Assembly: GCF_000416985.1 (NCBI RefSeq)
Contig: NZ_ATDL01000017.1
Span: 62,001-126,000 of the forward strand
Length of the DNA: 64,000 nt
Origin: Sphingobacterium paucimobilis HER1398
Lineage (GTDB): Bacteria > Bacteroidota > Bacteroidia > Sphingobacteriales > Sphingobacteriaceae
Reading direction: 5' to 3'
Below, one piece after another: positions 1 to 64,000 of the stretch. The notes under the pieces were generated by a model. The model saw only the letters and a program-made list of their open reading frames with translations, was not told where the DNA came from and did not search any database. A program made the position numbers and the translations under genes. Numbering within the stretch: position 1 is the stretch's first letter; each line of letters begins with the position of its first letter.

Positions 1-1
1 T

Positions 2-1048
2 GGGAACCCTTCTTCTATACACACGCACGGTCGTCAGGTAAAAACAATTATAGAGAAAGCGCGCAAAACAATAGCTAATTTACTCCATGCTTCCCCTTCG
101 GAGATCTTTTTTACTTCGGGTGGGACCGAAGCAGACAATATGGCTATCATTCGATCCATAGAGGACTTTGGTATTACGCATGCGATCACTTCCCCTATAG
201 AGCACCACGCTGTTCTCCACACCTTGGAAGAATTGGAAAGAATAGGCAAGATTCATTTAGATATATTAAAAGTAGATAAGGAAGGCCACATCGATATTCA
301 ACACCTCGAGGAGCTCTTGCAAAAGAATCCACGCAGTTTGGTATCTGTCATGCAAGCCAACAATGAAATCGGCAATCTCACCGATCTACAGCAGGTGTCG
401 GAGATCTGTCAACGCTATGATGCACTTTTGCATTCTGACACGGTGCAGACCATGGGACACTACCCCCACGATCTGACCGAGCTTAAGATCGACTTTATGA
501 CGGGAGCAGGGCACAAATTCCATGGTCCTAAAGGAGTCGGCTTCTTGTATATCAATGGTAAAAACAAGATAAAACCGTTCATTTATGGTGGTGCCCAAGA
601 GCGCAATATGCGTGGAGGAACAGAGAATGTGTATGGTATCGCCGGAATTGCCAAGGCATTAGAAATTGCTTATAGCCATATGGAAGAGCACCATACTTAT
701 ATACAGGAATTAAAAAGCTATATGATCGCCGAGCTTTCCAAAGCTATTCCGGATATACAGTTCAACGGCTGCATCGATCCACAACGATCCCTATACACCG
801 TATTAAACGTATCTCTCCCTTGTACAGAGATGGCCGATGTCTTATTGTTCAATCTCGATATTATGGGGATATCCGCTTCGGGGGGCAGTGCCTGTAGCTC
901 AGGCTCTGATATAGGGTCACATGTACTGACCGGTATTCAGGCTGACAGCCAGCGTCCTTCCGTACGTTTTTCATTCAGTAAATGGAATACAAAGGCAGAG
1001 ATCGATTATGTCGTCTCCAAGCTCAAAGAAATCTGCGAACATGATTAA
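2..1048 (+). CDS. Cysteine desulfurase, NifS/IscS-like (5' partial)
   Basis: PLP enzyme that removes sulfur from cysteine for Fe-S cluster or thiolation pathways. The frame is open to the left window edge (first visible residues GNPSSIHTHG), so the N-terminus lies outside. Visible landmarks, numbered from the fragment start: the PLP phosphate-binding TSGGTEADN at 38-46, HSDTVQ with the PLP-contacting Asp and Gln, the Schiff-base lysine in GHKFHGPKG near 172, and the persulfide cysteine in SACSSGS near 298. The loop SGGSACSSG is close to that of class I NifS/IscS enzymes. It ends at a strong bidirectional hairpin. No iscU or nifU lies on the visible side, so the sulfur acceptor cannot be named. 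Family certain; the exact paralog is not. Confidence 0.93.
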   Translation, partial: GNPSSIHTHGRQVKTIIEKARKTIANLLHASPSEIFFTSGGTEADNMAIIRSIEDFGITHAITSPIEHHAVLHTLEELERIGKIHLDILKVDKEGHIDIQHLEELLQKNPRSLVSVMQANNEIGNLTDLQQVSEICQRYDALLHSDTVQTMGHYPHDLTELKIDFMTGAGHKFHGPKGVGFLYINGKNKIKPFIYGGAQERNMRGGTENVYGIAGIAKALEIAYSHMEEHHTYIQELKSYMIAELSKAIPDIQFNGCIDPQRSLYTVLNVSLPCTEMADVLLFNLDIMGISASGGSACSSGSDIGSHVLTGIQADSQRPSVRFSFSKWNTKAEIDYVVSKLKEICEHD

Positions 1049-1050
1049 TA

Positions 1051-1082
1051 AAAAAAGGAATCTAAACTAGATTCCTTTTTTA
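1051..1082. terminator. Bidirectional intrinsic terminator
   Basis: Perfect stem GGAATCTA (1057-1064), loop AAC, TAGATTCC (1068-1075), flanked by an A-run on the left and a T-run on the right. It serves the cysteine desulfurase on the plus strand and the NlpE-like gene on the minus strand, whose stop codon overlaps it. Confidence 0.85.
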
Positions 1083-1496
1083 TTTCATCTTAGCTAACTG
1101 ATAGCTCTCCGCCAGATCGCCGGTTATTTCATTCCCCGAGAGATCCAACTGTACCAGCAGCTCACTTTCGATTTTATATTTATAATCAACCCCATCCAGG
1201 ATCAACTTATTTTTGTCGATTTCCCACTTGCCCTCTTTAACGAAACGTTCATTCGATTTACCATCATACTGGTAAGTCAGCGTGTAGGAATGATCACGAT
1301 GCAGTTCCAATAATGTACTGATAGCATCACAATCCACACAGGGCAGATTGCCGGTATATGCGCCAACTATATTCGCAGCTAATAACTCGATATTCTCCAG
1401 CTTGTCCTTTGCCGTAGTTCGCTTTTTATTGTTGATACAAGCAACAAAAAGAGCCAAAATCAATAGAGCTGTAGATATATAGTTAAAAATCCGCAT
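1080..1496 (-). CDS. NlpE-like lipoprotein
   Basis: Small outer-envelope lipoprotein with an NlpE N-terminal type beta-barrel domain. The chosen start at 1496 gives a clean lipoprotein signal peptide (MRIFNYIS..., lipobox LFVAC); an in-frame start 16 codons upstream would hide it. The mature part has the family pattern YTGNLPCVDCD, then a hydrophobic-aromatic strand series and GKWEIDKNKLIL. The Cys-x-x-Cys in PCVDC matches the NlpE motif. In enterobacteria NlpE senses copper and surface contact; in Bacteroidota this domain is a frequent stand-alone lipoprotein of unknown role. Length about 138 residues from this start. Confidence 0.75.
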   Translation of the reverse strand: MRIFNYISTALLILALFVACINNKKRTTAKDKLENIELLAANIVGAYTGNLPCVDCDAISTLLELHRDHSYTLTYQYDGKSNERFVKEGKWEIDKNKLILDGVDYKYKIESELLVQLDLSGNEITGDLAESYQLAKMK

Positions 1497-1590
1497 ATGT
1501 ACTTCTTTAAAAAGGACTTTCAAAAACAGTACCAAAAAACACAAACGTGTTATTTAGGAGTTAAAACTCTCACAGCTCCTGAGACATGCC

Positions 1591-1923
1591 TTAGTAATCA
1601 TCATCGTCATCTATGCCACGCAAGAGATTCAAAGCTGCCTGCAGTTCCCCCATAGCATGTCTATTCCTCATCCTATTTGCGACAATTATCCCTGCTTCAT
1701 AAATCTTCTCTGCAGATTCTTTTTCACCTTGTTTTTCCAGGAACTTGGCATAATGATAATAGGTACCCACATAATCCGGATAGGTCGACACCATGTGTTC
1801 AAAACCAGACCTGCTCTGTTCAACATCCCCCAACTTGACATATTCCATTGTCAGGGCATAATGCAAAAACGGATCCTGAGGTGTCTCCTTTATGAATTCC
1901 TTGAGTTGCTCTATCCTATCCAT
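1591..1923 (-). CDS. Small tetratricopeptide-repeat protein
   Basis: 110-residue soluble protein built of about two and a half TPR helical hairpins: DPFLHYALTMEYVKLGD, then YVGTYYHYAKFLEKQGE, followed by a third helix pair and an acidic tail GIDDDDDY. No signal peptide or catalytic motif. TPR units of this kind bind other proteins. It sits upstream of the NlpE-like gene on the same strand with a gap of about 95 bases, so the two may share a transcript. Partner unknown. Confidence 0.75.
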   Translation of the reverse strand: MDRIEQLKEFIKETPQDPFLHYALTMEYVKLGDVEQSRSGFEHMVSTYPDYVGTYYHYAKFLEKQGEKESAEKIYEAGIIVANRMRNRHAMGELQAALNLLRGIDDDDDY

Positions 1924-2402
1924 CGGTATTAAAATTTAGTGATAAGCTACAAAGAAAACCAAAGACCACGAAAAAACAAAACACTACTTTTCTAATACTT
2001 TAAAGCACGCGATAACCCCATACAATTACAACCACTTCTGGAATCACATAATCTTGCTTGTAAGGGAATACTAAGTAAAACAAATACCCCACAATCACTC
2101 CTTTTATCGCCTACAAATTTTTGATAATAGTAGCGGGAAGCACGAATGTTGTATCAAAAATTTTCAGCGATGAGTTTAGCTTCGCTGAGCTACACTTCGT
2201 TTCGGTTTTGCTTACTTTTTGCGGAAAAAAGTGAGAGCCATTCGCGGCTTGAGCGAAAACCAATATTATGCACGCATAGGATTTTACATAAAATTGACTA
2301 TATTTGATAAGTAAACTTAAGTGTTAATCAGTAGATTTACTGTATCAAGCGTTCTTAGCAACAATGTAATGAATTTATGGTTTAAAAATAAAAGATTAGT
2401 AT
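1924..2402. other. Intergenic region, divergent TPR gene / etfB
   Basis: 479 bases without a supported gene. 2150-2270 is GC-richer than its surroundings and has a short AGCGA/TCGCT hairpin and the look of an eroded repeat or gene remnant, but no open frame survives. The right end holds the etfB promoter (separate entry). Confidence 0.5.
2299..2306 (+). promoter_or_regulatory. -7 box of the etfBA promoter
   Basis: TATATTTG is a perfect match to the Bacteroidota TAnnTTTG element. No good TTTG is present at -33. It predicts a leader of about 93 nt before etfB. Confidence 0.5.
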
Positions 2403-3140
2403 ATGAAGATATTAGTATGTATCAGTAATGTCCCGGACACTACATCGAAAATAACGTTTACCAACGACAACACAACTTTTAATACTGCAGGTGTACAGTA
2501 TATCATCAATCCATACGATGAGATCGCACTGTCAAAAGCTGTCGATCTTGCTGCCGCTACAAGTGGTACCGTTACAGCTATCACTGTAGGTGATGCCGCT
2601 ACAGAACCCACCATCCGCAAAGCACTGGCTATAGGTGCCGACAACGCTGTTCGTATTGACGCCGCTCCATCGGATGCCTGGTTTGTGGCCAATCAGGTTG
2701 CTGCTTACGCAAAGAACAACAATTTCGACCTTATCTTAACTGGTCGGGAATCCATCGACTACAATAGTGCTCACGTAGCGGCTATGTTAGGCGAACTATT
2801 GGGCATCCCTTCCGTATCTATCGCAAAGGGGTTACAGATCGACAATGGACAGGCCAATATCGAACGGGAGATCGAAGGAGGAAAAGAAATGCTTACCGCC
2901 TCTCTTCCAGTAGTCGTCGGTGCTGCTGAAGGCGTCGCCGAACCGAAGATCCCCAATATGCGCGGAATCATGGGGGCACGCAGTAAACCGCTCGAGGTAA
3001 TCGCGGCAATCGCCGTTGATCCACTTACAAAAATGAAGTCTTACGCGACTCCTCCTTCAAGAGGTAGTGTGACTCTAGTCAATGAAGACCAGGTAGAACA
3101 ACTGGTAGATCTGTTACACAACGAAGCGAAGGTAATCTAA
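2403..3140 (+). CDS. etfB: Electron transfer flavoprotein beta subunit
   Basis: Beta subunit of the FAD/AMP-containing ETF heterodimer that takes electrons from acyl-CoA dehydrogenases and passes them to ETF-quinone oxidoreductase. 245 residues, normal for EtfB. It starts MKILVCISNVPDTTSKI, with the family patterns NPYDEIALSKAVDL, an adenine-nucleotide-binding loop of the Rossmann-like fold, LILTGRESIDYNSAHVAAML and, near residue 180, the signature region LPVVVGAAEG...PNMRGIM. etfA follows after 59 bases on the same strand, and both are closed by the hairpin at 4181, so they form an operon. Confidence 0.95.
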   Translation: MKILVCISNVPDTTSKITFTNDNTTFNTAGVQYIINPYDEIALSKAVDLAAATSGTVTAITVGDAATEPTIRKALAIGADNAVRIDAAPSDAWFVANQVAAYAKNNNFDLILTGRESIDYNSAHVAAMLGELLGIPSVSIAKGLQIDNGQANIEREIEGGKEMLTASLPVVVGAAEGVAEPKIPNMRGIMGARSKPLEVIAAIAVDPLTKMKSYATPPSRGSVTLVNEDQVEQLVDLLHNEAKVI

Positions 3141-3199
3141 ATCAAGCCTCTATATCAATAGAATGCATTGAGTTTACGAAATAATTAACTAGAAATTTT

Positions 3200-4174
3200 A
3201 TGTCAGTATTAATATATATAGAGAATACAGAAGGTCAACTTAAAAAGTCTGCTTTTGAAGCTGCTTCGTATGGTAAGGCTATCGCCGAACAACTTCAAAC
3301 CGAAGCCGTTGCTATTTCCATTGGAAATGTACAAGACGACCAACTCCAGGCACTAGGAGGCTATGGCATCACTAAAGTACTTAATGTCACGACCGACAGT
3401 CTAAAATCATTTGTCAATCAAGCATACGCTTCTATTATTACAGCAGCTGCGCAAAAAGAAAATGCATCCGTAGTTGTCCTTTCAAATACATTTAGCGGTA
3501 AAGGACTAGCCCCACGTGTGGCAGCCAAGTTGAGTGCAGGTATTGTATCTGGAGCCTCTAGCCTACCGCAAATCAATGGCGATACGTTTGAAGTACAGAC
3601 TTCGGCATTCTCCAATAAAGCGATAGCAACGGCGTCCATACAATCAGCGGTAAAAGTTCTCACAGTCAATCCTAACGCATTCCCTGCCAAGGAAACAGGA
3701 GGTTCTGCCAATATTGAAGCATACACCCCGGATATTGCACAGACAGATCTGAATACAGTCGTACAAGAAATCGTACGTGCTACCGACACCATATCACTAC
3801 CCGAAGCAGAGATTGTAGTATCTGCGGGCAGAGGGCTCAAAGGTCCAGAAAACTGGGCTATGATCGAGGAATTGGCACAAGTCCTTGGTGCTGCTACCGC
3901 TTGTTCAAAACCGGTATCTGATGCAGGTTGGAGACCCCATTCGGAGCATGTGGGTCAGACAGGCATCGTCGTAAGCCCCAATCTTTATATCGCCATCGGT
4001 ATATCGGGAGCCATACAACATCTCGCAGGCGTATCGTCCTCCAAAACGATCGTAGTCATCAACAAGGATCCAGAAGCTCCTTTCTTCAAAGTAGCAGACT
4101 ACGGTATAGTAGGAGACGCTTTTGTCGTTGTACCCAAATTGATAGAGGCATTAAAAAAACATAAAGGAAACTAA
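3200..4174 (+). CDS. etfA: Electron transfer flavoprotein alpha subunit
   Basis: FAD-binding alpha subunit of ETF, 324 residues. Domain I (about 1-185) is the variable N-terminal Rossmann-like part. Domain II (about 200-322) holds the FAD site: VSAGRGLKGPENW, the SKPVSDAGW stretch, GQTGIVVSPNLYIAIGISGAIQH (the classic EtfA signature, given here only as a pattern) and VINKDPEAPFF. Partner of etfB immediately upstream. No clear Shine-Dalgarno, as is usual for this phylum. Confidence 0.95.
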   Translation: MSVLIYIENTEGQLKKSAFEAASYGKAIAEQLQTEAVAISIGNVQDDQLQALGGYGITKVLNVTTDSLKSFVNQAYASIITAAAQKENASVVVLSNTFSGKGLAPRVAAKLSAGIVSGASSLPQINGDTFEVQTSAFSNKAIATASIQSAVKVLTVNPNAFPAKETGGSANIEAYTPDIAQTDLNTVVQEIVRATDTISLPEAEIVVSAGRGLKGPENWAMIEELAQVLGAATACSKPVSDAGWRPHSEHVGQTGIVVSPNLYIAIGISGAIQHLAGVSSSKTIVVINKDPEAPFFKVADYGIVGDAFVVVPKLIEALKKHKGN

Positions 4175-4180
4175 AACATC

Positions 4181-4218
4181 AATTAACAATGGCACCATCA
4201 ACGGTGCCATTGTTAATT
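4181..4218 (+). terminator. Hairpin terminator after etfA
   Basis: Perfect 16-bp arms (AATTAACAATGGCACC and its complement) around a 6-nt loop ATCAAC. The T-run after it is short, so it may terminate weakly or stabilise the 3' end. Confidence 0.7.
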
Positions 4219-4288
4219 TCCAGCATTTTATCTAAGTTTGTATCATTGGAAAAGGGGGAGCCTAATCCATATCACGGAGTGTATTAGG

Positions 4289-4915
4289 ATGAAGAAATTA
4301 AAGTTAGATATTGTCGGCTTATCATATAGTCAAACGCAGTCTGGCGCTTATGCATTAGTACTGGGTGAAGTAAATGGGAATAGACGTCTTCCTATTATTA
4401 TTGGAGGTTTCGAAGCACAGGCAATTGCCGTGGAGATTGAAAAAATGACACCGAGCAGACCGCTCACACATGATCTTTTCAAGTCTTTTGCAGATGCTTT
4501 TAGTATCGGCCTCGAAGAAGTATTGATATACAACCTCGTTGACGGAATATTTTTTGCTAAGATTGTATGTAACACCGCAGGAAAGCTCCTAGAAATTGAT
4601 GCCCGGACTTCCGATGCTGTAGCGCTAGCCGTACGTTTCGGCTGCCCGATATACACTTACGATTTTATCATGGCCTCGGCAGGCATTGTTATTGAAAACA
4701 ATGACTTTGCATTTCTGGAAAATATATCTGCTGCCTCTAGCACCGAAAGCACGGCTCCCGAACAACAGGACGAACAACCTACCCCAACTCCAGCATCTCC
4801 ATACGCATCGCTCACCGATGAACAACTGGAAAACACCTTGCAAAAAGCGATTGCCAATGAGCAATACGAAGCTGCAGCCCGTATCCGAGATGAGATCGAA
4901 AGACGAAAATCATAA
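4289..4915 (+). CDS. Bifunctional nuclease family protein with UVR motif
   Basis: About 208 residues from the ATG at 4289 (MKKLKLDIVGLSYS); an upstream in-frame start would add 17 unlikely residues, and GGAG lies about 10 bases before the chosen ATG. Residues 1-135 are the BFN (DUF151) domain, with HDLFKSFADAF and DARTSDAVALAVR; plant and mycobacterial relatives degrade RNA and DNA. After a Pro/Gln/Ser-rich linker, residues 170-208 form a UVR (UvrB/UvrC interaction) helical hairpin, LTDEQLENTLQKAI then YEAAARIRDEIERR. BFN plus UVR is a common Bacteroidota arrangement. The permease gene starts 9 bases after its stop. Confidence 0.85.
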   Translation: MKKLKLDIVGLSYSQTQSGAYALVLGEVNGNRRLPIIIGGFEAQAIAVEIEKMTPSRPLTHDLFKSFADAFSIGLEEVLIYNLVDGIFFAKIVCNTAGKLLEIDARTSDAVALAVRFGCPIYTYDFIMASAGIVIENNDFAFLENISAASSTESTAPEQQDEQPTPTPASPYASLTDEQLENTLQKAIANEQYEAAARIRDEIERRKS

Positions 4916-4924
4916 TACATCGAT

Positions 4925-6301
4925 ATGTCTATAAAATTAAGACTAACTGTCATGAACTTCCTACAGTTTTTCGTGTGGGGAGCATGGTTGATTACCATTG
5001 CCAATTATTGGTTCGGTACCAAGCAATGGGACGGCACACAGTTTGGAGCTATCTTTTCGACCATGGGGATCGCATCCCTATTCATGCCGACACTGATGGG
5101 GATTATTGCAGACAGATGGGTCAATGCGGAGCGCCTTTATATCGGACTTCACTTGCTCTATGCGGTGTGTCTCATTTATTTGGCACAGGTAACAAATCCC
5201 GACAGCTTCTTTACGGTGATGTTGCTGGCCATGTGTTGTTACATGCCCACCCTAGCCCTCTCCAACTCTATTGCCTACAGCTCGCTGACGAAAGGAAACC
5301 ATGACTTGATTAAGGCCTTTCCTCTGATTAGAGTATGGGGCACTGTAGGTTTTATTGCAGCTATGTGGCTCACCAATCTTACAGGCAATAAAGCGACCGA
5401 GTACCAGTTTTATATTGCTGCTGGAGGATCCATATTTCTAGGCATCTATGCGATGTTCATGATTCCCAAATGCCCACCGCAACACCTTACTAAAGAAAAT
5501 GCCAAGCTATCCGAACTCTTGGGATTAGAAGCCTTCAAACTGTTTGGCAATTACAAGATGGCGCTCTTTTTTATATTCTCTATGTTCTTGGGTGCCGCCC
5601 TTCAATTGACCAATGCCTATGGTGACGTATTCCTGAGCGAGTTCGCTTTTTATCCCAAATATGCAGATTCCTTAGTGGTAGAACGCTCGACCATCATCAT
5701 GTCCATATCACAGATATCAGAGACACTATTCATCTTGGCTATTCCATTTTTCTTAAAGCGCTTTGGTATCCGCAATGTCATGCTCTTCGCGATGATTGCC
5801 TGGGTATTACGTTTCGGTCTTTTTGCTTATGGAGATCCATCTTCCGGTCTATGGATGATTATCCTATCCTGCATTGTCTATGGCATGGCATTCGACTTCT
5901 TTAACATATCTGGATCACTTTTCGTAGAGACATCGACAGATTCAAAGATACGCTCCTCAGCGCAAGGGCTATTTATGATGATGACCAATGGAATTGGTGC
6001 AATCTTAGGTTCACAGGTCTCCGGTTGGCTGATAGATAAATATTATACGAAGCCCTTTGACACCCTAGCAGGTCTCGCAACACGGCTCGAAACCAGTACA
6101 GATAACCCAAAACTATTGGACTTTATTGCCGGTAAAGGAGTGCAAATCACGAATGGCACATTCGATTCTGCGATTTATTTAAAAGATTGGCAACATATAT
6201 GGCTAGCATTCGCTATCTATACCTTGGTGATTGTAATTGCCTTCTCGATTCTATTCAAGCACAAGCACGATCCCAAAGACTTAGAAAATACAGGTCATTA
6301 A
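4925..6301 (+). CDS. Nucleoside:H+ symporter, NupG/XapB-like MFS permease
   Basis: 458-residue inner-membrane transporter with about 12 hydrophobic segments. The start MSIKLRLTVMNFLQFFVWGAW is typical of the nucleoside permease branch of the major facilitator superfamily, as are GIIADRW between helices 2 and 3 and FPLIRVWGTVGFI in helix 5. Likely imports nucleosides with protons. Only 9 bases separate it from the BFN-family gene and a strong terminator follows, so the two are probably co-transcribed. A link between nuclease and nucleoside uptake is suggestive but unproven. Confidence 0.85.
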   Translation: MSIKLRLTVMNFLQFFVWGAWLITIANYWFGTKQWDGTQFGAIFSTMGIASLFMPTLMGIIADRWVNAERLYIGLHLLYAVCLIYLAQVTNPDSFFTVMLLAMCCYMPTLALSNSIAYSSLTKGNHDLIKAFPLIRVWGTVGFIAAMWLTNLTGNKATEYQFYIAAGGSIFLGIYAMFMIPKCPPQHLTKENAKLSELLGLEAFKLFGNYKMALFFIFSMFLGAALQLTNAYGDVFLSEFAFYPKYADSLVVERSTIIMSISQISETLFILAIPFFLKRFGIRNVMLFAMIAWVLRFGLFAYGDPSSGLWMIILSCIVYGMAFDFFNISGSLFVETSTDSKIRSSAQGLFMMMTNGIGAILGSQVSGWLIDKYYTKPFDTLAGLATRLETSTDNPKLLDFIAGKGVQITNGTFDSAIYLKDWQHIWLAFAIYTLVIVIAFSILFKHKHDPKDLENTGH

Positions 6302-6306
6302 CATAC

Positions 6307-6339
6307 AAAAGGCTCTTCAGAAATTGAAGAGCCTTTTTT
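6307..6339. terminator. Intrinsic terminator
   Basis: GGCTCTTCA (6311-6319), 5-nt loop, TGAAGAGCC (6325-6333), then six T. A-run on the left, so it can also serve the convergent gene at 6362. Confidence 0.9.
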
Positions 6340-6361
6340 GTTATCGTTTAAATATTTTTAT

Positions 6362-6862
6362 TTATCTCGCCTTGACCTCAGCTATCATCGTTAATACTGC
6401 ATCAATAGTCGATTTGGCGGCATCTTTCATTTTTTGTGTACCGGCGTAATCCGCATCTAGTGTCACCTCTTTAGATTTTTCTTTGTACGTATATTTTAAG
6501 ATATAGCGCGGCACTTGCTTTCCTTCCGTAGAATCTTTCCGTGCTGTAGTCATGTCGTCATCCACGTTCCAAAACCCCAACTCCATCGCTTTGCGGTGTA
6601 AGTACAATAAGTCGTTGTCCCGCATTTTCAATGTATCCGTCAAAACCTGGTTATCCTTTGTCAGATAATGATAAATCCTTGTCTTAGAATTGTACGTATT
6701 CAACATCTCTCCAGGCGTACCATACGTAATCTCAATGGATTCAAAATCTGAAAATCGGTAAGGAGCATTTTTTATCATAGATGAATAATAAATACCACAG
6801 TAGACTACAAATGGAACAATGATACAGATTCCTAGAAAAATTTTTCTTGCCTTATCGCTCAT
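6362..6862 (-). CDS. Membrane-anchored protein of unknown function
   Basis: 166 residues from the ATG at 6862 (MSDKARKIFLG); an upstream in-frame ATG would add 20 residues with no signal character. One N-terminal membrane helix (ICIIVPFVVYCGIYY) is followed by a soluble domain with alternating strands and helices, probably facing the periplasm. I do not recognise the family. It is monocistronic and convergent with the nucleoside permease. Confidence 0.6.
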   Translation of the reverse strand: MSDKARKIFLGICIIVPFVVYCGIYYSSMIKNAPYRFSDFESIEITYGTPGEMLNTYNSKTRIYHYLTKDNQVLTDTLKMRDNDLLYLHRKAMELGFWNVDDDMTTARKDSTEGKQVPRYILKYTYKEKSKEVTLDADYAGTQKMKDAAKSTIDAVLTMIAEVKAR

Positions 6863-6946
6863 AACTAAAAAATATGCACAAAAGTACATATTTAAAATAC
6901 AACCTGTGTCAGAGAAACGCAATTAGCACGTTGCTATTTAGTCAAA

Positions 6947-6976
6947 GCTTGATAAAATTTATTTTACTTATGTTTG
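6947..6976 (+). promoter_or_regulatory. Promoter of the TonB-C protein gene
   Basis: -7 box TATGTTTG (6969-6976) with a CTTG at the -33 position about 18 bases upstream. Bacteroidota housekeeping type. Confidence 0.5.
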
Positions 6977-7016
6977 TATACACGTCGTGCATAACAATCA
7001 TTGGTGAGTGGAAATA

Positions 7017-8009
7017 ATGAAGCATACAATTTTCTCTATCGGTAAATATCTAGTAGTCTTTTTTTTTTTAGGCTTAACAAATCAGCTACAGGCGCAGGAA
7101 ACCATCGTTACCTACATCAAAAAAGATGGAGGGTTCACGCCTCTCCAAGATTCTGCTGCATATACCAGCATATTGCACCTCGAGCCCAATGAGGCAGGTT
7201 TATACCAACTTCGTGAATACTATCCCAATGGCAACTTGAAGCGCCGGGGTTGGGTCAAAGCTGCTGACCCTAAACGATTGCGCTTTGAAGGCTTGGTAGA
7301 AGACTTTTATGATAATGAAATACTAAAATCCACCTATCAGTACAGTAATGACAGGCTACTGGACACGGCAAAAAAATATTATAGGAACGGGGGGTTAAAA
7401 GAGACTATCGTGCATTTAAAACCCACAACTCCCCCTACTGACCTCTCGCCTAGAGATCTGTCCAGCAGACTTGTCTATTATGCAGACTCATTGGGCCACG
7501 TTCAGGTTAGCAATGGCAATGGCATTGCCACAATAATACGTGATGAGACCAAAAAAGAACAAGGAGAATACATCAACGGGCTACGCGAAGGACATTGGAC
7601 AGGCTTCCTTCATAATGGAAAGTCTCAGTTTGAAGAATGGTACAATAACGGAATTTTAGAAAAAGGAGTAACAACAGACAGCCTAGGGCAACAGCACAAG
7701 TACACACAGAAAGATGTTGAACCCGAATACCCAGGAGGCATCATGCAACTGAGAATGTTTATAGGCAACAACTATAGATACCCGGCTGAAGCTATTAAAG
7801 CGAACGTATCGGGACAATTACTCATCAGCTTTGTAGTTGAGAAAACAGGAAAGACCTCCGAACATAAAATCATTAATGATCTAGGATATGGTACAGGGCA
7901 AAGAGCCATCGAAGTACTAAAGAGAGCAAAAGACTGGACTCCGGGGTACCACCGCGGACTTCCTGTCCGAGTCGCCTACTCCGTCCCCATTCAGTTAAAC
8001 CTGAACTAA
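7017..8009 (+). CDS. Secreted TonB C-terminal domain protein with MORN-like repeats
   Basis: 330 residues from ATG 7017 (a GTG three codons earlier is in frame). Signal peptide MKHTIFSIGKYLVVFFFLG...LQAQ. Residues 60-225 contain MORN/YwqK-like strands: YPNGNLKRRGW, YYRNGGLKET, GLREGHWTGFLHNGK, EEWYNNGI. The last 90 residues are a TonB C-terminal fold: PEYPGGIMQLRMFI, YPAEAIKANVSGQLLISFVV, then RAKDWTPGYHRGLPVRVAYS. Proteins like this are periplasmic or surface proteins in Bacteroidota and lack the TonB membrane anchor, so this is not a classic energy transducer. Function unknown. Confidence 0.75.
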   Translation: MKHTIFSIGKYLVVFFFLGLTNQLQAQETIVTYIKKDGGFTPLQDSAAYTSILHLEPNEAGLYQLREYYPNGNLKRRGWVKAADPKRLRFEGLVEDFYDNEILKSTYQYSNDRLLDTAKKYYRNGGLKETIVHLKPTTPPTDLSPRDLSSRLVYYADSLGHVQVSNGNGIATIIRDETKKEQGEYINGLREGHWTGFLHNGKSQFEEWYNNGILEKGVTTDSLGQQHKYTQKDVEPEYPGGIMQLRMFIGNNYRYPAEAIKANVSGQLLISFVVEKTGKTSEHKIINDLGYGTGQRAIEVLKRAKDWTPGYHRGLPVRVAYSVPIQLNLN

Positions 8010-8066
8010 GTAGTCTTAAATTCAAGCTGATCTGAGATAACACTTTTGCCAAACAAACAGGCAAAA

Positions 8067-8555
8067 CTAGAACTCTGACTCTGATGGAGGCTTTAAATAC
8101 TTTTTGTAATTCCCCTCTTTGATATAGTCTAGGTCTCCTTCTTTGCAGTAGCCTGTCAGGTAGACCGAATACTTGTTACTATCCGCTTTATCTGCTCCGA
8201 GCTCTTTTATCACATCGGAGACACGTCTCGGGGTTTCAAAAAAATCGGAGTCGTATACAAGATGATCGAGCTTCTGATTCTTTTCAATACGTTTTTGAGA
8301 TTCAGGAGAAAGGCCAAAGAGCGGAGCTAATTCGATGTCATTCTCGAAGACATCACGAGGTTGGATTTGTAATGCCCGACAAATAAGCAAAAAGTTATTA
8401 AGCGTAGTGCCTCTGCCTTTTTCGAGAAAAAGAATAGTATTGATAGTCAACCCGGTCATATCCGCTACATCATTCTGCGAATAAGAAAGAGCTTCCCTCC
8501 TTTGACGGAAAACATCTCCTATTTTAATCAAAACATCTTTATTTGTTGCACTCAC
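8067..8555 (-). CDS. XRE-family transcriptional regulator
   Basis: 162 residues with a GTG start (MSATNKDVL). The helix-turn-helix spans about 10-65: IGDVFRQRREALSYSQNDVADMTGLT, then LFLEKGRGTTLNNFLLICRAL. The C-terminal 100 residues are not a family I recognise (VSDVIKELGADK, then a Tyr/Lys-rich end). It reads away from the RNA/array region and a palindrome lies just upstream of its start, so self-regulation is plausible. It borders the dCas12f-sigma island and could belong to it, or be an orphan toxin-antitoxin regulator. Confidence 0.75.
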   Translation of the reverse strand: MSATNKDVLIKIGDVFRQRREALSYSQNDVADMTGLTINTILFLEKGRGTTLNNFLLICRALQIQPRDVFENDIELAPLFGLSPESQKRIEKNQKLDHLVYDSDFFETPRRVSDVIKELGADKADSNKYSVYLTGYCKEGDLDYIKEGNYKKYLKPPSESEF

Positions 8556-8574
8556 AAAACAAATAGAAACAATA

Positions 8575-8584
8575 TTTGCGCAAA
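8575..8584. promoter_or_regulatory. Palindrome, candidate XRE operator
   Basis: TTTGCGCAAA, a perfect 10-bp palindrome 20 bases upstream of the XRE start codon and 26 bases before the rightward promoter at 8611. Position fits a shared operator for the divergent transcripts. Inferred only from symmetry. Confidence 0.4.
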
Positions 8585-8610
8585 CAAAATATTTATATTT
8601 GAAGAAATAA

Positions 8611-8641
8611 TTTGCTTCGATAAAATTAACTACTATCTTTG
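8611..8641 (+). promoter_or_regulatory. Strong rightward promoter without a gene
   Basis: TTTG (8611-8614), 19 nt, TATCTTTG (8634-8641): both consensus boxes at correct spacing. Transcription would start near 8646. The only frame after it is a 14-codon one at 8672, so it drives either a leader/ncRNA or a remnant of a lost gene. Confidence 0.55.
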
Positions 8642-8868
8642 ATTAGAGATAACCAATACTTATATATAATCATGAGAAACACACTATATAAGAACATCGT
8701 TAAATCCCCTGTCTAATTAAAGCAGGAGAATTACAAAAAGAGGTAATAGTAAAGCAACAGTATTAGCGCCCAATTTTATACAAAAACCAATTATTGCTTA
8801 AAATCCTCCACTATTTTTAGTTCACGTCATTTATGCTTTTCAGGCATGAAATAGGAACAATATTGCTC

Positions 8869-8900
8869 TTTGACATATTGGTATGGGTAAAAAATATTTG
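8869..8900 (+). promoter_or_regulatory. Promoter of the tracr-like RNA / array
   Basis: TTTG (8869-8872, inside CTCTTTGACATATTGG), 20-nt spacer, AATATTTG (8893-8900), one mismatch from TAnnTTTG. The predicted start, near 8904, falls at the first bases of the structured RNA, which argues that this RNA is transcribed on the plus strand towards the repeats. Confidence 0.6.
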
Positions 8901-8954
8901 AGGCTGCTTGTTCAGCCGTAGGGTGAGGACACATTGCCACTCACTAAGTACCCT
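8900..8954 (+). ncRNA. Cas12f tracrRNA-like scaffold, copy 1
   Basis: 55-nt conserved structured element. Stem 1 is GGCTG-CTTGTT-CAGCC. Next comes GTGAG (8923-8927 region) pairing with CTCAC, enclosed by AGGGT pairing with ACCCT at the end. The first stem, GGCTGCTTGTTCAGCC, is nearly identical to GGCTGCTTGCATCAGCC in the Un1Cas12f1 tracrRNA as I remember it, and the later AAGTACCCT resembles AAGTAACCCT in the same molecule. The terminal TACCCT can also pair with AGGGTA in the array repeats. A promoter precedes it, the first repeat starts 11 nt later, and a Cas12f-like gene lies 2.4 kb downstream. No protein frame. Confidence 0.7.
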
Positions 8955-8965
8955 TAATATTATTT

Positions 8966-9060
8966 CTGTAGATGCTCACAGTTTGTACATCTTGACGTCA
9001 TCTCGACCGTAGCGGAGAGATCTAACAATATATTATCACAGTTTGTAGGGTAGTAACAAC
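8966..9060 (+). repeat. Array repeat R1, split
   Basis: Left half 8966-8987 (CTGTAGATGCTCACAGTTTG), insert carrying a half palindromic element, right half about 9035-9060 ending GTAGTAACAAC. The string CACAGTTTGTA occurs on both sides of the insert. Confidence 0.6.
8995..9026 (+). repeat. Palindromic GTCATCTCGA element, left half only (P1)
   Basis: GTCATCTCGA followed by AGCGGAGAGATCTAAC. It lacks the matching right arm. Sits inside array repeat R1. Confidence 0.65.
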
Positions 9061-9090
9061 CACATTAAAGATAGAGTCCTGTATATGGCC

Positions 9091-9295
9091 CCCTGTAGAT
9101 GCTCATAGTTTGTCTGCTAGCCGTCACCCTGCTGCGTCCCGATATTGCATCGGGAAGCATAACGAAGTGAGGTCGAATGGGTCTAACGACATAATAGTCA
9201 CTCCTTGACAGTTCATAGATCTCTCTATTCCGCTTCGCTCCAATCGAGATGACGAAAGGAACAAAGCAAATGCTATTTGTAAGGGTATACACAAC
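9091..9295 (+). repeat. Array repeat R2, split
   Basis: Left half 9092-9113 (CCTGTAGATGCTCATAGTTT, then GT), about 160 bp of palindromic element, right half 9274-9295 (TATTTGTAAGGGTATACACA, then AC). Confidence 0.6.
9121..9253. repeat. Palindromic GTCATCTCGA element (P2)
   Basis: Diverged left arm, an internal perfect hairpin TCCCGAT-ATTGC-ATCGGGA (9137-9155), and a right arm AGATCTCTC...TCGAGATGAC. Lies just past the 3' end of the GIY-YIG gene and inside array repeat R2. Confidence 0.6.
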
Positions 9296-9343
9296 CGAGT
9301 CTCGTTCCCAAAAACTAAGCTTTTAACAAACAGACATCTTAAT

Positions 9344-9643
9344 TTACCACTCCTTAACAACCTGCCAGAGGTCGTTCCATTGTGGATTAAGCTTGTTGAT
9401 GAGATTTTCTTTCTTGGAGCGATTCCATTTCTTGAGTTGTTTTTCTCTGTCAATGGCTTCTTCAATCGTAGGAAAGGATTCATAATAAACACAGAGACAG
9501 GAATTATACTTACTCGTAAACGAATTGGCATACCGCTTCTCACGGTGCTCAACCAACCTAGTGTATAAATCAGAAGTCACTCCAATATAGAGCACAGTTC
9601 GGTTTACATTAGTTAGCATGTATATCACACCACCTCTTTCCAT
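9344..9643 (-). CDS. GIY-YIG nuclease family protein
   Basis: 99 residues forming a complete single GIY-YIG domain of the small UPF0213/YhbQ type. GVIYMLTN supplies the GIY strand, LYIGVTSDL the YIG strand, LVEHRE the conserved Arg/His helix, and EEAIDREKQLKKWNRSKKE the acidic catalytic helix with the basic tail; it ends LINKLNPQWNDLW. Such proteins are metal-dependent DNA endonucleases, but these small ones lack a target-recognition domain and their substrates are unclear. The gene lies between array repeats R2 and R3, with palindromic repeats on both sides, and may have entered the array with them. Convergent-facing relative to the array. Confidence 0.9.
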   Translation of the reverse strand: MERGGVIYMLTNVNRTVLYIGVTSDLYTRLVEHREKRYANSFTSKYNSCLCVYYESFPTIEEAIDREKQLKKWNRSKKENLINKLNPQWNDLWQVVKEW

Positions 9644-9675
9644 AGTATTAAGATACTAAATTAAACAACATACAC

Positions 9676-9730
9676 GAGGCTGCTTGTTCAGCCGTAGAGT
9701 GAGGGTGTATTGCCACTCACTAAGTACCCT
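9676..9730 (+). ncRNA. Cas12f tracrRNA-like scaffold, copy 2
   Basis: Second copy of the 55-nt element, about 85-90% identical by eye to 8900-8954. Stem 1 (GGCTG-CTTGTT-CAGCC) and the GTGAG/CTCAC stem are kept; the outer AGGGT arm has become AGAGT while ACCCT stays, so that pairing is weakened. No promoter of the first copy's kind precedes it; the GIY-YIG start codon is 33 bases to the left. Array repeat R3 follows 23 bases later, as in copy 1. Probably a duplicated array head, perhaps not transcribed on its own. Confidence 0.6.
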
Positions 9731-9753
9731 ATATTGAAAACACACAGGGGCAC

Positions 9754-9916
9754 CCTGTAGGTAATCAAAATTTATTCCCATCACGTCATCTCGATTGAAG
9801 CGCAACGGAATAGAGAGATCTAACGCTAGAAGTATCCTGTAAAACTAATAGATCTCTCCACAAGGTCGAGATGACGAAAGGAACAAAGCAAATATTATTT
9901 GTAGGGTAGTAACAAC
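9754..9916 (+). repeat. Array repeat R3, split
   Basis: Left half 9754-9776 (CCTGTAGGTAATCAAAATTT, then ATT), complete palindromic element, right half about 9895-9916 ending GTAGGGTAGTAACAAC. Confidence 0.55.
9785..9875. repeat. Palindromic GTCATCTCGA element (P3), complete
   Basis: Perfect terminal inverted arms GTCATCTCGA (9785-9794) and TCGAGATGAC (9866-9875), and a second nested pair GAGAGATCT (9813-9821) and AGATCTCTC (9850-9858). Best preserved member of the family in the window. Confidence 0.8.
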
Positions 9917-9943
9917 CCGATTAAAGCTAAATTATTCCCCCGA

Positions 9944-9979
9944 CCTGTAGTTGATCACAGTGTGTAGGGTATTAAAAAC
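9944..9979 (+). repeat. Array repeat R4, intact
   Basis: 36 nt, uninterrupted: CCTGTAGTTGATCACAG then TGTGTAGGGTATTAAAAAC. Flanked by spacers 9917-9943 and about 9980-10007. Confidence 0.7.
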
Positions 9980-10007
9980 GGCTTCTACTGTAACCCTTTT
10001 GCTTTAA

Positions 10008-10197
10008 TCATCTTAATGACAATTTATTTGTCTTGTCCCCGTCATCTCGATTGTAGCGCAGCGGAATAGAGAGATCTAACGAGATAACATTTAATACCAG
10101 ACAGTCCATAGATATTCCGATACTCGGAACAGGCACTCGACTGCGCTCGGTATGACGAAATGAATAAGCAAATACAATTTGATAGGGTAGTAACAAC
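10008..10197 (+). repeat. Array repeat R5, split and worn
   Basis: The left half about 10008-10031 is recognisable by TTAATGACAATTTATTTG, which matches the R3 left half TAATCAAAATTTATT. The right half 10175-10197 reads CAATTTGATAGGGTAGTAAC followed by AAC. Confidence 0.5.
10041..10156. repeat. Palindromic GTCATCTCGA element (P4)
   Basis: Left arm GTCATCTCGA (10041-10050) and GAGAGATCT (10069-10077) intact; the right arm has drifted (CACTCGACTGCGCTCGGTAT, then GAC). Internal hairpin TTCCGA-TACT-CGGAA (10115-10129). Confidence 0.6.
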
Positions 10198-10227
10198 TCT
10201 TTGTTTTACAATCAGTCAATCTGAACA

Positions 10228-10263
10228 CCTGTAGATGCTCACAGTTTGTAGGGTATTAACAAA
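10228..10263 (+). repeat. Array repeat R6, intact
   Basis: Consensus-like 36 nt: CCTGTAGATGCTCACAG then TTTGTAGGGTATTAACAAA. Flanked by 30-nt and 29-nt spacers. Confidence 0.75.
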
Positions 10264-10292
10264 GTATAGGTAAATATATCTAAGACTCGTCG

Positions 10293-10328
10293 CCTGTAAA
10301 TGACCAAAATGTGTAGGGCAATTATTAA
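10293..10328 (+). repeat. Array repeat R7, terminal and degenerate
   Basis: CCTGTAAATGACCAAAATG then TGTAGGGCAATTATTAA, exactly 65 bases after R6. The drift in its right half suits a terminal repeat. Confidence 0.6.
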
Positions 10329-10352
10329 TTGCAAAAGTAGTTAACCCTACAT

Positions 10353-10385
10353 AGTTCATAGATATCTCCACAAGGTCGATATGAC
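10353..10385. repeat. Palindromic element, right half only (P5)
   Basis: AGTTCATAGATATCTCCACA then AGGTCGATATGAC, the right arm of the GTCATCTCGA family, just after the last array repeat. Confidence 0.6.
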
Positions 10386-10490
10386 GAAAAATAGTTGAGT
10401 AAAATTTAAGGAAATATACAACCACCATCTTATAGGTGGCGTGAGAAAAAAAACAGCACCCCATACCAATACGTCTAGCAAACAACACAC

Positions 10491-10552
10491 AACTGCGGTA
10501 GCCTTGGCAACAAAAGATAAAACCGGCAAAATCGCCAAGGTTATACGCAGTT
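10491..10552 (+). promoter_or_regulatory. Long two-step inverted repeat in the sigma gene leader
   Basis: AACTGCG (10491-10497) and GCCTTGGC (10501-10508) pair with GCCAAGG (10534-10540) and CGCAGTT (10546-10552), with a 25-nt loop. It ends 29 bases before the sigma factor ATG. It could be an RNA attenuator or a protein operator controlling the sigma-dCas12f operon. No consensus promoter was found between it and the start codon. Confidence 0.6.
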
Positions 10553-10581
10553 ATTTTGACAGCACGCTAAACAATTAAAAC

Positions 10582-11382
10582 ATGAAGCTATGCAACACAC
10601 AGCTCCACCTCTCCTTGCTCAAGGAGGGGAAGGAAAAAGGTTTGGATTATTTTTACCAAAAGTACTTCGATACATTCTGCTATCGGGCCGAACGTGCCAC
10701 CGAAGACTTATGTGCAGCAGAGAGTATTGTACAGGAGGCTTTCTTTCGTCTGTGGCTCTTCCGAGAGCAGATCGAAGACAGTGAAGCCGTATTTAACTTT
10801 CTAAAAAAACAGATCCGAGCGGCGATTGGTATATACTTCACCAAAACTAGGAATAGATTTCAACGTAGCCTATTACGTTTAGATAGTATTGAAGACTATC
10901 AAGAATTCATGTTGGGTTACGATATGGAAACTGAGGATGAAATAGATACTGTTTATTTAGAACGACTGGAGGAGGAGAAACAAAGTCAGCTTGAAAAACT
11001 CAATAAGTTGCTCCCCTTCCTTTCCGAACAGCAACAGAACTTTATCAAATTATGTTTACAATACAGCTTTAATTATGAACGAATTGCCTACTACCTAGGT
11101 GGAATATCGGATTATGAAGTCAGTTTGCAAGTAGAAAAAACAATTGATGCCCTACGTCAGATATTTCAAAGTCAGGACAAACTCAATATCCTCAACACCC
11201 CTAGCTCAATAAAGTTAGAAGGCGAATTTTCGGCAGAACAGGCCGAGATATTACGTATGCGCTATGAACTTCAGATGTCATTCGATGAGATCTCAGAATC
11301 ACTCCAACTAAGTTCATCCCTTGTCAAAAAAATATTTATAGAAGCACGAGCTAAAGTTAAATCCACTAAAAAGACAGCATAA
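10582..11382 (+). CDS. ECF-type sigma factor paired with dCas12f
   Basis: 266 residues, clearly longer than the usual 170-200 of an ECF sigma. Region 2 spans about 20-87: LDYFYQKYFDTFCYRAERAT, then ESIVQEAFFRLWLFREQI (the RNA polymerase clamp-binding and -10 helices). Region 4 appears twice: LPFLSEQQQNFIKLCLQYS...YERIAYYLG at about 137-196, and FSAEQAEILRMRYELQMSF, then EISESLQLSSSLVKKIF at about 214-262. The first copy is degenerate as a helix-turn-helix. The stop is 3 bases from the dCas12f start, so the two are translationally coupled. Inferred role: RNA polymerase recruitment to sites bound by the guide complex instead of a fixed -35 motif. No anti-sigma gene lies beside it. Confidence 0.85.
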   Translation: MKLCNTQLHLSLLKEGKEKGLDYFYQKYFDTFCYRAERATEDLCAAESIVQEAFFRLWLFREQIEDSEAVFNFLKKQIRAAIGIYFTKTRNRFQRSLLRLDSIEDYQEFMLGYDMETEDEIDTVYLERLEEEKQSQLEKLNKLLPFLSEQQQNFIKLCLQYSFNYERIAYYLGGISDYEVSLQVEKTIDALRQIFQSQDKLNILNTPSSIKLEGEFSAEQAEILRMRYELQMSFDEISESLQLSSSLVKKIFIEARAKVKSTKKTA

Positions 11383-11385
11383 ATC

Positions 11386-12480
11386 ATGGAAAAAGACACT
11401 ATTGTACTCACCAGAAAAATACAGTTACATATTGATTCGGACGACAAGGAAAAACGATCCGAATATTACAAGACGCTATTCGAGTGGCAGGATGTCGTAT
11501 TCCGCGGAGCTAATATGGTGATGTCTCACCAGTACATACAAGAGCAGATGAAAGACCTGATCTACTTACAGGATGACGTAAAAATCAAACTAGCCGACCG
11601 CAACAAGGATGAAGAAGGCATACTAAATACATCACGAATGAATACGACCTATAAAATATTGTCCCGTTATTTTAAGGGCAAGATCCACTCCGATATCCTG
11701 TCCTGTATCAACATGACGCTGATAAAAACCTTCAATACCGAAAGGCTAGACTATTGGAAAGGTACCAAGTCCCTACGTAACTACAAAAAGGATATGCCCA
11801 TTCCATTTTCCGGTAGCCAGATCAAACTCCATAAGGATGAAAATAACAGAGATTTTAAGTTTACTCTGTTCAAAATCCCTTTCCGAACGTACCTTGGCAA
11901 AGACCGATCGGACAAACGGGTATTATTACAGCGCGCACTCGTAGGGCAGATCAAGATCTGCGGAAGCTCTATCAAGATCGTAAAAGGTAAGATTTTCTTA
12001 CTAATCGCACTGGAAATGCCTAAAAAGCAACAGGAACTAAAAGATCATATTATTGCCGAGGCCTCATTAGCTGTTGAGCATCCCATCACGGTACAGATTG
12101 AAAAAGAGAATTTTCAAATCGGGAATAAAGAAGAGTTTCTCTACCGTCGTATCGCAATACAATCGGCCAGACATCGTATCCAACGGGCGGCAGCGTTCTC
12201 CAGAGGCGGCCACGGACGTAAGAAGAAACTAAAAAGTCTAGATCAATACAACGAAAAGGAGAAAAAATACGTGGACAACAAACTTCACCTCTACAGCCGC
12301 AGATTGATAGACATCTGTATCAAGGCGCAAGCAGGCACTCTCCTGCTCGTCAACCAAAGTCTAAAAGAAGAAGTCGCCAAAGAAGACGAATTCCTCCTCC
12401 GAAATTGGTCTTACTATGGGCTTATCGAAAAAATAAAATACAAAGCCGATATGGCAGGAATACAAGTTATTACGGAATAA
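11386..12480 (+). CDS. Nuclease-dead, C-terminally truncated Cas12f-like protein
   Basis: 364 residues. Family marks: SLRNYKKDMPIPFSGSQIKL (123-147, the Cas12f wedge motif), FTLFKIPF, then RGGHGRKKKLK (273-283), IDICIKAQAGT (308-317) and WSYYGLIEKIKYKADMAGIQV (given as a pattern, 341-361). These align in order with Un1Cas12f1 RAGHGAKNKLK, IADFFIKNKVGT, FWPYAEMQNKIEFKLKQYGI. Catalysis is lost: the RuvC-I Asp of GGIDVGV falls at Ser227 (AEASLAV), the RuvC-II Glu of VQMENL at Val322 (LLLVNQSL), and the protein stops before the zinc ribbon and the RuvC-III Asp. It should bind guide RNA and DNA without cutting. Partner: the sigma gene 3 bases upstream. A TnpB-derived TldR-type repressor is the alternative, but the tracr-like RNA favours Cas12f. 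Confidence 0.85.
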   Translation: MEKDTIVLTRKIQLHIDSDDKEKRSEYYKTLFEWQDVVFRGANMVMSHQYIQEQMKDLIYLQDDVKIKLADRNKDEEGILNTSRMNTTYKILSRYFKGKIHSDILSCINMTLIKTFNTERLDYWKGTKSLRNYKKDMPIPFSGSQIKLHKDENNRDFKFTLFKIPFRTYLGKDRSDKRVLLQRALVGQIKICGSSIKIVKGKIFLLIALEMPKKQQELKDHIIAEASLAVEHPITVQIEKENFQIGNKEEFLYRRIAIQSARHRIQRAAAFSRGGHGRKKKLKSLDQYNEKEKKYVDNKLHLYSRRLIDICIKAQAGTLLLVNQSLKEEVAKEDEFLLRNWSYYGLIEKIKYKADMAGIQVITE

Positions 12481-12485
12481 ATATA

Positions 12486-12510
12486 GGGCTGTTTCAAATG
12501 AGACAGTCCC
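12486..12510. terminator. Hairpin after the dCas12f gene
   Basis: GGGCTGTTTC, loop AAAT, GAGACAGTCCC with one wobble and one bulge. The T-run is poor. Lies between convergent genes. Confidence 0.5.
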
Positions 12511-13746
12511 CTATCTATTATAAGGATATTCCTGTATCCAATTGAACCCACGCTTCCTCAGTTCAAAGTCCTCTGGCTTCTGCTTAACCAACTTGATGAC
12601 TTCTGTACGACTATCAAAAACTTTCTTTAAGAAGACATCGCCATTATCATCAACAGAATAGTCGAATGTGTAATTATTTAGTGATATTGTCTTGTTACCA
12701 GCATCTATTGTTGGTGTTATCGCTATTTTCTTATAGTATTTATCCCGAACACTCGCATAGCCATCGAGTTCAAAGACAATAGACATCCAATCCTTGGGAA
12801 TACTCTTCCGCTCGGTATTATCATCGTCAATATGGTAAATACCATAGAATGCTGATTTCTTGAAATAGTGGTCAATTAGCTTATGCCTATTCAACAAGCC
12901 TGTAATCTGCTGCGTTACAAAAACAAGAATAATCACCACTTTGAGCCCGATCATCAGCTTATTTTTCCAAGGTCTCGCGTATACTGGCCTTTCCAGTAGT
13001 TGCAACTGACCAGGACGCCCACGCACCAACAAATTGAACAAAGTCCGGAGATAAGGTAAGAGCAGATAGAGCGATAATAACAACAAGGCTGTCGAAACAA
13101 TTTTGACAGGGACATCAAAAAAATAGTTGGTCGCCATAATATTGATACTCACAGCTGTGGTGATCAGCGCCCCGAGTACCATTGTTCTGCGAAACAGCAG
13201 GAGACTTGCAAGTATCTCTACGATACCTACGAAAATATTGTAGCCTTTGGAATAACCAAAATAGGTCCAAGCCAGTCCCATTGGAGAAAACTCACCCAAA
13301 GGTTGCATCAGTCTACCCAGCCCCGGAGGAGGCATCTGCGAGTGAGTCAGCTTGACAACACCATAATTGATCAGCATAAATGCGATGTAGTATCTCGTAA
13401 TCGCTGTCAACCAATAGTAACAGGTATTATAGCTCTTCCTGTCTCTATCCAACACAGACCAAACCAGGGTCCCTAATACCGCAACAGCCAAAAATACCGC
13501 CAAAGAAACCCAATCATACGAGGTGTCTCCGCTGCCATTAGTATACACTGCGTAGTCATACCGATAATTTAGAATATGAATTGCAAACCAATGACATAAC
13601 TGGCGTATCGGCGTAGTCAGAAACTGAGTCAAATAACCCAATAACGAGAAAGCTCCATTATTCTTAAACAGGATAAACGAAAGAATGAAAATAAAACTGA
13701 AGCGAAAGCCTATTTTCCTTGATAGCGTCCATGATTGGTCAGTCAT
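12511..13746 (-). CDS. DoxX-like integral membrane protein
   Basis: 411 residues with an N-terminal helix, a central bundle of about six membrane helices and a soluble C-terminal tail of about 110 residues with beta-strand character (residues 300-411). The core motif MVLGALITTAVSINIMATNYF is typical of the DoxX/DoxD superfamily, as is YYIAFMLINYGVVKL. DoxX relatives are quinone or redox-linked membrane proteins of poorly known function. Monocistronic, convergent with the dCas12f operon. Whether it is a regulatory target of that system is unknown; no spacer matches its upstream region by eye. Confidence 0.7.
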   Translation of the reverse strand: MTDQSWTLSRKIGFRFSFIFILSFILFKNNGAFSLLGYLTQFLTTPIRQLCHWFAIHILNYRYDYAVYTNGSGDTSYDWVSLAVFLAVAVLGTLVWSVLDRDRKSYNTCYYWLTAITRYYIAFMLINYGVVKLTHSQMPPPGLGRLMQPLGEFSPMGLAWTYFGYSKGYNIFVGIVEILASLLLFRRTMVLGALITTAVSINIMATNYFFDVPVKIVSTALLLLSLYLLLPYLRTLFNLLVRGRPGQLQLLERPVYARPWKNKLMIGLKVVIILVFVTQQITGLLNRHKLIDHYFKKSAFYGIYHIDDDNTERKSIPKDWMSIVFELDGYASVRDKYYKKIAITPTIDAGNKTISLNNYTFDYSVDDNGDVFLKKVFDSRTEVIKLVKQKPEDFELRKRGFNWIQEYPYNR

Positions 13747-13926
13747 AAGTTAACATATTAAGTTACTGTTGAAGTTAGTAAAAATCATCCATCTCTATTC
13801 ACCTTTAACTTTATTTAAGACTTCAATCCTGCCGTTCCTTTTTATACCCAACTTTCCATATCCACAGTAACAAACATTCCTACTTCGATAGATTTTATGT
13901 AGGTTTAAAAAGAAATAGCGACGTAT

Positions 13927-14973
13927 ATGTCTATAAAAAACAGTTTTAGTATAATCGGGTGTATTCTTTTAGGTTTTATCAGCTCCGTATCTGGACAAGA
14001 ACTCTATTACTTTACGGATAAAGATTCTATTCAATTGGGGGTAAAATCAGCGACAGAAATAATTGTCCCCCTTGGAAGACATAGAATAACGTACGAAATT
14101 GATTTTTCTAAACCTATCCTCTCTCCCATCTTTGAATTACCGGGAAGTCTAAACAAATCCCCACTCGCGACGGATAATCCCGCTATGCCATCGGCTACAG
14201 TATATAATAGAAAAGGGGAGCCTCTTTACTACACCTTGTGGTTTGATAATGGCAGTGATTATTTTTCGGAAGACCTACAACGTATTATCGCCTTAGATAA
14301 TGGAAAAATTGGATTTGCCGACGAGGAGGGAAATATCAAAATCTCCCCTGAATGGGACTTTGCAATTCCATTCAACTATGGTTATGCAACAGTACTACGC
14401 GATGTCAAAAAAGAACGAATAGATGAAGAGCATTGGACTGTAGTGCCAAACTCCTCCAGCTCATTCAAAGGATATATGAACAAAAACGGAAATCTGATCA
14501 CACCGAGCAAAACAAAAAAACATGAAAAAGACTATGTCTTAGAAAATGGGGAATACCTCCCTTACCCGTTCAGCTATACCAAAGATGAACAAGACATTCT
14601 AAAGAGATTTGAAGAATATTACGAGATTATTAATGATATCTCTTTACACAATTATTACAGCTCGGATCCTAAACCAGAAGTATCCCTACAGTTTGAAATC
14701 ATAAAAAGACCTACCAAACATTTTCCGTATTACAAACTTCAAGGTTACCGTAAGCAGCGTACAAACGATGATTATATATTTTTGTTTCATGCCGAGGCTC
14801 AAACTTTTCACTATATCGATTACCCTTATTCCTTAGAACAAGAAAATATTAAGCCAATAAAAGAATATATACTGGAAAACCTAGAAAGAATCATCGAATA
14901 CGACAAGCAAACGTCTAAACATCAATCATCATATCCCTTTGATATTGACCATGCCTATCAAAAGTGGAGATAA
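13927..14973 (+). CDS. Secreted WG-repeat-containing protein
   Basis: 348 residues with signal peptide MSIKNSFSIIGCILLGFISS, cleavage after SVSG/Q. The middle has a WG/KWG-type repeat: IIALDNGKIGFADEEGNIKI, then SPEWDFAIPFNYGYATV, and a further GYMNKNGNLITP. These repeats form beta-propeller-like or hairpin units in many secreted Bacteroidota proteins. The C-terminal 130 residues are helical and Tyr/Glu-rich, with no family I recognise. Function unknown, probably periplasmic or surface exposed. Confidence 0.7.
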   Translation: MSIKNSFSIIGCILLGFISSVSGQELYYFTDKDSIQLGVKSATEIIVPLGRHRITYEIDFSKPILSPIFELPGSLNKSPLATDNPAMPSATVYNRKGEPLYYTLWFDNGSDYFSEDLQRIIALDNGKIGFADEEGNIKISPEWDFAIPFNYGYATVLRDVKKERIDEEHWTVVPNSSSSFKGYMNKNGNLITPSKTKKHEKDYVLENGEYLPYPFSYTKDEQDILKRFEEYYEIINDISLHNYYSSDPKPEVSLQFEIIKRPTKHFPYYKLQGYRKQRTNDDYIFLFHAEAQTFHYIDYPYSLEQENIKPIKEYILENLERIIEYDKQTSKHQSSYPFDIDHAYQKWR

Positions 14974-15033
14974 AAACAAAAAGAACAGTATAACAGTAGC
15001 CTAAATTTTATTACATGAGGGGGAAATTTGACA

Positions 15034-16389
15034 TTAGTCTACTTTGCTTATAAACCAATCGATATATTCTGGCAACTTTGTTCCCAAATAATACGGAAGG
15101 TTCAGTAATTTATAAGGCTTTCCATTTGGTGTAACGGTATCCTCAACTCTTAGCTCTCCTCCATATATCCGAACTGCGAAATGATGCTCCACTCTTTCCA
15201 AAAATTGATGAAGAGACTTCAATGAACCTGTAGCACCAGACTTTACTTCAATAGGTATTACCAACCCCTTGGCAACAAAAAGAGCGTCAACCTCTGCACT
15301 GGACTGAGCCTTATCCCTAACCCAAAAGTGAGGCATTGATGTTGAGGAAAACTGTATAGAGATCAGCTCTTGTACAATCAAATGAGGAACTAATGTCCCT
15401 TTATATGCAGGACTCAAATCTTTCATCGCAAGCATATCAGACTGAATACCTGCCGCATAATTAATGAGTCCTGTGTCTAAGAACTGTAATCTAGGCGACT
15501 TCTTAATATCGCTCCGAATCGGAGGAGTCACATCAGTAGTAGGATAAATCAACCTTATAATTTTAGCATTATCTAAGGTCCGGAATGACTCTCCAATTTC
15601 CCGTGAACGGTAGTTTGAATTACCAAAACCCTGAAATTTAACACGTTCATCTAAATACAAAGGAGCTGTATCCATAATATGTTTAATAATCTTACGTTCC
15701 GTATCATTAGAAGCGTATTTCTCCACATCGTTTTTATATGTCCCCCAAATACTCTCGTATTTAGAAATAAGGTCAGATAGATTAGATGTTACCAAATCCG
15801 CTTTAACAATCTCTGGCATTCCTCCTATGATTGCAAATCTGTGAAATTCATCCATTAAAATCTGATGAGCAACTTTAGAAACAGGAATTTTATTCAGATA
15901 TCCGGCAAGATTAGTCTTACTATTGGCTTCTAGATACTCTTGAAAATTCAAAGGATGCAAATACAAAAACTCAACCCTACCGACTGGAAAACTAGGAATC
16001 TCCTGCATAGCAAATTCGAGAAGAGAACCTGCACTAATAACATGTAGTTCTGACATCTCTTCATAGAAGTAGCGTAATAATTGAATTGCAGCAGGACTCT
16101 CTTGAATCTCGTCTATAAAGAGAATGGTATCTGAAATGTCCTTCGAAGGAACTTCGTGAACAAGAAAGAGAGCTTCAACAATGTCTTGTACATTATCAAA
16201 GTTTTCAAAATATCGTCGATCTGCGGGCTTTTCTAAATTAAGAATAATACGATGCTTGTATTTCTTTGAAAAATCACGTATTAAAGTCGTTTTACCAACC
16301 TGCCTTGCTCCTCGTAAAATCAAAGGCTTTCGATCTACACGACCTCTCCAATTATCCAAACACCCCTGAATAGCTCTCTTGAATTCCAT
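15034..16389 (-). CDS. AAA_14 / DUF4143 ATPase
   Basis: About 451 residues from ATG 16389 (MEFKRAIQGCLDNWRGR); an earlier in-frame start adds 15 residues and is less likely. Walker A RGARQVGKTTLI (about 27-38), Walker B TILFIDEIQESP, sensor VISAGSLLEFAM, and arginine-finger region FPVGRVEFLYLHPLNFQEYL. From about 200 on comes a winged helix region and then a DUF4143 C-terminal domain with a PD-(D/E)xK-like core (AEVDALFVAKGLVIPIEVKS, where the Asp, Glu and Lys are kept). The family is abundant, with unknown role, often seen in accessory regions. Four iterons lie right upstream. Confidence 0.85.
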   Translation of the reverse strand: MEFKRAIQGCLDNWRGRVDRKPLILRGARQVGKTTLIRDFSKKYKHRIILNLEKPADRRYFENFDNVQDIVEALFLVHEVPSKDISDTILFIDEIQESPAAIQLLRYFYEEMSELHVISAGSLLEFAMQEIPSFPVGRVEFLYLHPLNFQEYLEANSKTNLAGYLNKIPVSKVAHQILMDEFHRFAIIGGMPEIVKADLVTSNLSDLISKYESIWGTYKNDVEKYASNDTERKIIKHIMDTAPLYLDERVKFQGFGNSNYRSREIGESFRTLDNAKIIRLIYPTTDVTPPIRSDIKKSPRLQFLDTGLINYAAGIQSDMLAMKDLSPAYKGTLVPHLIVQELISIQFSSTSMPHFWVRDKAQSSAEVDALFVAKGLVIPIEVKSGATGSLKSLHQFLERVEHHFAVRIYGGELRVEDTVTPNGKPYKLLNLPYYLGTKLPEYIDWFISKVD

Positions 16390-16403
16390 AACAAAAGTTA
16401 AAA

Positions 16404-16522
16404 ATGTAACAAAAGCAAACCCAAATATACACACTTATTGTCACAAAATAAACCCAATTTCACCCAATACCTGTAACAAAATAAAGCCAGTCTCAACAAA
16501 CTATTGTCACAAAGTAAAGCCA
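16404..16522. repeat. Four iterons with an exact 33-bp period
   Basis: 20-bp copies begin at 16404, 16437, 16470 and 16503: ATGTAACAAAAGCAAACCCA, ATTGTCACAAAATAAACCCA, CCTGTAACAAAATAAAGCCA and ATTGTCACAAAGTAAAGCCA. The 13-bp stretches between them are not conserved. They fill the 5' region of the AAA_14/DUF4143 gene, so they are probably operators or binding sites for that protein. Confidence 0.8.
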
Positions 16523-16626
16523 AATTAAAAAACAAGAAGATAAAACAGCAATTTCTTTCGATCCACAGTTTACTTCCATAACCTTCCCACTTTAATTAAG
16601 AAACTAAAAAATCAACGGCAAATTCC

Positions 16627-16634
16627 TACATTTG
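16627..16634 (+). promoter_or_regulatory. -7 box of the LRR-like gene
   Basis: TACATTTG, a perfect TAnnTTTG match, 23 bases before the ATG at 16658. Confidence 0.5.
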
Positions 16635-16657
16635 AGCAATACAGCATTCATACACAC

Positions 16658-17836
16658 ATGGACAGAAGCACACCTACCTTTATATCCCTAACCGGAGAAA
16701 ACAGCCACAAAATAGTAATCCCTCCCGGACAGGGGAGTTTTTCTATAGGAACGAAAAATATGTCCAAAGGGAAATACGATGTACTGGTTGTGGAAGGAAG
16801 CGCAATCAACTGGGATGTATTCAACGAAATGTACACACCACATGGAAAACAAAATGCAGATCGTTATCCTAATGGTGACTGGCCTCGTTTTTTCTATTAC
16901 TCGGGAGATGATACAGGTTTCATCCAATGGTCGGAGAAGCGAAGGATAGAAAACCTGAACTGGGCTCCGATAGGCCCAATGAAAGCAGACCTCAGCAAGG
17001 CAAACATCTATGAACTCAGCATCCATGCTACAGCCAATCCGATAGAATTAATACTGGGCGAAAATATCAAAAAACTATACCTCTCCGGCAATCTGGCCAA
17101 CATACAGATTAAAGCCAGTCCTAGCACTACGCTCGTACAATTTGCTCCAGATACCGGTACAGCAGCTGATAACAACTACTGCTTACCGGAATTCCTGTCA
17201 TTAAATAAGACAGTAACCTCAGTACATGTAGACAATACTGTGATAGGGGCAGCAGTCGACTGTAGCAGCTTATTGCAGTTCAAAAACATACAAAGTCTGA
17301 ATCTTAGCGGTAATATCACCAATCTACAGGCTATAGCTCAACTACATGAGCTCGAATATCTGGGATTACGGACGATGCCCGATCTAACAGGCATGCCAGC
17401 ACTGAAAATATGGCAAAAACTCAAAAGCTTCATCGGTTGGAACATCGAAGAGACACAGGGTAAGATCCTACAACAGGAACTTAAAAGCCTGCTTAAAGAA
17501 CGGGAGATGGAATACTCCTCCGTATCGAAGCTGCGTAAAAAAATATGGTTTACGACCGAGTATGGAATTCCATTCACCAATTGGGAAGGAAAAAATGCCA
17601 AAATCGCAACCAAAGCATACAAATCCGCCCTAAAAGCCATAGGTAAAGCGAAGACGGAAGCAGAAGTGAAACAAGCTATTATCGAATTGATAGACCTGAT
17701 CAATACCTTGCACAATATAGAAACTGTCGAGCGAGAAGATACAGGTACTGCCGTAGAGCAACTCGTTGCTTCTTCCCGACTCGATCTGCCACAGGAACTC
17801 GCCGCACAATGGTTTGATGACAGACGGGACTTTTAA
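16658..17836 (+). CDS. Leucine-rich-repeat-like cytoplasmic protein
   Basis: 392 residues with no signal peptide. Residues 115-250 contain irregular leucine-rich units: IYELSIHATANPIELILGEN, IKKLYLSGNLANIQI, IQSLNLSGNITNLQAIAQLH, ELEYLGLRTMPDLTGMPAL. The N-terminus (MDRSTPTFISLTGENSHKIV) and the helical C-terminus (KAYKSALKAIGKAKTEAEVK) match no family that I recognise. LRR surfaces bind proteins. Convergent with the NlpC/P60 gene, 6 bases apart at the stops. Confidence 0.65.
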   Translation: MDRSTPTFISLTGENSHKIVIPPGQGSFSIGTKNMSKGKYDVLVVEGSAINWDVFNEMYTPHGKQNADRYPNGDWPRFFYYSGDDTGFIQWSEKRRIENLNWAPIGPMKADLSKANIYELSIHATANPIELILGENIKKLYLSGNLANIQIKASPSTTLVQFAPDTGTAADNNYCLPEFLSLNKTVTSVHVDNTVIGAAVDCSSLLQFKNIQSLNLSGNITNLQAIAQLHELEYLGLRTMPDLTGMPALKIWQKLKSFIGWNIEETQGKILQQELKSLLKEREMEYSSVSKLRKKIWFTTEYGIPFTNWEGKNAKIATKAYKSALKAIGKAKTEAEVKQAIIELIDLINTLHNIETVEREDTGTAVEQLVASSRLDLPQELAAQWFDDRRDF

Positions 17837-17842
17837 CGAGAC

Positions 17843-18406
17843 CTAGCTTGTAGGTGTACCACAGCGCTTGAGATATTTGTAATACCATGTATCTTTAAGA
17901 TTAGAGATCACCACCCCCTGCTTGGTCGATACATGTACAAATTTCCCATTTTGAAGATAAACACCTACATGATCGATATCACGACCACCGAAAGAGAAAA
18001 AAACCAAATCTCCTTCCTGCAACTGGTTGTCATACTTACGCTTGATGCGCTGGGCCATATCTCTGGATGTACGGGGCAAGTCCTTTCGATACACCTCGTT
18101 ATAAACCATCCCGACAAAGGCCGAACAGTCGATACCTGAACGCGTAAGTCCTCCCATACGATGCGGGCTTCCCATCCAGTCATCAATAAAAGAATAAAGA
18201 TCGGCGTTCAATGCTTTAGCATCTGTGCCCAGCAAGTCCGCATAGTAGGCTGTTAGATTTCCTTTTTTTGTTCCTTTTCTAGATGCTATTTTACCTGTCT
18301 CAACCTTTCCTGCGTTACTATATAAAGTTTTCTTTTTGGCGCCACAGGAGGTTAAAAAAAGTGGAACAAGGATCAATAATACATATATACTTTTTTCTAT
18401 CTTCAT
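17843..18406 (-). CDS. NlpC/P60 (C40) peptidoglycan endopeptidase lipoprotein
   Basis: 187 residues. Lipoprotein signal MKIEKSIYVLLILVPLF with lipobox LTSC (Cys21). Catalytic domain from about 70: the Cys in SGIDCSAFVGMVYNEV, the His in DIDHVGVYLQNGKFV and a polar third residue in FVHVSTKQGVVI. Cleaves stem-peptide bonds (typically D-Glu/m-DAP) in cell-wall turnover, acting in the periplasm. Length and motif order are normal for Spr/YafL-like enzymes. Monocistronic. Confidence 0.92.
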   Translation of the reverse strand: MKIEKSIYVLLILVPLFLTSCGAKKKTLYSNAGKVETGKIASRKGTKKGNLTAYYADLLGTDAKALNADLYSFIDDWMGSPHRMGGLTRSGIDCSAFVGMVYNEVYRKDLPRTSRDMAQRIKRKYDNQLQEGDLVFFSFGGRDIDHVGVYLQNGKFVHVSTKQGVVISNLKDTWYYKYLKRCGTPTS

Positions 18407-18592
18407 ATCATTTCCTCCTAACTAACACGAATATAACGGTTAGCAATTATACGACAAAACAGGTAGTTTTCCACATTTGTGATTTAAAAAACCTCCTAAT
18501 TTCGACAGAACGTGTGCTTTGTTCTAAAAAAGCTACAAACACCGCACCAAATCTTCTTCTGTAAACCACCATGGTTTTAAAACATTTTACAT

Positions 18593-18600
18593 TAAATTTG
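18593..18600 (+). promoter_or_regulatory. -7 box directly before a start codon
   Basis: TAAATTTG ends 5 bases before the ATG at 18606, so transcription would start at or next to the start codon (near-leaderless mRNA). Confidence 0.5.
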
Positions 18601-18605
18601 TATTC

Positions 18606-19508
18606 ATGAACAACACATATCTCCGATGGTATTTATTACCACTGTACATCATCTCGATGGTGTTCTATATGGGATGTAATAATCCTCAGCCACAAAACAG
18701 TATCACTACGACAATACAAGACACTACCCTTCGGACTGTCCCAGAGAGCGTAACCAGCGATACCTTATCTCATGGAGATATCAGCTTTGGACTATTCAAT
18801 GCCACGCGCGACCAAATCATTGTCATCGACGATGAAGAACCACCTATAGAAGACTACGATAAGATCAAGCATACCTGGATTAATGAGCAGTCGTATAAGC
18901 TGGATTTTGTTAAAGTACAAAAAGAGTCAGACGATTATAACGGAAGACAGACACCCGACAACTTTGACAATGTACCAGGGGCCGTATTTAAACTGGCTGC
19001 CAAAGCAAAGCCCGGTGATGCTTATGTCCTGCTCTGCAGTGACAGCTTCTTAAAAAGCAGGAAGGCACTTAAGATCCATAACAACGTAGCTTATGCTACC
19101 AAAAGCAGTTTAGTGACCGAATTGAAAAAGACATACGGCCGATCTGTTACAAATGCCAAACTGATCGCTACGACAGCTCAAAAGGACAGTATATTTTTAG
19201 CGCAATTAGCCCCTGTTGGAGATAGCCTGACCGTAGTACTTGTTACCAAACCTCTAACAGGAAAGAACCTATTGATTCAGGAATTCAAAGCCGAATATAA
19301 CGAAATGAGTACTTGGCGAGTAGATGATGGTGGCGAATTCCCAATGGAAGATTTCACCATTCTGAATGCTTTTGAGCATAAGGGCAAAATAGAATTGGTA
19401 ACCTCATTTCCAGGAGCTGAGGGGGGCGATCTTACTTTCCTAACACCGGGCAAAAACAACCGCTATCATATTGTCAAAGAGTCCTACGTATACTGGTCTC
19501 CTTTATAA
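18606..19508 (+). CDS. Lipoprotein of unknown function
   Basis: 300 residues. Signal segment MNNTYLRWYLLPLYIISMVF with lipobox YMGC (Cys24). The mature protein has a Ser/Thr-rich linker (NSITTTIQDTTLRTVPESV) and a compact alpha/beta domain with VTSDTLSHGDISFGLFNATR near the start. I do not recognise a family. Followed after 79 bases by the ECF sigma gene on the same strand, but no shared role is evident. Confidence 0.65.
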   Translation: MNNTYLRWYLLPLYIISMVFYMGCNNPQPQNSITTTIQDTTLRTVPESVTSDTLSHGDISFGLFNATRDQIIVIDDEEPPIEDYDKIKHTWINEQSYKLDFVKVQKESDDYNGRQTPDNFDNVPGAVFKLAAKAKPGDAYVLLCSDSFLKSRKALKIHNNVAYATKSSLVTELKKTYGRSVTNAKLIATTAQKDSIFLAQLAPVGDSLTVVLVTKPLTGKNLLIQEFKAEYNEMSTWRVDDGGEFPMEDFTILNAFEHKGKIELVTSFPGAEGGDLTFLTPGKNNRYHIVKESYVYWSPL

Positions 19509-19587
19509 GGAAAATCTCCTGCAAAAGCTGATTTAACATTAAATAACTGATACTCTGAAAAAAAAGCGGTAATTTGACGGCAATTTT

Positions 19588-20160
19588 ATGAAACTATACA
19601 ATGCAGACCTTCCTTCCATTGAAGACGATGCTGTCTTACTGACACGGTATCTTCGGACAGATGATATGGAAGCCTTAGGCACACTGTATAGCAAGCATAC
19701 AGAAATGGTATACTACGTATGCTTGCGCTACTTTAAAGAAGAGGAAAAAAGCAAAGATGCCGTAATGCAAATCTTTGAAGAGCTTATAACCAAAATTAAA
19801 AAGCAGGATATCAAGAGCTTTCCAAAGTGGCTATACGTTGTGAGCAAGAATTTTTGCTTGATGGATCTACGGTCAAAAAAAGGCAGAATAGAAGTTTCAA
19901 TGGATGAATTTGTGGAATTCCCAACAAATATGCATCAGGAAGAAAGTTATTCGGAGAAAGAAGGAAGGTTATCGTTATTGGAACAGTGCATAGACAAGCT
20001 TCCTGAGAAACAAAAGGTAACCGTAGATCTCTTTTTCATAAATGAACATTGTTACAAAGAAATAGTCGAAATAACAGGATATAGTATGAACGAAGTAAAA
20101 AGCTATATCCAAAACGGAAAGAGAAACTTAAAAAATTGTATGGATAGAGCCGATGCGTAA
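19588..20160 (+). CDS. ECF-type RNA polymerase sigma factor
   Basis: 190 residues, the normal ECF length, in contrast to the one at 10582. Region 2: MEALGTLYSKHTEMVYYVCL, then EEEKSKDAVMQIFEELITK and FPKWLYVVSKNFCLMDLR. Region 4: LPEKQKVTVDLFFINEHCYK, then EIVEITGYSMNEVKSYIQNG. It overlaps the next gene by 8 bases, which encodes a membrane protein with an anti-sigma-like start, so the two are co-translated and likely form a regulatory pair. Confidence 0.92.
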   Translation: MKLYNADLPSIEDDAVLLTRYLRTDDMEALGTLYSKHTEMVYYVCLRYFKEEEKSKDAVMQIFEELITKIKKQDIKSFPKWLYVVSKNFCLMDLRSKKGRIEVSMDEFVEFPTNMHQEESYSEKEGRLSLLEQCIDKLPEKQKVTVDLFFINEHCYKEIVEITGYSMNEVKSYIQNGKRNLKNCMDRADA

Positions 20161-21481
20161 ACTGACTTTCGATATTGCCCATCTACGCAAGTACATCAAT
20201 GGCGAATTGTCTTCACGGGAAATGCACGAAGTAGAGCGTGCTGCCCATGACGATGAAATGTTAATGGATATACTGTCGGGTCTAGAAGTCGAAAAACAAC
20301 ATGGAACCTCTATACCATCATTTGGTGATATACGTCAGCAAATAACACGAAAAACGGCCCGAAAGCCGTTCTGGACCAACAAATTTTTACAGATTGCGGC
20401 ATCTGCCATCGTAGTGCTGTCCATAGCAAGCCTATTACTTTGGAATAATGACGACCAAAATGTAAAAACCGAAATTGCTGCTGTCAACAACGACACAAAC
20501 CCAGGCTTTGTCGGCCCGAGCCATGATCGTATCGCAGAAATAGCTTCAACAGCTGATAGCTCTGGACGATCTTTTGTAAGCCCAGATTATACAGCTCAAG
20601 CCGGTCCAGCTGAAAACATGCGGAAACAGTCGAATGCGTCCAATAATCCAGCATCCAGAAAGCTTACCGAACAAGAAAGCAAAATCCTGGCCTACACGCC
20701 TACAGAAAAAAACATTGAACTGAATCAAGATCTAACAGGCACTTTGAATCTTGGCCATCCTAAACATGAAAGCGATGTCATCATCATCAACACGGAAGGA
20801 CAAGACAAGTACAGCCTAATGGCAGCGAATCAAAAAAAGCAAGCGCAAGGGAAAGTCGCAGATACGAGGGTTAGTAACAACCCCAACACGCCACTGTCTA
20901 GCGCTCAAATGAGAGCTCGCCTCAGTAGCCTAGGCTTGGATTCTAAGACCGACTTAATCTGGGGACAAATTCTGGATCAGCAATCAAAACAGCCGCTCGC
21001 AGGAGTAGAAGTAACGGATACCCAAAATGACAATGTCGTCCTGACAGATGCCGATGGAAGATTTTTGTATGCGGCCAATAGCAAGAAAAGTTTGAAAATA
21101 AATGCCTCCGGATATCGAGCAAAAGAAGTTAAAGCGGAGGACGGCTCACAAACCATATTGCTATCTCCTTTAGAAGATTTATTGGACGATATTGGTTTTG
21201 ACTCCAAAGCCGTCAGGTCCGGAAAAAGCGTACCGAGCAACGGCTGGGAAAAGTACATGTCATACCTATTTTCAGAAATCGATAAAATGACGGAGGGGGA
21301 GTATGATCTGTCTGTACGACTGGAACTCAACAAAGAAGGTACTCCTACAAATGTATCTATAATAAGATCATCAGACAAAAAGCTAAACGCCAAGGTAATC
21401 TATCTCATCGAACATGGTCCACGTTGGAAAGTTGGAGTGGATGCAAAAAACATCTACCTACAGATCAAACCGCGCCATTAA
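20153..21481 (+). CDS. Anti-sigma-like membrane protein with carboxypeptidase-like and TonB-C-like domains
   Basis: 442 residues. Cytoplasmic N-terminus (1-75, DIAHLRKYINGELSSREMHE, zinc-less anti-sigma-like fold), one membrane helix at about 77-98 (IAASAIVVLSIASLLLW), a Ser/Asn/Gln-rich periplasmic stretch, then a carboxypeptidase-regulatory-like beta-sandwich at about 265-345 (GQILDQQSKQPLAGVEVTDT, GRFLYAANSKKSLKINASGY). The last 75 residues (YDLSVRLELNKEGTPTNVSI, GPRWKVG) resemble a TonB C-terminal domain. This layout can carry a periplasmic signal to the sigma factor that overlaps its start. Compare the HTH-free FecR family, which lacks the C-terminal domains. Confidence 0.75.
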   Translation: MRKLTFDIAHLRKYINGELSSREMHEVERAAHDDEMLMDILSGLEVEKQHGTSIPSFGDIRQQITRKTARKPFWTNKFLQIAASAIVVLSIASLLLWNNDDQNVKTEIAAVNNDTNPGFVGPSHDRIAEIASTADSSGRSFVSPDYTAQAGPAENMRKQSNASNNPASRKLTEQESKILAYTPTEKNIELNQDLTGTLNLGHPKHESDVIIINTEGQDKYSLMAANQKKQAQGKVADTRVSNNPNTPLSSAQMRARLSSLGLDSKTDLIWGQILDQQSKQPLAGVEVTDTQNDNVVLTDADGRFLYAANSKKSLKINASGYRAKEVKAEDGSQTILLSPLEDLLDDIGFDSKAVRSGKSVPSNGWEKYMSYLFSEIDKMTEGEYDLSVRLELNKEGTPTNVSIIRSSDKKLNAKVIYLIEHGPRWKVGVDAKNIYLQIKPRH

Positions 21482-21508
21482 CACAGGTAGCCCCTATAAA
21501 TGATTCAA

Positions 21509-21523
21509 GCCCCATGAGGGGCC
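21509..21523. terminator. Short hairpin between convergent genes
   Basis: GCCCC-ATGA-GGGGC, without a T-run on either side. Weak terminator at best. Confidence 0.35.
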
Positions 21524-21531
21524 TGAAAAAA

Positions 21532-22416
21532 TCATTGCTGTATAGTGCTCAGTCTTATGGGCAGACTATAAGAGACCCTAACCGGTCGGCCATTCTGAAT
21601 ACCCGGAGCCCATCGTTTTGCTCTTTTCAGTAGTTCAACAGCTTGATTTCCGGTACCGAATCCCAGGTCACGCTGGACATCAAAAGAACTCAAGCTTCCG
21701 TCTTTCTCTACCACAAATGAAACTTGTATGAGACCAGCTACTTCATTGTCGACTGCAGCCGATGGAAATTGATAGTTACGAGCAACCCAGTCTACAAAAG
21801 CTTTCATACCTCCTGGAGGTTCAGGCATGATCTCCACTGTCTCAAAGGGAGTATCACCATCCTCTCCTCCCCCAACAACACTTCCGATAGACTTGCCTTT
21901 GCTTCCACCTTCCCGCTTTTCCTTACCAAAAGCACCTTTTGGCACGAGCGTACCTCCAGCCTGCCCTTTCATCGAAATCGCAGCAATCATCTTTCGCGAC
22001 AACAGCGTTTCGGATGTCTCTACGATATCTTCTCGAACCGAAGCTCTATTGGTGGGATTAACTTCAGTAAACTTTACTAAATCTACAGCAGGAACATCTT
22101 GAGCGACCTGCTGTGCCTCTCCCGATTCCCGAGGAATAACCACTTCTTCCTTGATCGGCACGGAATTATCAATTTCCACGGTGATCAAAGAAGCATCGAG
22201 CATCTGCCCATAGTTTACTTCGGCCCTTCTGTCCTTAGGGGATATAAAAGATAAGCTACACAAGGTCATAACACACAACACCACACCTCCTAAAGAAATC
22301 TGTATAGCCTTGTCTCCAAAAAGCCTTAATTGATAAGCTCCATAAGCTTTGTTTCGTCCAACAAAGACGATATCCATCCATTCTTTGTTGAAAATAACTG
22401 ATTTTGAAAATAGCAT
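21532..22416 (-). CDS. tonB: Energy transducer TonB
   Basis: 294 residues. Cytoplasmic start (MLFSKSVIFNKEWMDIVFVG) with the NKAYGAYQLR motif common in Bacteroidota TonB, one membrane helix (ISLGGVVLCVMTLCSLSFI, about 41-60), an extended periplasmic linker, and a TonB C-terminal domain at about 205-292 (PPGGMKAFVDWVARNYQFPS, GLIQVSFVVEKDGSL, LKRAKRWAPGIQNGRPVRVS). It couples the proton motive force, with ExbB/ExbD encoded elsewhere, to outer-membrane receptors such as the one at 23383. A 21-bp palindrome lies upstream of its start. Confidence 0.9.
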   Translation of the reverse strand: MLFSKSVIFNKEWMDIVFVGRNKAYGAYQLRLFGDKAIQISLGGVVLCVMTLCSLSFISPKDRRAEVNYGQMLDASLITVEIDNSVPIKEEVVIPRESGEAQQVAQDVPAVDLVKFTEVNPTNRASVREDIVETSETLLSRKMIAAISMKGQAGGTLVPKGAFGKEKREGGSKGKSIGSVVGGGEDGDTPFETVEIMPEPPGGMKAFVDWVARNYQFPSAAVDNEVAGLIQVSFVVEKDGSLSSFDVQRDLGFGTGNQAVELLKRAKRWAPGIQNGRPVRVSYSLPIRLSTIQQ

Positions 22417-22460
22417 AATAAAAAGTGTTTGGGTTTATAACTCTCTTTTATGCTATGATG

Positions 22461-22481
22461 ATGGAAAGTTGAACTTTCCAT
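22461..22481. promoter_or_regulatory. 21-bp palindrome upstream of tonB
   Basis: ATGGAAAGTT, central G, AACTTTCCAT: perfect 10-bp arms, 45 bases before the tonB start. A wider inverted pair TATGCTATG (22449-22457) and CATAGCATA (22542-22550) surrounds it. Candidate operator for a dimeric regulator, or an RNA hairpin in the tonB leader. Confidence 0.5.
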
Positions 22482-22552
22482 AAAATTCATCTAAAACAAA
22501 TACTGCTTCTTTTCAATCAGACCATAAGTCGAACAATCTTCCATAGCATAGA

Positions 22553-22666
22553 TTATCGTACTCTGGACATCACTTTGGAATATACTCTAAATAATAAAAG
22601 GGCGGCGAAAACCAGTGCTGCGACACCTGCTAGAGCGACAACAGGTTGTTCAAAAAATTCTACCAT
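22553..22666 (-). CDS. Small single-helix membrane protein
   Basis: 37 codons: starts MVEFFEQPVVALAGVAALVF and ends with a basic tail RVYSKVMSRVR after one membrane helix. Too short for most gene finders. A helix-plus-basic-tail layout fits a real small membrane protein, but the start has no clear ribosome site. It lies upstream of tonB on the same strand, so the tonB transcript could include it. Confidence 0.45.
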   Translation of the reverse strand: MVEFFEQPVVALAGVAALVFAALLLFRVYSKVMSRVR

Positions 22667-22747
22667 AATAATCAGATAAAGGTTAGCTAACACTAAGATA
22701 ACAATAATGTTGCAACAGCAAAACATTTTTTATCATTTTATTTCCGT

Positions 22748-22755
22748 TATATTTG
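22748..22755 (+). promoter_or_regulatory. -7 box directly before a start codon
   Basis: TATATTTG ends 6 bases before the ATG at 22762; a near-leaderless mRNA is predicted. Confidence 0.5.
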
Positions 22756-22761
22756 CTTCTA

Positions 22762-23187
22762 ATGAAAAGATTTCTAGCCCTTTTATTATGTATTGTTTAT
22801 ACAGTGGTCTCTTTCGGGGGGTCTGTATACATGCATAATTGTTGCGGCGGAACATCGATCAGTATATACGAAAAAGCGGGACATGACCTATGTCCTGTAT
22901 GCACAAAAGAAGAACAACATACTTCTAGTTCTTCTACGCACAAAACCTGTTCTGATGGAAAGTGCAGCGATATCGAGATTAAGATCGACCAGCTCGCCAA
23001 CAAACTCTTTTCCGGACATTCCAATTTCTCTATCGATGTAGCTCCGGCTATTCTCACAAGATTATGGATTAATCTTAAGCCAGTCAGTTTTGAATTACAA
23101 AAAACTGAATTCGCACTGAAGAATTCCTTTGTCTATACCGACACTTCTCCACCTACATTTCTATTAAATTGCATTTTTAGGATTTAG
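22762..23187 (+). CDS. HYC_CC_PP-like small secreted cysteine-rich protein
   Basis: 141 residues from ATG 22762 (MKRFLALLLCIVYTVVSFGG, signal peptide). The mature protein has MHNCCGG, then CPVC, then CSDGKCSD, and near the end SPPTFLLNC: the His/Cys-Cys-Cys-Pro-Pro pattern of the HYC_CC_PP family, which in Bacteroidota sits next to TonB-dependent receptor genes, as here. The cysteines and histidine suggest metal binding. The receptor with an HMA domain starts 196 bases downstream, so copper or another soft metal is the natural guess. Confidence 0.7.
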   Translation: MKRFLALLLCIVYTVVSFGGSVYMHNCCGGTSISIYEKAGHDLCPVCTKEEQHTSSSSTHKTCSDGKCSDIEIKIDQLANKLFSGHSNFSIDVAPAILTRLWINLKPVSFELQKTEFALKNSFVYTDTSPPTFLLNCIFRI

Positions 23188-23382
23188 AATAGATTCTCCT
23201 TTGTCAGTACAATGGGGCACGGTACATCTATGCCTCATAAATCACAACAGATAAGAGCATCTATATGTAATATCCTAAGTATAGTACCTGTGTCGATCAG
23301 CACAGCATACAACCTAGATATCTCATATGGCACGGTAAAACATAAAATGGGCTTATGAGCTCACCAAGTATATTATACACAT

Positions 23383-26031
23383 ATGCGTACTTTTTATAGA
23401 ATCACATCATTACTTATATTTATTTTTATAGCGCAAATTACAATTGCACAAACACACAGCACTGCGGTATTCGAAGTCCCAGGAAACTGTGGAATGTGTA
23501 AGAAACGTATCGAAACAGCAGCGAAGATACCGGGAGTAGAATCTGCCGTATGGGACGACAAAACCCATAAGATCACAACAAAATACAACTCAAAAAAAGT
23601 CAATCTGACACAAATCCAACAGGCTATAGCCAACGCTGGGCATGATACGCCATTGGTAAAAGCAGCTGACGATGTATATGCAAAACTACATGAGTGCTGT
23701 CTCTATGAGCGCCTAGGTGAAGTCAAACAGGGTGATCACGAAGGTCACAACCATGACGATCACGCGGGACATAATCACGATGACCATGCAGGGCACAACC
23801 ACGACTCAAAAGGGAAGCATGATGATCATGATCACCATGACCACGAGCATATCATCACCGGAGTGGTAGTCAACGAGGATGGTAAAGCCGAACTGACGCC
23901 TATAGTAGGGGTCAATATAAAATGGCTAGAGGCACCATCTAAACAGACCACAAGTAATGAGAATGGTGTTTTTAAGATAAAACACGAAAAAGGATACAAG
24001 CACCTTATATTTTCACATCCGGGCATGCAAGCTGATACCATAGTCATAAAAGACCTTCATGAGGTATTGGTCATTCACTCCAAAGACAATGTGTTGTCAG
24101 AGGTCGTTGTGTCCAGAAGCAGAAAATCTACTTACCTCGACAAGCTGAGTCCTAACCGGAAAGAAATACTGACGACAAAAGAGCTTTTCAAAGCGGCTTG
24201 TTGCGACCTTAGTGAAAGTTTTTCTACCAATGCATCGGTAGACGTCGTAAGTAATGATGCCGTAACGGGCAGTAAACAGATTCAAATGCTGGGCCTAAGT
24301 GGGATATACACTCAACTTACAGTAGAAGGTCTACCAGGGCCACGTGGCTTCGCTACACCGCTGGGACTGAACAGTATTGCTGGTACGTGGATCAGCTCCA
24401 TAGAAATATCAAAAGGTATAGGTTCGGTCGTGAATGGCTTTGAAAATATGGCTGGACAGATTAACGTGGAATTGAAAAAACCACACGATTCGGACAAACT
24501 GTTCTTCAATGCCTATGCCAATGACATGGGGCGTACGGATCTAAATTTAAATTTAGCCCAAAAACTGAATGAAAAATGGTCTGTAGGTTTCTTGCTTCAT
24601 GACAACTTCATGTACAACAAGAATGTGAACTATAGCAAGAATGGATTCAGAGATGCTCCTGTAGGAAATTTATTCTCCGGTATCAACAGATGGCATTATG
24701 AAGATGGCAAAGGGGTAATCGCACAGTTCGGAGTCAAATACCTCAAAGACGACCGTACGGGAGGGCAGACCAACTTCAACAAATCTACTGACAAAGGTAC
24801 AACCAATGCATATGGACTTGGTTTTGACAACCAACGTATCGAAGGATTTGCAAAAATAGGTTATGTGTTTCCAGAAAACAGATTGAGAAGTATCGGCTTA
24901 CAGCTATCCGGTTCCAATTACAAACAGGACAGTTATTTTGGATTGACCAACTATTTGAGCAAGCAAAGCAGCGGTTACGCCAACCTGATTTTCCATGATG
25001 TAATCGGTTCTGTCGCACACAAATACAAAGTGGGAGCCTCGGTATCCTACGACGATTACGACGAGACCATAAATAAATTCAATTTTAAAAGAAAAGAAGC
25101 CGTCACTGGGGCATTTGCAGAATACACCTACAGTCCAAACGAAAACTTTGACGCAGTATTAGGTTTACGTCAAGACTATAATTCGTTATACGGCTGGTTT
25201 ACAACTCCACGAGCTGTCGTACGCTACGCTCCCACATCTACCACCACAGTCCGTCTAAGCTCAGGCAGAGGACAACGTACAGCGAATATATTCGCTGAAA
25301 ACATGAGCATATTTGCTTCTAGTCGTGCCATCGACTTTGCCTCATTAGCGAACCAGAATAATGCTTATGGATTAAAGCCTGAAGTATCGTGGAATACGGG
25401 ATTGACTTTTGATCAAAACTTTCAATTGTTCGGAAGAGAAGCTGGGGTATCTGTCGAACTCTTCCACAACAACTTCCAAAATCAAGTTGTCATAGACTAT
25501 GAAGACCCAAGAGCAGTTTCTTTCTATAATTTGGATGGCAAATCTTTCTCTAACAGCTTGCAAACGGAGCTGCGTTTTATGCCTGCTCAACATTTTGAAG
25601 CCAGATTTGCTTATAGGCTATTGGACGTACAGACGGACTATACAAATGGGCGCTTACAGAAACCATTGACAGCAAAACACAGAGGCTTCATGAACCTGGC
25701 CTACAACCTGCACAGTGGATGGTCATTTGACTATACATTGAATGTAGTGGGAGAAAAAAGATTGCCGTCAACAGCTGCTAATCCCGAGGCGTATCAATTA
25801 GCTTCCAACTCTAAAAGCTACGTAACAATGAATGCACAGGTAAGCAGAACATTAGGACGAAATAAAAACTTTGATATCTATATCGGCGGAGAGAATCTAA
25901 CGAACTATTATCAAAAAGATCCAATCCTTGGTTTTGATGAACCATTCGGTCAATATTTTGACACCAACTTATTATGGGGTCCACTAACTGGTAGAATGTT
26001 CTACACAGGAGTGAGATATCACATCAAATAA
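23383..26031 (+). CDS. TonB-dependent receptor fused to an HMA domain and a His-rich linker
   Basis: 882 residues. Signal peptide (about 1-22), an HMA metal-binding domain at about 25-95 with GNCGMCKKR (Cys36 and Cys39), a His/Asp-rich linker at about 118-155 (repeats of HNHDDHAG), a carboxypeptidase-like domain (about 155-245), then plug (from about 250, VVVSRSRKSTYLD) and a 22-strand barrel ending in a Phe/Tyr/His-rich final strand (FYTGVRYHIK). An extra Cys pair (AACC) is in the plug. It should take a metal or metal complex across the outer membrane with TonB power. Domain order is seen in Bacteroidota copper-type receptors; the substrate is inferred, not shown. Confidence 0.88.
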   Translation: MRTFYRITSLLIFIFIAQITIAQTHSTAVFEVPGNCGMCKKRIETAAKIPGVESAVWDDKTHKITTKYNSKKVNLTQIQQAIANAGHDTPLVKAADDVYAKLHECCLYERLGEVKQGDHEGHNHDDHAGHNHDDHAGHNHDSKGKHDDHDHHDHEHIITGVVVNEDGKAELTPIVGVNIKWLEAPSKQTTSNENGVFKIKHEKGYKHLIFSHPGMQADTIVIKDLHEVLVIHSKDNVLSEVVVSRSRKSTYLDKLSPNRKEILTTKELFKAACCDLSESFSTNASVDVVSNDAVTGSKQIQMLGLSGIYTQLTVEGLPGPRGFATPLGLNSIAGTWISSIEISKGIGSVVNGFENMAGQINVELKKPHDSDKLFFNAYANDMGRTDLNLNLAQKLNEKWSVGFLLHDNFMYNKNVNYSKNGFRDAPVGNLFSGINRWHYEDGKGVIAQFGVKYLKDDRTGGQTNFNKSTDKGTTNAYGLGFDNQRIEGFAKIGYVFPENRLRSIGLQLSGSNYKQDSYFGLTNYLSKQSSGYANLIFHDVIGSVAHKYKVGASVSYDDYDETINKFNFKRKEAVTGAFAEYTYSPNENFDAVLGLRQDYNSLYGWFTTPRAVVRYAPTSTTTVRLSSGRGQRTANIFAENMSIFASSRAIDFASLANQNNAYGLKPEVSWNTGLTFDQNFQLFGREAGVSVELFHNNFQNQVVIDYEDPRAVSFYNLDGKSFSNSLQTELRFMPAQHFEARFAYRLLDVQTDYTNGRLQKPLTAKHRGFMNLAYNLHSGWSFDYTLNVVGEKRLPSTAANPEAYQLASNSKSYVTMNAQVSRTLGRNKNFDIYIGGENLTNYYQKDPILGFDEPFGQYFDTNLLWGPLTGRMFYTGVRYHIK

Positions 26032-26032
26032 G

Positions 26033-26067
26033 AAAAAAGGGCTGTTTGAATAAAACAGCCCTTTTTT
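26033..26067. terminator. Bidirectional intrinsic terminator
   Basis: A6-GGGCTGTTT, short loop, AAACAGCCC-T6. Shared by the receptor gene and maf, whose stop codon overlaps it. Confidence 0.9.
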
Positions 26068-26662
26068 ATGTCATTATAATTCGCTTGAGCTCTTCATAGA
26101 GCCTGCTCGTCGGCAGCCCAACGACATTTTCAAAAGATCCCTCAATGGACTCTACCCCGATACGGCCAATCCATTCCTGAATCCCGTAGGAGCCTGCTTT
26201 GTCATAAGGCTGGCATTTGTTAAGGTAATAATCGATCTCTATTGGATCTAAACAACGAAAACAGACGACAGTTTTACTGGTAAAACTACAGACTTGTCCC
26301 CTATAGCGAATCGCTACACCCGTATAGACCCGATGCGCACGACCGCTCAATGTGGACAATACGGCTCTTGCCTCTTCGACATCACGGGGCTTACCGAGTA
26401 CCCGATCTGTATGATCAACTACCACCGTATCCGCAGTAATAATAAGATGTTCAAAAAACTCCGAATCTGAAAAAGCTTCTATCTTTTGTAATGCAATATA
26501 TTCCGCTGCGTTGGCAGAAGAAATTTCGGTTGGTACGCTTTCGTCGATCTCACGCACAACGACCTGAAACTCCAGATCCAATGAAGACAAAAGCTCTTTT
26601 CGACGGGGAGATTGGGAGCCTAAAATAATAGAAATCTTGGCTACTGCCTCTGAAAGTAACAT
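26066..26662 (-). CDS. maf: Maf nucleoside-triphosphate pyrophosphatase
   Basis: About 198 residues from ATG 26662; a GTG three codons upstream is possible. Hydrolyses non-canonical or excess nucleoside triphosphates to monophosphates, as house-cleaning. Family marks: GSQSPRRKELL (phosphate-binding loop, residues 15-25), DESVP, TADTVVV, GKPRDVEEARAVLSTLSGR, and DKAGSYGIQEW near the end. It follows kdsC with one base between them, so the two are co-transcribed. Confidence 0.93.
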   Translation of the reverse strand: MLLSEAVAKISIILGSQSPRRKELLSSLDLEFQVVVREIDESVPTEISSANAAEYIALQKIEAFSDSEFFEHLIITADTVVVDHTDRVLGKPRDVEEARAVLSTLSGRAHRVYTGVAIRYRGQVCSFTSKTVVCFRCLDPIEIDYYLNKCQPYDKAGSYGIQEWIGRIGVESIEGSFENVVGLPTSRLYEELKRIIMT

Positions 26663-26663
26663 A

Positions 26664-27182
26664 TTACACACTTTTTATAAGAACCTCACTATGCCACTTA
26701 TCCTGGAGTCGCAATATTTTTTCGATCGTTTCACGCACTACGCCCTCTCCCCCGCTCTTGGTGGAGACATAATGACTTACCTTCTTAATATCCTCGACAG
26801 CATCTGCTGGGGATATCGCCGCTCCAACGGCTTTCATACACGTATAATCGGGCATATCGTCGCCAATAAAGGCAACTTCTCCTAAACTTAATCCATAGCG
26901 AACCAACAGCTCCTTTAGCAGTGTCAATTTATCACTCACGCCCAAATGTATCTCGGGCACATGTAATCCTTCAAAACGACTCAAAACACCCTGTGATCGT
27001 CCACCTGTAATTACAAAAACCAAAAGTCCCTGTCTGACCGCATACTGAATGGCGTAACCGTCCTTAACATTGAAAGCTCGCAATTGATGGCCTTCTTCAT
27101 TTACCAGTATCGTACCATTTGTCAATACGCCATCGACATCCAATACGACACATTTTATTTTTTTAAACGTAGAATAAATCAT
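26664..27182 (-). CDS. kdsC: 3-deoxy-D-manno-octulosonate 8-phosphate phosphatase (HAD)
   Basis: 172 residues from ATG 27182. HAD hydrolase of the KdsC type, which makes free KDO for lipopolysaccharide inner core. Motif I LDVDGVLTNG (Asp nucleophile and acid/base), motif II VITGG, motif III lysine in SDKLTLLKEL, motif IV FIGDDMPDYTCM. C-terminal GGEGVVRETIEKIL is also typical. A TAnnTTTG box on the minus strand (27191-27198) ends 9 bases before the start, so the mRNA is nearly leaderless. Confidence 0.92.
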   Translation of the reverse strand: MIYSTFKKIKCVVLDVDGVLTNGTILVNEEGHQLRAFNVKDGYAIQYAVRQGLLVFVITGGRSQGVLSRFEGLHVPEIHLGVSDKLTLLKELLVRYGLSLGEVAFIGDDMPDYTCMKAVGAAISPADAVEDIKKVSHYVSTKSGGEGVVRETIEKILRLQDKWHSEVLIKSV

Positions 27183-27190
27183 ATTTAACA

Positions 27191-27198
27191 CAAAGGTA
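27191..27198 (-). promoter_or_regulatory. -7 box of kdsC-maf
   Basis: CAAAGGTA on the plus strand reads TACCTTTG on the minus strand, a perfect match to TAnnTTTG. Confidence 0.5.
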
Positions 27199-27278
27199 AC
27201 TATTAATTGTAGATCTACTAAACTCTGTCCTTACTCAGAATAGCCATAGATTTATCGATATAAACCACAAACATCAAA

Positions 27279-27293
27279 ACTTTGTCACAAAGT
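27279..27293. promoter_or_regulatory. 15-bp palindrome ACTTTGT-C-ACAAAGT
   Basis: Perfect 7-bp arms around a central C. It shares TTGTCACAAAGT with the iteron at 16503. Lies upstream of the small-RNA promoter; an operator role is conceivable. Confidence 0.4.
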
Positions 27294-27325
27294 AGTTGTT
27301 ATCGCAACTTTTATCACCAAAGGGC

Positions 27326-27356
27326 TTGACAGCTATCAATTCTTGACGTAACTTTG
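27326..27356 (+). promoter_or_regulatory. Promoter of a candidate small RNA
   Basis: TTG (27326-27328, in GGGCTTGACAG), 20 nt, TAACTTTG (27349-27356, perfect). Predicted start near 27361. Confidence 0.6.
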
Positions 27357-27360
27357 TCTT

Positions 27361-27487
27361 AACAATTCGGGAATATGTGCAAAGAGATGTAGTGCGGAGA
27401 GTTGTTCTAGAATAGTCTTTTCATAATTTAGGTTTATAATTGGTTAGTAGCAAACCTTGGCGCCCATCGTCAAGGTTTTGTTTTTTT
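27361..27487 (+). ncRNA. Candidate small RNA, about 125 nt
   Basis: Bounded by a consensus promoter and an intrinsic terminator and without a usable reading frame (the longest start gives 5 codons). An 8-bp stem AACAATTC / GAGTTGTT closes its 5' part. The length would suit a regulatory RNA. I cannot assign it to a known family; a 6S RNA is one possibility, but it looks short for that. Confidence 0.5.
27453..27487 (+). terminator. Intrinsic terminator of the candidate small RNA
   Basis: AACCTTG (27453-27459), 11-nt loop, CAAGGTT (27471-27477), then a T-rich tail. Confidence 0.8.
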
Positions 27488-27516
27488 ATCGATGTACCAA
27501 AATTATTCACAAAACG

Positions 27517-27542
27517 AAAAAAAGGGGCGTTTTATCGCCCCT
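27517..27542 (-). terminator. Terminator of floA
   Basis: AGGGGCG-TTTTAT-CGCCCCT; on the minus strand the hairpin is followed by a run of T (A7 on the plus strand). Confidence 0.85.
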
Positions 27543-27563
27543 CTAGATAAGAGTTACTTTTTT

Positions 27564-28547
27564 TTAAGATTTATTCTTTTCGTTCCCCTTAGGGTTCGAT
27601 ATCGACGAACGCATATCGGTGTCCGCTTGGATATTTTGCATTTTATAATAATCCATCACGCCTAGATTACCATTACGGAAGGCCTCCGCCATAGCTAAAG
27701 GTACCTGCGCTTCAGCTTCTATTACTTTGGCCTTAGCCTCTTGTGCCTTCGCTTTCATCTCTTGCTCATTGGCTACAGCCATGGCACGACGTTCTTCGGC
27801 ACGGGCATTGGCCACTTTAAGATCTGCTTCTGCCTGATCGGTCTGTAATTTTGCACCCACGTTTTCACCAATATCGATATCAGCGATGTCAATAGATAAG
27901 ATTTCAAATGCTGTCCCGGAATCTAAGCCTTTAGATAATACTGTCTTCGATATACGATCAGGGTTTTCCAACACCTCCTTATGATTTGCAGAAGAACCAA
28001 TTGTCGTCACAATCCCCTCTCCGACACGAGCTAAAATAGTTTCCTCACCAGCTCCACCCACCAATTGATTAATATTAGCACGTACTGTAACCCTAGCTTT
28101 TGCAATCAGCTGGATACCATCTTTTGCTACTGCTGCCACTGGAGGCGTATTAATAACCTGAGGATTCACAGAAAGCTGAACAGCATCGAATACATCACGC
28201 CCAGCTAAATCGATAGCCGTAGCAAGCTTGAAATCCAAAGGAATATTCGCTTTATCCGCTGAAATCAATGCTTTAATCACCTTATTCACATTACCACCAG
28301 CAAGGTAGTGAGTTTCAATATCATTCGTATTGATACGAAGCCCTGCTTTAGTCGACGTAATCATCGCATTGGTCACTAAGGCTGGTGACACTTTACGTAA
28401 GCGCATCAATACCAGATTCAACAGGCTGATACGGACATTGGATAGTTGAGCCGTAAACCAAAGATTGACCGGCAACAAGTAAAGTAAAAAAAATAAGGCT
28501 ACTACAGCGCCAATGACCGTTAGAATTAAAGAAACGTCTGAATTCAT
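27564..28547 (-). CDS. floA: Flotillin-like protein FloA
   Basis: 327 residues. N-terminal membrane hairpin at about 8-30 ([20 protein letters not shown]), then an SPFH/band 7 domain (about 35-200) and a long Ala/Glu-rich coiled coil (about 230-290, with [20 protein letters not shown]). It ends in a short polar tail. Forms flotillin-like membrane microdomain scaffolds, with a role in membrane fluidity and protein organisation. Length and order match the YqfA/FloA family. Monocistronic. Confidence 0.92.
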
Positions 28548-28690
28548 ATATTAATATTTTTAAAATAGCTCTTTAAAGATATCAATTTATTTTAGCTTTT
28601 TCACTAAAAATATGCTTTAGATTATTCCAAATCCTTATAAAGAAATTTAAACATTTATATACCTTTGTAGTATTCTGGCCTAGTCCGACA

Positions 28691-28726
28691 AGTGAAAAAC
28701 AAAAATGTCAATTGATATTTTTCACT
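28691..28726 (+). promoter_or_regulatory. Inverted repeat in the kinase operon leader
   Basis: AGTGAAAAA (28691-28699) and TTTTTCACT (28718-28726), 18-nt loop, 31 bases before the first kinase start. A -7 box TACCTTTG sits at 28660-28667. It could act as an attenuator hairpin or operator. Confidence 0.5.
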
Positions 28727-28757
28727 CTTTAAAATCGTTTTTTAGAAACCTTTACCC

Positions 28758-31700
28758 ATGAATAAACGGAACAAATTAAAAACACAAGTTTTTATAAGTA
28801 TTGGCACCGCCACAACTATCATCTTATTGTCGATACTTTATCTGTTTAACCAATTTTCTAACTATATGGTTAGAAATGATGAAATCATTAAAAACTCGCA
28901 AGATCAACTTCAAGCAGCAACAGCAATAAACACCGATTTTTACAACCTCACCAGAGCACGAATAGATAAAGTAAAAGGACGACAGGGTGCAGATCTAAAA
29001 ATATCGACACAACTAGAGACCCTTAAAAAGCAAGCGGCAGCATTAGAAAATATCAGCACAGAGAACGGTGAGAATGCCAAACACCTTATCGATCGTATTA
29101 AATTGGTAATAGCAGACACCTACTCGCCTGAAATGGCTGCCTCCAAGGATAGCGAGATCGGCTATTGGCTAGAAGAACAAGAGAAGAACTTAGATTCCAC
29201 CAATGCCTTTGTCGGATCTGTCATCGCTAATCGAGCGAAAGAGATGACGACCAATGAAAAATATATAAATGATGTTAAATCGGTTACAACAGGACTTATT
29301 ACGATCAGTCTTCTAATCATTGGTTATGTCTTTTATAAAATCTTCCAACTCTTATATCAGCTGCGCAAATCAAGTAACGAGTTAAAAAAAGTCAACAAAG
29401 AATTTGAAGAAGCAAGAACGAAGATTGAAAACACCAACTGGGTATTAGAACACAGCGCTTATCTGGCAGACCAAATAAGTGGCATCGATGAGAGCCAAAA
29501 AATCAGTAACATCGTTGTCAATCTATTGAATCAACAAGTGCCTCTACAAGCCGTAGCAATATACATCAGAAAGCCTGATTCCTACGAATTTGAAAGAACA
29601 GCAGCCTTGGGATTAAGAAACGCTTCTAATTTCCTTCGTTTTACCAGTGGAGAGGGCTTTTTGGGAAAGATTGTTGAGGATAAAAACTTTGTAATCCAGG
29701 AAATAAAAGATTCTCTCCATTTAAATACCAACACAGGCCTCATCAATCAATTTCCGGCCACCGTTTTCCTATCTCCTTTAGTTCATGAGAATCACTGCCT
29801 AGGGGTTATTGAAATAGCCGCGTTGTGTGATAAAGAGGACGAGAGAAAGCTTAAAGAGTATCTCACACGCATCAGTAGAGTTATCGCTACACGAATCAAA
29901 TTTGGACAAAGTCACTTATTGGTCGAACAGCTTCTGGAAGAAACCCAGAGACAGACGGAAGAATTAGAAGCACAACAAGAAGAGCTAAGGATTACAAACG
30001 AGGAGCTGGTCCATAAAACACACTTATTGGAGTCATCGGAAGAAGAGTTGCGTGTACAACAAGAAGAACTAACCCAAACCAATACGGAACTGAATCAGAA
30101 GGCCGTAGAAATCGAAAAGAGGAACAATGAACTTAACGATGCACACAAAGTCGTAGAACAAAAAATAAGTGAAGTGCAACAAGCGAGTAAGTACAAATCT
30201 GAATTTATGGCCAATATGAGTCACGAATTGCGGACGCCACTCAACAGTATTTTAATACTTGCCAAACTACTCCAGGACAACAAAGCGAAAAACCTAAATA
30301 CGGAACAAGTAAAATATGCCAGTGTAATACACGGTGCTGGCACGGATCTCTTAGAGCTCATCAATGAATTACTGGATCTTGCAAAAATTGAGTCAGGAAA
30401 AATTGATTTAAACATCGACAGTATATACACAAAAGACTTTGTAGAGAATACAGAAGAACTCTTCCGCGCTGTGGCCAAAGACAAACGGATCACATTTACG
30501 ACAAATATCGCTTCAGACGTCCCTGGAGGTTTCCTTTCGGATGAATACAGGTTACAACAAGTTATCAAGAACTTCTTATCCAACGCCTTTAAATTCACGC
30601 CTATAAACGGAAACGTAGATTTCAATATCAGGATGCAGGCAAACAACCTGGTATTTGAAGTCAAGGATTCGGGCAAAGGGATCACCAAGGAGAAGCAGGA
30701 GCTCATATTCGAAGCCTTTAGACAAGAAGATGGTTCTACAAGTCGTAAATATGGCGGTACAGGTCTTGGCCTATCCATCAGTCGCGAGATAGCATCTTTA
30801 CTCGGTGGACGAGTAACATTAGAAAGTGAACCTGGCACTGGGAGCATTTTCGCTTTGATAATACCGTACACATCTCTCGAAAACAGAGAAGAGATACAAA
30901 CACAGCTTCTTCAAGAGAAAAAAGAAGTTGATAAACCTATTGTCCTGCCATCTTTGGAACAAAAAGATGCTCTAGAAAAAGACAGAAAAATCCTGATTAT
31001 AGAAGATGACATCAATTTTGCGGACATATTAAAAGGATTTGCAGAAGAATATGGTTTTGCGGTTACACTTGCTCACGATGGAGCCAAAGGTTTTGAAGAG
31101 GCACTGCAGCACATTCCTGACGCCATCATCCTTGACGTCATGCTTCCAATTGCCGATGGGTGGGAAGTTTTAAAAATGCTTAAAGAAAACGCAACCACAA
31201 AACACATTCCTGTCCATATGATGTCGGCGGCGACATTCAACAAGAAAGACTTCTTGGAAAAAGGCGCAATAGGCTTTATGCATAAACCGGTGACAGCAGA
31301 TACCATACAGCATACATTTGAAACTATAAATCTCAACTTAAGTCAGTCTGTCAAAAAAATATTATTAATTGAAGACCAGGAGCTCCAAAGCGAATTTATC
31401 AAAGACTCCTTTGCGGATCACAATATCAATGTTATCCAAGCTTTTTCACTGGCTTCAGCCTGGGACAAACTCACGGAAGAAGTTAATATCGACTGTATTA
31501 TTCTAGACATGCAACTTCCTGATGGAAATGGTCTAGACCTCATAGAAAAAATAAAGGAAACCCCAAGATTGCTCAATATTCCGATTATTATCAATACAGC
31601 GTATGAATTACCCAAAGAACAATATGATAAAATAATCGCTGACGCAAGAGCTACTATTTTAAAGTCGGACAAATCGAGCGACCGTCTGATAGATGAAGTC

Positions 31701-32153
31701 AACCTATTTTTAAATAAAATAAATGACTCGTCCTACCAACCCATCAAGAATATGGGCAACATCCAACAAACGAGCAACCTCAAGGGCAAACGCGTACTTG
31801 TAGCAGATGACGATATGCGCAATATATTTGCGCTCACGACCTCCTTGCAGAGTTTTGAGATGGAGATAGAAATCGCCAATAACGGAAAAGAAGCGGTCCA
31901 GATCATGAGTAACCCTGACAATAAAGTGGATATTATCCTCATGGATATTATGATGCCGGAAATGGATGGATATGAAGCCATAAAAATAATCCGAGAGGAC
32001 CTTAAATACAAAAACATACCAATCCTGGCGGTAACAGCCAAAGCAATGAAAGGTGACCGTGAGAAATCAATCCAAATCGGCGCCAATGACTACGTCAGCA
32101 AACCTATAGATATAGATAAACTAACATCATTAATGCAGGTATGGCTAGGCTAG
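28758..32153 (+). CDS. Hybrid sensor histidine kinase with three receivers
   Basis: 1131 residues. Two membrane helices (about 12-34 and 176-198) with a helical, CHASE3-like periplasmic loop; a GAF domain (about 235-380); a long coiled coil (390-475); HisKA with the phospho-His in MANMSHELRTPLNS (about 478-545); HATPase_c with NFLSNAFKF, DSGKGI and GGTGLGL (to about 710); then three receivers, acceptors in IILDVMLP, IILDMQLP and IILMDIMMP (about 745-860, 870-985, 1010-1130). It overlaps cheR by 13 bases. With CheR and CheB next to it, this resembles a chemotaxis-like adaptation module, yet no receptor or CheW lies nearby. Confidence 0.9.
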   Translation: MNKRNKLKTQVFISIGTATTIILLSILYLFNQFSNYMVRNDEIIKNSQDQLQAATAINTDFYNLTRARIDKVKGRQGADLKISTQLETLKKQAAALENISTENGENAKHLIDRIKLVIADTYSPEMAASKDSEIGYWLEEQEKNLDSTNAFVGSVIANRAKEMTTNEKYINDVKSVTTGLITISLLIIGYVFYKIFQLLYQLRKSSNELKKVNKEFEEARTKIENTNWVLEHSAYLADQISGIDESQKISNIVVNLLNQQVPLQAVAIYIRKPDSYEFERTAALGLRNASNFLRFTSGEGFLGKIVEDKNFVIQEIKDSLHLNTNTGLINQFPATVFLSPLVHENHCLGVIEIAALCDKEDERKLKEYLTRISRVIATRIKFGQSHLLVEQLLEETQRQTEELEAQQEELRITNEELVHKTHLLESSEEELRVQQEELTQTNTELNQKAVEIEKRNNELNDAHKVVEQKISEVQQASKYKSEFMANMSHELRTPLNSILILAKLLQDNKAKNLNTEQVKYASVIHGAGTDLLELINELLDLAKIESGKIDLNIDSIYTKDFVENTEELFRAVAKDKRITFTTNIASDVPGGFLSDEYRLQQVIKNFLSNAFKFTPINGNVDFNIRMQANNLVFEVKDSGKGITKEKQELIFEAFRQEDGSTSRKYGGTGLGLSISREIASLLGGRVTLESEPGTGSIFALIIPYTSLENREEIQTQLLQEKKEVDKPIVLPSLEQKDALEKDRKILIIEDDINFADILKGFAEEYGFAVTLAHDGAKGFEEALQHIPDAIILDVMLPIADGWEVLKMLKENATTKHIPVHMMSAATFNKKDFLEKGAIGFMHKPVTADTIQHTFETINLNLSQSVKKILLIEDQELQSEFIKDSFADHNINVIQAFSLASAWDKLTEEVNIDCIILDMQLPDGNGLDLIEKIKETPRLLNIPIIINTAYELPKEQYDKIIADARATILKSDKSSDRLIDEVNLFLNKINDSSYQPIKNMGNIQQTSNLKGKRVLVADDDMRNIFALTTSLQSFEMEIEIANNGKEAVQIMSNPDNKVDIILMDIMMPEMDGYEAIKIIREDLKYKNIPILAVTAKAMKGDREKSIQIGANDYVSKPIDIDKLTSLMQVWLG

Positions 32154-32977
32154 GACATCATAACGAGTTCATCAGTTTTGCGGACCTAAATGAGGTTATT
32201 TATATATTAAAAAAAACCTCTGAGTTTGATCTAACGGGCTATTCTAAATCTTCGCTTAAGCGCAGGATAGAGCGTTTTCTCATTATTGAGAAAATGGATG
32301 TGGTGGACTTGAAAAATGCCATTCTAAATGTCGAAGGATTTGAGAACTATTTCATCCAAGAACTCGTGGTCAATGTCACGGAGATGTTTAGAGATCCAGA
32401 GTTTTTCAGACAACTAAAAAACAAAACCTTTCCATACCTAGAGACATACCCTCAACTCCGTTTTTGGAGCGCCGGCTGTGCCACAGGAGAAGAGGCCTAT
32501 TCGCTAGCTGTTCTTTTAAAGGAAAACAACCTATTGAACAGATCATTCATATATGGAACTGATGTCAGTTTAAAAGCACTGGACACTGCTCGTAAGGGCG
32601 TATACCAACTCACAAAAATGAAGTCCTATACCGACAATTTTAACCGATCTGGACTTACTTCCGATTTCTCTTCACATTACACAGCGATGTACGATGCGGC
32701 GATAATAAACCATGAGTATAGAAATAAAATCCTATTTTCAACGCACAATCTGGTTTCAGACCATGTTTTCAACGAATTTCAATTGATTCTTTGCCGAAAT
32801 GTTATGATTTATTTTGACAAGCCGCTACAGGAACGTGTATTAAATCTGTTCTACCAATCGTTAAGTCTTTTTGGTTTCCTCTGCTTGGGAACCAAGGAAA
32901 GCTTATATGGCCATCCTATTAAAGATAAATTTAAAATTATAGACAGCAACTTAAATATCTATCAAAAGATTAAATGA
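32141..32977 (+). CDS. cheR: CheR-type protein-glutamate methyltransferase
   Basis: 278 residues. SAM-dependent methyltransferase that methylates glutamates in receptor proteins. N-terminal helical domain (about 1-75, YSKSSLKRRIERF), then the SAM fold with WSAGCATGEEAYSLAVLLKE (motif I, about 109-128), GTDVS, and LILCRNVMIYFDK (motif for catalysis, about 213-225). Starts inside the kinase gene (overlap 13 bases) and overlaps cheB by 4 bases. The presence of both CheR and CheB without a canonical receptor suggests that the target is the kinase itself or a receptor elsewhere. Confidence 0.9.
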   Translation: MARLGHHNEFISFADLNEVIYILKKTSEFDLTGYSKSSLKRRIERFLIIEKMDVVDLKNAILNVEGFENYFIQELVVNVTEMFRDPEFFRQLKNKTFPYLETYPQLRFWSAGCATGEEAYSLAVLLKENNLLNRSFIYGTDVSLKALDTARKGVYQLTKMKSYTDNFNRSGLTSDFSSHYTAMYDAAIINHEYRNKILFSTHNLVSDHVFNEFQLILCRNVMIYFDKPLQERVLNLFYQSLSLFGFLCLGTKESLYGHPIKDKFKIIDSNLNIYQKIK

Positions 32978-33552
32978 AAGGCAGTGCGGAAAATATCGTT
33001 CTAATTGGCGGATCGGCGGGATCCTTATTACTCATCACAGAAATATTGGAAAACCTGCCTAAAAAAATTGACTATGCATTATGTATTGTAATCCATCGCA
33101 GCCCTGTGTTCAGTACTGGAATTGAAAACAATCTCTCAAAAAAATTGAACAGAACGATTATAGCCGTCACTGATAAAACACCTATCAAGGAAGGAACCAT
33201 ATATTTTGCTCCTCCTGGATATCATTTACTTATAGAACCTGACAGATCCTTTGCCCTAGACAGCTCAGAAGAGGTTAATTACTCCAGGCCATCGATCGAT
33301 GTCTTATTTGAGACCTGTGCACAAGTATATGGTAAAAACTGCAGTGCTTTTTTATTGTCTGGCGCCAATACCGATGGAGCGCACGGACTGAAGACGATTG
33401 AAGAATTTGGGGGATCAACCTTTATTCAGAATCCGGAGGACGCACTGATCGATACCATGCCAAAGTCAGGAATCTTGGAATCCAACACATCGACTATTCT
33501 TAAAAACCAAGAAATAATACGTTATTTTAGCCACAATCTCCAGTTACCATGA
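32974..33552 (+). CDS. cheB: CheB-type methylesterase, no receiver domain
   Basis: 192 residues, only the catalytic CheB domain. Removes methyl groups from receptor glutamates. Catalytic triad: Ser14 in GGSAGS, His41 in VIHRSP, Asp134 in SGANTDGAHGL. The usual N-terminal receiver domain is missing, so control must come from another protein; the next gene is a hybrid kinase beginning with a receiver. Overlaps the kinase gene at 33549 by 4 bases. Confidence 0.9.
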   Translation: MKGSAENIVLIGGSAGSLLLITEILENLPKKIDYALCIVIHRSPVFSTGIENNLSKKLNRTIIAVTDKTPIKEGTIYFAPPGYHLLIEPDRSFALDSSEEVNYSRPSIDVLFETCAQVYGKNCSAFLLSGANTDGAHGLKTIEEFGGSTFIQNPEDALIDTMPKSGILESNTSTILKNQEIIRYFSHNLQLP

Positions 33553-35171
33553 AAAACATAAACTTATTAATACTTGACGACAAAGAAGAAAATATCATAA
33601 GCTTAAGCGCTCTTTTATCGGATATCGAGAATATCAACATTATATGCTCTACCAATCCCAATGAAGCGCTCAAACTCTGCTGGAAAAACGACATCGCTTT
33701 AGCTCTTGTCGACGTTCAGATGCCCGAAATAAACGGGTTTGAGTTTGTTTCCCTCCTGAAATCTAATCCCAAAACCAGCCACATCATGGCTGTGATGGTT
33801 ACGGCGATATCGAAAGAAGACAAATACCTCATTAAGGGACTACAGAGTGGTGCTGTCGATTATCTCTATAAACCACTGAACCCAGAAATTACAATTGCAA
33901 AAGTAACATCGTTCATCAAGCAGATCCATATACAGGAAGAAATTATCCAAAAGAATATAGAATTAGAAGAATCGAAAAAGGCATTGATAAAAGCCAACCA
34001 AGAAGCCGAGCAGGCTCGTAAATCCAAAGAAATATTTTTGGCAAACATGAGTCACGAAATCAGAACGCCTATCAATGGCATCAAAGGAATCGTTCACATG
34101 TTAAAAAATGCCTATCTAAGCCTAGAACAACTGGATTGGATCAATAGATTGGAAATCGCGTCCAGTTCACTACTACTTATTATCAATGATATTTTGGATA
34201 TTTCCAAAATCGATTCGGGAATGATGAAAATTGAAATGGAGGACTTTCATTTCACCAACCTTCTTTTGGATCTAGAGCAAATGTTTAAGATCAAAGCATC
34301 TGATAAAAATCTAGAATTCGACGTAGTATTAGATCCAAAGTTACCAACTCATGTTCATTTCGACTCCCTACGTCTGGAACAAATCATCAGCAACTTCGTA
34401 TCAAACAGCCTAAAATTTACCGAAAAAGGAAAAATAACCCTTACTGTCGAATCACTTGAAAAAAAAGATGAAATACACCGAATTAGATTTTCTGTCAGTG
34501 ACACCGGAATAGGTATAAAGCCTGATTCCGTGGACAAGATATTTCTTGCTTTCGAACAGGGTGATGATGGAATCACTAAAAAGTTTGGAGGCACTGGCCT
34601 AGGCTTAGCTATCGTCAAGCGACTGGCAGAACTATTGGATGGTGAGGTTCATGCAAAAAGTATTTATGGTCAAGGCTCTGAATTTTCTTTTATAGTAGAC
34701 ATCAAAGAGGTAAAAGACAAAGTAAAAATAAAGAGGGAAACGAATCTCCCCTATTCACAGTTTCCTAAGCTAAACCCTATAAATGTACTCGTGGCTGAAG
34801 ACAATGAACTCAACAGCTTCATGTTGGCCCATATGCTACAGACTTGGAATTGTAAGGTCACAGTTGTTAAAAATGGTCGATTAGCGTTAGAAGCATTAGA
34901 GAAAGACAATTTTGACTTGATATTAATGGATACACATATGCCTGTTATGAGTGGTTTCGAAGCGATCAGAGAAATAAGGGGAAATATTGACCCGACGCGA
35001 AGACAGACTCCTATCATCACGATTTCGGCTTCCGTCTTAGAGCATGAACAACAGGCCGCCTTTCAGGTCGGTGCAGATGAAGTTATAGGAAAGCCGTTTG
35101 AACCTACAGAACTCTACCAAAAAATTATAAAAATATACGGGTCGGGAAAAGTCAACAATTTGCCATTTTGA
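33549..35171 (+). CDS. Soluble hybrid histidine kinase (REC-HisKA-HATPase-REC)
   Basis: 540 residues and no membrane helix. N-terminal receiver (about 5-120, acceptor Asp in ALALVDVQMP), coiled-coil linker (about 125-165), HisKA with FLANMSHEIRTPINGI (about 165-230), HATPase_c with NFVSNSLKF, DTGIGI and GGTGLGL (about 270-380), then a C-terminal receiver (about 410-530, DLILMDTHMPVMSG). The last gene of the signalling operon; the N-terminal receiver is a natural phosphate acceptor for the membrane kinase upstream, so the operon looks like a phosphorelay with adaptation enzymes. Confidence 0.9.
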   Translation: MKNINLLILDDKEENIISLSALLSDIENINIICSTNPNEALKLCWKNDIALALVDVQMPEINGFEFVSLLKSNPKTSHIMAVMVTAISKEDKYLIKGLQSGAVDYLYKPLNPEITIAKVTSFIKQIHIQEEIIQKNIELEESKKALIKANQEAEQARKSKEIFLANMSHEIRTPINGIKGIVHMLKNAYLSLEQLDWINRLEIASSSLLLIINDILDISKIDSGMMKIEMEDFHFTNLLLDLEQMFKIKASDKNLEFDVVLDPKLPTHVHFDSLRLEQIISNFVSNSLKFTEKGKITLTVESLEKKDEIHRIRFSVSDTGIGIKPDSVDKIFLAFEQGDDGITKKFGGTGLGLAIVKRLAELLDGEVHAKSIYGQGSEFSFIVDIKEVKDKVKIKRETNLPYSQFPKLNPINVLVAEDNELNSFMLAHMLQTWNCKVTVVKNGRLALEALEKDNFDLILMDTHMPVMSGFEAIREIRGNIDPTRRQTPIITISASVLEHEQQAAFQVGADEVIGKPFEPTELYQKIIKIYGSGKVNNLPF

Positions 35172-35368
35172 TGATAAAGCCAACACATAGTTCTTTTATT
35201 TTTAGTACCTTTAAGCATTAAATTTCAGAACAATCAGAAGTAGCATAAAGGAGATCCTTTAAATGAAAGGAGCATACTTTTAGCACCTTCGTTTAAACAA
35301 AATGAAACGAGTATAATCCCGATGTATTATGAATTACGGATGTATACTTTTAATTTAACCACATTTCA

Positions 35369-35905
35369 ATGAAAAAATTATTTTTTATTCCAGCTCTAGC
35401 AGCAGTTGTTTCTCTAACTGCTTGTGGAGGAAACAACAGCAAATCAGAAGGCACAGCACAGAACACTACAGAGGAATCTTCAACATCAGATGCTCCTGTA
35501 GAAACAGTTGCTGGTATTGAAAACGTAACTATTTCAAACAATTGGACTGTAGAGGGTAACGACCAAATGAAATTCAACACAGAACTGATCCGTGTTAAAG
35601 CGGGAGAACCTTTGGAACTGACGTTAAAAAATGTGGGCAAGATGCCTAAAGAATCGATGGGACATAACCTCGTGATATTAAAACCAGGAGTAGACCTTCC
35701 TACTTTTGGAGGTGAAGCATCAGCTGCAGCAGATAACGAGTACATCCCTAAGTCGGCATTGTCATCGATCGTAGCGCACACTAAACTATTAGGTCCTGGT
35801 GAAGAGGATAAAATATCCGTAACCTTAGAAAAAGGAGTGTACAGCTATATCTGTAGTTTCCCTGGACACTACGCATTAATGCAAGGAAAAATCGTTGCAG
35901 AATAA
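35369..35905 (+). CDS. Azurin, lipoprotein form
   Basis: 178 residues. Signal peptide with lipobox LTAC (Cys19), then a Ser/Thr/Glu-rich linker and the azurin cupredoxin fold. Type 1 copper ligands are all present: His99 in SMGHNLVI, Cys162 in YICSFPGHY, His167 and Met171 (ALMQGK). A soluble electron carrier tethered to a membrane, which may link respiratory complexes; the cbb3 oxidase genes in this window offer one possible partner. Monocistronic, followed by an exceptionally long hairpin. Confidence 0.95.
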   Translation: MKKLFFIPALAAVVSLTACGGNNSKSEGTAQNTTEESSTSDAPVETVAGIENVTISNNWTVEGNDQMKFNTELIRVKAGEPLELTLKNVGKMPKESMGHNLVILKPGVDLPTFGGEASAAADNEYIPKSALSSIVAHTKLLGPGEEDKISVTLEKGVYSYICSFPGHYALMQGKIVAE

Positions 35906-35911
35906 AATAAG

Positions 35912-35968
35912 ATCCCTTATAAATCAAAAGGCACGGTTTCGTGCCTTTTGATTTATAAGGGATTTTTG
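35912..35968. terminator. Very long perfect terminator after azurin
   Basis: Perfect 24-bp arms (ATCCCTTATAAATCAAAAGG and four more pairs, 35912-35935) around a GTTT loop, right arm 35940-35963, then TTTTT. Confidence 0.9.
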
Positions 35969-36035
35969 ACTCAATATTTTGGAATTACTTCAAGATAAGT
36001 CTTAACTTAGCCCTCAAAATTAAATACTCGCAATC

Positions 36036-37442
36036 ATGCAATACGATGTTATAGTTATAGGTAGTGGTCCAGGCGGTTATGTAGCCGCTATCCGTTGCGC
36101 TCAATTAGGTCTAAAAACAGCTGTGATCGAAAAATACAGCACTTTTGGAGGAACATGTCTTAACGTAGGCTGTATCCCTTCTAAAGCATTGTTGGATACC
36201 TCTGAGCACTATCACAATGCTGCTCATGCCTTCGGCACTCATGGAATCAGCCTTAGCAATCTCAAGATAGATGTTAAGAAAATGATTGAACGCAAAGACG
36301 ATGTCATTGCCCAAAATACGGCAGGAATCACCTACCTATTCAAAAAGAATAAAATAGACTCTTACGAGGGGGTAGGTTCTTTTGTCAATAAGAACACGAT
36401 AAAAATCACGAAAAAAGACGGCGCAACTGAAGAGATAACGGGTAAAAATGTAATCATTGCTACAGGCTCTAAACCAACAGCGTTACCGTTTTTACCTATA
36501 GACAAACAACGTATCATCACTTCTACAGAGGCTTTAAACCTCACTGAGGTACCTAAACACCTTATCGTGATTGGTGGTGGAGTAATCGGTCTTGAGTTAG
36601 GATCTGTTTACGCTCGCTTAGGTGCTAAAGTCTCCGTGATAGAATACGCGAAGTCTATTATCAGTACGATGGATGGTGGTCTAGGTAAAGAGTTACAACG
36701 CGTACTAAAAAAATCCCTTGGAATGGAGTTTTTCTTGGGACACAAAGTAACTGGAGCAACAGCAAAAGGCAAAAAAGTAACGGTTACAGCTGAAGATAGT
36801 AAAGGACAAGCTGTTTCTTTCGAAGGTGATTACTGTATCGTATCTGTAGGACGTGTAGCGTATACAAAAGACCTCGGATTAGAAAACATAGGAATCACTC
36901 CGGAAGAAAGAGGTAACAAAATCCCTGTAAACGATCATTTGGAGACAGCCGTCGAAGGTGTATATGCAATCGGAGATGTCGTAAAAGGTGCGATGCTGGC
37001 ACACAAAGCAGAGGATGAAGGTACTTATGTGGCTGAGCGCATCGCAGGACAAAAACCACATATTGACTATAACTTAATCCCAGGTGTCGTATACACATGG
37101 CCAGAAGTAGCATCTGTAGGACAGACTGAAGAACAGTTAAAAGAAGCTGGTAAAAAATACAAGTCTGGATCCTTCTCTTTCAAAGCTTCAGGACGTGCAA
37201 AGGCGTCTGGAGATACTGATGGATTCATCAAGGTATTGGCCGATGCAGATACAGATGAGGTATTGGGTGTACACATGATTGGACCACGCGCAGCAGATAT
37301 GATTGCTGAAGCGGTGGTAGCCATGGAGTACAGAGCGTCAGCAGAAGATATTGGTAGAATCTGTCATGCGCACCCTACGTTTACCGAAGCATTGAAAGAA
37401 GCAGCATTAGCCGCTACGGCCAACAGAGCCATTCATGCTTAA
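36036..37442 (+). CDS. lpdA: Dihydrolipoyl dehydrogenase, copy 1
   Basis: 468 residues, E3 component of 2-oxoacid dehydrogenases (pyruvate, 2-oxoglutarate, branched chain). Reoxidises dihydrolipoamide with FAD and NAD+. FAD-binding GSGPGGYVAAIRCAQLG, redox disulfide GGTCLNVGCIPSKALL, NAD-binding GGGVIGLELGSVYARLGAKV, C-terminal active-site His-Glu in CHAHPTFTEALKEA. No E1/E2 gene is near, so the complex partner is unknown. A second copy lies 1.1 kb downstream (38583). Confidence 0.95.
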   Translation: MQYDVIVIGSGPGGYVAAIRCAQLGLKTAVIEKYSTFGGTCLNVGCIPSKALLDTSEHYHNAAHAFGTHGISLSNLKIDVKKMIERKDDVIAQNTAGITYLFKKNKIDSYEGVGSFVNKNTIKITKKDGATEEITGKNVIIATGSKPTALPFLPIDKQRIITSTEALNLTEVPKHLIVIGGGVIGLELGSVYARLGAKVSVIEYAKSIISTMDGGLGKELQRVLKKSLGMEFFLGHKVTGATAKGKKVTVTAEDSKGQAVSFEGDYCIVSVGRVAYTKDLGLENIGITPEERGNKIPVNDHLETAVEGVYAIGDVVKGAMLAHKAEDEGTYVAERIAGQKPHIDYNLIPGVVYTWPEVASVGQTEEQLKEAGKKYKSGSFSFKASGRAKASGDTDGFIKVLADADTDEVLGVHMIGPRAADMIAEAVVAMEYRASAEDIGRICHAHPTFTEALKEAALAATANRAIHA

Positions 37443-37458
37443 TCTTATAAAAACTTAA

Positions 37459-37521
37459 AAAAGAAGTGCCTTTTGCTAAAATCGTTGCGCACAACGGCTA
37501 TATGCGGAAGGCACTTCTTTT
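37459..37521 (+). promoter_or_regulatory. Nested hairpin between lpdA and the thioesterase gene
   Basis: Outer stem AAAAGAAGTGCCTT (37459-37472) with AAGGCACTTCTTTT (37508-37521), and an inner CGTTG-CGCA-CAACG in the loop. Followed by T only within the right arm. Possibly the lpdA terminator, or the leader of the thioesterase gene, whose ATG is 32 bases further on. Confidence 0.6.
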
Positions 37522-37552
37522 ATATAGAAAACTTATTTTAAATTTTACAGCT

Positions 37553-37963
37553 ATGAACTTTCATACTCGAAAATGGGTAAAGCCTGAAGATTTAAACCCC
37601 AACGGATCGCTATTTGGCGGCACACTCTTACGTTGGATCGATGAAGAAGCCGTAATCTATGCCATTGTACAATTGGGGAACCCACATGTGGTCACCAAGT
37701 TTATCTCTGAAATAAACTTTGTCAGTTCTGCCAAACAAGGTGACATTATAGAACTGGGAATCACCGCTACGGAATTTGGAAGAACCTCTATTACTATGCG
37801 CTGTGAAGTAAGAAATAAAATAACGAGAAAAACAATACTATCGATTGACAAGTTGGTCTTTGTTAATCTCGATACGGAAGGAAATCCAACTCCACATGGC
37901 AAGACAGAAATTACTTATGCCTATATGAGTGTGGACAAATTCACAAAGGGCGAAAACCAATAA
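37553..37963 (+). CDS. Acyl-CoA thioesterase (hotdog fold)
   Basis: About 136 residues from ATG 37553 (MNFHTRKWVKPEDLNPNGSL); an upstream in-frame start would place coding sequence through the hairpin. Hotdog-fold acyl-CoA hydrolase of the YciA/BACH type: the motif NPNGSLFGGTLLRWIDEEAV has the catalytic Asn and Asp of the family, and FISEINFVSSAKQGDIIELG follows. It hydrolyses acyl-CoA to CoA and fatty acid; chain-length specificity cannot be read from sequence. Confidence 0.85.
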   Translation: MNFHTRKWVKPEDLNPNGSLFGGTLLRWIDEEAVIYAIVQLGNPHVVTKFISEINFVSSAKQGDIIELGITATEFGRTSITMRCEVRNKITRKTILSIDKLVFVNLDTEGNPTPHGKTEITYAYMSVDKFTKGENQ

Positions 37964-37973
37964 CGCCCTTTGT
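37943..37973. terminator. Hairpin overlapping the thioesterase stop
   Basis: ACAAAGGGCG and CGCCCTTTGT, 10-bp arms with an 11-nt loop that holds the stop codon. No strong T-run. Probably the shared end of two convergent genes. Confidence 0.45.
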
Positions 37974-37983
37974 AAAAACATAT

Positions 37984-38337
37984 TTATAAACTAGCACTTG
38001 TCTTTTTCTGAGACGCTATATCTTTCTTTACATCACGTTCTACCCAAAAGGATACCACAGGAATCAATGATACAATAAAGTATTTGACCACTCTCGAAAA
38101 TTTCCAGTTGTAGCTTTGCCAACACGCGATCAACAGAACAACGAACAACACCACAAGAAAACCATGAATCGACCCTGCAATACGGACAGCCCCGTTTCTA
38201 ATATCATCCGGAACTTCCATAAAGTAGTTTAAAACATACTTAATTGGCATAGCAACAAAAAACAAAATAATAGTGGAAATAGCTTCCCAAAGAGCAACTT
38301 GCTGAAAGATACGTATCATGGTATAAATTTTTTTCAT
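37984..38337 (-). CDS. DUF3817 family membrane protein
   Basis: 117 residues from ATG 38337 (MKKIYTMIRIFQQVALWEAI). Three membrane helices. The pattern WEAISTIILFFVAMPIKY, then GSIHGFLVVLFVVLLI is the DUF3817 signature. No known activity; such proteins are often annotated as integral membrane protein YdzA-like. An earlier in-frame start is possible but adds 21 residues without family match. Monocistronic. Confidence 0.8.
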   Translation of the reverse strand: MKKIYTMIRIFQQVALWEAISTIILFFVAMPIKYVLNYFMEVPDDIRNGAVRIAGSIHGFLVVLFVVLLIACWQSYNWKFSRVVKYFIVSLIPVVSFWVERDVKKDIASQKKTSASL

Positions 38338-38582
38338 CAAAAATAAACCAATATTTGACCTGTTCAGAATCATTTGATAGAATTGACTAGCCTTTGACAA
38401 TCTATTCTACTGTATCTCATCCTATTATTCCAGCCTTGCACACCGTATTTTCAGCCTTACCCACTCAAAAACATAGAATTTAGAACCTGAAAGAAGTCAA
38501 ACAAGCGCTTAACAATACAGATACTTTCAATAAAAAGATGTATTTTTGAGCGCATATTGTTTAATATAAATACATAAAATAT

Positions 38583-39971
38583 ATGAACTACGACATCATC
38601 GTGATTGGAAGTGGCCCAGGTGGTTACGTTGCAGCCATACGTGCAGCTCAGCTAGGCTTTAAAACTGCCGTTGTAGAGCGTGAAGCTTTGGGTGGGATTT
38701 GCTTGAACTGGGGATGTATACCGACCAAAGCCTTATTGAAGAGTGCACAAGTTTTCGAGTATCTAAACCATGCTGAGGAGTACGGAATCAAAGTACAGGG
38801 CGGCGAAGCTGACTTTGGCGCTATCGTAAAAAGAAGCCGTGGTGTTGCTGAAGGCATGAGCAAGGGTATACAATTCTTGATGAAAAAGAACAAGATTGAT
38901 ATTATACTAGGTACTGCTAAAATCAAAAAAGGCGGCAAAATCGAGGTAAAAGCAGCAGATGGCAGCACTAAAGAGTATACCGCAAAACACACTATCCTAG
39001 CGACCGGTGCACGTTCAAGAGAATTACCTAACCTGCCTCAGGATGGTAAGAAAATCATTGGATACCGTCAAGCGATGAACCTGCCGACACAACCTAAGTC
39101 ATTAGTGGTTGTTGGATCTGGTGCTATCGGCGTTGAATTCGCTTATTTCTATAATGCTATCGGCACGAAAGTTACTATCGTTGAATTTATGGACAGAATC
39201 GTCCCTGTTGAGGACGAAGAAGTATCGAAACAACTTGAAAAATCGCTAAAGAAAGCAGGTATCGATATATTAACAAAATCTGAAGTGCAATCTGTTGATA
39301 CGAGTGGAACACTTTCAAAAGTAAATATAAAAACTGCGAAAGGTACAGAAGTAATCGAAGCGGAAGTCGTTCTTTCAGCAGTAGGTATCACGCCAAATAT
39401 CGAAAACCTAGGCCTAGAAGAAGTTGGTGTAAAAGTCGATAAAGGACGTGTCTTGGTAGATGATTACTACAAAACAAATATAGATGGCGTATATGCAATC
39501 GGAGATATCGTAAAGGGACAAGCCTTAGCTCACGTAGCTTCTGCAGAAGGTATCACTTGCGTCGAAAAAATCAAAGGATTACATGCTGAACCAATCGATT
39601 ACAACAATATCCCTGGATGTACATACTGCTCTCCAGAGATTGCATCTGTGGGCTATACTGAAAAGGCTGCTCGCGAGGCTGGATATGAATTAAAAATTGG
39701 CAAGTTCCCATTCTCAGCATCGGGCAAAGCTTCTGCTGCAGGTGCTAAAGATGGCTTTGTAAAACTGATCTTTGATGCAAAATATGGCGAACTTCTTGGA
39801 GCACATATGATTGGAGCCAATGTTACGGAAATGATTGCAGAAATCGTTGTAGCGCGCAAACTGGAAACTACTGGTCACGAAATGATCAAATCAGTACACC
39901 CGCATCCAACAATGAGTGAAGCTATTATGGAAGCAGCAGCAGATGCGTACGATGAAGTAATTCATTTATAA
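38583..39971 (+). CDS. lpdA: Dihydrolipoyl dehydrogenase, copy 2
   Basis: 462 residues. Same fold and function as the gene at 36036, but a distinct paralog: redox disulfide GGICLNWGCIPTKALL (Trp and Thr where copy 1 has Val and Ser), FAD motif GSGPGGYVAAIRAAQLGFK, NAD motif GSGAIGVEFAYFYNAIG, His-Glu in VHPHPTMSEAIMEAAADAY. Many Bacteroidota keep two E3 genes, one per 2-oxoacid dehydrogenase type. A -7 box TATTTTTG (38541-38548) precedes it. Confidence 0.95.
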   Translation: MNYDIIVIGSGPGGYVAAIRAAQLGFKTAVVEREALGGICLNWGCIPTKALLKSAQVFEYLNHAEEYGIKVQGGEADFGAIVKRSRGVAEGMSKGIQFLMKKNKIDIILGTAKIKKGGKIEVKAADGSTKEYTAKHTILATGARSRELPNLPQDGKKIIGYRQAMNLPTQPKSLVVVGSGAIGVEFAYFYNAIGTKVTIVEFMDRIVPVEDEEVSKQLEKSLKKAGIDILTKSEVQSVDTSGTLSKVNIKTAKGTEVIEAEVVLSAVGITPNIENLGLEEVGVKVDKGRVLVDDYYKTNIDGVYAIGDIVKGQALAHVASAEGITCVEKIKGLHAEPIDYNNIPGCTYCSPEIASVGYTEKAAREAGYELKIGKFPFSASGKASAAGAKDGFVKLIFDAKYGELLGAHMIGANVTEMIAEIVVARKLETTGHEMIKSVHPHPTMSEAIMEAAADAYDEVIHL

Positions 39972-39983
39972 GAAATTCACAAT

Positions 39984-40017
39984 AAAAAAAGGCTGATTAT
40001 AACAATCAGCCTTTTTT
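39984..40017. terminator. Bidirectional intrinsic terminator
   Basis: GGCTGATT (39991-39998), 5-nt loop, AATCAGCC (40004-40011), A-run before and T-run after. Serves copy 2 of lpdA and the LacI-family gene. Confidence 0.9.
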
Positions 40018-41027
40018 TATTTTAAGATCAGTTTTGATGAAAAGACAACCTCTTGGGGTTCTATTTTATCATTGCTTTCTAAAATTTGAAAAAGTATCTC
40101 TGCAGCCTTCTTACCTTGCTCGTCTGGGTACTGTTCTATACTCGCCAAAGGAGGATTCTCCATATATTTCCAAAGCGGATAGTTAGCAAAGCTTATAAAA
40201 TGCATATCCTGACCAACACCTATCCCCTTACTCCGTGCATAACGTATGACATCCAAAGTAACATAATCATTGAAAGAAACGATAGCGGAAGGACGCTCTG
40301 GCAATACGCACAGTTGTTCCATCGCAACATTATTTCCTTCTTCCGTAAGATCAGTATGTACGACATACTTCTCATTAAACTCATAGCCTTGCTTTTGTAA
40401 AGCTTCACGAAATGACGATGTCCTTTCGGTCGCCGCCAATAATGTTTCAGGCCCATTGATCAGTGCTATGTTCTTGTGCCCGCGGGAAATAAAAGCTTCA
40501 ATTGCCTCCTCCATTCCGGAAGCAAGATCACAATATACCTTATGTACCGCAGTAGACTCGGGCACACAATCGAAAAACACAATAGGTATCTGCGAACTTG
40601 CCAAGATATCAACAAAGCCTAAATCGGTCGTATTTTTGCCTAATGACATCAATATACCATCTACGCGATGTTTCTTAAATGTAGTAATAATTTGATTCTC
40701 CCGATTGGCATCGTCCAATGATTGTCCCAACAGCACCGTGTATTTACGATCTTCTGCTATAGTCTCTATCGCACTGATCGCAGAAGAAAAAAAGGGTTCT
40801 GACAATGTAGGCAAAATAACGCCTATCGTAAATGTTTTTCGCTGTTTAAAAAAGATAGCTGTCTGGTTGGGTTCGTAATTCAACTCTTCGGCCATCTTCT
40901 TAACCCGCATTGTCGTAACCAATCCGATACTGGGATGATCGTTGAGTGCTCTTGATACCGTAGACGGTGATATCTTTAATTTTCTTGCTATTTCTTTAAT
41001 CGTAGTCGGTTTGTTCAACTTCGTCAT
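40017..41027 (-). CDS. LacI-family transcriptional regulator
   Basis: 336 residues. N-terminal DNA-binding domain (about 5-60): TTIKEIARKLKISPSTVSRA then LNDHPSIG, with the hinge MAEELNYEPNQTAI. The periplasmic-binding-like effector domain follows (GVILPTLSEPFFSSAISAIE and onward). It responds to a sugar or nucleoside-like ligand that cannot be named here; no transport or hydrolase operon adjoins it. The stop codon lies in the shared terminator. Confidence 0.9.
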   Translation of the reverse strand: MTKLNKPTTIKEIARKLKISPSTVSRALNDHPSIGLVTTMRVKKMAEELNYEPNQTAIFFKQRKTFTIGVILPTLSEPFFSSAISAIETIAEDRKYTVLLGQSLDDANRENQIITTFKKHRVDGILMSLGKNTTDLGFVDILASSQIPIVFFDCVPESTAVHKVYCDLASGMEEAIEAFISRGHKNIALINGPETLLAATERTSSFREALQKQGYEFNEKYVVHTDLTEEGNNVAMEQLCVLPERPSAIVSFNDYVTLDVIRYARSKGIGVGQDMHFISFANYPLWKYMENPPLASIEQYPDEQGKKAAEILFQILESNDKIEPQEVVFSSKLILK

Positions 41028-41073
41028 GACACAATTCTATTTATAATAAACCTCCTCATACCCAAAGATAACT

Positions 41074-42612
41074 TTATTCTTTTAACCGCAAAGTCTCTTT
41101 GTTAAACTTAAACATTCCCATGTCACTTGGTCTACTATTTATATTTTTGATATTTTTACTATTTTGATTCCGCAACCTGTCTTTCGATGCGATAGCTGCT
41201 TTAGTTAAAGTAGAGTACATGCCCGTTTTAACGTGATACAATGCCTCCGCAATAAATCCTTCTTGTGAGTCACCAAAGTCTTTTAGAAAATCTTCATATG
41301 TTATTTTATCTGGTTTAAGTCCGCCAAAATAATCACCGAACCCTTCTGAATTAAACATTTGAAAAGAAGTCACATATATACCGACCTTAGACTCACCATG
41401 CTCTATTGGCACTTCAAAAAAACCAACAGGTTTTCCATAAGTATTCTCAGAGCCAATCACAACTACATTCATATGAGGCTTCAATGTATTAATCAAAAGC
41501 TCACTGGCTGAAGCGGTGGAATTAGTTACTAAAAAGTAAACAGTGGCTAGATTTAGATTTCCTTTTTTATCAAAGTTCACTGGGCCAAAAGCACTATCCT
41601 GCGCAGTCCATTTCCACTGTTTTTCCAATACATCATTCATCTTAAAATCATACATCTTCTTTTTACCAGAAAATGCGGGAATAATCTTATCTGCAAGATA
41701 TTCGGCGGTATATACCGAGCCACCACCATTATAGCGCAAATCGACAATCAAAGAGTTAATCCCACTAGATTCAAAAGAATTGAAAATATCTTCAAAATCG
41801 GCATACATTTGAGTTTTTATCCCCTTATTCTCAATAGCGACAAACGAACTAAATGCCAGATATCCAACTTTCTGGATGCCTTTTGCATTCGTATTAACTT
41901 CAAATACTTTGTTTTCTAAAACTGGGTCAAAATTATAGATACTATTGGTGATCAGCTTTTCATTAGTTACAGAATTTGGTGTCGCCCATCTTACATTCAT
42001 CGAACTAGATTTCAGTGCTTCATTCAATCCTTTAAAGTTTTGCCGCTGTTGATTATTCCAATCGAGATCCGTCCGCCCTGCTAAACTTAAAATACGATCA
42101 CCACGACGAATACCCGCTGCATATGCTGGAGAGTTAACATCAACCATTCGAACATAGAGATAAGCATTACCAGCGTCTCGAAAAGCTTCCTCTGTTTGTA
42201 AATAAAAAACATACATTCCATAACTACTAGCAACGGCACTTTCAATTTCCCGACTAATTTCTCCTTCCCGGTCCAAGAAACTAAATCTATCTATTGGTTT
42301 TCCAGTAGTAGGATCAATTGGTGTTAATCCCATCAGGTAATTCAAAACGTTTTCAGCAGTATTATAATTTTTAGTAAGCGAACGCAAAACAGTAGGATCA
42401 TCGAGACTAGCTAAATTCCTTGGTATAATATAATCTTGCCATAGGGATAATAACTTCGTGTATAACAAAGTAGAATCCTTCAAAAAAAGCTCATCTTCTT
42501 CAACAATCTCAATAGGGGGCTCTTCAGGCTTCGGTTCTACAAGATTTTTTTTACATCCAACCGAAAAGCTTATTGCGGCTAGGAGTACGAGATAAGATAA
42601 AATCTTTTTCAT
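41074..42612 (-). CDS. S41 family C-terminal processing peptidase, lipoprotein
   Basis: 512 residues. Signal peptide with lipobox SVGC (Cys20) and KKN after it. A PDZ domain at about 135-200 (AYAAGIRRGDRILSLAGRTD) and an S41 peptidase core at about 245-440 (ADFEDIFNSF, LIVDLRYNGGGSVYTAEYLA), with the catalytic Ser in NSTASASELLI near 368-370 and GKPVG after. Carboxy-terminal processing protease that cuts periplasmic or surface proteins. Downstream of it on the same strand runs the LacI-family gene, 46 bases away. Confidence 0.9.
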   Translation of the reverse strand: MKKILSYLVLLAAISFSVGCKKNLVEPKPEEPPIEIVEEDELFLKDSTLLYTKLLSLWQDYIIPRNLASLDDPTVLRSLTKNYNTAENVLNYLMGLTPIDPTTGKPIDRFSFLDREGEISREIESAVASSYGMYVFYLQTEEAFRDAGNAYLYVRMVDVNSPAYAAGIRRGDRILSLAGRTDLDWNNQQRQNFKGLNEALKSSSMNVRWATPNSVTNEKLITNSIYNFDPVLENKVFEVNTNAKGIQKVGYLAFSSFVAIENKGIKTQMYADFEDIFNSFESSGINSLIVDLRYNGGGSVYTAEYLADKIIPAFSGKKKMYDFKMNDVLEKQWKWTAQDSAFGPVNFDKKGNLNLATVYFLVTNSTASASELLINTLKPHMNVVVIGSENTYGKPVGFFEVPIEHGESKVGIYVTSFQMFNSEGFGDYFGGLKPDKITYEDFLKDFGDSQEGFIAEALYHVKTGMYSTLTKAAIASKDRLRNQNSKNIKNINSRPSDMGMFKFNKETLRLKE

Positions 42613-42624
42613 ATAGGAGGCGTA

Positions 42625-43191
42625 TTATTCGTTATCGATTATTTCATTAATCCTTAAAACTTGATCTATTGGCAAATGGTATTCATCTGCAATATAATCA
42701 ATTGGATCGAAAGATTTAAACTCCAATTCATCTACGAAATACACCCGAAGCTTTTCTTTGACTCGATCGGCCATACCCCAATCTAAAAACTTAAGCTTAT
42801 TCAATTGCTCCACAGGATTCCCTTTGGTAAGTATAGCGATATGCTTTCCCTTGTCTTCCAATTGGAGTAGCAGTTGGGCAACAGGTTCGAGAATCAATAA
42901 TTTCAGTGGAATTTGCGCATTGGCTTTTAATCGGTTAAAATTTTCCTCATACTTCCCATCGATACCAAACATTACTTGTGCAGCTGGGAAAACAGCCTCT
43001 GCACCATGATGGTCATGCACTTTTTTCATAAACTCAGCCATCTCGTTAGCCTTTGCTATCCCTTCGGTAAATTCATAAAAACTACCGAACAAGTAGTAGA
43101 CCTGCAACAGATAGTCACGCGTCGAAAAAAGCACATCATCGATTTCAAAGAGGTATAAAGACTTCTCTAATGTTATATCCGTTAACTTCAT
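42625..43191 (-). CDS. HAD-like protein with substituted nucleophile
   Basis: 188 residues. Motif I reads LFEIDDVLFSTRD, so the first Asp of DxDx(T/V) is a Glu. Motif II AILTKGNP (Thr) and motif III lysine-like region KEKLRV, with a probable acidic motif IV in PIDYIADEYH, are present. Resembles the beta-phosphoglucomutase/phosphoglycolate phosphatase group. The Asp to Glu change suggests lost or altered phosphatase activity. Overlaps the next gene upstream (43188) by 4 bases. Confidence 0.6.
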   Translation of the reverse strand: MKLTDITLEKSLYLFEIDDVLFSTRDYLLQVYYLFGSFYEFTEGIAKANEMAEFMKKVHDHHGAEAVFPAAQVMFGIDGKYEENFNRLKANAQIPLKLLILEPVAQLLLQLEDKGKHIAILTKGNPVEQLNKLKFLDWGMADRVKEKLRVYFVDELEFKSFDPIDYIADEYHLPIDQVLRINEIIDNE

Positions 43192-43658
43192 TTTGCAACT
43201 GCTAGTATAAACGATTCGCCAGAATCAGACAACAGACCCAATCCCTCATAGCAATAGTCCTCAGAATTAGAGTTCAAAACATCTTGGCCACCAATAAAAA
43301 GGCTCAAAGCTAATTCCTTCGTTGGATTTTCCAGAACAGACAATTCTACCAGTTCTTCCATACCAGGACATAAGACATGGATGCCATACTCTTCAAACAA
43401 TATTTTAGATCTGCTGAGCGTCTGGATTTCATCTAACCCGAGGGGAAGTACATAATCGCAGGACAAATCCAGTGCGACTTTAAGTACTTCATGAGCATAG
43501 GTTAGATTTACGCCTTTGGGGATCTGTGTATAACGATTTTTGAACACCGTAGGCACCTCGTCGGAAGTTGCCAATACTAACTCAAATTTGTCGGATAATA
43601 ATTGTGTAATGCGCATCGCAAAAGCGCGCGTCGCACAAGTCAATAAAAGTTTCTTCAT
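43188..43658 (-). CDS. Protein of unknown function, Rossmann-like
   Basis: 156 residues. Starts MKKLLLTCATRAFAMRITQL, an alpha/beta fold like the pre-ATP-grasp domain of carboxylase-type enzymes, followed by LATSDEVPTVFKNRYTQIPK and CDYVLPLGLDEIQTLSRSKI. No ATP-grasp domain follows, so this looks like an isolated module. Overlaps the HAD-like gene by 4 bases, and the same operon continues with lolD 9 bases upstream of its start. Confidence 0.6.
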   Translation of the reverse strand: MKKLLLTCATRAFAMRITQLLSDKFELVLATSDEVPTVFKNRYTQIPKGVNLTYAHEVLKVALDLSCDYVLPLGLDEIQTLSRSKILFEEYGIHVLCPGMEELVELSVLENPTKELALSLFIGGQDVLNSNSEDYCYEGLGLLSDSGESFILAVAK

Positions 43659-43667
43659 ATAAATTTT

Positions 43668-44324
43668 CTAGCCATAAATGAGCCCGTCACGCATATGTAT
43701 AGTTCGATCTGAAATACCAGCTAATTCTTCATTATGCGTGACTATAATAAACGTCTGGCTCATGGAATCTCTAAGATTAAAGAAAAGCTGGTGCAAAGAT
43801 GCGGCATTTTCAGAGTCTAAATTTCCGGAGGGTTCGTCTGCCAATACCAAAGAGGGGGTATTGATCAACGCCCGTGCTACGGACACGCGTTGCTGCTCTC
43901 CACCGGAAAGCTGACTTGGCTTGTGATTTGCTCGTTCTGTCACTCCCAATATATCCAACAATTCCATCGCTCTATTCTCTGCTTTTTGTTTTGAAGTGCC
44001 GTTAATAAATGCCGGTATACACACATTTTCGAGCGCTGTAAATTCGGGCAATAAATGATGGAACTGAAATACAAATCCAATATGCTGATTCCTAAAAGCA
44101 CTCATTTCATTGGAAGAGAGCCTATGTATCGCTGTATCATTTATAAAAAGCTCTCCTTTATCGGCCTTGTCCAATGTACCGATAATATGCAAAAAAGTAC
44201 TCTTACCTGCACCTGAGGCACCTACAATAGACACAATCTCGCCACGTTGCACCTCTATATCGACTCCTTTGAGAATAGGGAGCGCCCCGAAAGACTTATG
44301 AATATTTGTTGCTTTAAGAATCAT
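43668..44324 (-). CDS. lolD: LolD lipoprotein-releasing ABC transporter ATPase
   Basis: 218 residues, ATPase subunit of LolCDE, which extracts lipoproteins from the inner membrane for outer-membrane delivery. Walker [10 protein letters not shown] (about 35-43), Q-loop [10 protein letters not shown], signature [15 protein letters not shown], Walker [14 protein letters not shown], switch His in VTHNEEL. The LolC/E membrane subunit is not in the window, as often in Bacteroidota. Starts the operon of minus-strand genes 44324-42625. Confidence 0.92.
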
Positions 44325-44460
44325 AAAGCGAATTTACTAAAAAGAATGAATTTATAATCCTCCAAGTGGCAAGCTATCTATTTTTGACAAACATCCTTTA
44401 AAAATAAAACCTTGCCTCTTCCGAATAAAAACCCTATTTTTACGTCAAATTTTTTTATCA

Positions 44461-45657
44461 ATGAACATTCACGAATATCAAGGAAAAGAAATACTTAAGA
44501 GTTTTGGTGTAAGAGTCCAAGAAGGAATCGTTGCCGAAACACCTGAGCAAGCAGTTGAAGCTGCTAAGAGAATGAAAGAAGAATTCAACTCGGATTGGGT
44601 TGTGATTAAAGCACAAATCCATGCAGGTGGCCGTGGTAAAGGTGGTGGTGTAAAGTTGGCTAAAAACCATGATGAGGTATTGCAACGCGCTACAGATATC
44701 ATCGGCATGCAGCTTGTTACTCCTCAGACAGGTCCTGAAGGTAAAAAAGTTAACAAGGTCTTAGTCGCACAGGACGTTTACTACCCTGGAGACAGCGATA
44801 CGAAAGAATTCTACATGTCAGTATTGTTAGACCGTGCTACAGGACGTAATATCATCATGTACTCCACTGAAGGTGGTATGGACATCGAGGAAGTAGCGGA
44901 AAAAACTCCACACTTAATCTTCAAAGAAGAAATCGACCCTAAAGTTGGTCTACAAGGATTCCAAGCACGTAAAATTGCGTTCAACCTAGGTTTGTCAGGT
45001 GGTGCACACAAAGACATGGTAAAATTCGTAGCGGCGCTATACAAAGCTTACGACTCTATCGATGCTTCTATGTTTGAAATCAACCCTGTATTAAAAACTT
45101 CTGACGATAAAATATTAGCTGTTGACGCAAAAGTAAACTTAGACGAAAACGCACTATACCGTCATGCTGATATCGCAGCTATGCGCGACATCACTGAAGA
45201 AGACCCAACAGAAGTTGAAGCTGGTGAGTCTAACTTAAACTATGTTAAGTTGGATGGAAACGTAGGCTGTATGGTCAACGGAGCTGGTCTAGCAATGGCT
45301 ACAATGGATATTATTAAGTTAGCTGGTGGTGAGCCTGCCAACTTCCTAGATGTGGGTGGTACAGCAAATGCAGAAACTGTAAAAGCAGGTTTCAACATTA
45401 TCTTAAAAGACCCTAACGTAAAAGCTATTTTGATCAATATCTTCGGAGGTATCGTACGTTGTGATCGCGTTGCTCAAGGGGTAATCGATGCTTACAATGA
45501 AATAGGAAACATTCCAGTTCCTATTATCGTACGCCTTCAAGGTACAAATGCTGCTGAAGCGAAAAAATTAATCGACGAGTCTGGTTTACAAGTTTATTCT
45601 GCAATCTTATTAAAAGAAGCTGCAGAATTAGTAACCAAAGTATTGGGAGATAAATAA
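44461..45657 (+). CDS. sucC: Succinyl-CoA synthetase beta subunit
   Basis: 398 residues, ADP-forming beta subunit of succinyl-CoA ligase in the TCA cycle. ATP-grasp N-terminal domain: [20 protein letters not shown], then [14 protein letters not shown] (nucleotide-binding loop). C-terminal flavodoxin-like domain with [20 protein letters not shown]. The alpha subunit is not in the window; in many genomes of this group sucC and sucD are apart. Monocistronic, with a strong terminator. Confidence 0.95.
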
Positions 45658-45675
45658 GCTTTTCAACAATAAAAT

Positions 45676-45711
45676 AAAAAAGGGGTGGAATTGAATTCTA
45701 CCCCTTTTTTG
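45676..45711 (+). terminator. Intrinsic terminator of sucC
   Basis: GGGGTGGAAT, short loop, ATTCTACCCC (one wobble), A-run before and T-run after. Confidence 0.85.
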
Positions 45712-45797
45712 TATACGGGCTTTTTTTAACAAATGTAAAATCCAATCTTCTTTGCAATTACGATATTTGTAACAGATAAAAACATAAATAGAAAACT

Positions 45798-46946
45798 ATG
45801 AATACGATTCTCTCCAAGAAAACCACAATACGTCTGGCCATTATTTGGCTGGTTGTTCTCACTTTCAGTTTTCTGGGACAGCAGCTAACGCAAGCACTCA
45901 CCCCTTTACATGGAGCCTTGTTATTTATCCTGCTATTAAGTACTATCGTATATGCATCATTCGGGGTCGTCAAAGAAGCAGATGAACTCGCACATAAATT
46001 AGGCGAACCTTATGGGACATTGATTCTCACACTTTCTATCGTTGCTATTGAGGTCATATTGATATCTGCAGTATTATTAGGGCCGGGAGAATCAGCAGAA
46101 ATTGCCAAAGATTCTATCTTTTCAGTGATGATGATTATCATGAATCTCGTTATAGGTATCTGTCTTCTATTCGGAGGGCTAAAATATGGGGAGCAGGAAT
46201 ACAATGCTCAGGGAACAATGACATACCTATCCATGATTATCATGCTCTCCGGAATAGCATTATTGCTCCCCAATTTTATTCAAGGAGCAGGAAATGGGAT
46301 ATTCAGCAATGTACAGGCCATAGGTATTGCAACATTGGTCTCGATTATGTACGCATGCTTCCTTGCCTATCAGATGAAGGACTATAGGCATCTGTATCTG
46401 CAACCTCAAAGGGGACATATGGAGATTCTATACCAGAACAGACAACAGAACGCCCTCACATCAGAAACAGGTGCAGAACAAGCTATAAGTAAAAAAGAAA
46501 TTGTACTGCGCAGTATTCTACTTATCGCAATGATACTTCCTATTGTACTACTATCGCATTACATGGCTACGGTTGTTGACTATGGCATTAAAACGGCCAA
46601 TCTCCCTCCTCTTCTCGGCGGAATTCTAATCGCAGTGATTGTTTTTACGCCCGAATCGATGACTGCTGTTAAGGCAGCATTAAACAACGAATTTCAACGA
46701 GCGATCAATCTCTGCCATGGTGCATTTGTATCGACAGTAGGCCTGACAGTACCCGCAGTTCTGATTATAGGTCTATTAACCGGAAAAACTGTGGCTTTGG
46801 GACTAACCGCAACAGAGACAATTCTGTTTGTGATAACACTCTTATTGAGTTTAATGACTTTCTTAGGCAAACGCACCTCCCCTATTCTAGGTATTATGCA
46901 CATTATCCTATTCGCCTTATTTATACTATTGGTGTTTAATCCTTAA
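45798..46946 (+). CDS. chaA: Calcium/sodium:proton antiporter ChaA-like
   Basis: 382 residues, about 11 membrane helices. Motif GEPYGTLILTLSIVAIEVI and the second repeat GGILIAVIVFTPESMTAVKA with FVSTVGLTVPAVL hold the paired Glu residues of the Ca2+/cation antiporter family (CaCA). Exports Ca2+ or Na+ against protons. The middle cytoplasmic loop (about 195-235) is polar and Gln-rich. Stop 3 bases from the stop of tsaD on the opposite strand. Confidence 0.88.
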   Translation: MNTILSKKTTIRLAIIWLVVLTFSFLGQQLTQALTPLHGALLFILLLSTIVYASFGVVKEADELAHKLGEPYGTLILTLSIVAIEVILISAVLLGPGESAEIAKDSIFSVMMIIMNLVIGICLLFGGLKYGEQEYNAQGTMTYLSMIIMLSGIALLLPNFIQGAGNGIFSNVQAIGIATLVSIMYACFLAYQMKDYRHLYLQPQRGHMEILYQNRQQNALTSETGAEQAISKKEIVLRSILLIAMILPIVLLSHYMATVVDYGIKTANLPPLLGGILIAVIVFTPESMTAVKAALNNEFQRAINLCHGAFVSTVGLTVPAVLIIGLLTGKTVALGLTATETILFVITLLLSLMTFLGKRTSPILGIMHIILFALFILLVFNP

Positions 46947-46949
46947 TTT

Positions 46950-47957
46950 TTAATCCGCAATAGGCATTCTAGCTAAAGGTGCAATATCTTGCCCAACAAA
47001 ATCTTTATTCAAGTACTTGTGATAACCAGCGATAGCAATCATCGCTGCATTATCCGTACAATACTCAAACTTCGGGATGAAGACATTCCATTTATAACGC
47101 TCCCCCATAGCCAGCAATTCTGTCCGTAACCCCGAGTTAGCCGATACACCACCCGCTATGGCAATATTTTTCACACCAGTCTGCTTCGCTGCTTTTTTGA
47201 GTTTATTCAACAGAATTGATACAATTCGATCTTGTACAGAAGCACATACATCATCTCTTTTTTCTTCCAAAAAGGCAGGGTTTTCCTTGAGCTGCCCCTG
47301 TATTAAATAAAGAATAGCTGTTTTCAGTCCGGAGAAACTAAAGTTCAAGCCTGGAATCTGGGGCTCAGGCAGACTAAATGCCTTGGGATCTCCCAATTGC
47401 GCATACTTATCAATTAACGGCCCTCCCGGATAAGGGAGATTCAAAATCTTGGCTGTCTTATCAAAGGCTTCCCCAGCAGCATCATCTAGTGTTTGTCCGA
47501 TCAACTCCATTTCAAAATAATCCTTGACCAGTACAATCTGTGTATGTCCACCAGAGACAGTGAGACACAAAAAAGGGAAAGAAGGTTTGGGATCCTCTAT
47601 AAAATGAGCCAGAATATGTGCCTGCATATGATTAACTTCAATAAGCGGAATCTGACGGGCGAGCGCAAAAGATTTAGCGAAAGAGGTACCAACTAATAAT
47701 GAGCCTAATAATCCTGGCCCCCTTGTAAAAGCGACAGCATCTATATCTTTTTTCGTAATTTGCGCCTGTACAATTGCTTGGTCTACCGTCGGAATAATAT
47801 TTTGTTGGTGTGCTCTTGATGCTAATTCTGGAACGACACCACCATATTTCGCATGAATTGCTTGACTCGCAATAATATTTGACTTAATTTCACCGTCTAT
47901 ACAGACTGAGGCTGAAGTTTCATCACAAGAAGATTCTATTCCGAGGATAATTGCCAT
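46950..47957 (-). CDS. tsaD: tRNA N6-threonylcarbamoyladenosine synthase TsaD
   Basis: 335 residues. Transfers threonylcarbamoyl to A37 of ANN-decoding tRNAs, with TsaB, TsaE and TsaC. Starts MAIILGIESSCDETSASV; the metal-binding HMQAHILAH, then GHTQIVLVKDYFEMELIGQT, LDDAAGEAFDKTAKILNLPY, GGVSANSGLR and CTDNAAMIAIAGYH are all as expected. Head-to-head with tamB: the two start regions overlap by 7 bases, so each promoter must lie inside the other gene. Confidence 0.96.
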   Translation of the reverse strand: MAIILGIESSCDETSASVCIDGEIKSNIIASQAIHAKYGGVVPELASRAHQQNIIPTVDQAIVQAQITKKDIDAVAFTRGPGLLGSLLVGTSFAKSFALARQIPLIEVNHMQAHILAHFIEDPKPSFPFLCLTVSGGHTQIVLVKDYFEMELIGQTLDDAAGEAFDKTAKILNLPYPGGPLIDKYAQLGDPKAFSLPEPQIPGLNFSFSGLKTAILYLIQGQLKENPAFLEEKRDDVCASVQDRIVSILLNKLKKAAKQTGVKNIAIAGGVSANSGLRTELLAMGERYKWNVFIPKFEYCTDNAAMIAIAGYHKYLNKDFVGQDIAPLARMPIAD

Positions 47958-50900
47958 TTGAGGAAGTAATTTTAAAATACAAAAGTATCAAAAAAATACT
48001 AAAAATAACGCTAATAACTCTTGCTAGTATCCTCTTGCTAGTAGTAGCTGCTATTCTTTCCCTACAATTTCAAACAGTACAAACTTATATTTCAAAAAAA
48101 GTAGCGACTTATCTTTCCAAAGAGCTAGATAGTGATATCCATATAGGATATATTTACTTTAGACCTTTTTCGTCCATAGTCATAAAAGACTTTGGCATTC
48201 AAGACAGGAATGGTATATCCTTGATTGAGGCTGGCGAACTTAATGCAAGTATATCACTCGCCAAGATCTTTAACAACAAAATTGTTATTGAAGACCTTCG
48301 TTTAAAAGAGGGCTTTATCAACATTGATATATATAAAGACAGTACAAACTTCTCCCAGATTGCTAAATATTTCGCTACTAAGTCTTCTGGCAAGAAAAAG
48401 AAAACACAAAAAATTGACCTGCAACTGGGCAAAGCTGAGTTTATAAATAACCGTTTCAAGCTGCGCAACCACAATTTCAAAGGTCACAATAAAGGAGTTG
48501 ATTTTGCAAATTTAGACATCACTGAATTTTCTGCTGTTTTTGACAACATCAGAATAGACTCCGTACTAGCAGCTGACATTTCTGGTTTTACACTTCATGA
48601 GCGCTCAGGCCTCATCATTCAGCAGATGGACGCTAAAGCATCCTACAGTGCGACAAAAATGGAGTTTAAGAATCTTTTGTTAAAAACGAACCGTTCAACA
48701 ATTCGCGATTACCTCTGCTTCGAATACAGCAAGATTGGTGATTTTTCAGAGTTTCTGACAGACGTGCATATCAACAGTAACCTGACCAATGCATCGGTCG
48801 ACTCACGAGATATAGAGTTCTTTGCACCGACAATGCGTTATGTCGTTTTCAGAACAGCGGTGCACCAAGCGAAGCTACGAGGTACGGTATCGAATATAGA
48901 TGCACAAAACATCCACCTATCAACAGGAGAAAACACCGAGTTAAAAGGCAGTATTTCTATCAAAGGTCTGCCCGACATTGATAAGACCGTATTCAAAGCA
49001 AACTTAAAAAAACTACATACTTCGCCTGAAGACATTGAACAACTCGTACCTCAGCTCGCCAACAGGAAGGATTTTGTCTTGCCTCAACAAATCCATCAGT
49101 TTAAAGGGACGACATTCGAAGGTCGATTTGATGGCTTTTATAATGATTTTCTAATTGATGGTAATTTTCAGACGGCTATAGGGGGTATTTCTTTACAGAG
49201 TTCCATCAATCTAAAAAAAGAACTTCAATATACAGGACATCTTGCTTCAGAACAGATAAATATTGGTGCGTTTTTGAATATCAACACGATTGGCAATACT
49301 GGCGTTGCACTAGACTTCAATGGCCAGGGATTGACCATGGAGGAGCTACTCTTGCAATTTTCGGGTACACTCAACAATAGTGAACTCTTTGATTATTCCT
49401 ATGCCAAAATACAGTTAGACGGTTCGCTTAACGACAAAATATTAGAAATTGATGGGCGTGTCGAAGATGAAAATTTGACCTTGGATTATCAATCCACACT
49501 AAATTGGCAACAGAGCTCCCCTGACTATCTCCTCAACACAGCTATAGAACACGCTGATTTAAATAGATTAAACCTTTTAAACAAAGACAGTGTTATCATC
49601 CATGCAGCAGCTATAAATACCAATCTAACGGGCAACTCACTCAATACCTTGACGGGCCATCTGAATGCGGAAGCCGTCCAGCTATCCACAACTAAGGGGG
49701 ACTTTAATATCAAATCGATTCAGTTTCGTGCAGAAGGAGGTGAAGGTCAAAGAGAATTAACATTAAACTCGGACGTATTGGATGCAAAAATGGCCGGCAT
49801 CATTGATTTAAACACCATAATACCCTATTTTAAATCTTTAGCAATGCGCTACGCTCCGGCAATAGGTATCGATACACAACCCTATAATGTGCAAGATTTT
49901 AATCTTGCCATAAAAATAAAATCATTCGATCCCATTGCTCCTCTATTAGATCCTACGCTAAGCCTAGATAGAGGTGCTCACCTCAATGCTATATTCTCTT
50001 CAGAAAAATACACAGCTAGTTTCACTGCATTCAGTCCAACAGTGCTGTATAAAGGGATAAAACTTGCCAATCTGTCTGTTGAAGAAAATGCCAATGACCA
50101 GGCATTCTCGCTCGATATATTAGCAGATAGAATGAGCTTTGGAGACAGTACCTACATCAATAACATTGCCATACACAATGTACTTGCCAATGACAGTTTA
50201 CTGTTTAATGTCCGAATGTCGGAGAAAACCTCAATTAATTACTTAGATCTTAATGGGAATATTCACTTTGCGCACAATGCCCCAGCTTATATCAAATTTA
50301 AACCCTCTTCTATTATTATCAATAAAGAGACCTGGCAATTGAATAACGATGCGGCTATGCGTGTCTCTAAGGGAAAAATACACATAGCCAACCTTATTCT
50401 AAGCCAGGCCGAGCAGCAGATCAAGCTAAACGGAATATTATCCAACGAGAATGATAACATCAATATTCTCTTTGATAAATTTAGCTTGACCTCACTTAAT
50501 GGGGTTACCAAGCCTTTGGGGATAGAGCTAAAAGGCTTTCTGAGTGGCGATATTGAGGTAAGTTCTCTTTTTAAGAAACCTTTTGCTTCTGGTCGAATCA
50601 CGACAACGCCAATTATCTATAATGGATTTCCTATCGGTCAACTAAATCTCAATGCTGATTTTGATCCCGATATCGGTACCGCAAACATTGATCTAGCGTT
50701 GGTAGACGAACAGAATAGAGGCGTAAACCTTCAAGGCAAGTATAACTTCTATAATGAAAATGAGCCGCTGGATCTATCGGGTAAACTTAAAGAAACAGAC
50801 TTGATGTTATTTCAGCCTTTTCTCAAAAATCTTGTTTCAGGCTTACAGGGCAAAGGGAATGCAGATATAAACATCAAAGGAACTTTCAAGAATCCTAAAA

Positions 50901-52384
50901 TCACGGGGGTAGGTCGGTTTACAAATGCGGAGTTTACCGTCAATTATCTTAAAACGCACTATTATGTAGATAACCAAATGGCCATGGTAGAAAACAATGC
51001 TATTATGGTTCAGAATCTACAAATTAGAGATAATAAAAACCAAGTAGCTACAGCGAATGGCATTATAAACCTATCCAAACTAGCTACTCCTTATATCGAT
51101 GTAGATATTAATGGGTCTAACTTTATGATTTTAAATACGACCTATAAAGACAATAACCAATACTATGGTACTGCTCATGCGACGGGCACTTTTCGTTTCA
51201 AGGGATATACCTCGGCTATTGATATTGATATCAATGCGAAATCAGAGAAAGGAACGGTCTTGACCATTCCATTCAATAGTGCAATGACGGTGACGGACAG
51301 TGACTTCATATACTTTATCAGCAAAGACTCTACGGAGAACGAAAAGCAACGTCGAAAATCATCATTTGAGGGGCTGACAATGAACATGAACCTTGGGCTT
51401 ACGGCCGATGCCGAGATCAATCTTCAAACAAACCTCGGCTCACTCAAAGGAAACGGGCTAGGTGAAATCGCGATGAAGATAACTACATTAGGTGATTTTG
51501 AAATGTTTGGAGATTATACCGTCAATACCGGAAAATTTCATTTTACTGCGCAGGATTTTATAAACAAATATTTTGACATCAAAGAGGGAGGTACGATTCG
51601 CTGGACTGGTAATCCCAGTGAAGCGAGTATAAACCTCACGGCCATCTATCAACAACGGACAGCTGTGGGGCCATTATACAATGCAGCAGGAAGATCTGGT
51701 GATGACGAGCGTGTACTGGCTCAGGCTGACATGTTAATCAAAGGCACGCTTGAACAACCGGATATTACTTTTGACCTAAACTTTCCCCAAAACCCTTATA
51801 TCAAAGATCAGCTTCAAAGCTACCTAAGTGATGCTAATAATATCAACCAACAGGCATTGAGCTTAATTGTAAGGCGTAGTTTTACACCTAATTCAACCAG
51901 TGAAATTGGAAAGGAGGTCAACAGCACGCTGCTCTCTGCAGGGACAGAGATTGCATTCAACCAGCTCAACAATATCATTTCTCAATCTCTAAATGTCAAT
52001 TTCTTTGATCTGAACATCCGGTCATTCAATGATGCATCTGCTTCGGTCAGACTATTGAACGACCGCCTGATTCTTACTGGAGGGATTACCGATCGGACAA
52101 ACTATCAAGCCAATGATCTAACTTTTTTTAGAGAAGGAATAACCACAGATGCGGAGCTGACCTATAGACTACGAAAAGACGGCAATCTTATCTTGAGAGC
52201 GTATAATAGACCTTACACGCGAAACTTCCTGATACGGATGAATGAAGGGGAGTATATCAGTGCCTTTGGAGTGGTCTACCGCCAGGAGTTTGACACATTC
52301 CAGGAATTCTGGAAAAAGATGTGGAACTGGGGCTATCGTAAAGAGCAAAAGCCGAAGGAAGAAACGAAAAAAGCAGACAAATAG
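47951..52384 (+). CDS. tamB: TamB-like translocation and assembly module protein
   Basis: 1477 residues. One N-terminal membrane anchor (IKKILKITLITLASILLLVV), then a very long beta-taco/AsmA-like body of repeated strands and the C-terminal DUF490 TamB domain (from about 1150), including QSYLSDANNINQQALSLIVR. Inner-membrane-anchored bridge for phospholipid transport or outer-membrane protein assembly. The start shown is TTG (MPFEEVIL) inside the tsaD start; GAGGAAG at 47959-47965 lies after it, so the true start may be a rarer codon near 47969. No ATG is in frame before the anchor. Confidence 0.9.
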   Translation: MPFEEVILKYKSIKKILKITLITLASILLLVVAAILSLQFQTVQTYISKKVATYLSKELDSDIHIGYIYFRPFSSIVIKDFGIQDRNGISLIEAGELNASISLAKIFNNKIVIEDLRLKEGFINIDIYKDSTNFSQIAKYFATKSSGKKKKTQKIDLQLGKAEFINNRFKLRNHNFKGHNKGVDFANLDITEFSAVFDNIRIDSVLAADISGFTLHERSGLIIQQMDAKASYSATKMEFKNLLLKTNRSTIRDYLCFEYSKIGDFSEFLTDVHINSNLTNASVDSRDIEFFAPTMRYVVFRTAVHQAKLRGTVSNIDAQNIHLSTGENTELKGSISIKGLPDIDKTVFKANLKKLHTSPEDIEQLVPQLANRKDFVLPQQIHQFKGTTFEGRFDGFYNDFLIDGNFQTAIGGISLQSSINLKKELQYTGHLASEQINIGAFLNINTIGNTGVALDFNGQGLTMEELLLQFSGTLNNSELFDYSYAKIQLDGSLNDKILEIDGRVEDENLTLDYQSTLNWQQSSPDYLLNTAIEHADLNRLNLLNKDSVIIHAAAINTNLTGNSLNTLTGHLNAEAVQLSTTKGDFNIKSIQFRAEGGEGQRELTLNSDVLDAKMAGIIDLNTIIPYFKSLAMRYAPAIGIDTQPYNVQDFNLAIKIKSFDPIAPLLDPTLSLDRGAHLNAIFSSEKYTASFTAFSPTVLYKGIKLANLSVEENANDQAFSLDILADRMSFGDSTYINNIAIHNVLANDSLLFNVRMSEKTSINYLDLNGNIHFAHNAPAYIKFKPSSIIINKETWQLNNDAAMRVSKGKIHIANLILSQAEQQIKLNGILSNENDNINILFDKFSLTSLNGVTKPLGIELKGFLSGDIEVSSLFKKPFASGRITTTPIIYNGFPIGQLNLNADFDPDIGTANIDLALVDEQNRGVNLQGKYNFYNENEPLDLSGKLKETDLMLFQPFLKNLVSGLQGKGNADINIKGTFKNPKITGVGRFTNAEFTVNYLKTHYYVDNQMAMVENNAIMVQNLQIRDNKNQVATANGIINLSKLATPYIDVDINGSNFMILNTTYKDNNQYYGTAHATGTFRFKGYTSAIDIDINAKSEKGTVLTIPFNSAMTVTDSDFIYFISKDSTENEKQRRKSSFEGLTMNMNLGLTADAEINLQTNLGSLKGNGLGEIAMKITTLGDFEMFGDYTVNTGKFHFTAQDFINKYFDIKEGGTIRWTGNPSEASINLTAIYQQRTAVGPLYNAAGRSGDDERVLAQADMLIKGTLEQPDITFDLNFPQNPYIKDQLQSYLSDANNINQQALSLIVRRSFTPNSTSEIGKEVNSTLLSAGTEIAFNQLNNIISQSLNVNFFDLNIRSFNDASASVRLLNDRLILTGGITDRTNYQANDLTFFREGITTDAELTYRLRKDGNLILRAYNRPYTRNFLIRMNEGEYISAFGVVYRQEFDTFQEFWKKMWNWGYRKEQKPKEETKKADK

Positions 52385-52394
52385 TGCTCTGGAC

Positions 52395-55151
52395 TCAACG
52401 CCAAATACTGACAGCCTGAACCTTGTTCTCTTCCGCAAATTGATTGGCTAATGCATTAAACCGCGATCTCAACAATATCTGTCTGCCTGTAAAGGTTTTG
52501 GTATAATACAGATCTGCTTTACCCACCTGTTGCTGCCAATTATTCAAAAAATCGGTCGCCAATGCCGTTTTTTTGCCCAATACTACAGGTACGGCATGAT
52601 AATCCTGCTGATTGAAAAGACCTAACACCTTACTCTTTCTTACGATGATAAATCGAGGCTCATCAACAGGGTTGACAATTTCTTGGATCATCTGAATAAA
52701 GCGAGACTGCTCATAAACCGTTCCCCCTTCCATATGACAATAGACATTCCCGTTTTCATCTCCAAAAGTCAATACCTTCAACTCATCAATTGGAGTATGA
52801 AACAGTTGAGCTTTACATACGGTCATTAATAACGCATTTCCGATTTGATAAATGTCCTTGGTTATATCTCTATATTTACGGTAATACTGAAAAGACCGAA
52901 CAGTCTGTCTTCCGTAGAAAACTGCTGCTACACCAAACATTCCCATTATAGCGTAGCCTGCTGATTGTCCAGGGCTTATTCTCATAAACTTGCCAAGAAC
53001 CTGTGTAGAGGTCTCCATAAAAAACAATAACGAGCTTCCTAATCCGACAAGCATATTGTTGATATACTTCTTCATTGAGGCTGTCTTGGCCTGTTGATAG
53101 CTTGCCCCTTCAGCATAAGGAATCCAGACCTCTTCGACGAGCCGTGTTCCTTTGCGCATACCTTCCTGCCAACGTATCGCTAGTCGCGAACGGTTTCTAG
53201 CCAGTTCGAAAAGTCTGGTATTATAAGCTTGCACAGTGCTATCCGTGTATAATTCTGGCAGTTGGAGCCTATCTTTACCATTCTCTATGCTGGAAATTTC
53301 ATACTCCGAAATACCTACAAAATTCTTAAAGCGACGTTTCATCAGCGACAAATCACTGCCCCCACGCCTCGAAGTTGGATCTAATGCCGCGATGTGCCAA
53401 ATATTACTGGTTTTGTCGGGCATATCCTTTTTAGAGCGTATAGCTCGTCCACGCATTTGGTTGGATAATACGTAAGAGCCCACGAAACTAGCTAAAATCA
53501 AACTGTTGATCGCTGGGGCATCCCATCCCTCCCCCAATAGGGATTTGGTTCCAATAAGAACTTCTACCTCCCCGCTTTCAAATAGCGACGTAACAATCCG
53601 TAAAGCTTTCCCTTTCATCAACTCAGTCGGAATAACTTCAACATAATCCGTATCAAACGCTAAGGGGACCCAATGTACATTTTCCCAAGACAACGTATAA
53701 GCCAGTTTTTCAAATGCATCCATTACACCTCGAGGAAGAATAATCAATGTTCCAGAAAGAATAGCGATTTTCTTTCCAACGGTATTCTTTCTCCGGAGCT
53801 GCTCGAATATAGGGACCACGCCTATTTTGGTCAGCGGCAAAGTGTTGACAGCATCGGTGGTGAGGAATTCCCTGCGGATATAATCCGTCAAAATGACTTG
53901 CCGTAGATTCCTTCTTAACGTATTAAATTCAAGTTCAACAATATCTTCGATGGCTTGAAGTTTGTGAACCGACATGGCTAAATCCTTTGTCAGCTTCTCA
54001 TTGTCTTCAAAACGAACAGTCTTTCGCTCCAGTAAACCGACTCGTTTCAATTTTCGAGCTAGTGATTTTCGATGTGCATCATAACGGTTCCCAAAGAACA
54101 CATCCTCTTCAGACAGATAAAAAGCCAGTAGTTCTTGCATCCATTCTGGAGTAAGTCGAGGTATTTTTAACTTTTCCTCTACTGTTTCTTTTCTTTTGAG
54201 TTCACCAACTCCCAATATCTCTAAATGTGACGGACATATCCCTACCCCCCTGTGATGGAGATAAACAAGACATGCCGAATAATGGGATAGTTGGGCATAC
54301 AATAGCTCTTGATTCGCCATCGGATCTAACCAAAACGGATGACTATACATCGCTTCGAAAAGTATCGGATCGGCCAACAATTGTGTTAATACCTGGGCGC
54401 TTGTATCTCGGAAGGTCACTAATTCTTCTTTAACCTTTGCGTCTGCTTCACACAAATAAAGATAGTCTTGATGTACGCAGAGATCTCCCTCTTGAATCAG
54501 CTCTGGCACAGAAATTTCGGCATCTACAGGCCCATTGAGTTCAATATAACGTGCCCATTCATTTGGACTCACATCATAGGGCGGTGTAGCAGTCAAACCA
54601 ACAATTTTAGGTTTGATTGCATTTTTCACTTTAGAGAGCGTTTTCCACCATTCACTTTTCAAATGATGGGCTTCATCCACAACAATGGTCTTTACACCTG
54701 CAGCCTTGAGACCCTGAACGACCTTACCGAGATTCAGAAAGTTTGATTTCTTACGCTCAATGACGTCATACTCGTGTGTGTAGTCTACGACTATTAGCTC
54801 TTCTTTTTTATTGTCACAAGCGGCATGCAAACTTTGATAAGTGGCAACTGTAATTAGTTTTGGTTCGTGTATATTACAAGTAATCCAATCGGGCTCATTA
54901 TCTTCCTGTAGGAACAACTCGCAAAAACGTTGAATCCACTGATTTCGGATAGCAATAGTAGGGGCCAGTATTAAAGTAGGAGCTCCAATTCGTAACATAA
55001 CCTCTAGGCCCAGAACAGTTTTCCCTGATCCAGGTGGGGCTATCACATGAAGATGCTCATCGCTTAGATGCTCATCCAACGCATCCAAAACACGTTTTTG
55101 ATAACTTCTCCAAGGGTATTTAAATTTTATCCTATCAGAAAAAACAGACAT
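52395..55151 (-). CDS. SF2 DEAD/DEAH helicase with membrane segments
   Basis: 918 residues. N-terminal helicase: Walker A PPGSGKTVLG (about 39-48), DEAH box VVDEAHH, motif III LTATPP, then motif V region GTKSLLGEGWDAP and motif VI SNQMRGRAIRSKK. About residues 400-470 carry a spacer domain. Around 690-740 come two hydrophobic helices (MLVGLGSSLLFFM and AGYAIMGMFGVAAVFYG), followed by a C-terminal alpha/beta domain of about 170 residues (ALLMTVCKAQLFHTPIDELK, FIIVRKSKVLG). A helicase with membrane helices is odd; a role in defence or DNA processing at the membrane is possible. Family not named. Confidence 0.85.
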   Translation of the reverse strand: MSVFSDRIKFKYPWRSYQKRVLDALDEHLSDEHLHVIAPPGSGKTVLGLEVMLRIGAPTLILAPTIAIRNQWIQRFCELFLQEDNEPDWITCNIHEPKLITVATYQSLHAACDNKKEELIVVDYTHEYDVIERKKSNFLNLGKVVQGLKAAGVKTIVVDEAHHLKSEWWKTLSKVKNAIKPKIVGLTATPPYDVSPNEWARYIELNGPVDAEISVPELIQEGDLCVHQDYLYLCEADAKVKEELVTFRDTSAQVLTQLLADPILFEAMYSHPFWLDPMANQELLYAQLSHYSACLVYLHHRGVGICPSHLEILGVGELKRKETVEEKLKIPRLTPEWMQELLAFYLSEEDVFFGNRYDAHRKSLARKLKRVGLLERKTVRFEDNEKLTKDLAMSVHKLQAIEDIVELEFNTLRRNLRQVILTDYIRREFLTTDAVNTLPLTKIGVVPIFEQLRRKNTVGKKIAILSGTLIILPRGVMDAFEKLAYTLSWENVHWVPLAFDTDYVEVIPTELMKGKALRIVTSLFESGEVEVLIGTKSLLGEGWDAPAINSLILASFVGSYVLSNQMRGRAIRSKKDMPDKTSNIWHIAALDPTSRRGGSDLSLMKRRFKNFVGISEYEISSIENGKDRLQLPELYTDSTVQAYNTRLFELARNRSRLAIRWQEGMRKGTRLVEEVWIPYAEGASYQQAKTASMKKYINNMLVGLGSSLLFFMETSTQVLGKFMRISPGQSAGYAIMGMFGVAAVFYGRQTVRSFQYYRKYRDITKDIYQIGNALLMTVCKAQLFHTPIDELKVLTFGDENGNVYCHMEGGTVYEQSRFIQMIQEIVNPVDEPRFIIVRKSKVLGLFNQQDYHAVPVVLGKKTALATDFLNNWQQQVGKADLYYTKTFTGRQILLRSRFNALANQFAEENKVQAVSIWR

Positions 55152-55267
55152 AAACTAACTATACAATTTCAGTAGACACTTCAGATTCTAACTCGAAAAG
55201 ACGGACAATTGTAAGAGTAACACAAGAAAACAATGCAATCATCTTACACTAAACAATACACTAAAAT

Positions 55268-55297
55268 ATTAAAGCTCTCCAAATGGAGAGCTTTAAT
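55268..55297. terminator. Hairpin between the helicase and tex genes
   Basis: ATTAAAGCTCTCC, loop AAAT, GGAGAGCTTTAAT: 13-bp perfect arms. A short T-run follows on the minus strand; most likely ends tex. Confidence 0.65.
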
Positions 55298-55299
55298 TG

Positions 55300-57519
55300 T
55301 TATTTAAATCTACTGGCCAATGCTGCCAACTTGGAGGCCATATCTGTCTCCGGGGCTTTCTGATCTCTTTTTTCGGAACGTTTACGAGGATTCTTATCTT
55401 CTGTTTTCATCGATAACCCGATACGATTACGTTTCTCATCCACCTCGGTTACTGTAACCATTACCTTCTGTTGTACTTTTACAACCTCATGCGGATCCGA
55501 TATAAAGTGATTGGCCAATTGACTCAAGTGAACCAAACCATCTTGATGCACACCAACATCTACAAATGCTCCAAAATTCGTAATATTAGTCACGATCCCT
55601 GGCAATTTCATACCTACCTTCAGATCTCCTATCGTATTGACCCCATCTGTAAACGAAAATGTCTCAAACTGGTCGCGCGGATCTAGGCCCGGCTTAGCCA
55701 ACTCGGATAGGATATCATTTAATGTAGGCAACCCTACTTCATCATTTATATATTTTTTCAAGTCGATACGCTTTCTCAGCTGGCTATCAGTCATTAATGC
55801 ACTTACTTCAACGTCTAGATCTTTCGCCATCTGCTCGACTAAGCTATAACGCTCAGGGTGTACCGCGGATGAGTCTAGAGGATGTTGTCCATTACGGATA
55901 CGTAAGAAACCTGCTGCTTGTTCAAAAGCTTTATCTCCCAAACGTGGTACTTTTTTGAGCTCACGTCTAGAACCGAAAGGACCATTCTCTTTTCTATAAT
56001 TTACAATTTGCTGTGCCAATGATGGACCTAAACCAGAAATATACGCTAAAATCTGTTTTGAAGCGGTGTTTAATTCAACCCCTACAGCATTTACACAAGA
56101 AATAACAGTATCGTCCAAAGCGGATTGTAATTTATTCTGATCTACATCATGTTGGTATTGCCCTACACCTATTGACTTAGGATCAATTTTTACCAACTCT
56201 GCCAGCGGATCCATCAGCCTTCTTCCGATAGATACTGCTCCACGTACGGTCACATCATAATCTGGAAATTCTTCCCGGGCTGTTTCAGACGCGGAATAAA
56301 TAGAAGCTCCACTTTCATTAACCATCACAAGCGTGACTCCTGTCAAATTCAACTTACGTACAAACTCTTCAGTCTCACGACCTGCAGTACCATTTCCTAT
56401 CGCAATAGCTTCGACATCGTATTTACGAACTAAGTGTTGTACTGTTTTCTCCGCTTCGATACTTCCACCTGCTCCGGTATGTGGAAAAATAGCTGTATTT
56501 TCCAATAGGTTGCCTTGCGCATCCAATACCACAGTCTTACATCCCGTACGGAACCCTGGATCTATCGCCAATAGACGTTTTTGTCCCAACGGTGCCGCCA
56601 ATAATAACTGTCTTACATTGTCCGCAAAAACTTTGATAGCCTCTTCGTCAGCCTTTTGGCGGGTCAAGACGCGAACCTCAGTCTCCATAGATGGCTTCAA
56701 CAAACGCTTATACCCATCATGTAGCGCCAATTCTACTTGTTTAGCGGCACCATTGTTGCCTTTTATGTACATTCTTTCTATACGAGGCAATACTTCCTGC
56801 TCATCTACTTGAATATCTAAATAGAGTAATTCCTCTTTTTCTCCACGTCGCATGGCCAAAACACGATGAGATGGTGCACTATTTAAGGATTCATCCCATT
56901 CAAAATAATCTTTATATTTTAACGCCTGCTCTTCTTTACCGGGTACTACTCTAGAAACAAAAAGTCCTTTTTCTAAAAACAACTTACGTACACTAGCCCT
57001 TACCTCTGCATCTTCCGCTATCGTCTCGGCAATAATATCTCTCGCTCCAGCTAGCGCATCTTCGACAGTGCCTACGCCCAATTCGTCATTGATGTATTGC
57101 TCTGCCTGTGACTCAACATCGCCAGCATCCTGCGCTAAGATGAACTCAGCCAATGGTTGTAATCCTTTTTCCCGAGCTACAGATGCTCTAGTTTTACGCT
57201 TAGGTTTATATGGTAGATAAATATCCTCCAATGCGGCCATCGTGGCGACTTCTTTTATCTGTTGCTCCAGTTCAGGAGTCAATTTGCCCTGATCTTCGAT
57301 GGATTTCAAAATAACCTCTCTGCGTTTGTCCAAATCGCGCAACTGCTGTATCCGATCACGAATCGCAGTAATCTGAACCTCATCCAAACTGCCTGTTAAC
57401 TCCTTACGATACCGTGAAATAAACGGGACAGTGGCACCTTCATCTAGAAGTTCAATAGTCGTTCTCACTTGTCGATCTGTTAACGACAGTTCATTCGAAA
57501 TAATAATTTCGTGTAACAT
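55300..57519 (-). CDS. tex: Tex family transcription accessory protein
   Basis: 739 residues. Nucleic-acid-binding protein with N-terminal helical domain (about 1-190), a YqgF/RNase H-like domain (about 320-430, LLAIDPGFRTGCKTVVLDAQG), a helix-hairpin-helix region (about 490-560) and a C-terminal S1 RNA-binding domain (about 630-705, KLPGIVTNITNFGAFVDVGV). It ends in a basic Lys/Arg-rich tail. Tex homologs bind RNA and DNA and affect transcription, recombination and stress survival. Typical length. A hairpin separates it from the tatA gene on the same strand. Confidence 0.95.
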   Translation of the reverse strand: MLHEIIISNELSLTDRQVRTTIELLDEGATVPFISRYRKELTGSLDEVQITAIRDRIQQLRDLDKRREVILKSIEDQGKLTPELEQQIKEVATMAALEDIYLPYKPKRKTRASVAREKGLQPLAEFILAQDAGDVESQAEQYINDELGVGTVEDALAGARDIIAETIAEDAEVRASVRKLFLEKGLFVSRVVPGKEEQALKYKDYFEWDESLNSAPSHRVLAMRRGEKEELLYLDIQVDEQEVLPRIERMYIKGNNGAAKQVELALHDGYKRLLKPSMETEVRVLTRQKADEEAIKVFADNVRQLLLAAPLGQKRLLAIDPGFRTGCKTVVLDAQGNLLENTAIFPHTGAGGSIEAEKTVQHLVRKYDVEAIAIGNGTAGRETEEFVRKLNLTGVTLVMVNESGASIYSASETAREEFPDYDVTVRGAVSIGRRLMDPLAELVKIDPKSIGVGQYQHDVDQNKLQSALDDTVISCVNAVGVELNTASKQILAYISGLGPSLAQQIVNYRKENGPFGSRRELKKVPRLGDKAFEQAAGFLRIRNGQHPLDSSAVHPERYSLVEQMAKDLDVEVSALMTDSQLRKRIDLKKYINDEVGLPTLNDILSELAKPGLDPRDQFETFSFTDGVNTIGDLKVGMKLPGIVTNITNFGAFVDVGVHQDGLVHLSQLANHFISDPHEVVKVQQKVMVTVTEVDEKRNRIGLSMKTEDKNPRKRSEKRDQKAPETDMASKLAALASRFK

Positions 57520-57546
57520 AAATTGGGGATAATCAAATAAGAAAGA

Positions 57547-57579
57547 GAAAGCTGTTGAAAAATCAATTCAACAGCTTTC
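57547..57579 (-). terminator. Terminator of tatA
   Basis: GAAAGCTGTTGAA and TTCAACAGCTTTC, 13-bp arms, 7-nt loop. Lies between tatA and tex. Confidence 0.75.
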
Positions 57580-57602
57580 CATATAATTTAAAATATATTT
57601 TT

Positions 57603-58112
57603 TTAAGCTTGCTTTGTGGAAGTCCCAGTCTCCGAAGACCCTTCTTCTTTGTTTTCAGAGAATTCTTCTTTGCTTTCTATAGATTGTTCCGTGGATGAAA
57701 CATCATTATATCCATACTTATAGTATTCCGTATCATCTACAGGATGCCCACCGGGGTTATGCTGATACGTATTTTCAGGTGCAGAAAACTGAGGAAACTT
57801 TTTCTCTGCTTCGCTCTCAAGATCCTCTTCATTTTCCATGGAAACTCCAGCCGATTCCACTTTGTCCTCCTGTGTATTAGACAGATTCGTTTCCGACTTG
57901 TCCTCCACCGTCACATCCAAATCCTTCTCAAAATTATTGATCTGATCTGAGATTTCTCTTTTTATTCCTTCCGAAGCATCTTTAAACTCCCGAATGCCCT
58001 TTCCTAGCCCCCTAGCCAATTCAGGTAATTTCTTTCCTCCAAATAGCAATAGGATCACTATCACTATCAAAATCATCTCCTGCGTACCAATATTCAAAAA
58101 TGCTAATGTCAT
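57603..58112 (-). CDS. tatA: Twin-arginine translocase subunit TatA
   Basis: 169 residues. One N-terminal helix (MILIVIVILLLFG) followed by the TatA/E hinge GGKKLPELARGLGKGIREFK and the amphipathic helix. Forms the pore of the Tat system for folded proteins. Unusual is the long acidic, Ser/Glu-rich C-terminal tail of about 105 residues; a normal TatA has 20-40. TatC is not in the window. Confidence 0.9.
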   Translation of the reverse strand: MTLAFLNIGTQEMILIVIVILLLFGGKKLPELARGLGKGIREFKDASEGIKREISDQINNFEKDLDVTVEDKSETNLSNTQEDKVESAGVSMENEEDLESEAEKKFPQFSAPENTYQHNPGGHPVDDTEYYKYGYNDVSSTEQSIESKEEFSENKEEGSSETGTSTKQA

Positions 58113-58222
58113 AATGTCAAAACTTTAGAAAAGCTAAGTTAAGTGTATTATTTTTTTACATCAATAGCTAGTTGTAATTATTTAGACACATTGTCTATCT
58201 TATTTTTCAAATCAAACTTTTG

Positions 58223-58230
58223 TACCTTTG
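58223..58230 (+). promoter_or_regulatory. -7 box of the MATE gene
   Basis: TACCTTTG, a perfect match, with a TTT-rich but non-consensus -33 region. Start codon 18 bases downstream. Confidence 0.5.
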
Positions 58231-58248
58231 CAAGCTAGATTGAAATAT

Positions 58249-59610
58249 ATGTTCCAGAATATAAAAAATAATCGTTCCTACTATCTAAGTACAATGGCTC
58301 TGGCAGGTCCTGTCGTCATTTCTCAACTGGGACACACCTTGGTACAAACAGCCGACACCATGATTGTAGGCCACTTTGCAGGTACAATTTCTCTAGCTGC
58401 CGTATCATTAACTCATTCGGTATTTATGATTGTCCTGGTCATTGGTTTGGGGATAGCATATGGTCTCACTCCTTTGATCGCCCAGGAAAATGGGAAATCA
58501 AATAAAGAAGAATGTGGAAAACTGCTTTCCAATAGTTTCTGGATAAACATCGTTTCGGGTATTTTACTTTTCTGTGTTGTTTACTTCGGCTCTATGTTTG
58601 CAATGCAACATGCTGATCAGGACCCCATGGTTGTCAACGAAGCAAAACCCTATCTTCTATTACTCAGTCTTTCCATATTACCATTAATGACTTTCAATAC
58701 GTTCAAACAATTTGCAGAGGGACTAGGCTTTACGCGCCAAGCCATGCAAGTTACCATATGGGGAAACGTACTTAATGTCGTACTTGCAATCATTCTTGTC
58801 AAAGGAATGTTTGGTATTGCACCAATGGGAATCCGTGGAGTAGGAATTGCAACATTGATCGATCGCGTAATAATGATGCTGGTTATGATGTTTTACGTAC
58901 TTCGTTCCAAACATTTCCAAAGTTATATGACGCACTTTAAATTTTTCTCGCTGCAAAAAGAAAGAGTGATGTCTATTCTGAAAATCGGCACACCTGTCGC
59001 TATGCAATATGTATTTGAAATTGGCGCATTTGCCGGTGCATCGCTGATTGCTGGAAAAATCGGTGCATTGGAGCAAGCTTCCCATCAGGTTGCTATTACT
59101 CTTGCGTCAATGACTTATATGATGGCCAGTGGTATCGCTGCTGCAGCGACTATAAAAGTCGGTAACAGCTTTGGTAATAGAAAATTCGTCCGATTACAAA
59201 AGTTCGCAAAAGTTTCCTACCATTTAGTTTTACTGTTCATGATATGTACGGCAATTATATTTGCTGTATTCAACCAGCATCTTCCCTATTTAATCACCAA
59301 AGATATCGAAGTAGTACACCTAGCAGCTCAATTGCTACTCGTAGCAGGGCTATTTCAACTATTTGATGGTACTCAAGTCGTGGGATTAGGTGTTTTAAGA
59401 GGAATGGGAGATGTCAATATCCCTACATTAATAACATTTATATCCTATTGGATAATCGGGTTGCCTGCAGGATACCTCATGGGCATAGTTTTTCAGTGGG
59501 GAATTAAAGGTGTGTGGTATGGCTTAACGCTAGGTTTATTGAGCTCTTCTGTTTTATTAAATATAAGATATCGATATATCACAAGACGAATGCTCGTTAT
59601 TGCGTCGTAA
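58249..59610 (+). CDS. MATE family multidrug efflux transporter
   Basis: About 453 residues from ATG 58249 (MFQNIKNNRSYYLSTMALAG); a TTG start seven codons earlier is possible. Twelve membrane helices in two repeats. Family marks: PVVISQLGHTLVQTADTMIV in helix 1, and GIPTPVAMQYVFEIGAFAGA-like TPVAMQYVFEIGAF at the start of the second half. Exports cationic drugs with Na+ or H+ (NorM group). Divergent from tatA; convergent with the cbb3 accessory genes. Confidence 0.9.
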   Translation: MFQNIKNNRSYYLSTMALAGPVVISQLGHTLVQTADTMIVGHFAGTISLAAVSLTHSVFMIVLVIGLGIAYGLTPLIAQENGKSNKEECGKLLSNSFWINIVSGILLFCVVYFGSMFAMQHADQDPMVVNEAKPYLLLLSLSILPLMTFNTFKQFAEGLGFTRQAMQVTIWGNVLNVVLAIILVKGMFGIAPMGIRGVGIATLIDRVIMMLVMMFYVLRSKHFQSYMTHFKFFSLQKERVMSILKIGTPVAMQYVFEIGAFAGASLIAGKIGALEQASHQVAITLASMTYMMASGIAAAATIKVGNSFGNRKFVRLQKFAKVSYHLVLLFMICTAIIFAVFNQHLPYLITKDIEVVHLAAQLLLVAGLFQLFDGTQVVGLGVLRGMGDVNIPTLITFISYWIIGLPAGYLMGIVFQWGIKGVWYGLTLGLLSSSVLLNIRYRYITRRMLVIAS

Positions 59611-59621
59611 TCAGCAAATGA

Positions 59622-60314
59622 TTAAGCGCAATTGATCGCTCCCTCTATATACAAAAGAGGGCTTAAATAGGGAATATCTAGATTTGCTCCTCTCAGAATG
59701 AACCAAGCTCCCATCAACAGATAGAGTATCGGCATTATGGTGGCAAATCGAACTTTAAACATTTTTTTTGTCCACATAGAAGCGATAGAAAAAAAAAGCA
59801 TGAGCGGCAAAGTTCCTAAGCCAAATAGGAGCATAAATTGGAAACTTGCTCCCACACCATCAGCATTCATCGCTGATACCAAAGCCATATATACCATCCC
59901 ACAGGGTAATATACCGTTCAATACACCAGCAACAAAAGACCCACCAGGTTTATACAACCATCGTCCCATAGCGCGTGCGAAAGGCTGGATAGCACGTGTT
60001 TGAAACTGAGCAAGTGCAGCTGAATTCTTAGCAAATAAATAAGATAGTCCTATCAATACTAAAACGATTCCTGTAAACAGCGAAAAAGCCTGTTGCCAGC
60101 CTTGAACAGATGCGACATTGCCAATAAGTCCTAAAAGAACACCTAAAACGCCATAGGTCAAAATGCGTCCCGATTGATACAAAAGCTTATTGAGTGTCTG
60201 TTTCCACGAAATTTGTTGATTGCCTTGGATGGCCAAAAGCAAGGGGCCGCACATTACTGCGCAGTGTATACTACCAAATAGTCCCATAAAAAAAGCTAAA
60301 TAATAGTATGTCAT
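59622..60314 (-). CDS. COG2836/SafE-like membrane protein of the cbb3 operon
   Basis: 230 residues, about six membrane helices. Two Cys motifs in the first and fourth helix: GSIHCAVMCGPLLLA and NGILPCGMVYMALV, a pattern like CcdA/DsbD-type or metal-handling proteins. Usually annotated as sulfite exporter TauE/SafE family, but in this position it belongs to cytochrome cbb3 oxidase biogenesis, where a copper or thiol role is likely. Starts 7 bases after the fixH-like gene, same strand. Confidence 0.75.
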   Translation of the reverse strand: MTYYYLAFFMGLFGSIHCAVMCGPLLLAIQGNQQISWKQTLNKLLYQSGRILTYGVLGVLLGLIGNVASVQGWQQAFSLFTGIVLVLIGLSYLFAKNSAALAQFQTRAIQPFARAMGRWLYKPGGSFVAGVLNGILPCGMVYMALVSAMNADGVGASFQFMLLFGLGTLPLMLFFSIASMWTKKMFKVRFATIMPILYLLMGAWFILRGANLDIPYLSPLLYIEGAINCA

Positions 60315-60321
60315 TTTTATA

Positions 60322-60747
60322 CTATTGTAAAAATAAAGACTGAATATCTAAATAATTGCGTTTTTCATGCTCCCAAAGAATTTCTAATGTCCAGTTTCCC
60401 TTAGAAAAAGTAGATACTGGCAGCCTAAAAACATTCGACTTGGTATAAAGGGGGACTTTTAAATCTAGCTTTCCATCAGAGGGCCGCCTAAAAGTAAGCT
60501 CTCCCTTATTTGTCTCTTCCGTAAACACAATGGAAAGTGTATCACCTTCTAATTGTAACATTGGTTTTGCCTTGTCCTCTATCACATTTTGCTTACGCTT
60601 ATAAACATCATCATACGCTAAGCTTTTTTCATAATAATCATCATCGACAAGAGAATCTGTATCATGTGACACCATATAAATACCTGCCCCCATTATCAAT
60701 AGCATGAAGGTCCCTAGACCGACTACAATTCTCATTCCCCAGTTCAT
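60322..60747 (-). CDS. ccoH: FixH/CcoH-like oxidase assembly protein
   Basis: 141 residues, one N-terminal membrane helix (IVVGLGTFMLLIMGAGIYMV) and a periplasmic beta domain with VDDDYYEKSLAYDD near its start and a strand series to the end. FixH/CcoH proteins help cbb3-type oxidase assembly. Located between ccoG and the COG2836 gene, spacing 11 and 7 bases, so co-transcribed. Confidence 0.85.
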   Translation of the reverse strand: MNWGMRIVVGLGTFMLLIMGAGIYMVSHDTDSLVDDDYYEKSLAYDDVYKRKQNVIEDKAKPMLQLEGDTLSIVFTEETNKGELTFRRPSDGKLDLKVPLYTKSNVFRLPVSTFSKGNWTLEILWEHEKRNYLDIQSLFLQ

Positions 60748-60758
60748 AGCTTTATAGT

Positions 60759-62150
60759 TTAAGAACCAGAAGGCGAAATAAAAGTTGTCTTTAGACTCTC
60801 TACTACTTCTCCATCTGATACAACATTTACTTTAATGTTAGTTTTGTATTTTTCAAAAATCCCTTTTTCTCCAATTAAAAAGAAACTTAATTTTGCTGAG
60901 CCATCTTTTGTCAAATGAGTCACTTTATTCACCAATTGAATCGATAGTTTTGTATCCTCGGGCGACAGTTCAAAAGGTATTTCCTTTCCACTTTTATTAA
61001 TCAGCTCTAAGGTATACAGATTACTGACGGTGCCGTCTTCCCGAATTTGATAGGTACTACCTGTCGCACGCAACAGAGAACCACCTATTATTGAACGGTT
61101 GAAAAGCATAAAACCAAAACCTGTCACCAAAAAGCATAATATAATAGCATAAATGATATGCCTGACACGACTTTTCTTAAAACCTTTCTTTCCTTCGATC
61201 TGACCCAATGAATAGAAGCCAATCAATCGTTTTGGCTTATTGATTTTTTCCATTACGGCATCACATGCATCTATACAAGCCGTACAGTTGACACATTCAA
61301 GTTGTATTCCATTTCGAATATCTATACCTGTAGGACATACATGTACACATAAATTACAATCGATGCAATCACCCTTATGTTCGTTATCCTCTCCTTTACG
61401 CTGTTTTCCTCTAGGCTCTCCTCGCTCTTCATTATACGCCACAGTAAGGCTTTGATCATCCAATAAAACTCCTTGAAATCGACCATAAGGACAAATAGTT
61501 GTACATACTATTTCTCTTACAAATGCAAAAACAGCATAAAACAAGGATGTAAAGATAATAATGGCAATCAATCCACCAATATGACTATCAATAGGATCGG
61601 TGATGATTTTAAGTAACGCATCGACACCGATAATATACGACAGAAAAATATTCGATATAAGAAAAGAAATAGCTATAAAGATCGTGTGCTTCAACATTTT
61701 CTTCCACGCACGCGCATCGGTATTGGGACCATTGTTTAACTTTTTTTGCTGGGTCCAATCACCTTCGATCCAATATTCAATACGTCTAAAGACCAATTCC
61801 ATAAATATGGTCTGAGGACAGGTCCAACCACACCAGACACGTCCAAAAATTGCAGTAAAAAGGACAATCCCTACAAGAATTATTAATGTACCAAAAACGA
61901 AAATATGAAGATCTTGAGGAAAAAACATATTCCCGAATATAGAGAACTTCCGTTCTACAATATTGAACATGACAAAGGGATTGCCATTAATCTTAATAAA
62001 AGGAGCTATAAATAGAAACAGTAGTAAACTATACCCTACTAGCTGTCGAGCATTATAAAACTTACCAGACGGCTTTTTGGCATATATCCAAGTTCTCTTT
62101 TTACCTTTAGAGGGTAATACAGGTCCGTTGTTATTTACTACTGCTTCCAT
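60759..62150 (-). CDS. ccoG: Cytochrome c oxidase accessory protein CcoG
   Basis: 463 residues from ATG 62150 (MEAVVNNNGPVLPSKGK). Membrane iron-sulfur protein of the FixG/RdxA type; CcoG reduces Cu(II) for copper insertion into cbb3 oxidase. Four membrane helices in the first half with WCGWTCPQTIFMELVFRRIE, then two 4Fe-4S motifs CIDCNLCVHVCPTGIDI and CVNCTACIDACD, then a last helix and an Ig-like periplasmic C-terminal domain. Between ccoP and ccoH, as expected. Confidence 0.95.
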   Translation of the reverse strand: MEAVVNNNGPVLPSKGKKRTWIYAKKPSGKFYNARQLVGYSLLLFLFIAPFIKINGNPFVMFNIVERKFSIFGNMFFPQDLHIFVFGTLIILVGIVLFTAIFGRVWCGWTCPQTIFMELVFRRIEYWIEGDWTQQKKLNNGPNTDARAWKKMLKHTIFIAISFLISNIFLSYIIGVDALLKIITDPIDSHIGGLIAIIIFTSLFYAVFAFVREIVCTTICPYGRFQGVLLDDQSLTVAYNEERGEPRGKQRKGEDNEHKGDCIDCNLCVHVCPTGIDIRNGIQLECVNCTACIDACDAVMEKINKPKRLIGFYSLGQIEGKKGFKKSRVRHIIYAIILCFLVTGFGFMLFNRSIIGGSLLRATGSTYQIREDGTVSNLYTLELINKSGKEIPFELSPEDTKLSIQLVNKVTHLTKDGSAKLSFFLIGEKGIFEKYKTNIKVNVVSDGEVVESLKTTFISPSGS

Positions 62151-62182
62151 GGCTCTCAATAATTTAATGATTAAAAAATAAG

Positions 62183-63094
62183 CTATTTATTAACATTTGT
62201 TGAATCAGGTGTTACCCCTTCAGCTACCTCCTCCACGGCCCCCTCTGACTCATAAGCTTTAATTTCCACCCCCTCTGCGGCTTTAGCATTTGCCGGCTTT
62301 GTATCCCGGAGCGTTAAGATGTAACTACTTACCTCCGCAATCTGTCCAGGAGTCAGTGTTTGCTCCCACGGAACCATCCCTTTCTCGGGAACACCATACT
62401 TCACTGTTTTGAATACATCTTTAATTTCTCCCCCATGAATCCAAAATCTATCTGTAAGATTAGGTCCAATGCCGCCTTCACCATTTGCACCGTGACAGGC
62501 GACACAATTAGCAACAAATATCGCCTTACCTGCAGGCGCCATCGCTGCATCAAATGTGACAGAACCTTCGTCTATCAAATTGGCTGCTTGTGCAAGATAT
62601 TCTTGTTTTGCCTTCTCCGCTACAGCTAGCTCATGCGCATATTCCTGTTCCTGATTCATCCCCCATCCAAATACATGATATACTAAAAGATAGGCGAAAC
62701 CAAATACAACTGTGGAATAAAAAAGAACGTTAAACCAAGTCGGAATTGGATTATTCAATTCATGAATACCATCATATTCATGATCTTCAATCATCATATC
62801 CTTTTCTTCTTCTATTGGACGTAACTCAAGCATATTATTCCAAATCCTAGCCCACTTACCTTTTCCACTTTCTTTCGCCAACCGCTTTTGCTCTTCTTCC
62901 TGTCTCACTAATTCAGGCATAGTTACACGAAGAATGGATTTCATTGCTTTATGTACAACCAGTGCTGAAAACAATAAAGTAATCATCACTACGATCAATG
63001 CGACGATCAGGATATCACTATATAGATCGACCGCTCCGAACTTCCATTGGGACACACCTTCAACAGGTTCGGCTGCCATTAAAAATAAACTCAT
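62183..63094 (-). CDS. ccoP: cbb3-type cytochrome c oxidase subunit CcoP
   Basis: 303 residues. Two membrane helices (about 22-45 and 120-140) and one c-type heme domain (VANCVACHGANGEGGIGPNL, with Met ligand in KGMVPWEQTL). Carries electrons to the cbb3 oxidase core. Proteobacterial CcoP has two hemes; only one CxxCH is seen here, as is usual for Bacteroidota, and a helix-rich N-terminal extension is present. It overlaps ccoQ by 4 bases (ATGA). Confidence 0.93.
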   Translation of the reverse strand: MSLFLMAAEPVEGVSQWKFGAVDLYSDILIVALIVVMITLLFSALVVHKAMKSILRVTMPELVRQEEEQKRLAKESGKGKWARIWNNMLELRPIEEEKDMMIEDHEYDGIHELNNPIPTWFNVLFYSTVVFGFAYLLVYHVFGWGMNQEQEYAHELAVAEKAKQEYLAQAANLIDEGSVTFDAAMAPAGKAIFVANCVACHGANGEGGIGPNLTDRFWIHGGEIKDVFKTVKYGVPEKGMVPWEQTLTPGQIAEVSSYILTLRDTKPANAKAAEGVEIKAYESEGAVEEVAEGVTPDSTNVNK

Positions 63095-63291
63095 AATTTC
63101 AAATTATCTTCAGATGAACACTTGGTTTCCTTATCCGACTCATCAAATGGTATATCCTTCATATATTGGATATAGTCTTTTTTCATAAAAAACAACATGA
63201 TACCAACCAGCGCAAAGAAAACGATGAATATCCATAGTGATGTGATCAAATACATCTCATCACCATTTAAGTTTGTTATTTGTTTGAACAT
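63091..63291 (-). CDS. ccoQ: cbb3-type oxidase subunit CcoQ-like
   Basis: 66 residues, one membrane helix (LWIFIVFFALVGIMLFFM) and an acidic-basic tail with KKDYIQYMKDIPFDE. Fits the small FixQ/CcoQ subunit that stabilises cbb3 oxidase. Start at 63291, with a purine-rich AAAGAGAT before it; a second ATG 12 codons later is also usable. Confidence 0.8.
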   Translation of the reverse strand: MFKQITNLNGDEMYLITSLWIFIVFFALVGIMLFFMKKDYIQYMKDIPFDESDKETKCSSEDNLKL

Positions 63292-63324
63292 ATCTCTTTA
63301 ACTTAATTGAACAACATTTTGTTT

Positions 63325-64000
63325 CTAATTCTCTGCTGTTGCCGGTGTATCTGGAGACTTAGCCTCAGCCTTTATATCCGTCCCTAGACGTTGTAAGTAG
63401 GCAATGAGTGCGACAATCTCACGATCTGCTTTTATTTCCACTTGATTGGATGCTAAATCTTTAGCAATTGCTTCAGCCTGCTTTTCAGCATTAGCCACTG
63501 CATTTTCGACATCTTCATTAGAATAAGGAACGCCCAAAATACGCATAGCATTCATCTTAGCAACTAGTGTACTATTATCCAATTTCTGATCAATCAACCA
63601 TGGATAAGGAGGCATAATACTTCCTGGAGAAGTAATTGTAGGATCCAACATATGGTCGAAGTGCCACTTGTTAGGATACTTGCCACCTATACGGTGTAAA
63701 TCTGGCCCAGTACGTTTTGATCCCCAAAGGAATGGATGATCGTATACAAACTCGCCTGCTTTACTATACTCTCCATATCTTGCCGTCTCAGACCGGAATG
63801 GCCTAACAGTTTGAGTATGACAGTTTACACATCCTTCTTTTATATAAAGATCTCTTCCTTGCAGTTCTAACGCTGTATAAGGCTGTACACTCTTTATTTT
63901 TGGGATGTTATCCTTTATAGCGAACGTAGGTACCATTTCTACAATACCACCAATTAAGATGGCGACCAGCGCCAACACCATAAATAACATCGGCTTACGT
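63325..64000 (-). CDS. ccoO: cbb3-type oxidase CcoO part, probably fused CcoNO (partial)
   Basis: Reading frame open to the right window edge (RKPM before the visible Met, no stop), 224 residues seen. One membrane helix (VLALVAILIGGIVEMVPTF), then c-type heme domain GCVNCHTQTVRPF (CxxCH). RIGGKYPNKWHFDHMLDP and PPYPWLID are typical CcoO stretches. In Bacteroidota CcoN and CcoO are usually one polypeptide, and the open 5' end fits that. First visible gene of the operon that reads ccoNO-Q-P-G-H. Confidence 0.9.
   Translation of the reverse strand, partial: RKPMLFMVLALVAILIGGIVEMVPTFAIKDNIPKIKSVQPYTALELQGRDLYIKEGCVNCHTQTVRPFRSETARYGEYSKAGEFVYDHPFLWGSKRTGPDLHRIGGKYPNKWHFDHMLDPTITSPGSIMPPYPWLIDQKLDNSTLVAKMNAMRILGVPYSNEDVENAVANAEKQAEAIAKDLASNQVEIKADREIVALIAYLQRLGTDIKAEAKSPDTPATAEN

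Follow-up and report, generated by a model that had tools for sequence, protein, structure and literature searches.

The window, by which we mean the whole analysed stretch of 64,000 nucleotides from Sphingobacterium paucimobilis HER1398, carries a sigma factor gene followed almost directly by a Cas12f gene. The features are listed below with their residues in the sigma factor; the two region-4 segments are called sigma4a and sigma4b.

10582..11382, + strand: sigmaE gene, partner of dCas12f; 266 aa, ATG start; full-length homologue of 9n9q_C
10594..10851, + strand: sigma region 2, residues 5-90; ECF profile, model pLDDT, and 99.8% in profile-profile comparison with ECF region 2
10852..10947, + strand: linker from region 2 to sigma4a, residues 91-122; unusually conserved (F93-x-R95 ... 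L100-D101 ... Y106-Q107)
10948..11172, + strand: sigma4a, the in-line region 4, residues 123-197; four predicted helices; ECF profile, profile-profile comparison and fold
11107..11160, + strand: DNA-reading helix position in sigma4a, residues 176-193; net charge -2
11173..11220, + strand: variable connector, residues 198-213; mean information 1.10 bits
11221..11367, + strand: sigma4b, the added region 4, residues 214-262; three predicted helices; Pfam Sigma70_r4, ECF profile and VIA
11311..11364, + strand: DNA-reading helix position in sigma4b, residues 244-261; net charge +4
11386..12480, + strand: dCas12f gene, 364 aa; begins 3 bases past the sigma stop codon

The sigma factor is a homologue of 9n9q_C ('RpoE', 261 aa; phmmer E 3.9e-37, residues 11-261 on 7-252), a chain of the entry titled 'Cryo-EM structure of the RNA-guided transcription complex', for which Foldseek gives a release date of 2025-12-24. 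A Foldseek search with the full sigma model returned this chain as the sole match below E 0.001 (E 7.2e-11, 30% identity). The neighbouring protein matches the 'Nuclease-deactivated Cas12f' of 9n9c, 9n9m, 9n9o and 9n9q (E 1.8e-122) and appears to be of the nuclease-dead kind, as judged by its homology as a whole, not residue by residue. With full-length homology to the sigma chain of a solved RNA-guided complex, and with its gene adjoining that of such a Cas12f homologue, the 266-aa protein is almost certainly the sigma subunit of a dCas12f-sigmaE RNA-guided transcription system. Because both proteins match those of 9n9q, the window's sigma is a Sphingobacterium-type representative of an already known kind. 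A pseudogene or chance open reading frame at 10582-11382 is ruled out; the reading frame is kept in homologues. Preprints of 2025 reportedly describe dCas12f-sigmaE systems in Bacteroidota, where a guide RNA takes over promoter choice and the -35 contact is largely supplanted.

A sequence-only reading of this DNA had proposed one region 2 followed by two consecutive region-4-like segments, at 137-196 and 214-262. The proposal holds, with borders close to those we place at about 123-197 and about 214-262. Pfam reports a single region 4 in the protein (Sigma70_r4 at residues 217-260, E 1.7e-7) and places region 2 at residues 25-74, under the curated cut-off. NCBIfam TIGR02937 (sigma70-ECF) scores above its cut-off and matches in two stretches; since the best of these spans residues 21-193, the sigma4a segment occupies the place of region 4. 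For comparison, a profile was built from 25 ordinary ECF sigmas of 178-214 aa, 24 from elsewhere in the same genome plus the one encoded at 19588 in the window. The set began as 27 sequences, from which one duplicate and one sequence of 239 aa were removed; a further locus fetched for it (L020) gave no match. The sigma at 19588 provides the useful contrast foreseen for it, as an ordinary ECF of 190 aa with one region 2 and one region 4 in Pfam. At 266 residues, the dCas12f-linked sigma is indeed longer than all 25.

The ECF profile follows the window's sigma over residues 5-203 as a whole chain (ECF positions 8-188 of 195, 69.3 bits) and then matches region 4 anew at residues 215-262 (ECF 132-179, 16.7 bits). 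This double match recurs at other dCas12f loci, in 107 of 108 distinct intact dCas12f-linked sigmas, the one in L097 showing a single match, and in none of the 25 ordinary ECFs or the two dropped from the set. The second match has a domain E below 0.01 in 98 of the 108 and is at or above 0.01 or absent in 10, and the match from region 2 through sigma4a is unbroken in 104. The 108 rows exclude fragments of five genes that are interrupted (G080, G095, G938, G777 and G990), as well as the G847 and G917 copies that lie away from dCas12f. Profile-profile comparison pairs sigma4a and sigma4b with ECF region 4 at 98.7% and 98.2%, respectively, and with each other at 93.0%; either segment reaches at most 1.2% with ECF region 2. 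We are all but sure of the resulting plan, sigma2 - conserved linker - sigma4a - sigma4b with two consecutive region-4-like domains, and system assignment and plan taken jointly are very probably right. Since neither segment resembles its partner as closely as it resembles ordinary region 4, the doubling may have arisen by an old duplication or by a fusion.

Structure prediction agrees with this division. The full-length model is too poor for domain arrangement (mean pLDDT 64.1, pTM 0.38), with pLDDT below 50 at the linker (88-122) and connector (204-213), and it is good in region 2 (pLDDT mostly 77-91, residues 11-80). Helices are predicted at 123-146, 149-160, 165-172 and 177-196 in sigma4a, and at 218-228, 234-241 and 245-258 in sigma4b, which is without the first helix of region 4. 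Folded alone, sigma4a forms four helices with a mean pLDDT of 87.4. The predictions do not show one ECF fold plus a disordered insert, the outcome that would have told against the sequence-only reading. The first 26 rows of a Foldseek search with this model are all sigma-factor entries, headed by 9n9q_C, with none at E below 0.001. VIA aligns the lone sigma4a with 9n9q_C residues 116-197 (Z 9.7, 4.2 A over 82 residues) and sigma4b, taken from the full model (208-263), with region 4 of sigF (Z 8.5, 2.2 A, 56 residues). Helical folds commonly give Z values under 8 to 13, so we base the region-4 call on the profiles and take VIA as support. Both copies are probably ordered in the 9n9q complex, since the Foldseek chain length equals the sequence length (261) and all residues of 9n9q_C thus appear to be modelled.

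The two copies differ in their reading helices. Mean net charge is +3.44 in ordinary ECFs (25 rows), -0.37 in sigma4a and +1.65 in sigma4b (108 rows each), with -2 and +4 for the two copies in the window's sigma; the ranks and p-values of this comparison take related sequences as independent. Basic residues are frequent in ordinary ECFs and nearly gone from sigma4a at ECF positions 145 (70% and 0%), 166 (64% and 1%) and 174 (76% and 1%, with 61% acidic in sigma4a). Position 177 keeps its basic residue (92% in ordinary ECFs, 99% in sigma4a), and position 171 is more basic in sigma4a (79% vs 32%). Elsewhere the domain shows strong conservation: L157 is invariant, and A169, I168 and S176 are nearly so. 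We take this pattern to mean that the fold has been retained for contact with proteins and no longer serves to read DNA. The sequence-only reading had called this segment degenerate as a helix-turn-helix, which is right for the positive charge of the reading helix and wrong for the predicted fold, which is intact. As far as its residues tell, sigma4b is an added copy that retains part of the positive charge of the reading helix.

The linker is also distinctive. Its mean information across the 108 dCas12f-linked rows is 2.11 bits, against 2.20 in region 2, and in the 25 ordinary ECF paralogues it is 1.06 against 1.97 bits; since this pits orthologues against paralogues, the ratio is to be used and not the level. 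Linkers of ECF sigmas are expected to be shorter than 50 residues and are described as showing no sequence conservation (PMC8103513). The linkers of the 108 sigmas agree with this in length, at 22-34 residues, and depart from it in being as conserved as region 2.

The double-region-4 architecture follows dCas12f. In all 18 loci retrieved with the sigma protein, the dCas12f gene lies directly downstream. When dCas12f was the starting point, 99 distinct loci were obtained: 90 encode a sigma that extends to the end of sigma4b (including L107, where the sigma is interrupted near residue 45), 4 have a split sigma and 5 have no adjoining sigma. Loci identical over the initial 300 bases of dCas12f entered this count a single time, and the count covers 30 fetched loci of the second-family scan, leaving out dCas12f fragments and many further places there. 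The two scans share 68 Sphingobacterium-genus genomes; of these, 36 have the sigma, all 36 with dCas12f, and 5 of the 32 without it have dCas12f, two of them as fragments only (36/68 and 5/32 were tallied by hand from the scan tables). More widely, dCas12f is present in 8 of 395 genomes drawn from the phylum, 72 of 301 from the window's family and 55 of 246 from another family. The phylum draw holds 9 further genomes with sigma matches at E<=1e-10 and no dCas12f, and all nine matches are single ECF chains. Homologues of the same length away from dCas12f, which the sequence-only reading had taken as telling against it, were seen in just two genomes, G847 and G917, and each of these has dCas12f at another place.

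At the five loci with no sigma beside dCas12f (L099, L101, L103, L106 and L108), the dCas12f frames are open. These loci are nested in clades that bear the sigma; 3 changes are required on the dCas12f tree, and the starred branches by themselves demand 2 or more. A full double-region-4 sigma lies elsewhere in two of the five genomes, G847 and G917, and none in G983, G992 and G827; the dCas12f of these three may have another job. The displaced genes (L152, 5956-6798; L153, 5998-6804) sit amid ABC-type permease and ABC ATPase genes.

Several sigma genes are interrupted. In G095 (L125, with the same place in L040), a short A run marks a break between the two region-4 domains, where the gene falls into overlapping reading frames of 201 and 82 codons. 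Since all 30 other loci examined from its family are unsplit, the copy is probably broken; a programmed frameshift is a lesser possibility. The sigma4a core is missing from G080 and the frame is disrupted, and the genes of G938, G777 and G990 are likewise interrupted.

Upstream of the pair in the window, an XRE/HTH_3 gene (8067-8555, - strand) points away from it. XRE homologues lie upstream in 13 of the 18 loci L001-L018, in 3 of 41 sigma-bearing loci of L081-L126 (where flanks are shorter), and in all 5 sigma-less dCas12f loci, and the gene may be a third component in Sphingobacterium. In the stretch between the XRE and sigma genes (8966-10315), a 22-base unit (CTGTAGATGCTCACAGTTTGTA) occurs seven times in degenerate form beside other repeats, and is possibly related to the guide RNA. 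A 99-residue open reading frame with a GIY-YIG domain (9344-9643, - strand) lies inside this repeat stretch.

So, what might two region 4 domains do in one sigma factor? The guide RNA and dCas12f would choose the DNA site, and the sigma factor, by homology to the solved complex, would bring RNA polymerase to the dCas12f-bound site. The anatomy of the protein suggests that sigma4a, which has four helices and occupies the usual ECF position, would stay on the polymerase flap and cease to read the -35 element. Its former DNA-reading face, the positive charge gone, would then face the dCas12f complex occupying that place. On the same anatomical grounds, sigma4b, which is without the first helix of region 4, could act as an extra clamp on dCas12f, guide RNA or upstream DNA. 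We lean towards sigma4a on the flap and sigma4b as the addition because sigma4a stands in the usual place after the linker with four helices and sigma4b lacks the first. This division of labour is put forward tentatively, as plausible and somewhat short of an even chance.

The two copies may instead have the opposite roles, as the sequence-only reading had it in its first version: sigma4a would leave the polymerase to become the docking domain for dCas12f, and sigma4b would take over the flap and DNA contacts. The charges fit such an exchange, being lost from the reading helix of sigma4a and partly kept in that of sigma4b, and sigma4b is the copy that Pfam recognises. However, the unbroken profile match from region 2 through sigma4a in 104 of 108 relatives leaves sigma4a in its usual place, and the three-helix sigma4b of the model is without the first helix of region 4. 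Covariation with dCas12f was sought over 108 pairs (effective number 54.3), with a null that permutes partners within clusters, and there is no excess for either copy: among the top 200 pairs, sigma4a has 43 against a null of 51.3 (sd 3.9), slightly below it, and sigma4b 27 against 28.4 (sd 3.2), at the null. We treat the covariation as uninformative; nonetheless, the exchange of roles does not gain the sigma4a excess that would favour it, and we consider it unlikely. What stands of the earlier interpretation is a dCas12f-tied sigma whose first region 4 is unlikely to read DNA in the ordinary way; as to which copy docks dCas12f, the covariation shows no preference.

Alternatively, sigma4b could have a regulatory role as a C-terminal extension, keeping the sigma inactive before dCas12f binding in the manner of the ECF41 and ECF42 extensions. 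Regulatory C-terminal extensions are common in ECF groups, but those described in the part of the source available are SnoaL, TPR, cysteine-rich, WD40 or anti-sigma-like (PMC8999054), and the extension here is a region 4. The equivalent chain end also appears ordered in the active 9n9q complex, and a purely regulatory extension is improbable; a regulatory role and an architectural contact of sigma4b can coexist. It is scarcely conceivable that the protein is an ordinary ECF with one region 4 and a disordered insert, matched a second time by chance, as the single Pfam region 4 and the low pLDDT of linker and connector might suggest, given that 107 of 108 relatives and none of 25 ordinary ECFs have the double match, that sigma4a folds alone, and that both segments reach about 98% with ECF region 4; we reject it on these grounds.

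Returning to the reading with sigma4a on the flap, a wider proposition can be built on it. The doubled region 4 would be a hallmark of RNA-guided sigmas: sigma4a kept on the polymerase with its face recast toward dCas12f, sigma4b added as a clamp, the linker made conserved, and promoter reading transferred to a guide RNA in a single evolutionary step, which later spread along with dCas12f. This is possible, and rather doubtful as a whole.

The locus illustrates how a sigma factor that reads promoters can be refitted so that a guide RNA directs it. A sequence signature sets such sigmas apart from ordinary ECFs: region 4 is doubled, the first reading helix is neutral or acidic, and the linker is conserved. 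With dCas12f in 72 of 301 genomes from the window's family, there is enough material for comparison, and the genes that are split, lost or displaced offer natural experiments on which sigma part is needed.

The ECF definition names sigma2 and sigma4 as the two domains, in the part of the source available (PMC8103513). The window's sigma has both in ECF order (ECF profile; TIGR02937 above its cut-off) and goes beyond the two domains with the extra region 4 at 214-262. Like ordinary group IV ECFs, such as that at 19588, its sigma2 and in-line sigma4 align end to end with the ECF profile; unlike them, it carries an additional region 4, its linker is conserved, and the reading helix of its sigma4a has no net positive charge. 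ECF groups in which the core is followed by an extra C-terminal domain include, as excerpted, ECF41 (SnoaL), ECF42 (TPR), ECF238 (cysteine-rich) and ECF57 (WD40) (PMC8999054). The window's sigma resembles these in plan and differs in that its extra domain is a region 4 and its gene sits with dCas12f; none of the four extension types is among its 9 Pfam matches up to E 1, where the extension matches Sigma70_r4.

The two-region-4 arrangement is not new in itself, because a 261-aa homologue has already been solved in a full complex. A literature search for phrases on a second or duplicated sigma4, judged by titles and the starts of abstracts and with the primary dCas12f-sigmaE papers outside its range, returned nothing on the topic. 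The closest known system is that of 9n9q, with dCas12f by itself in 9n9c, 9n9m and 9n9o. Its sigma and the window's are distant relatives (30% identity in the Foldseek alignment). The likenesses nevertheless run through the whole pair: the sigmas are of near-equal length (261 vs 266 aa) with homology across both region-4 segments, the sigma lies directly upstream of dCas12f in both systems, and the dCas12f proteins are homologous over their whole length.
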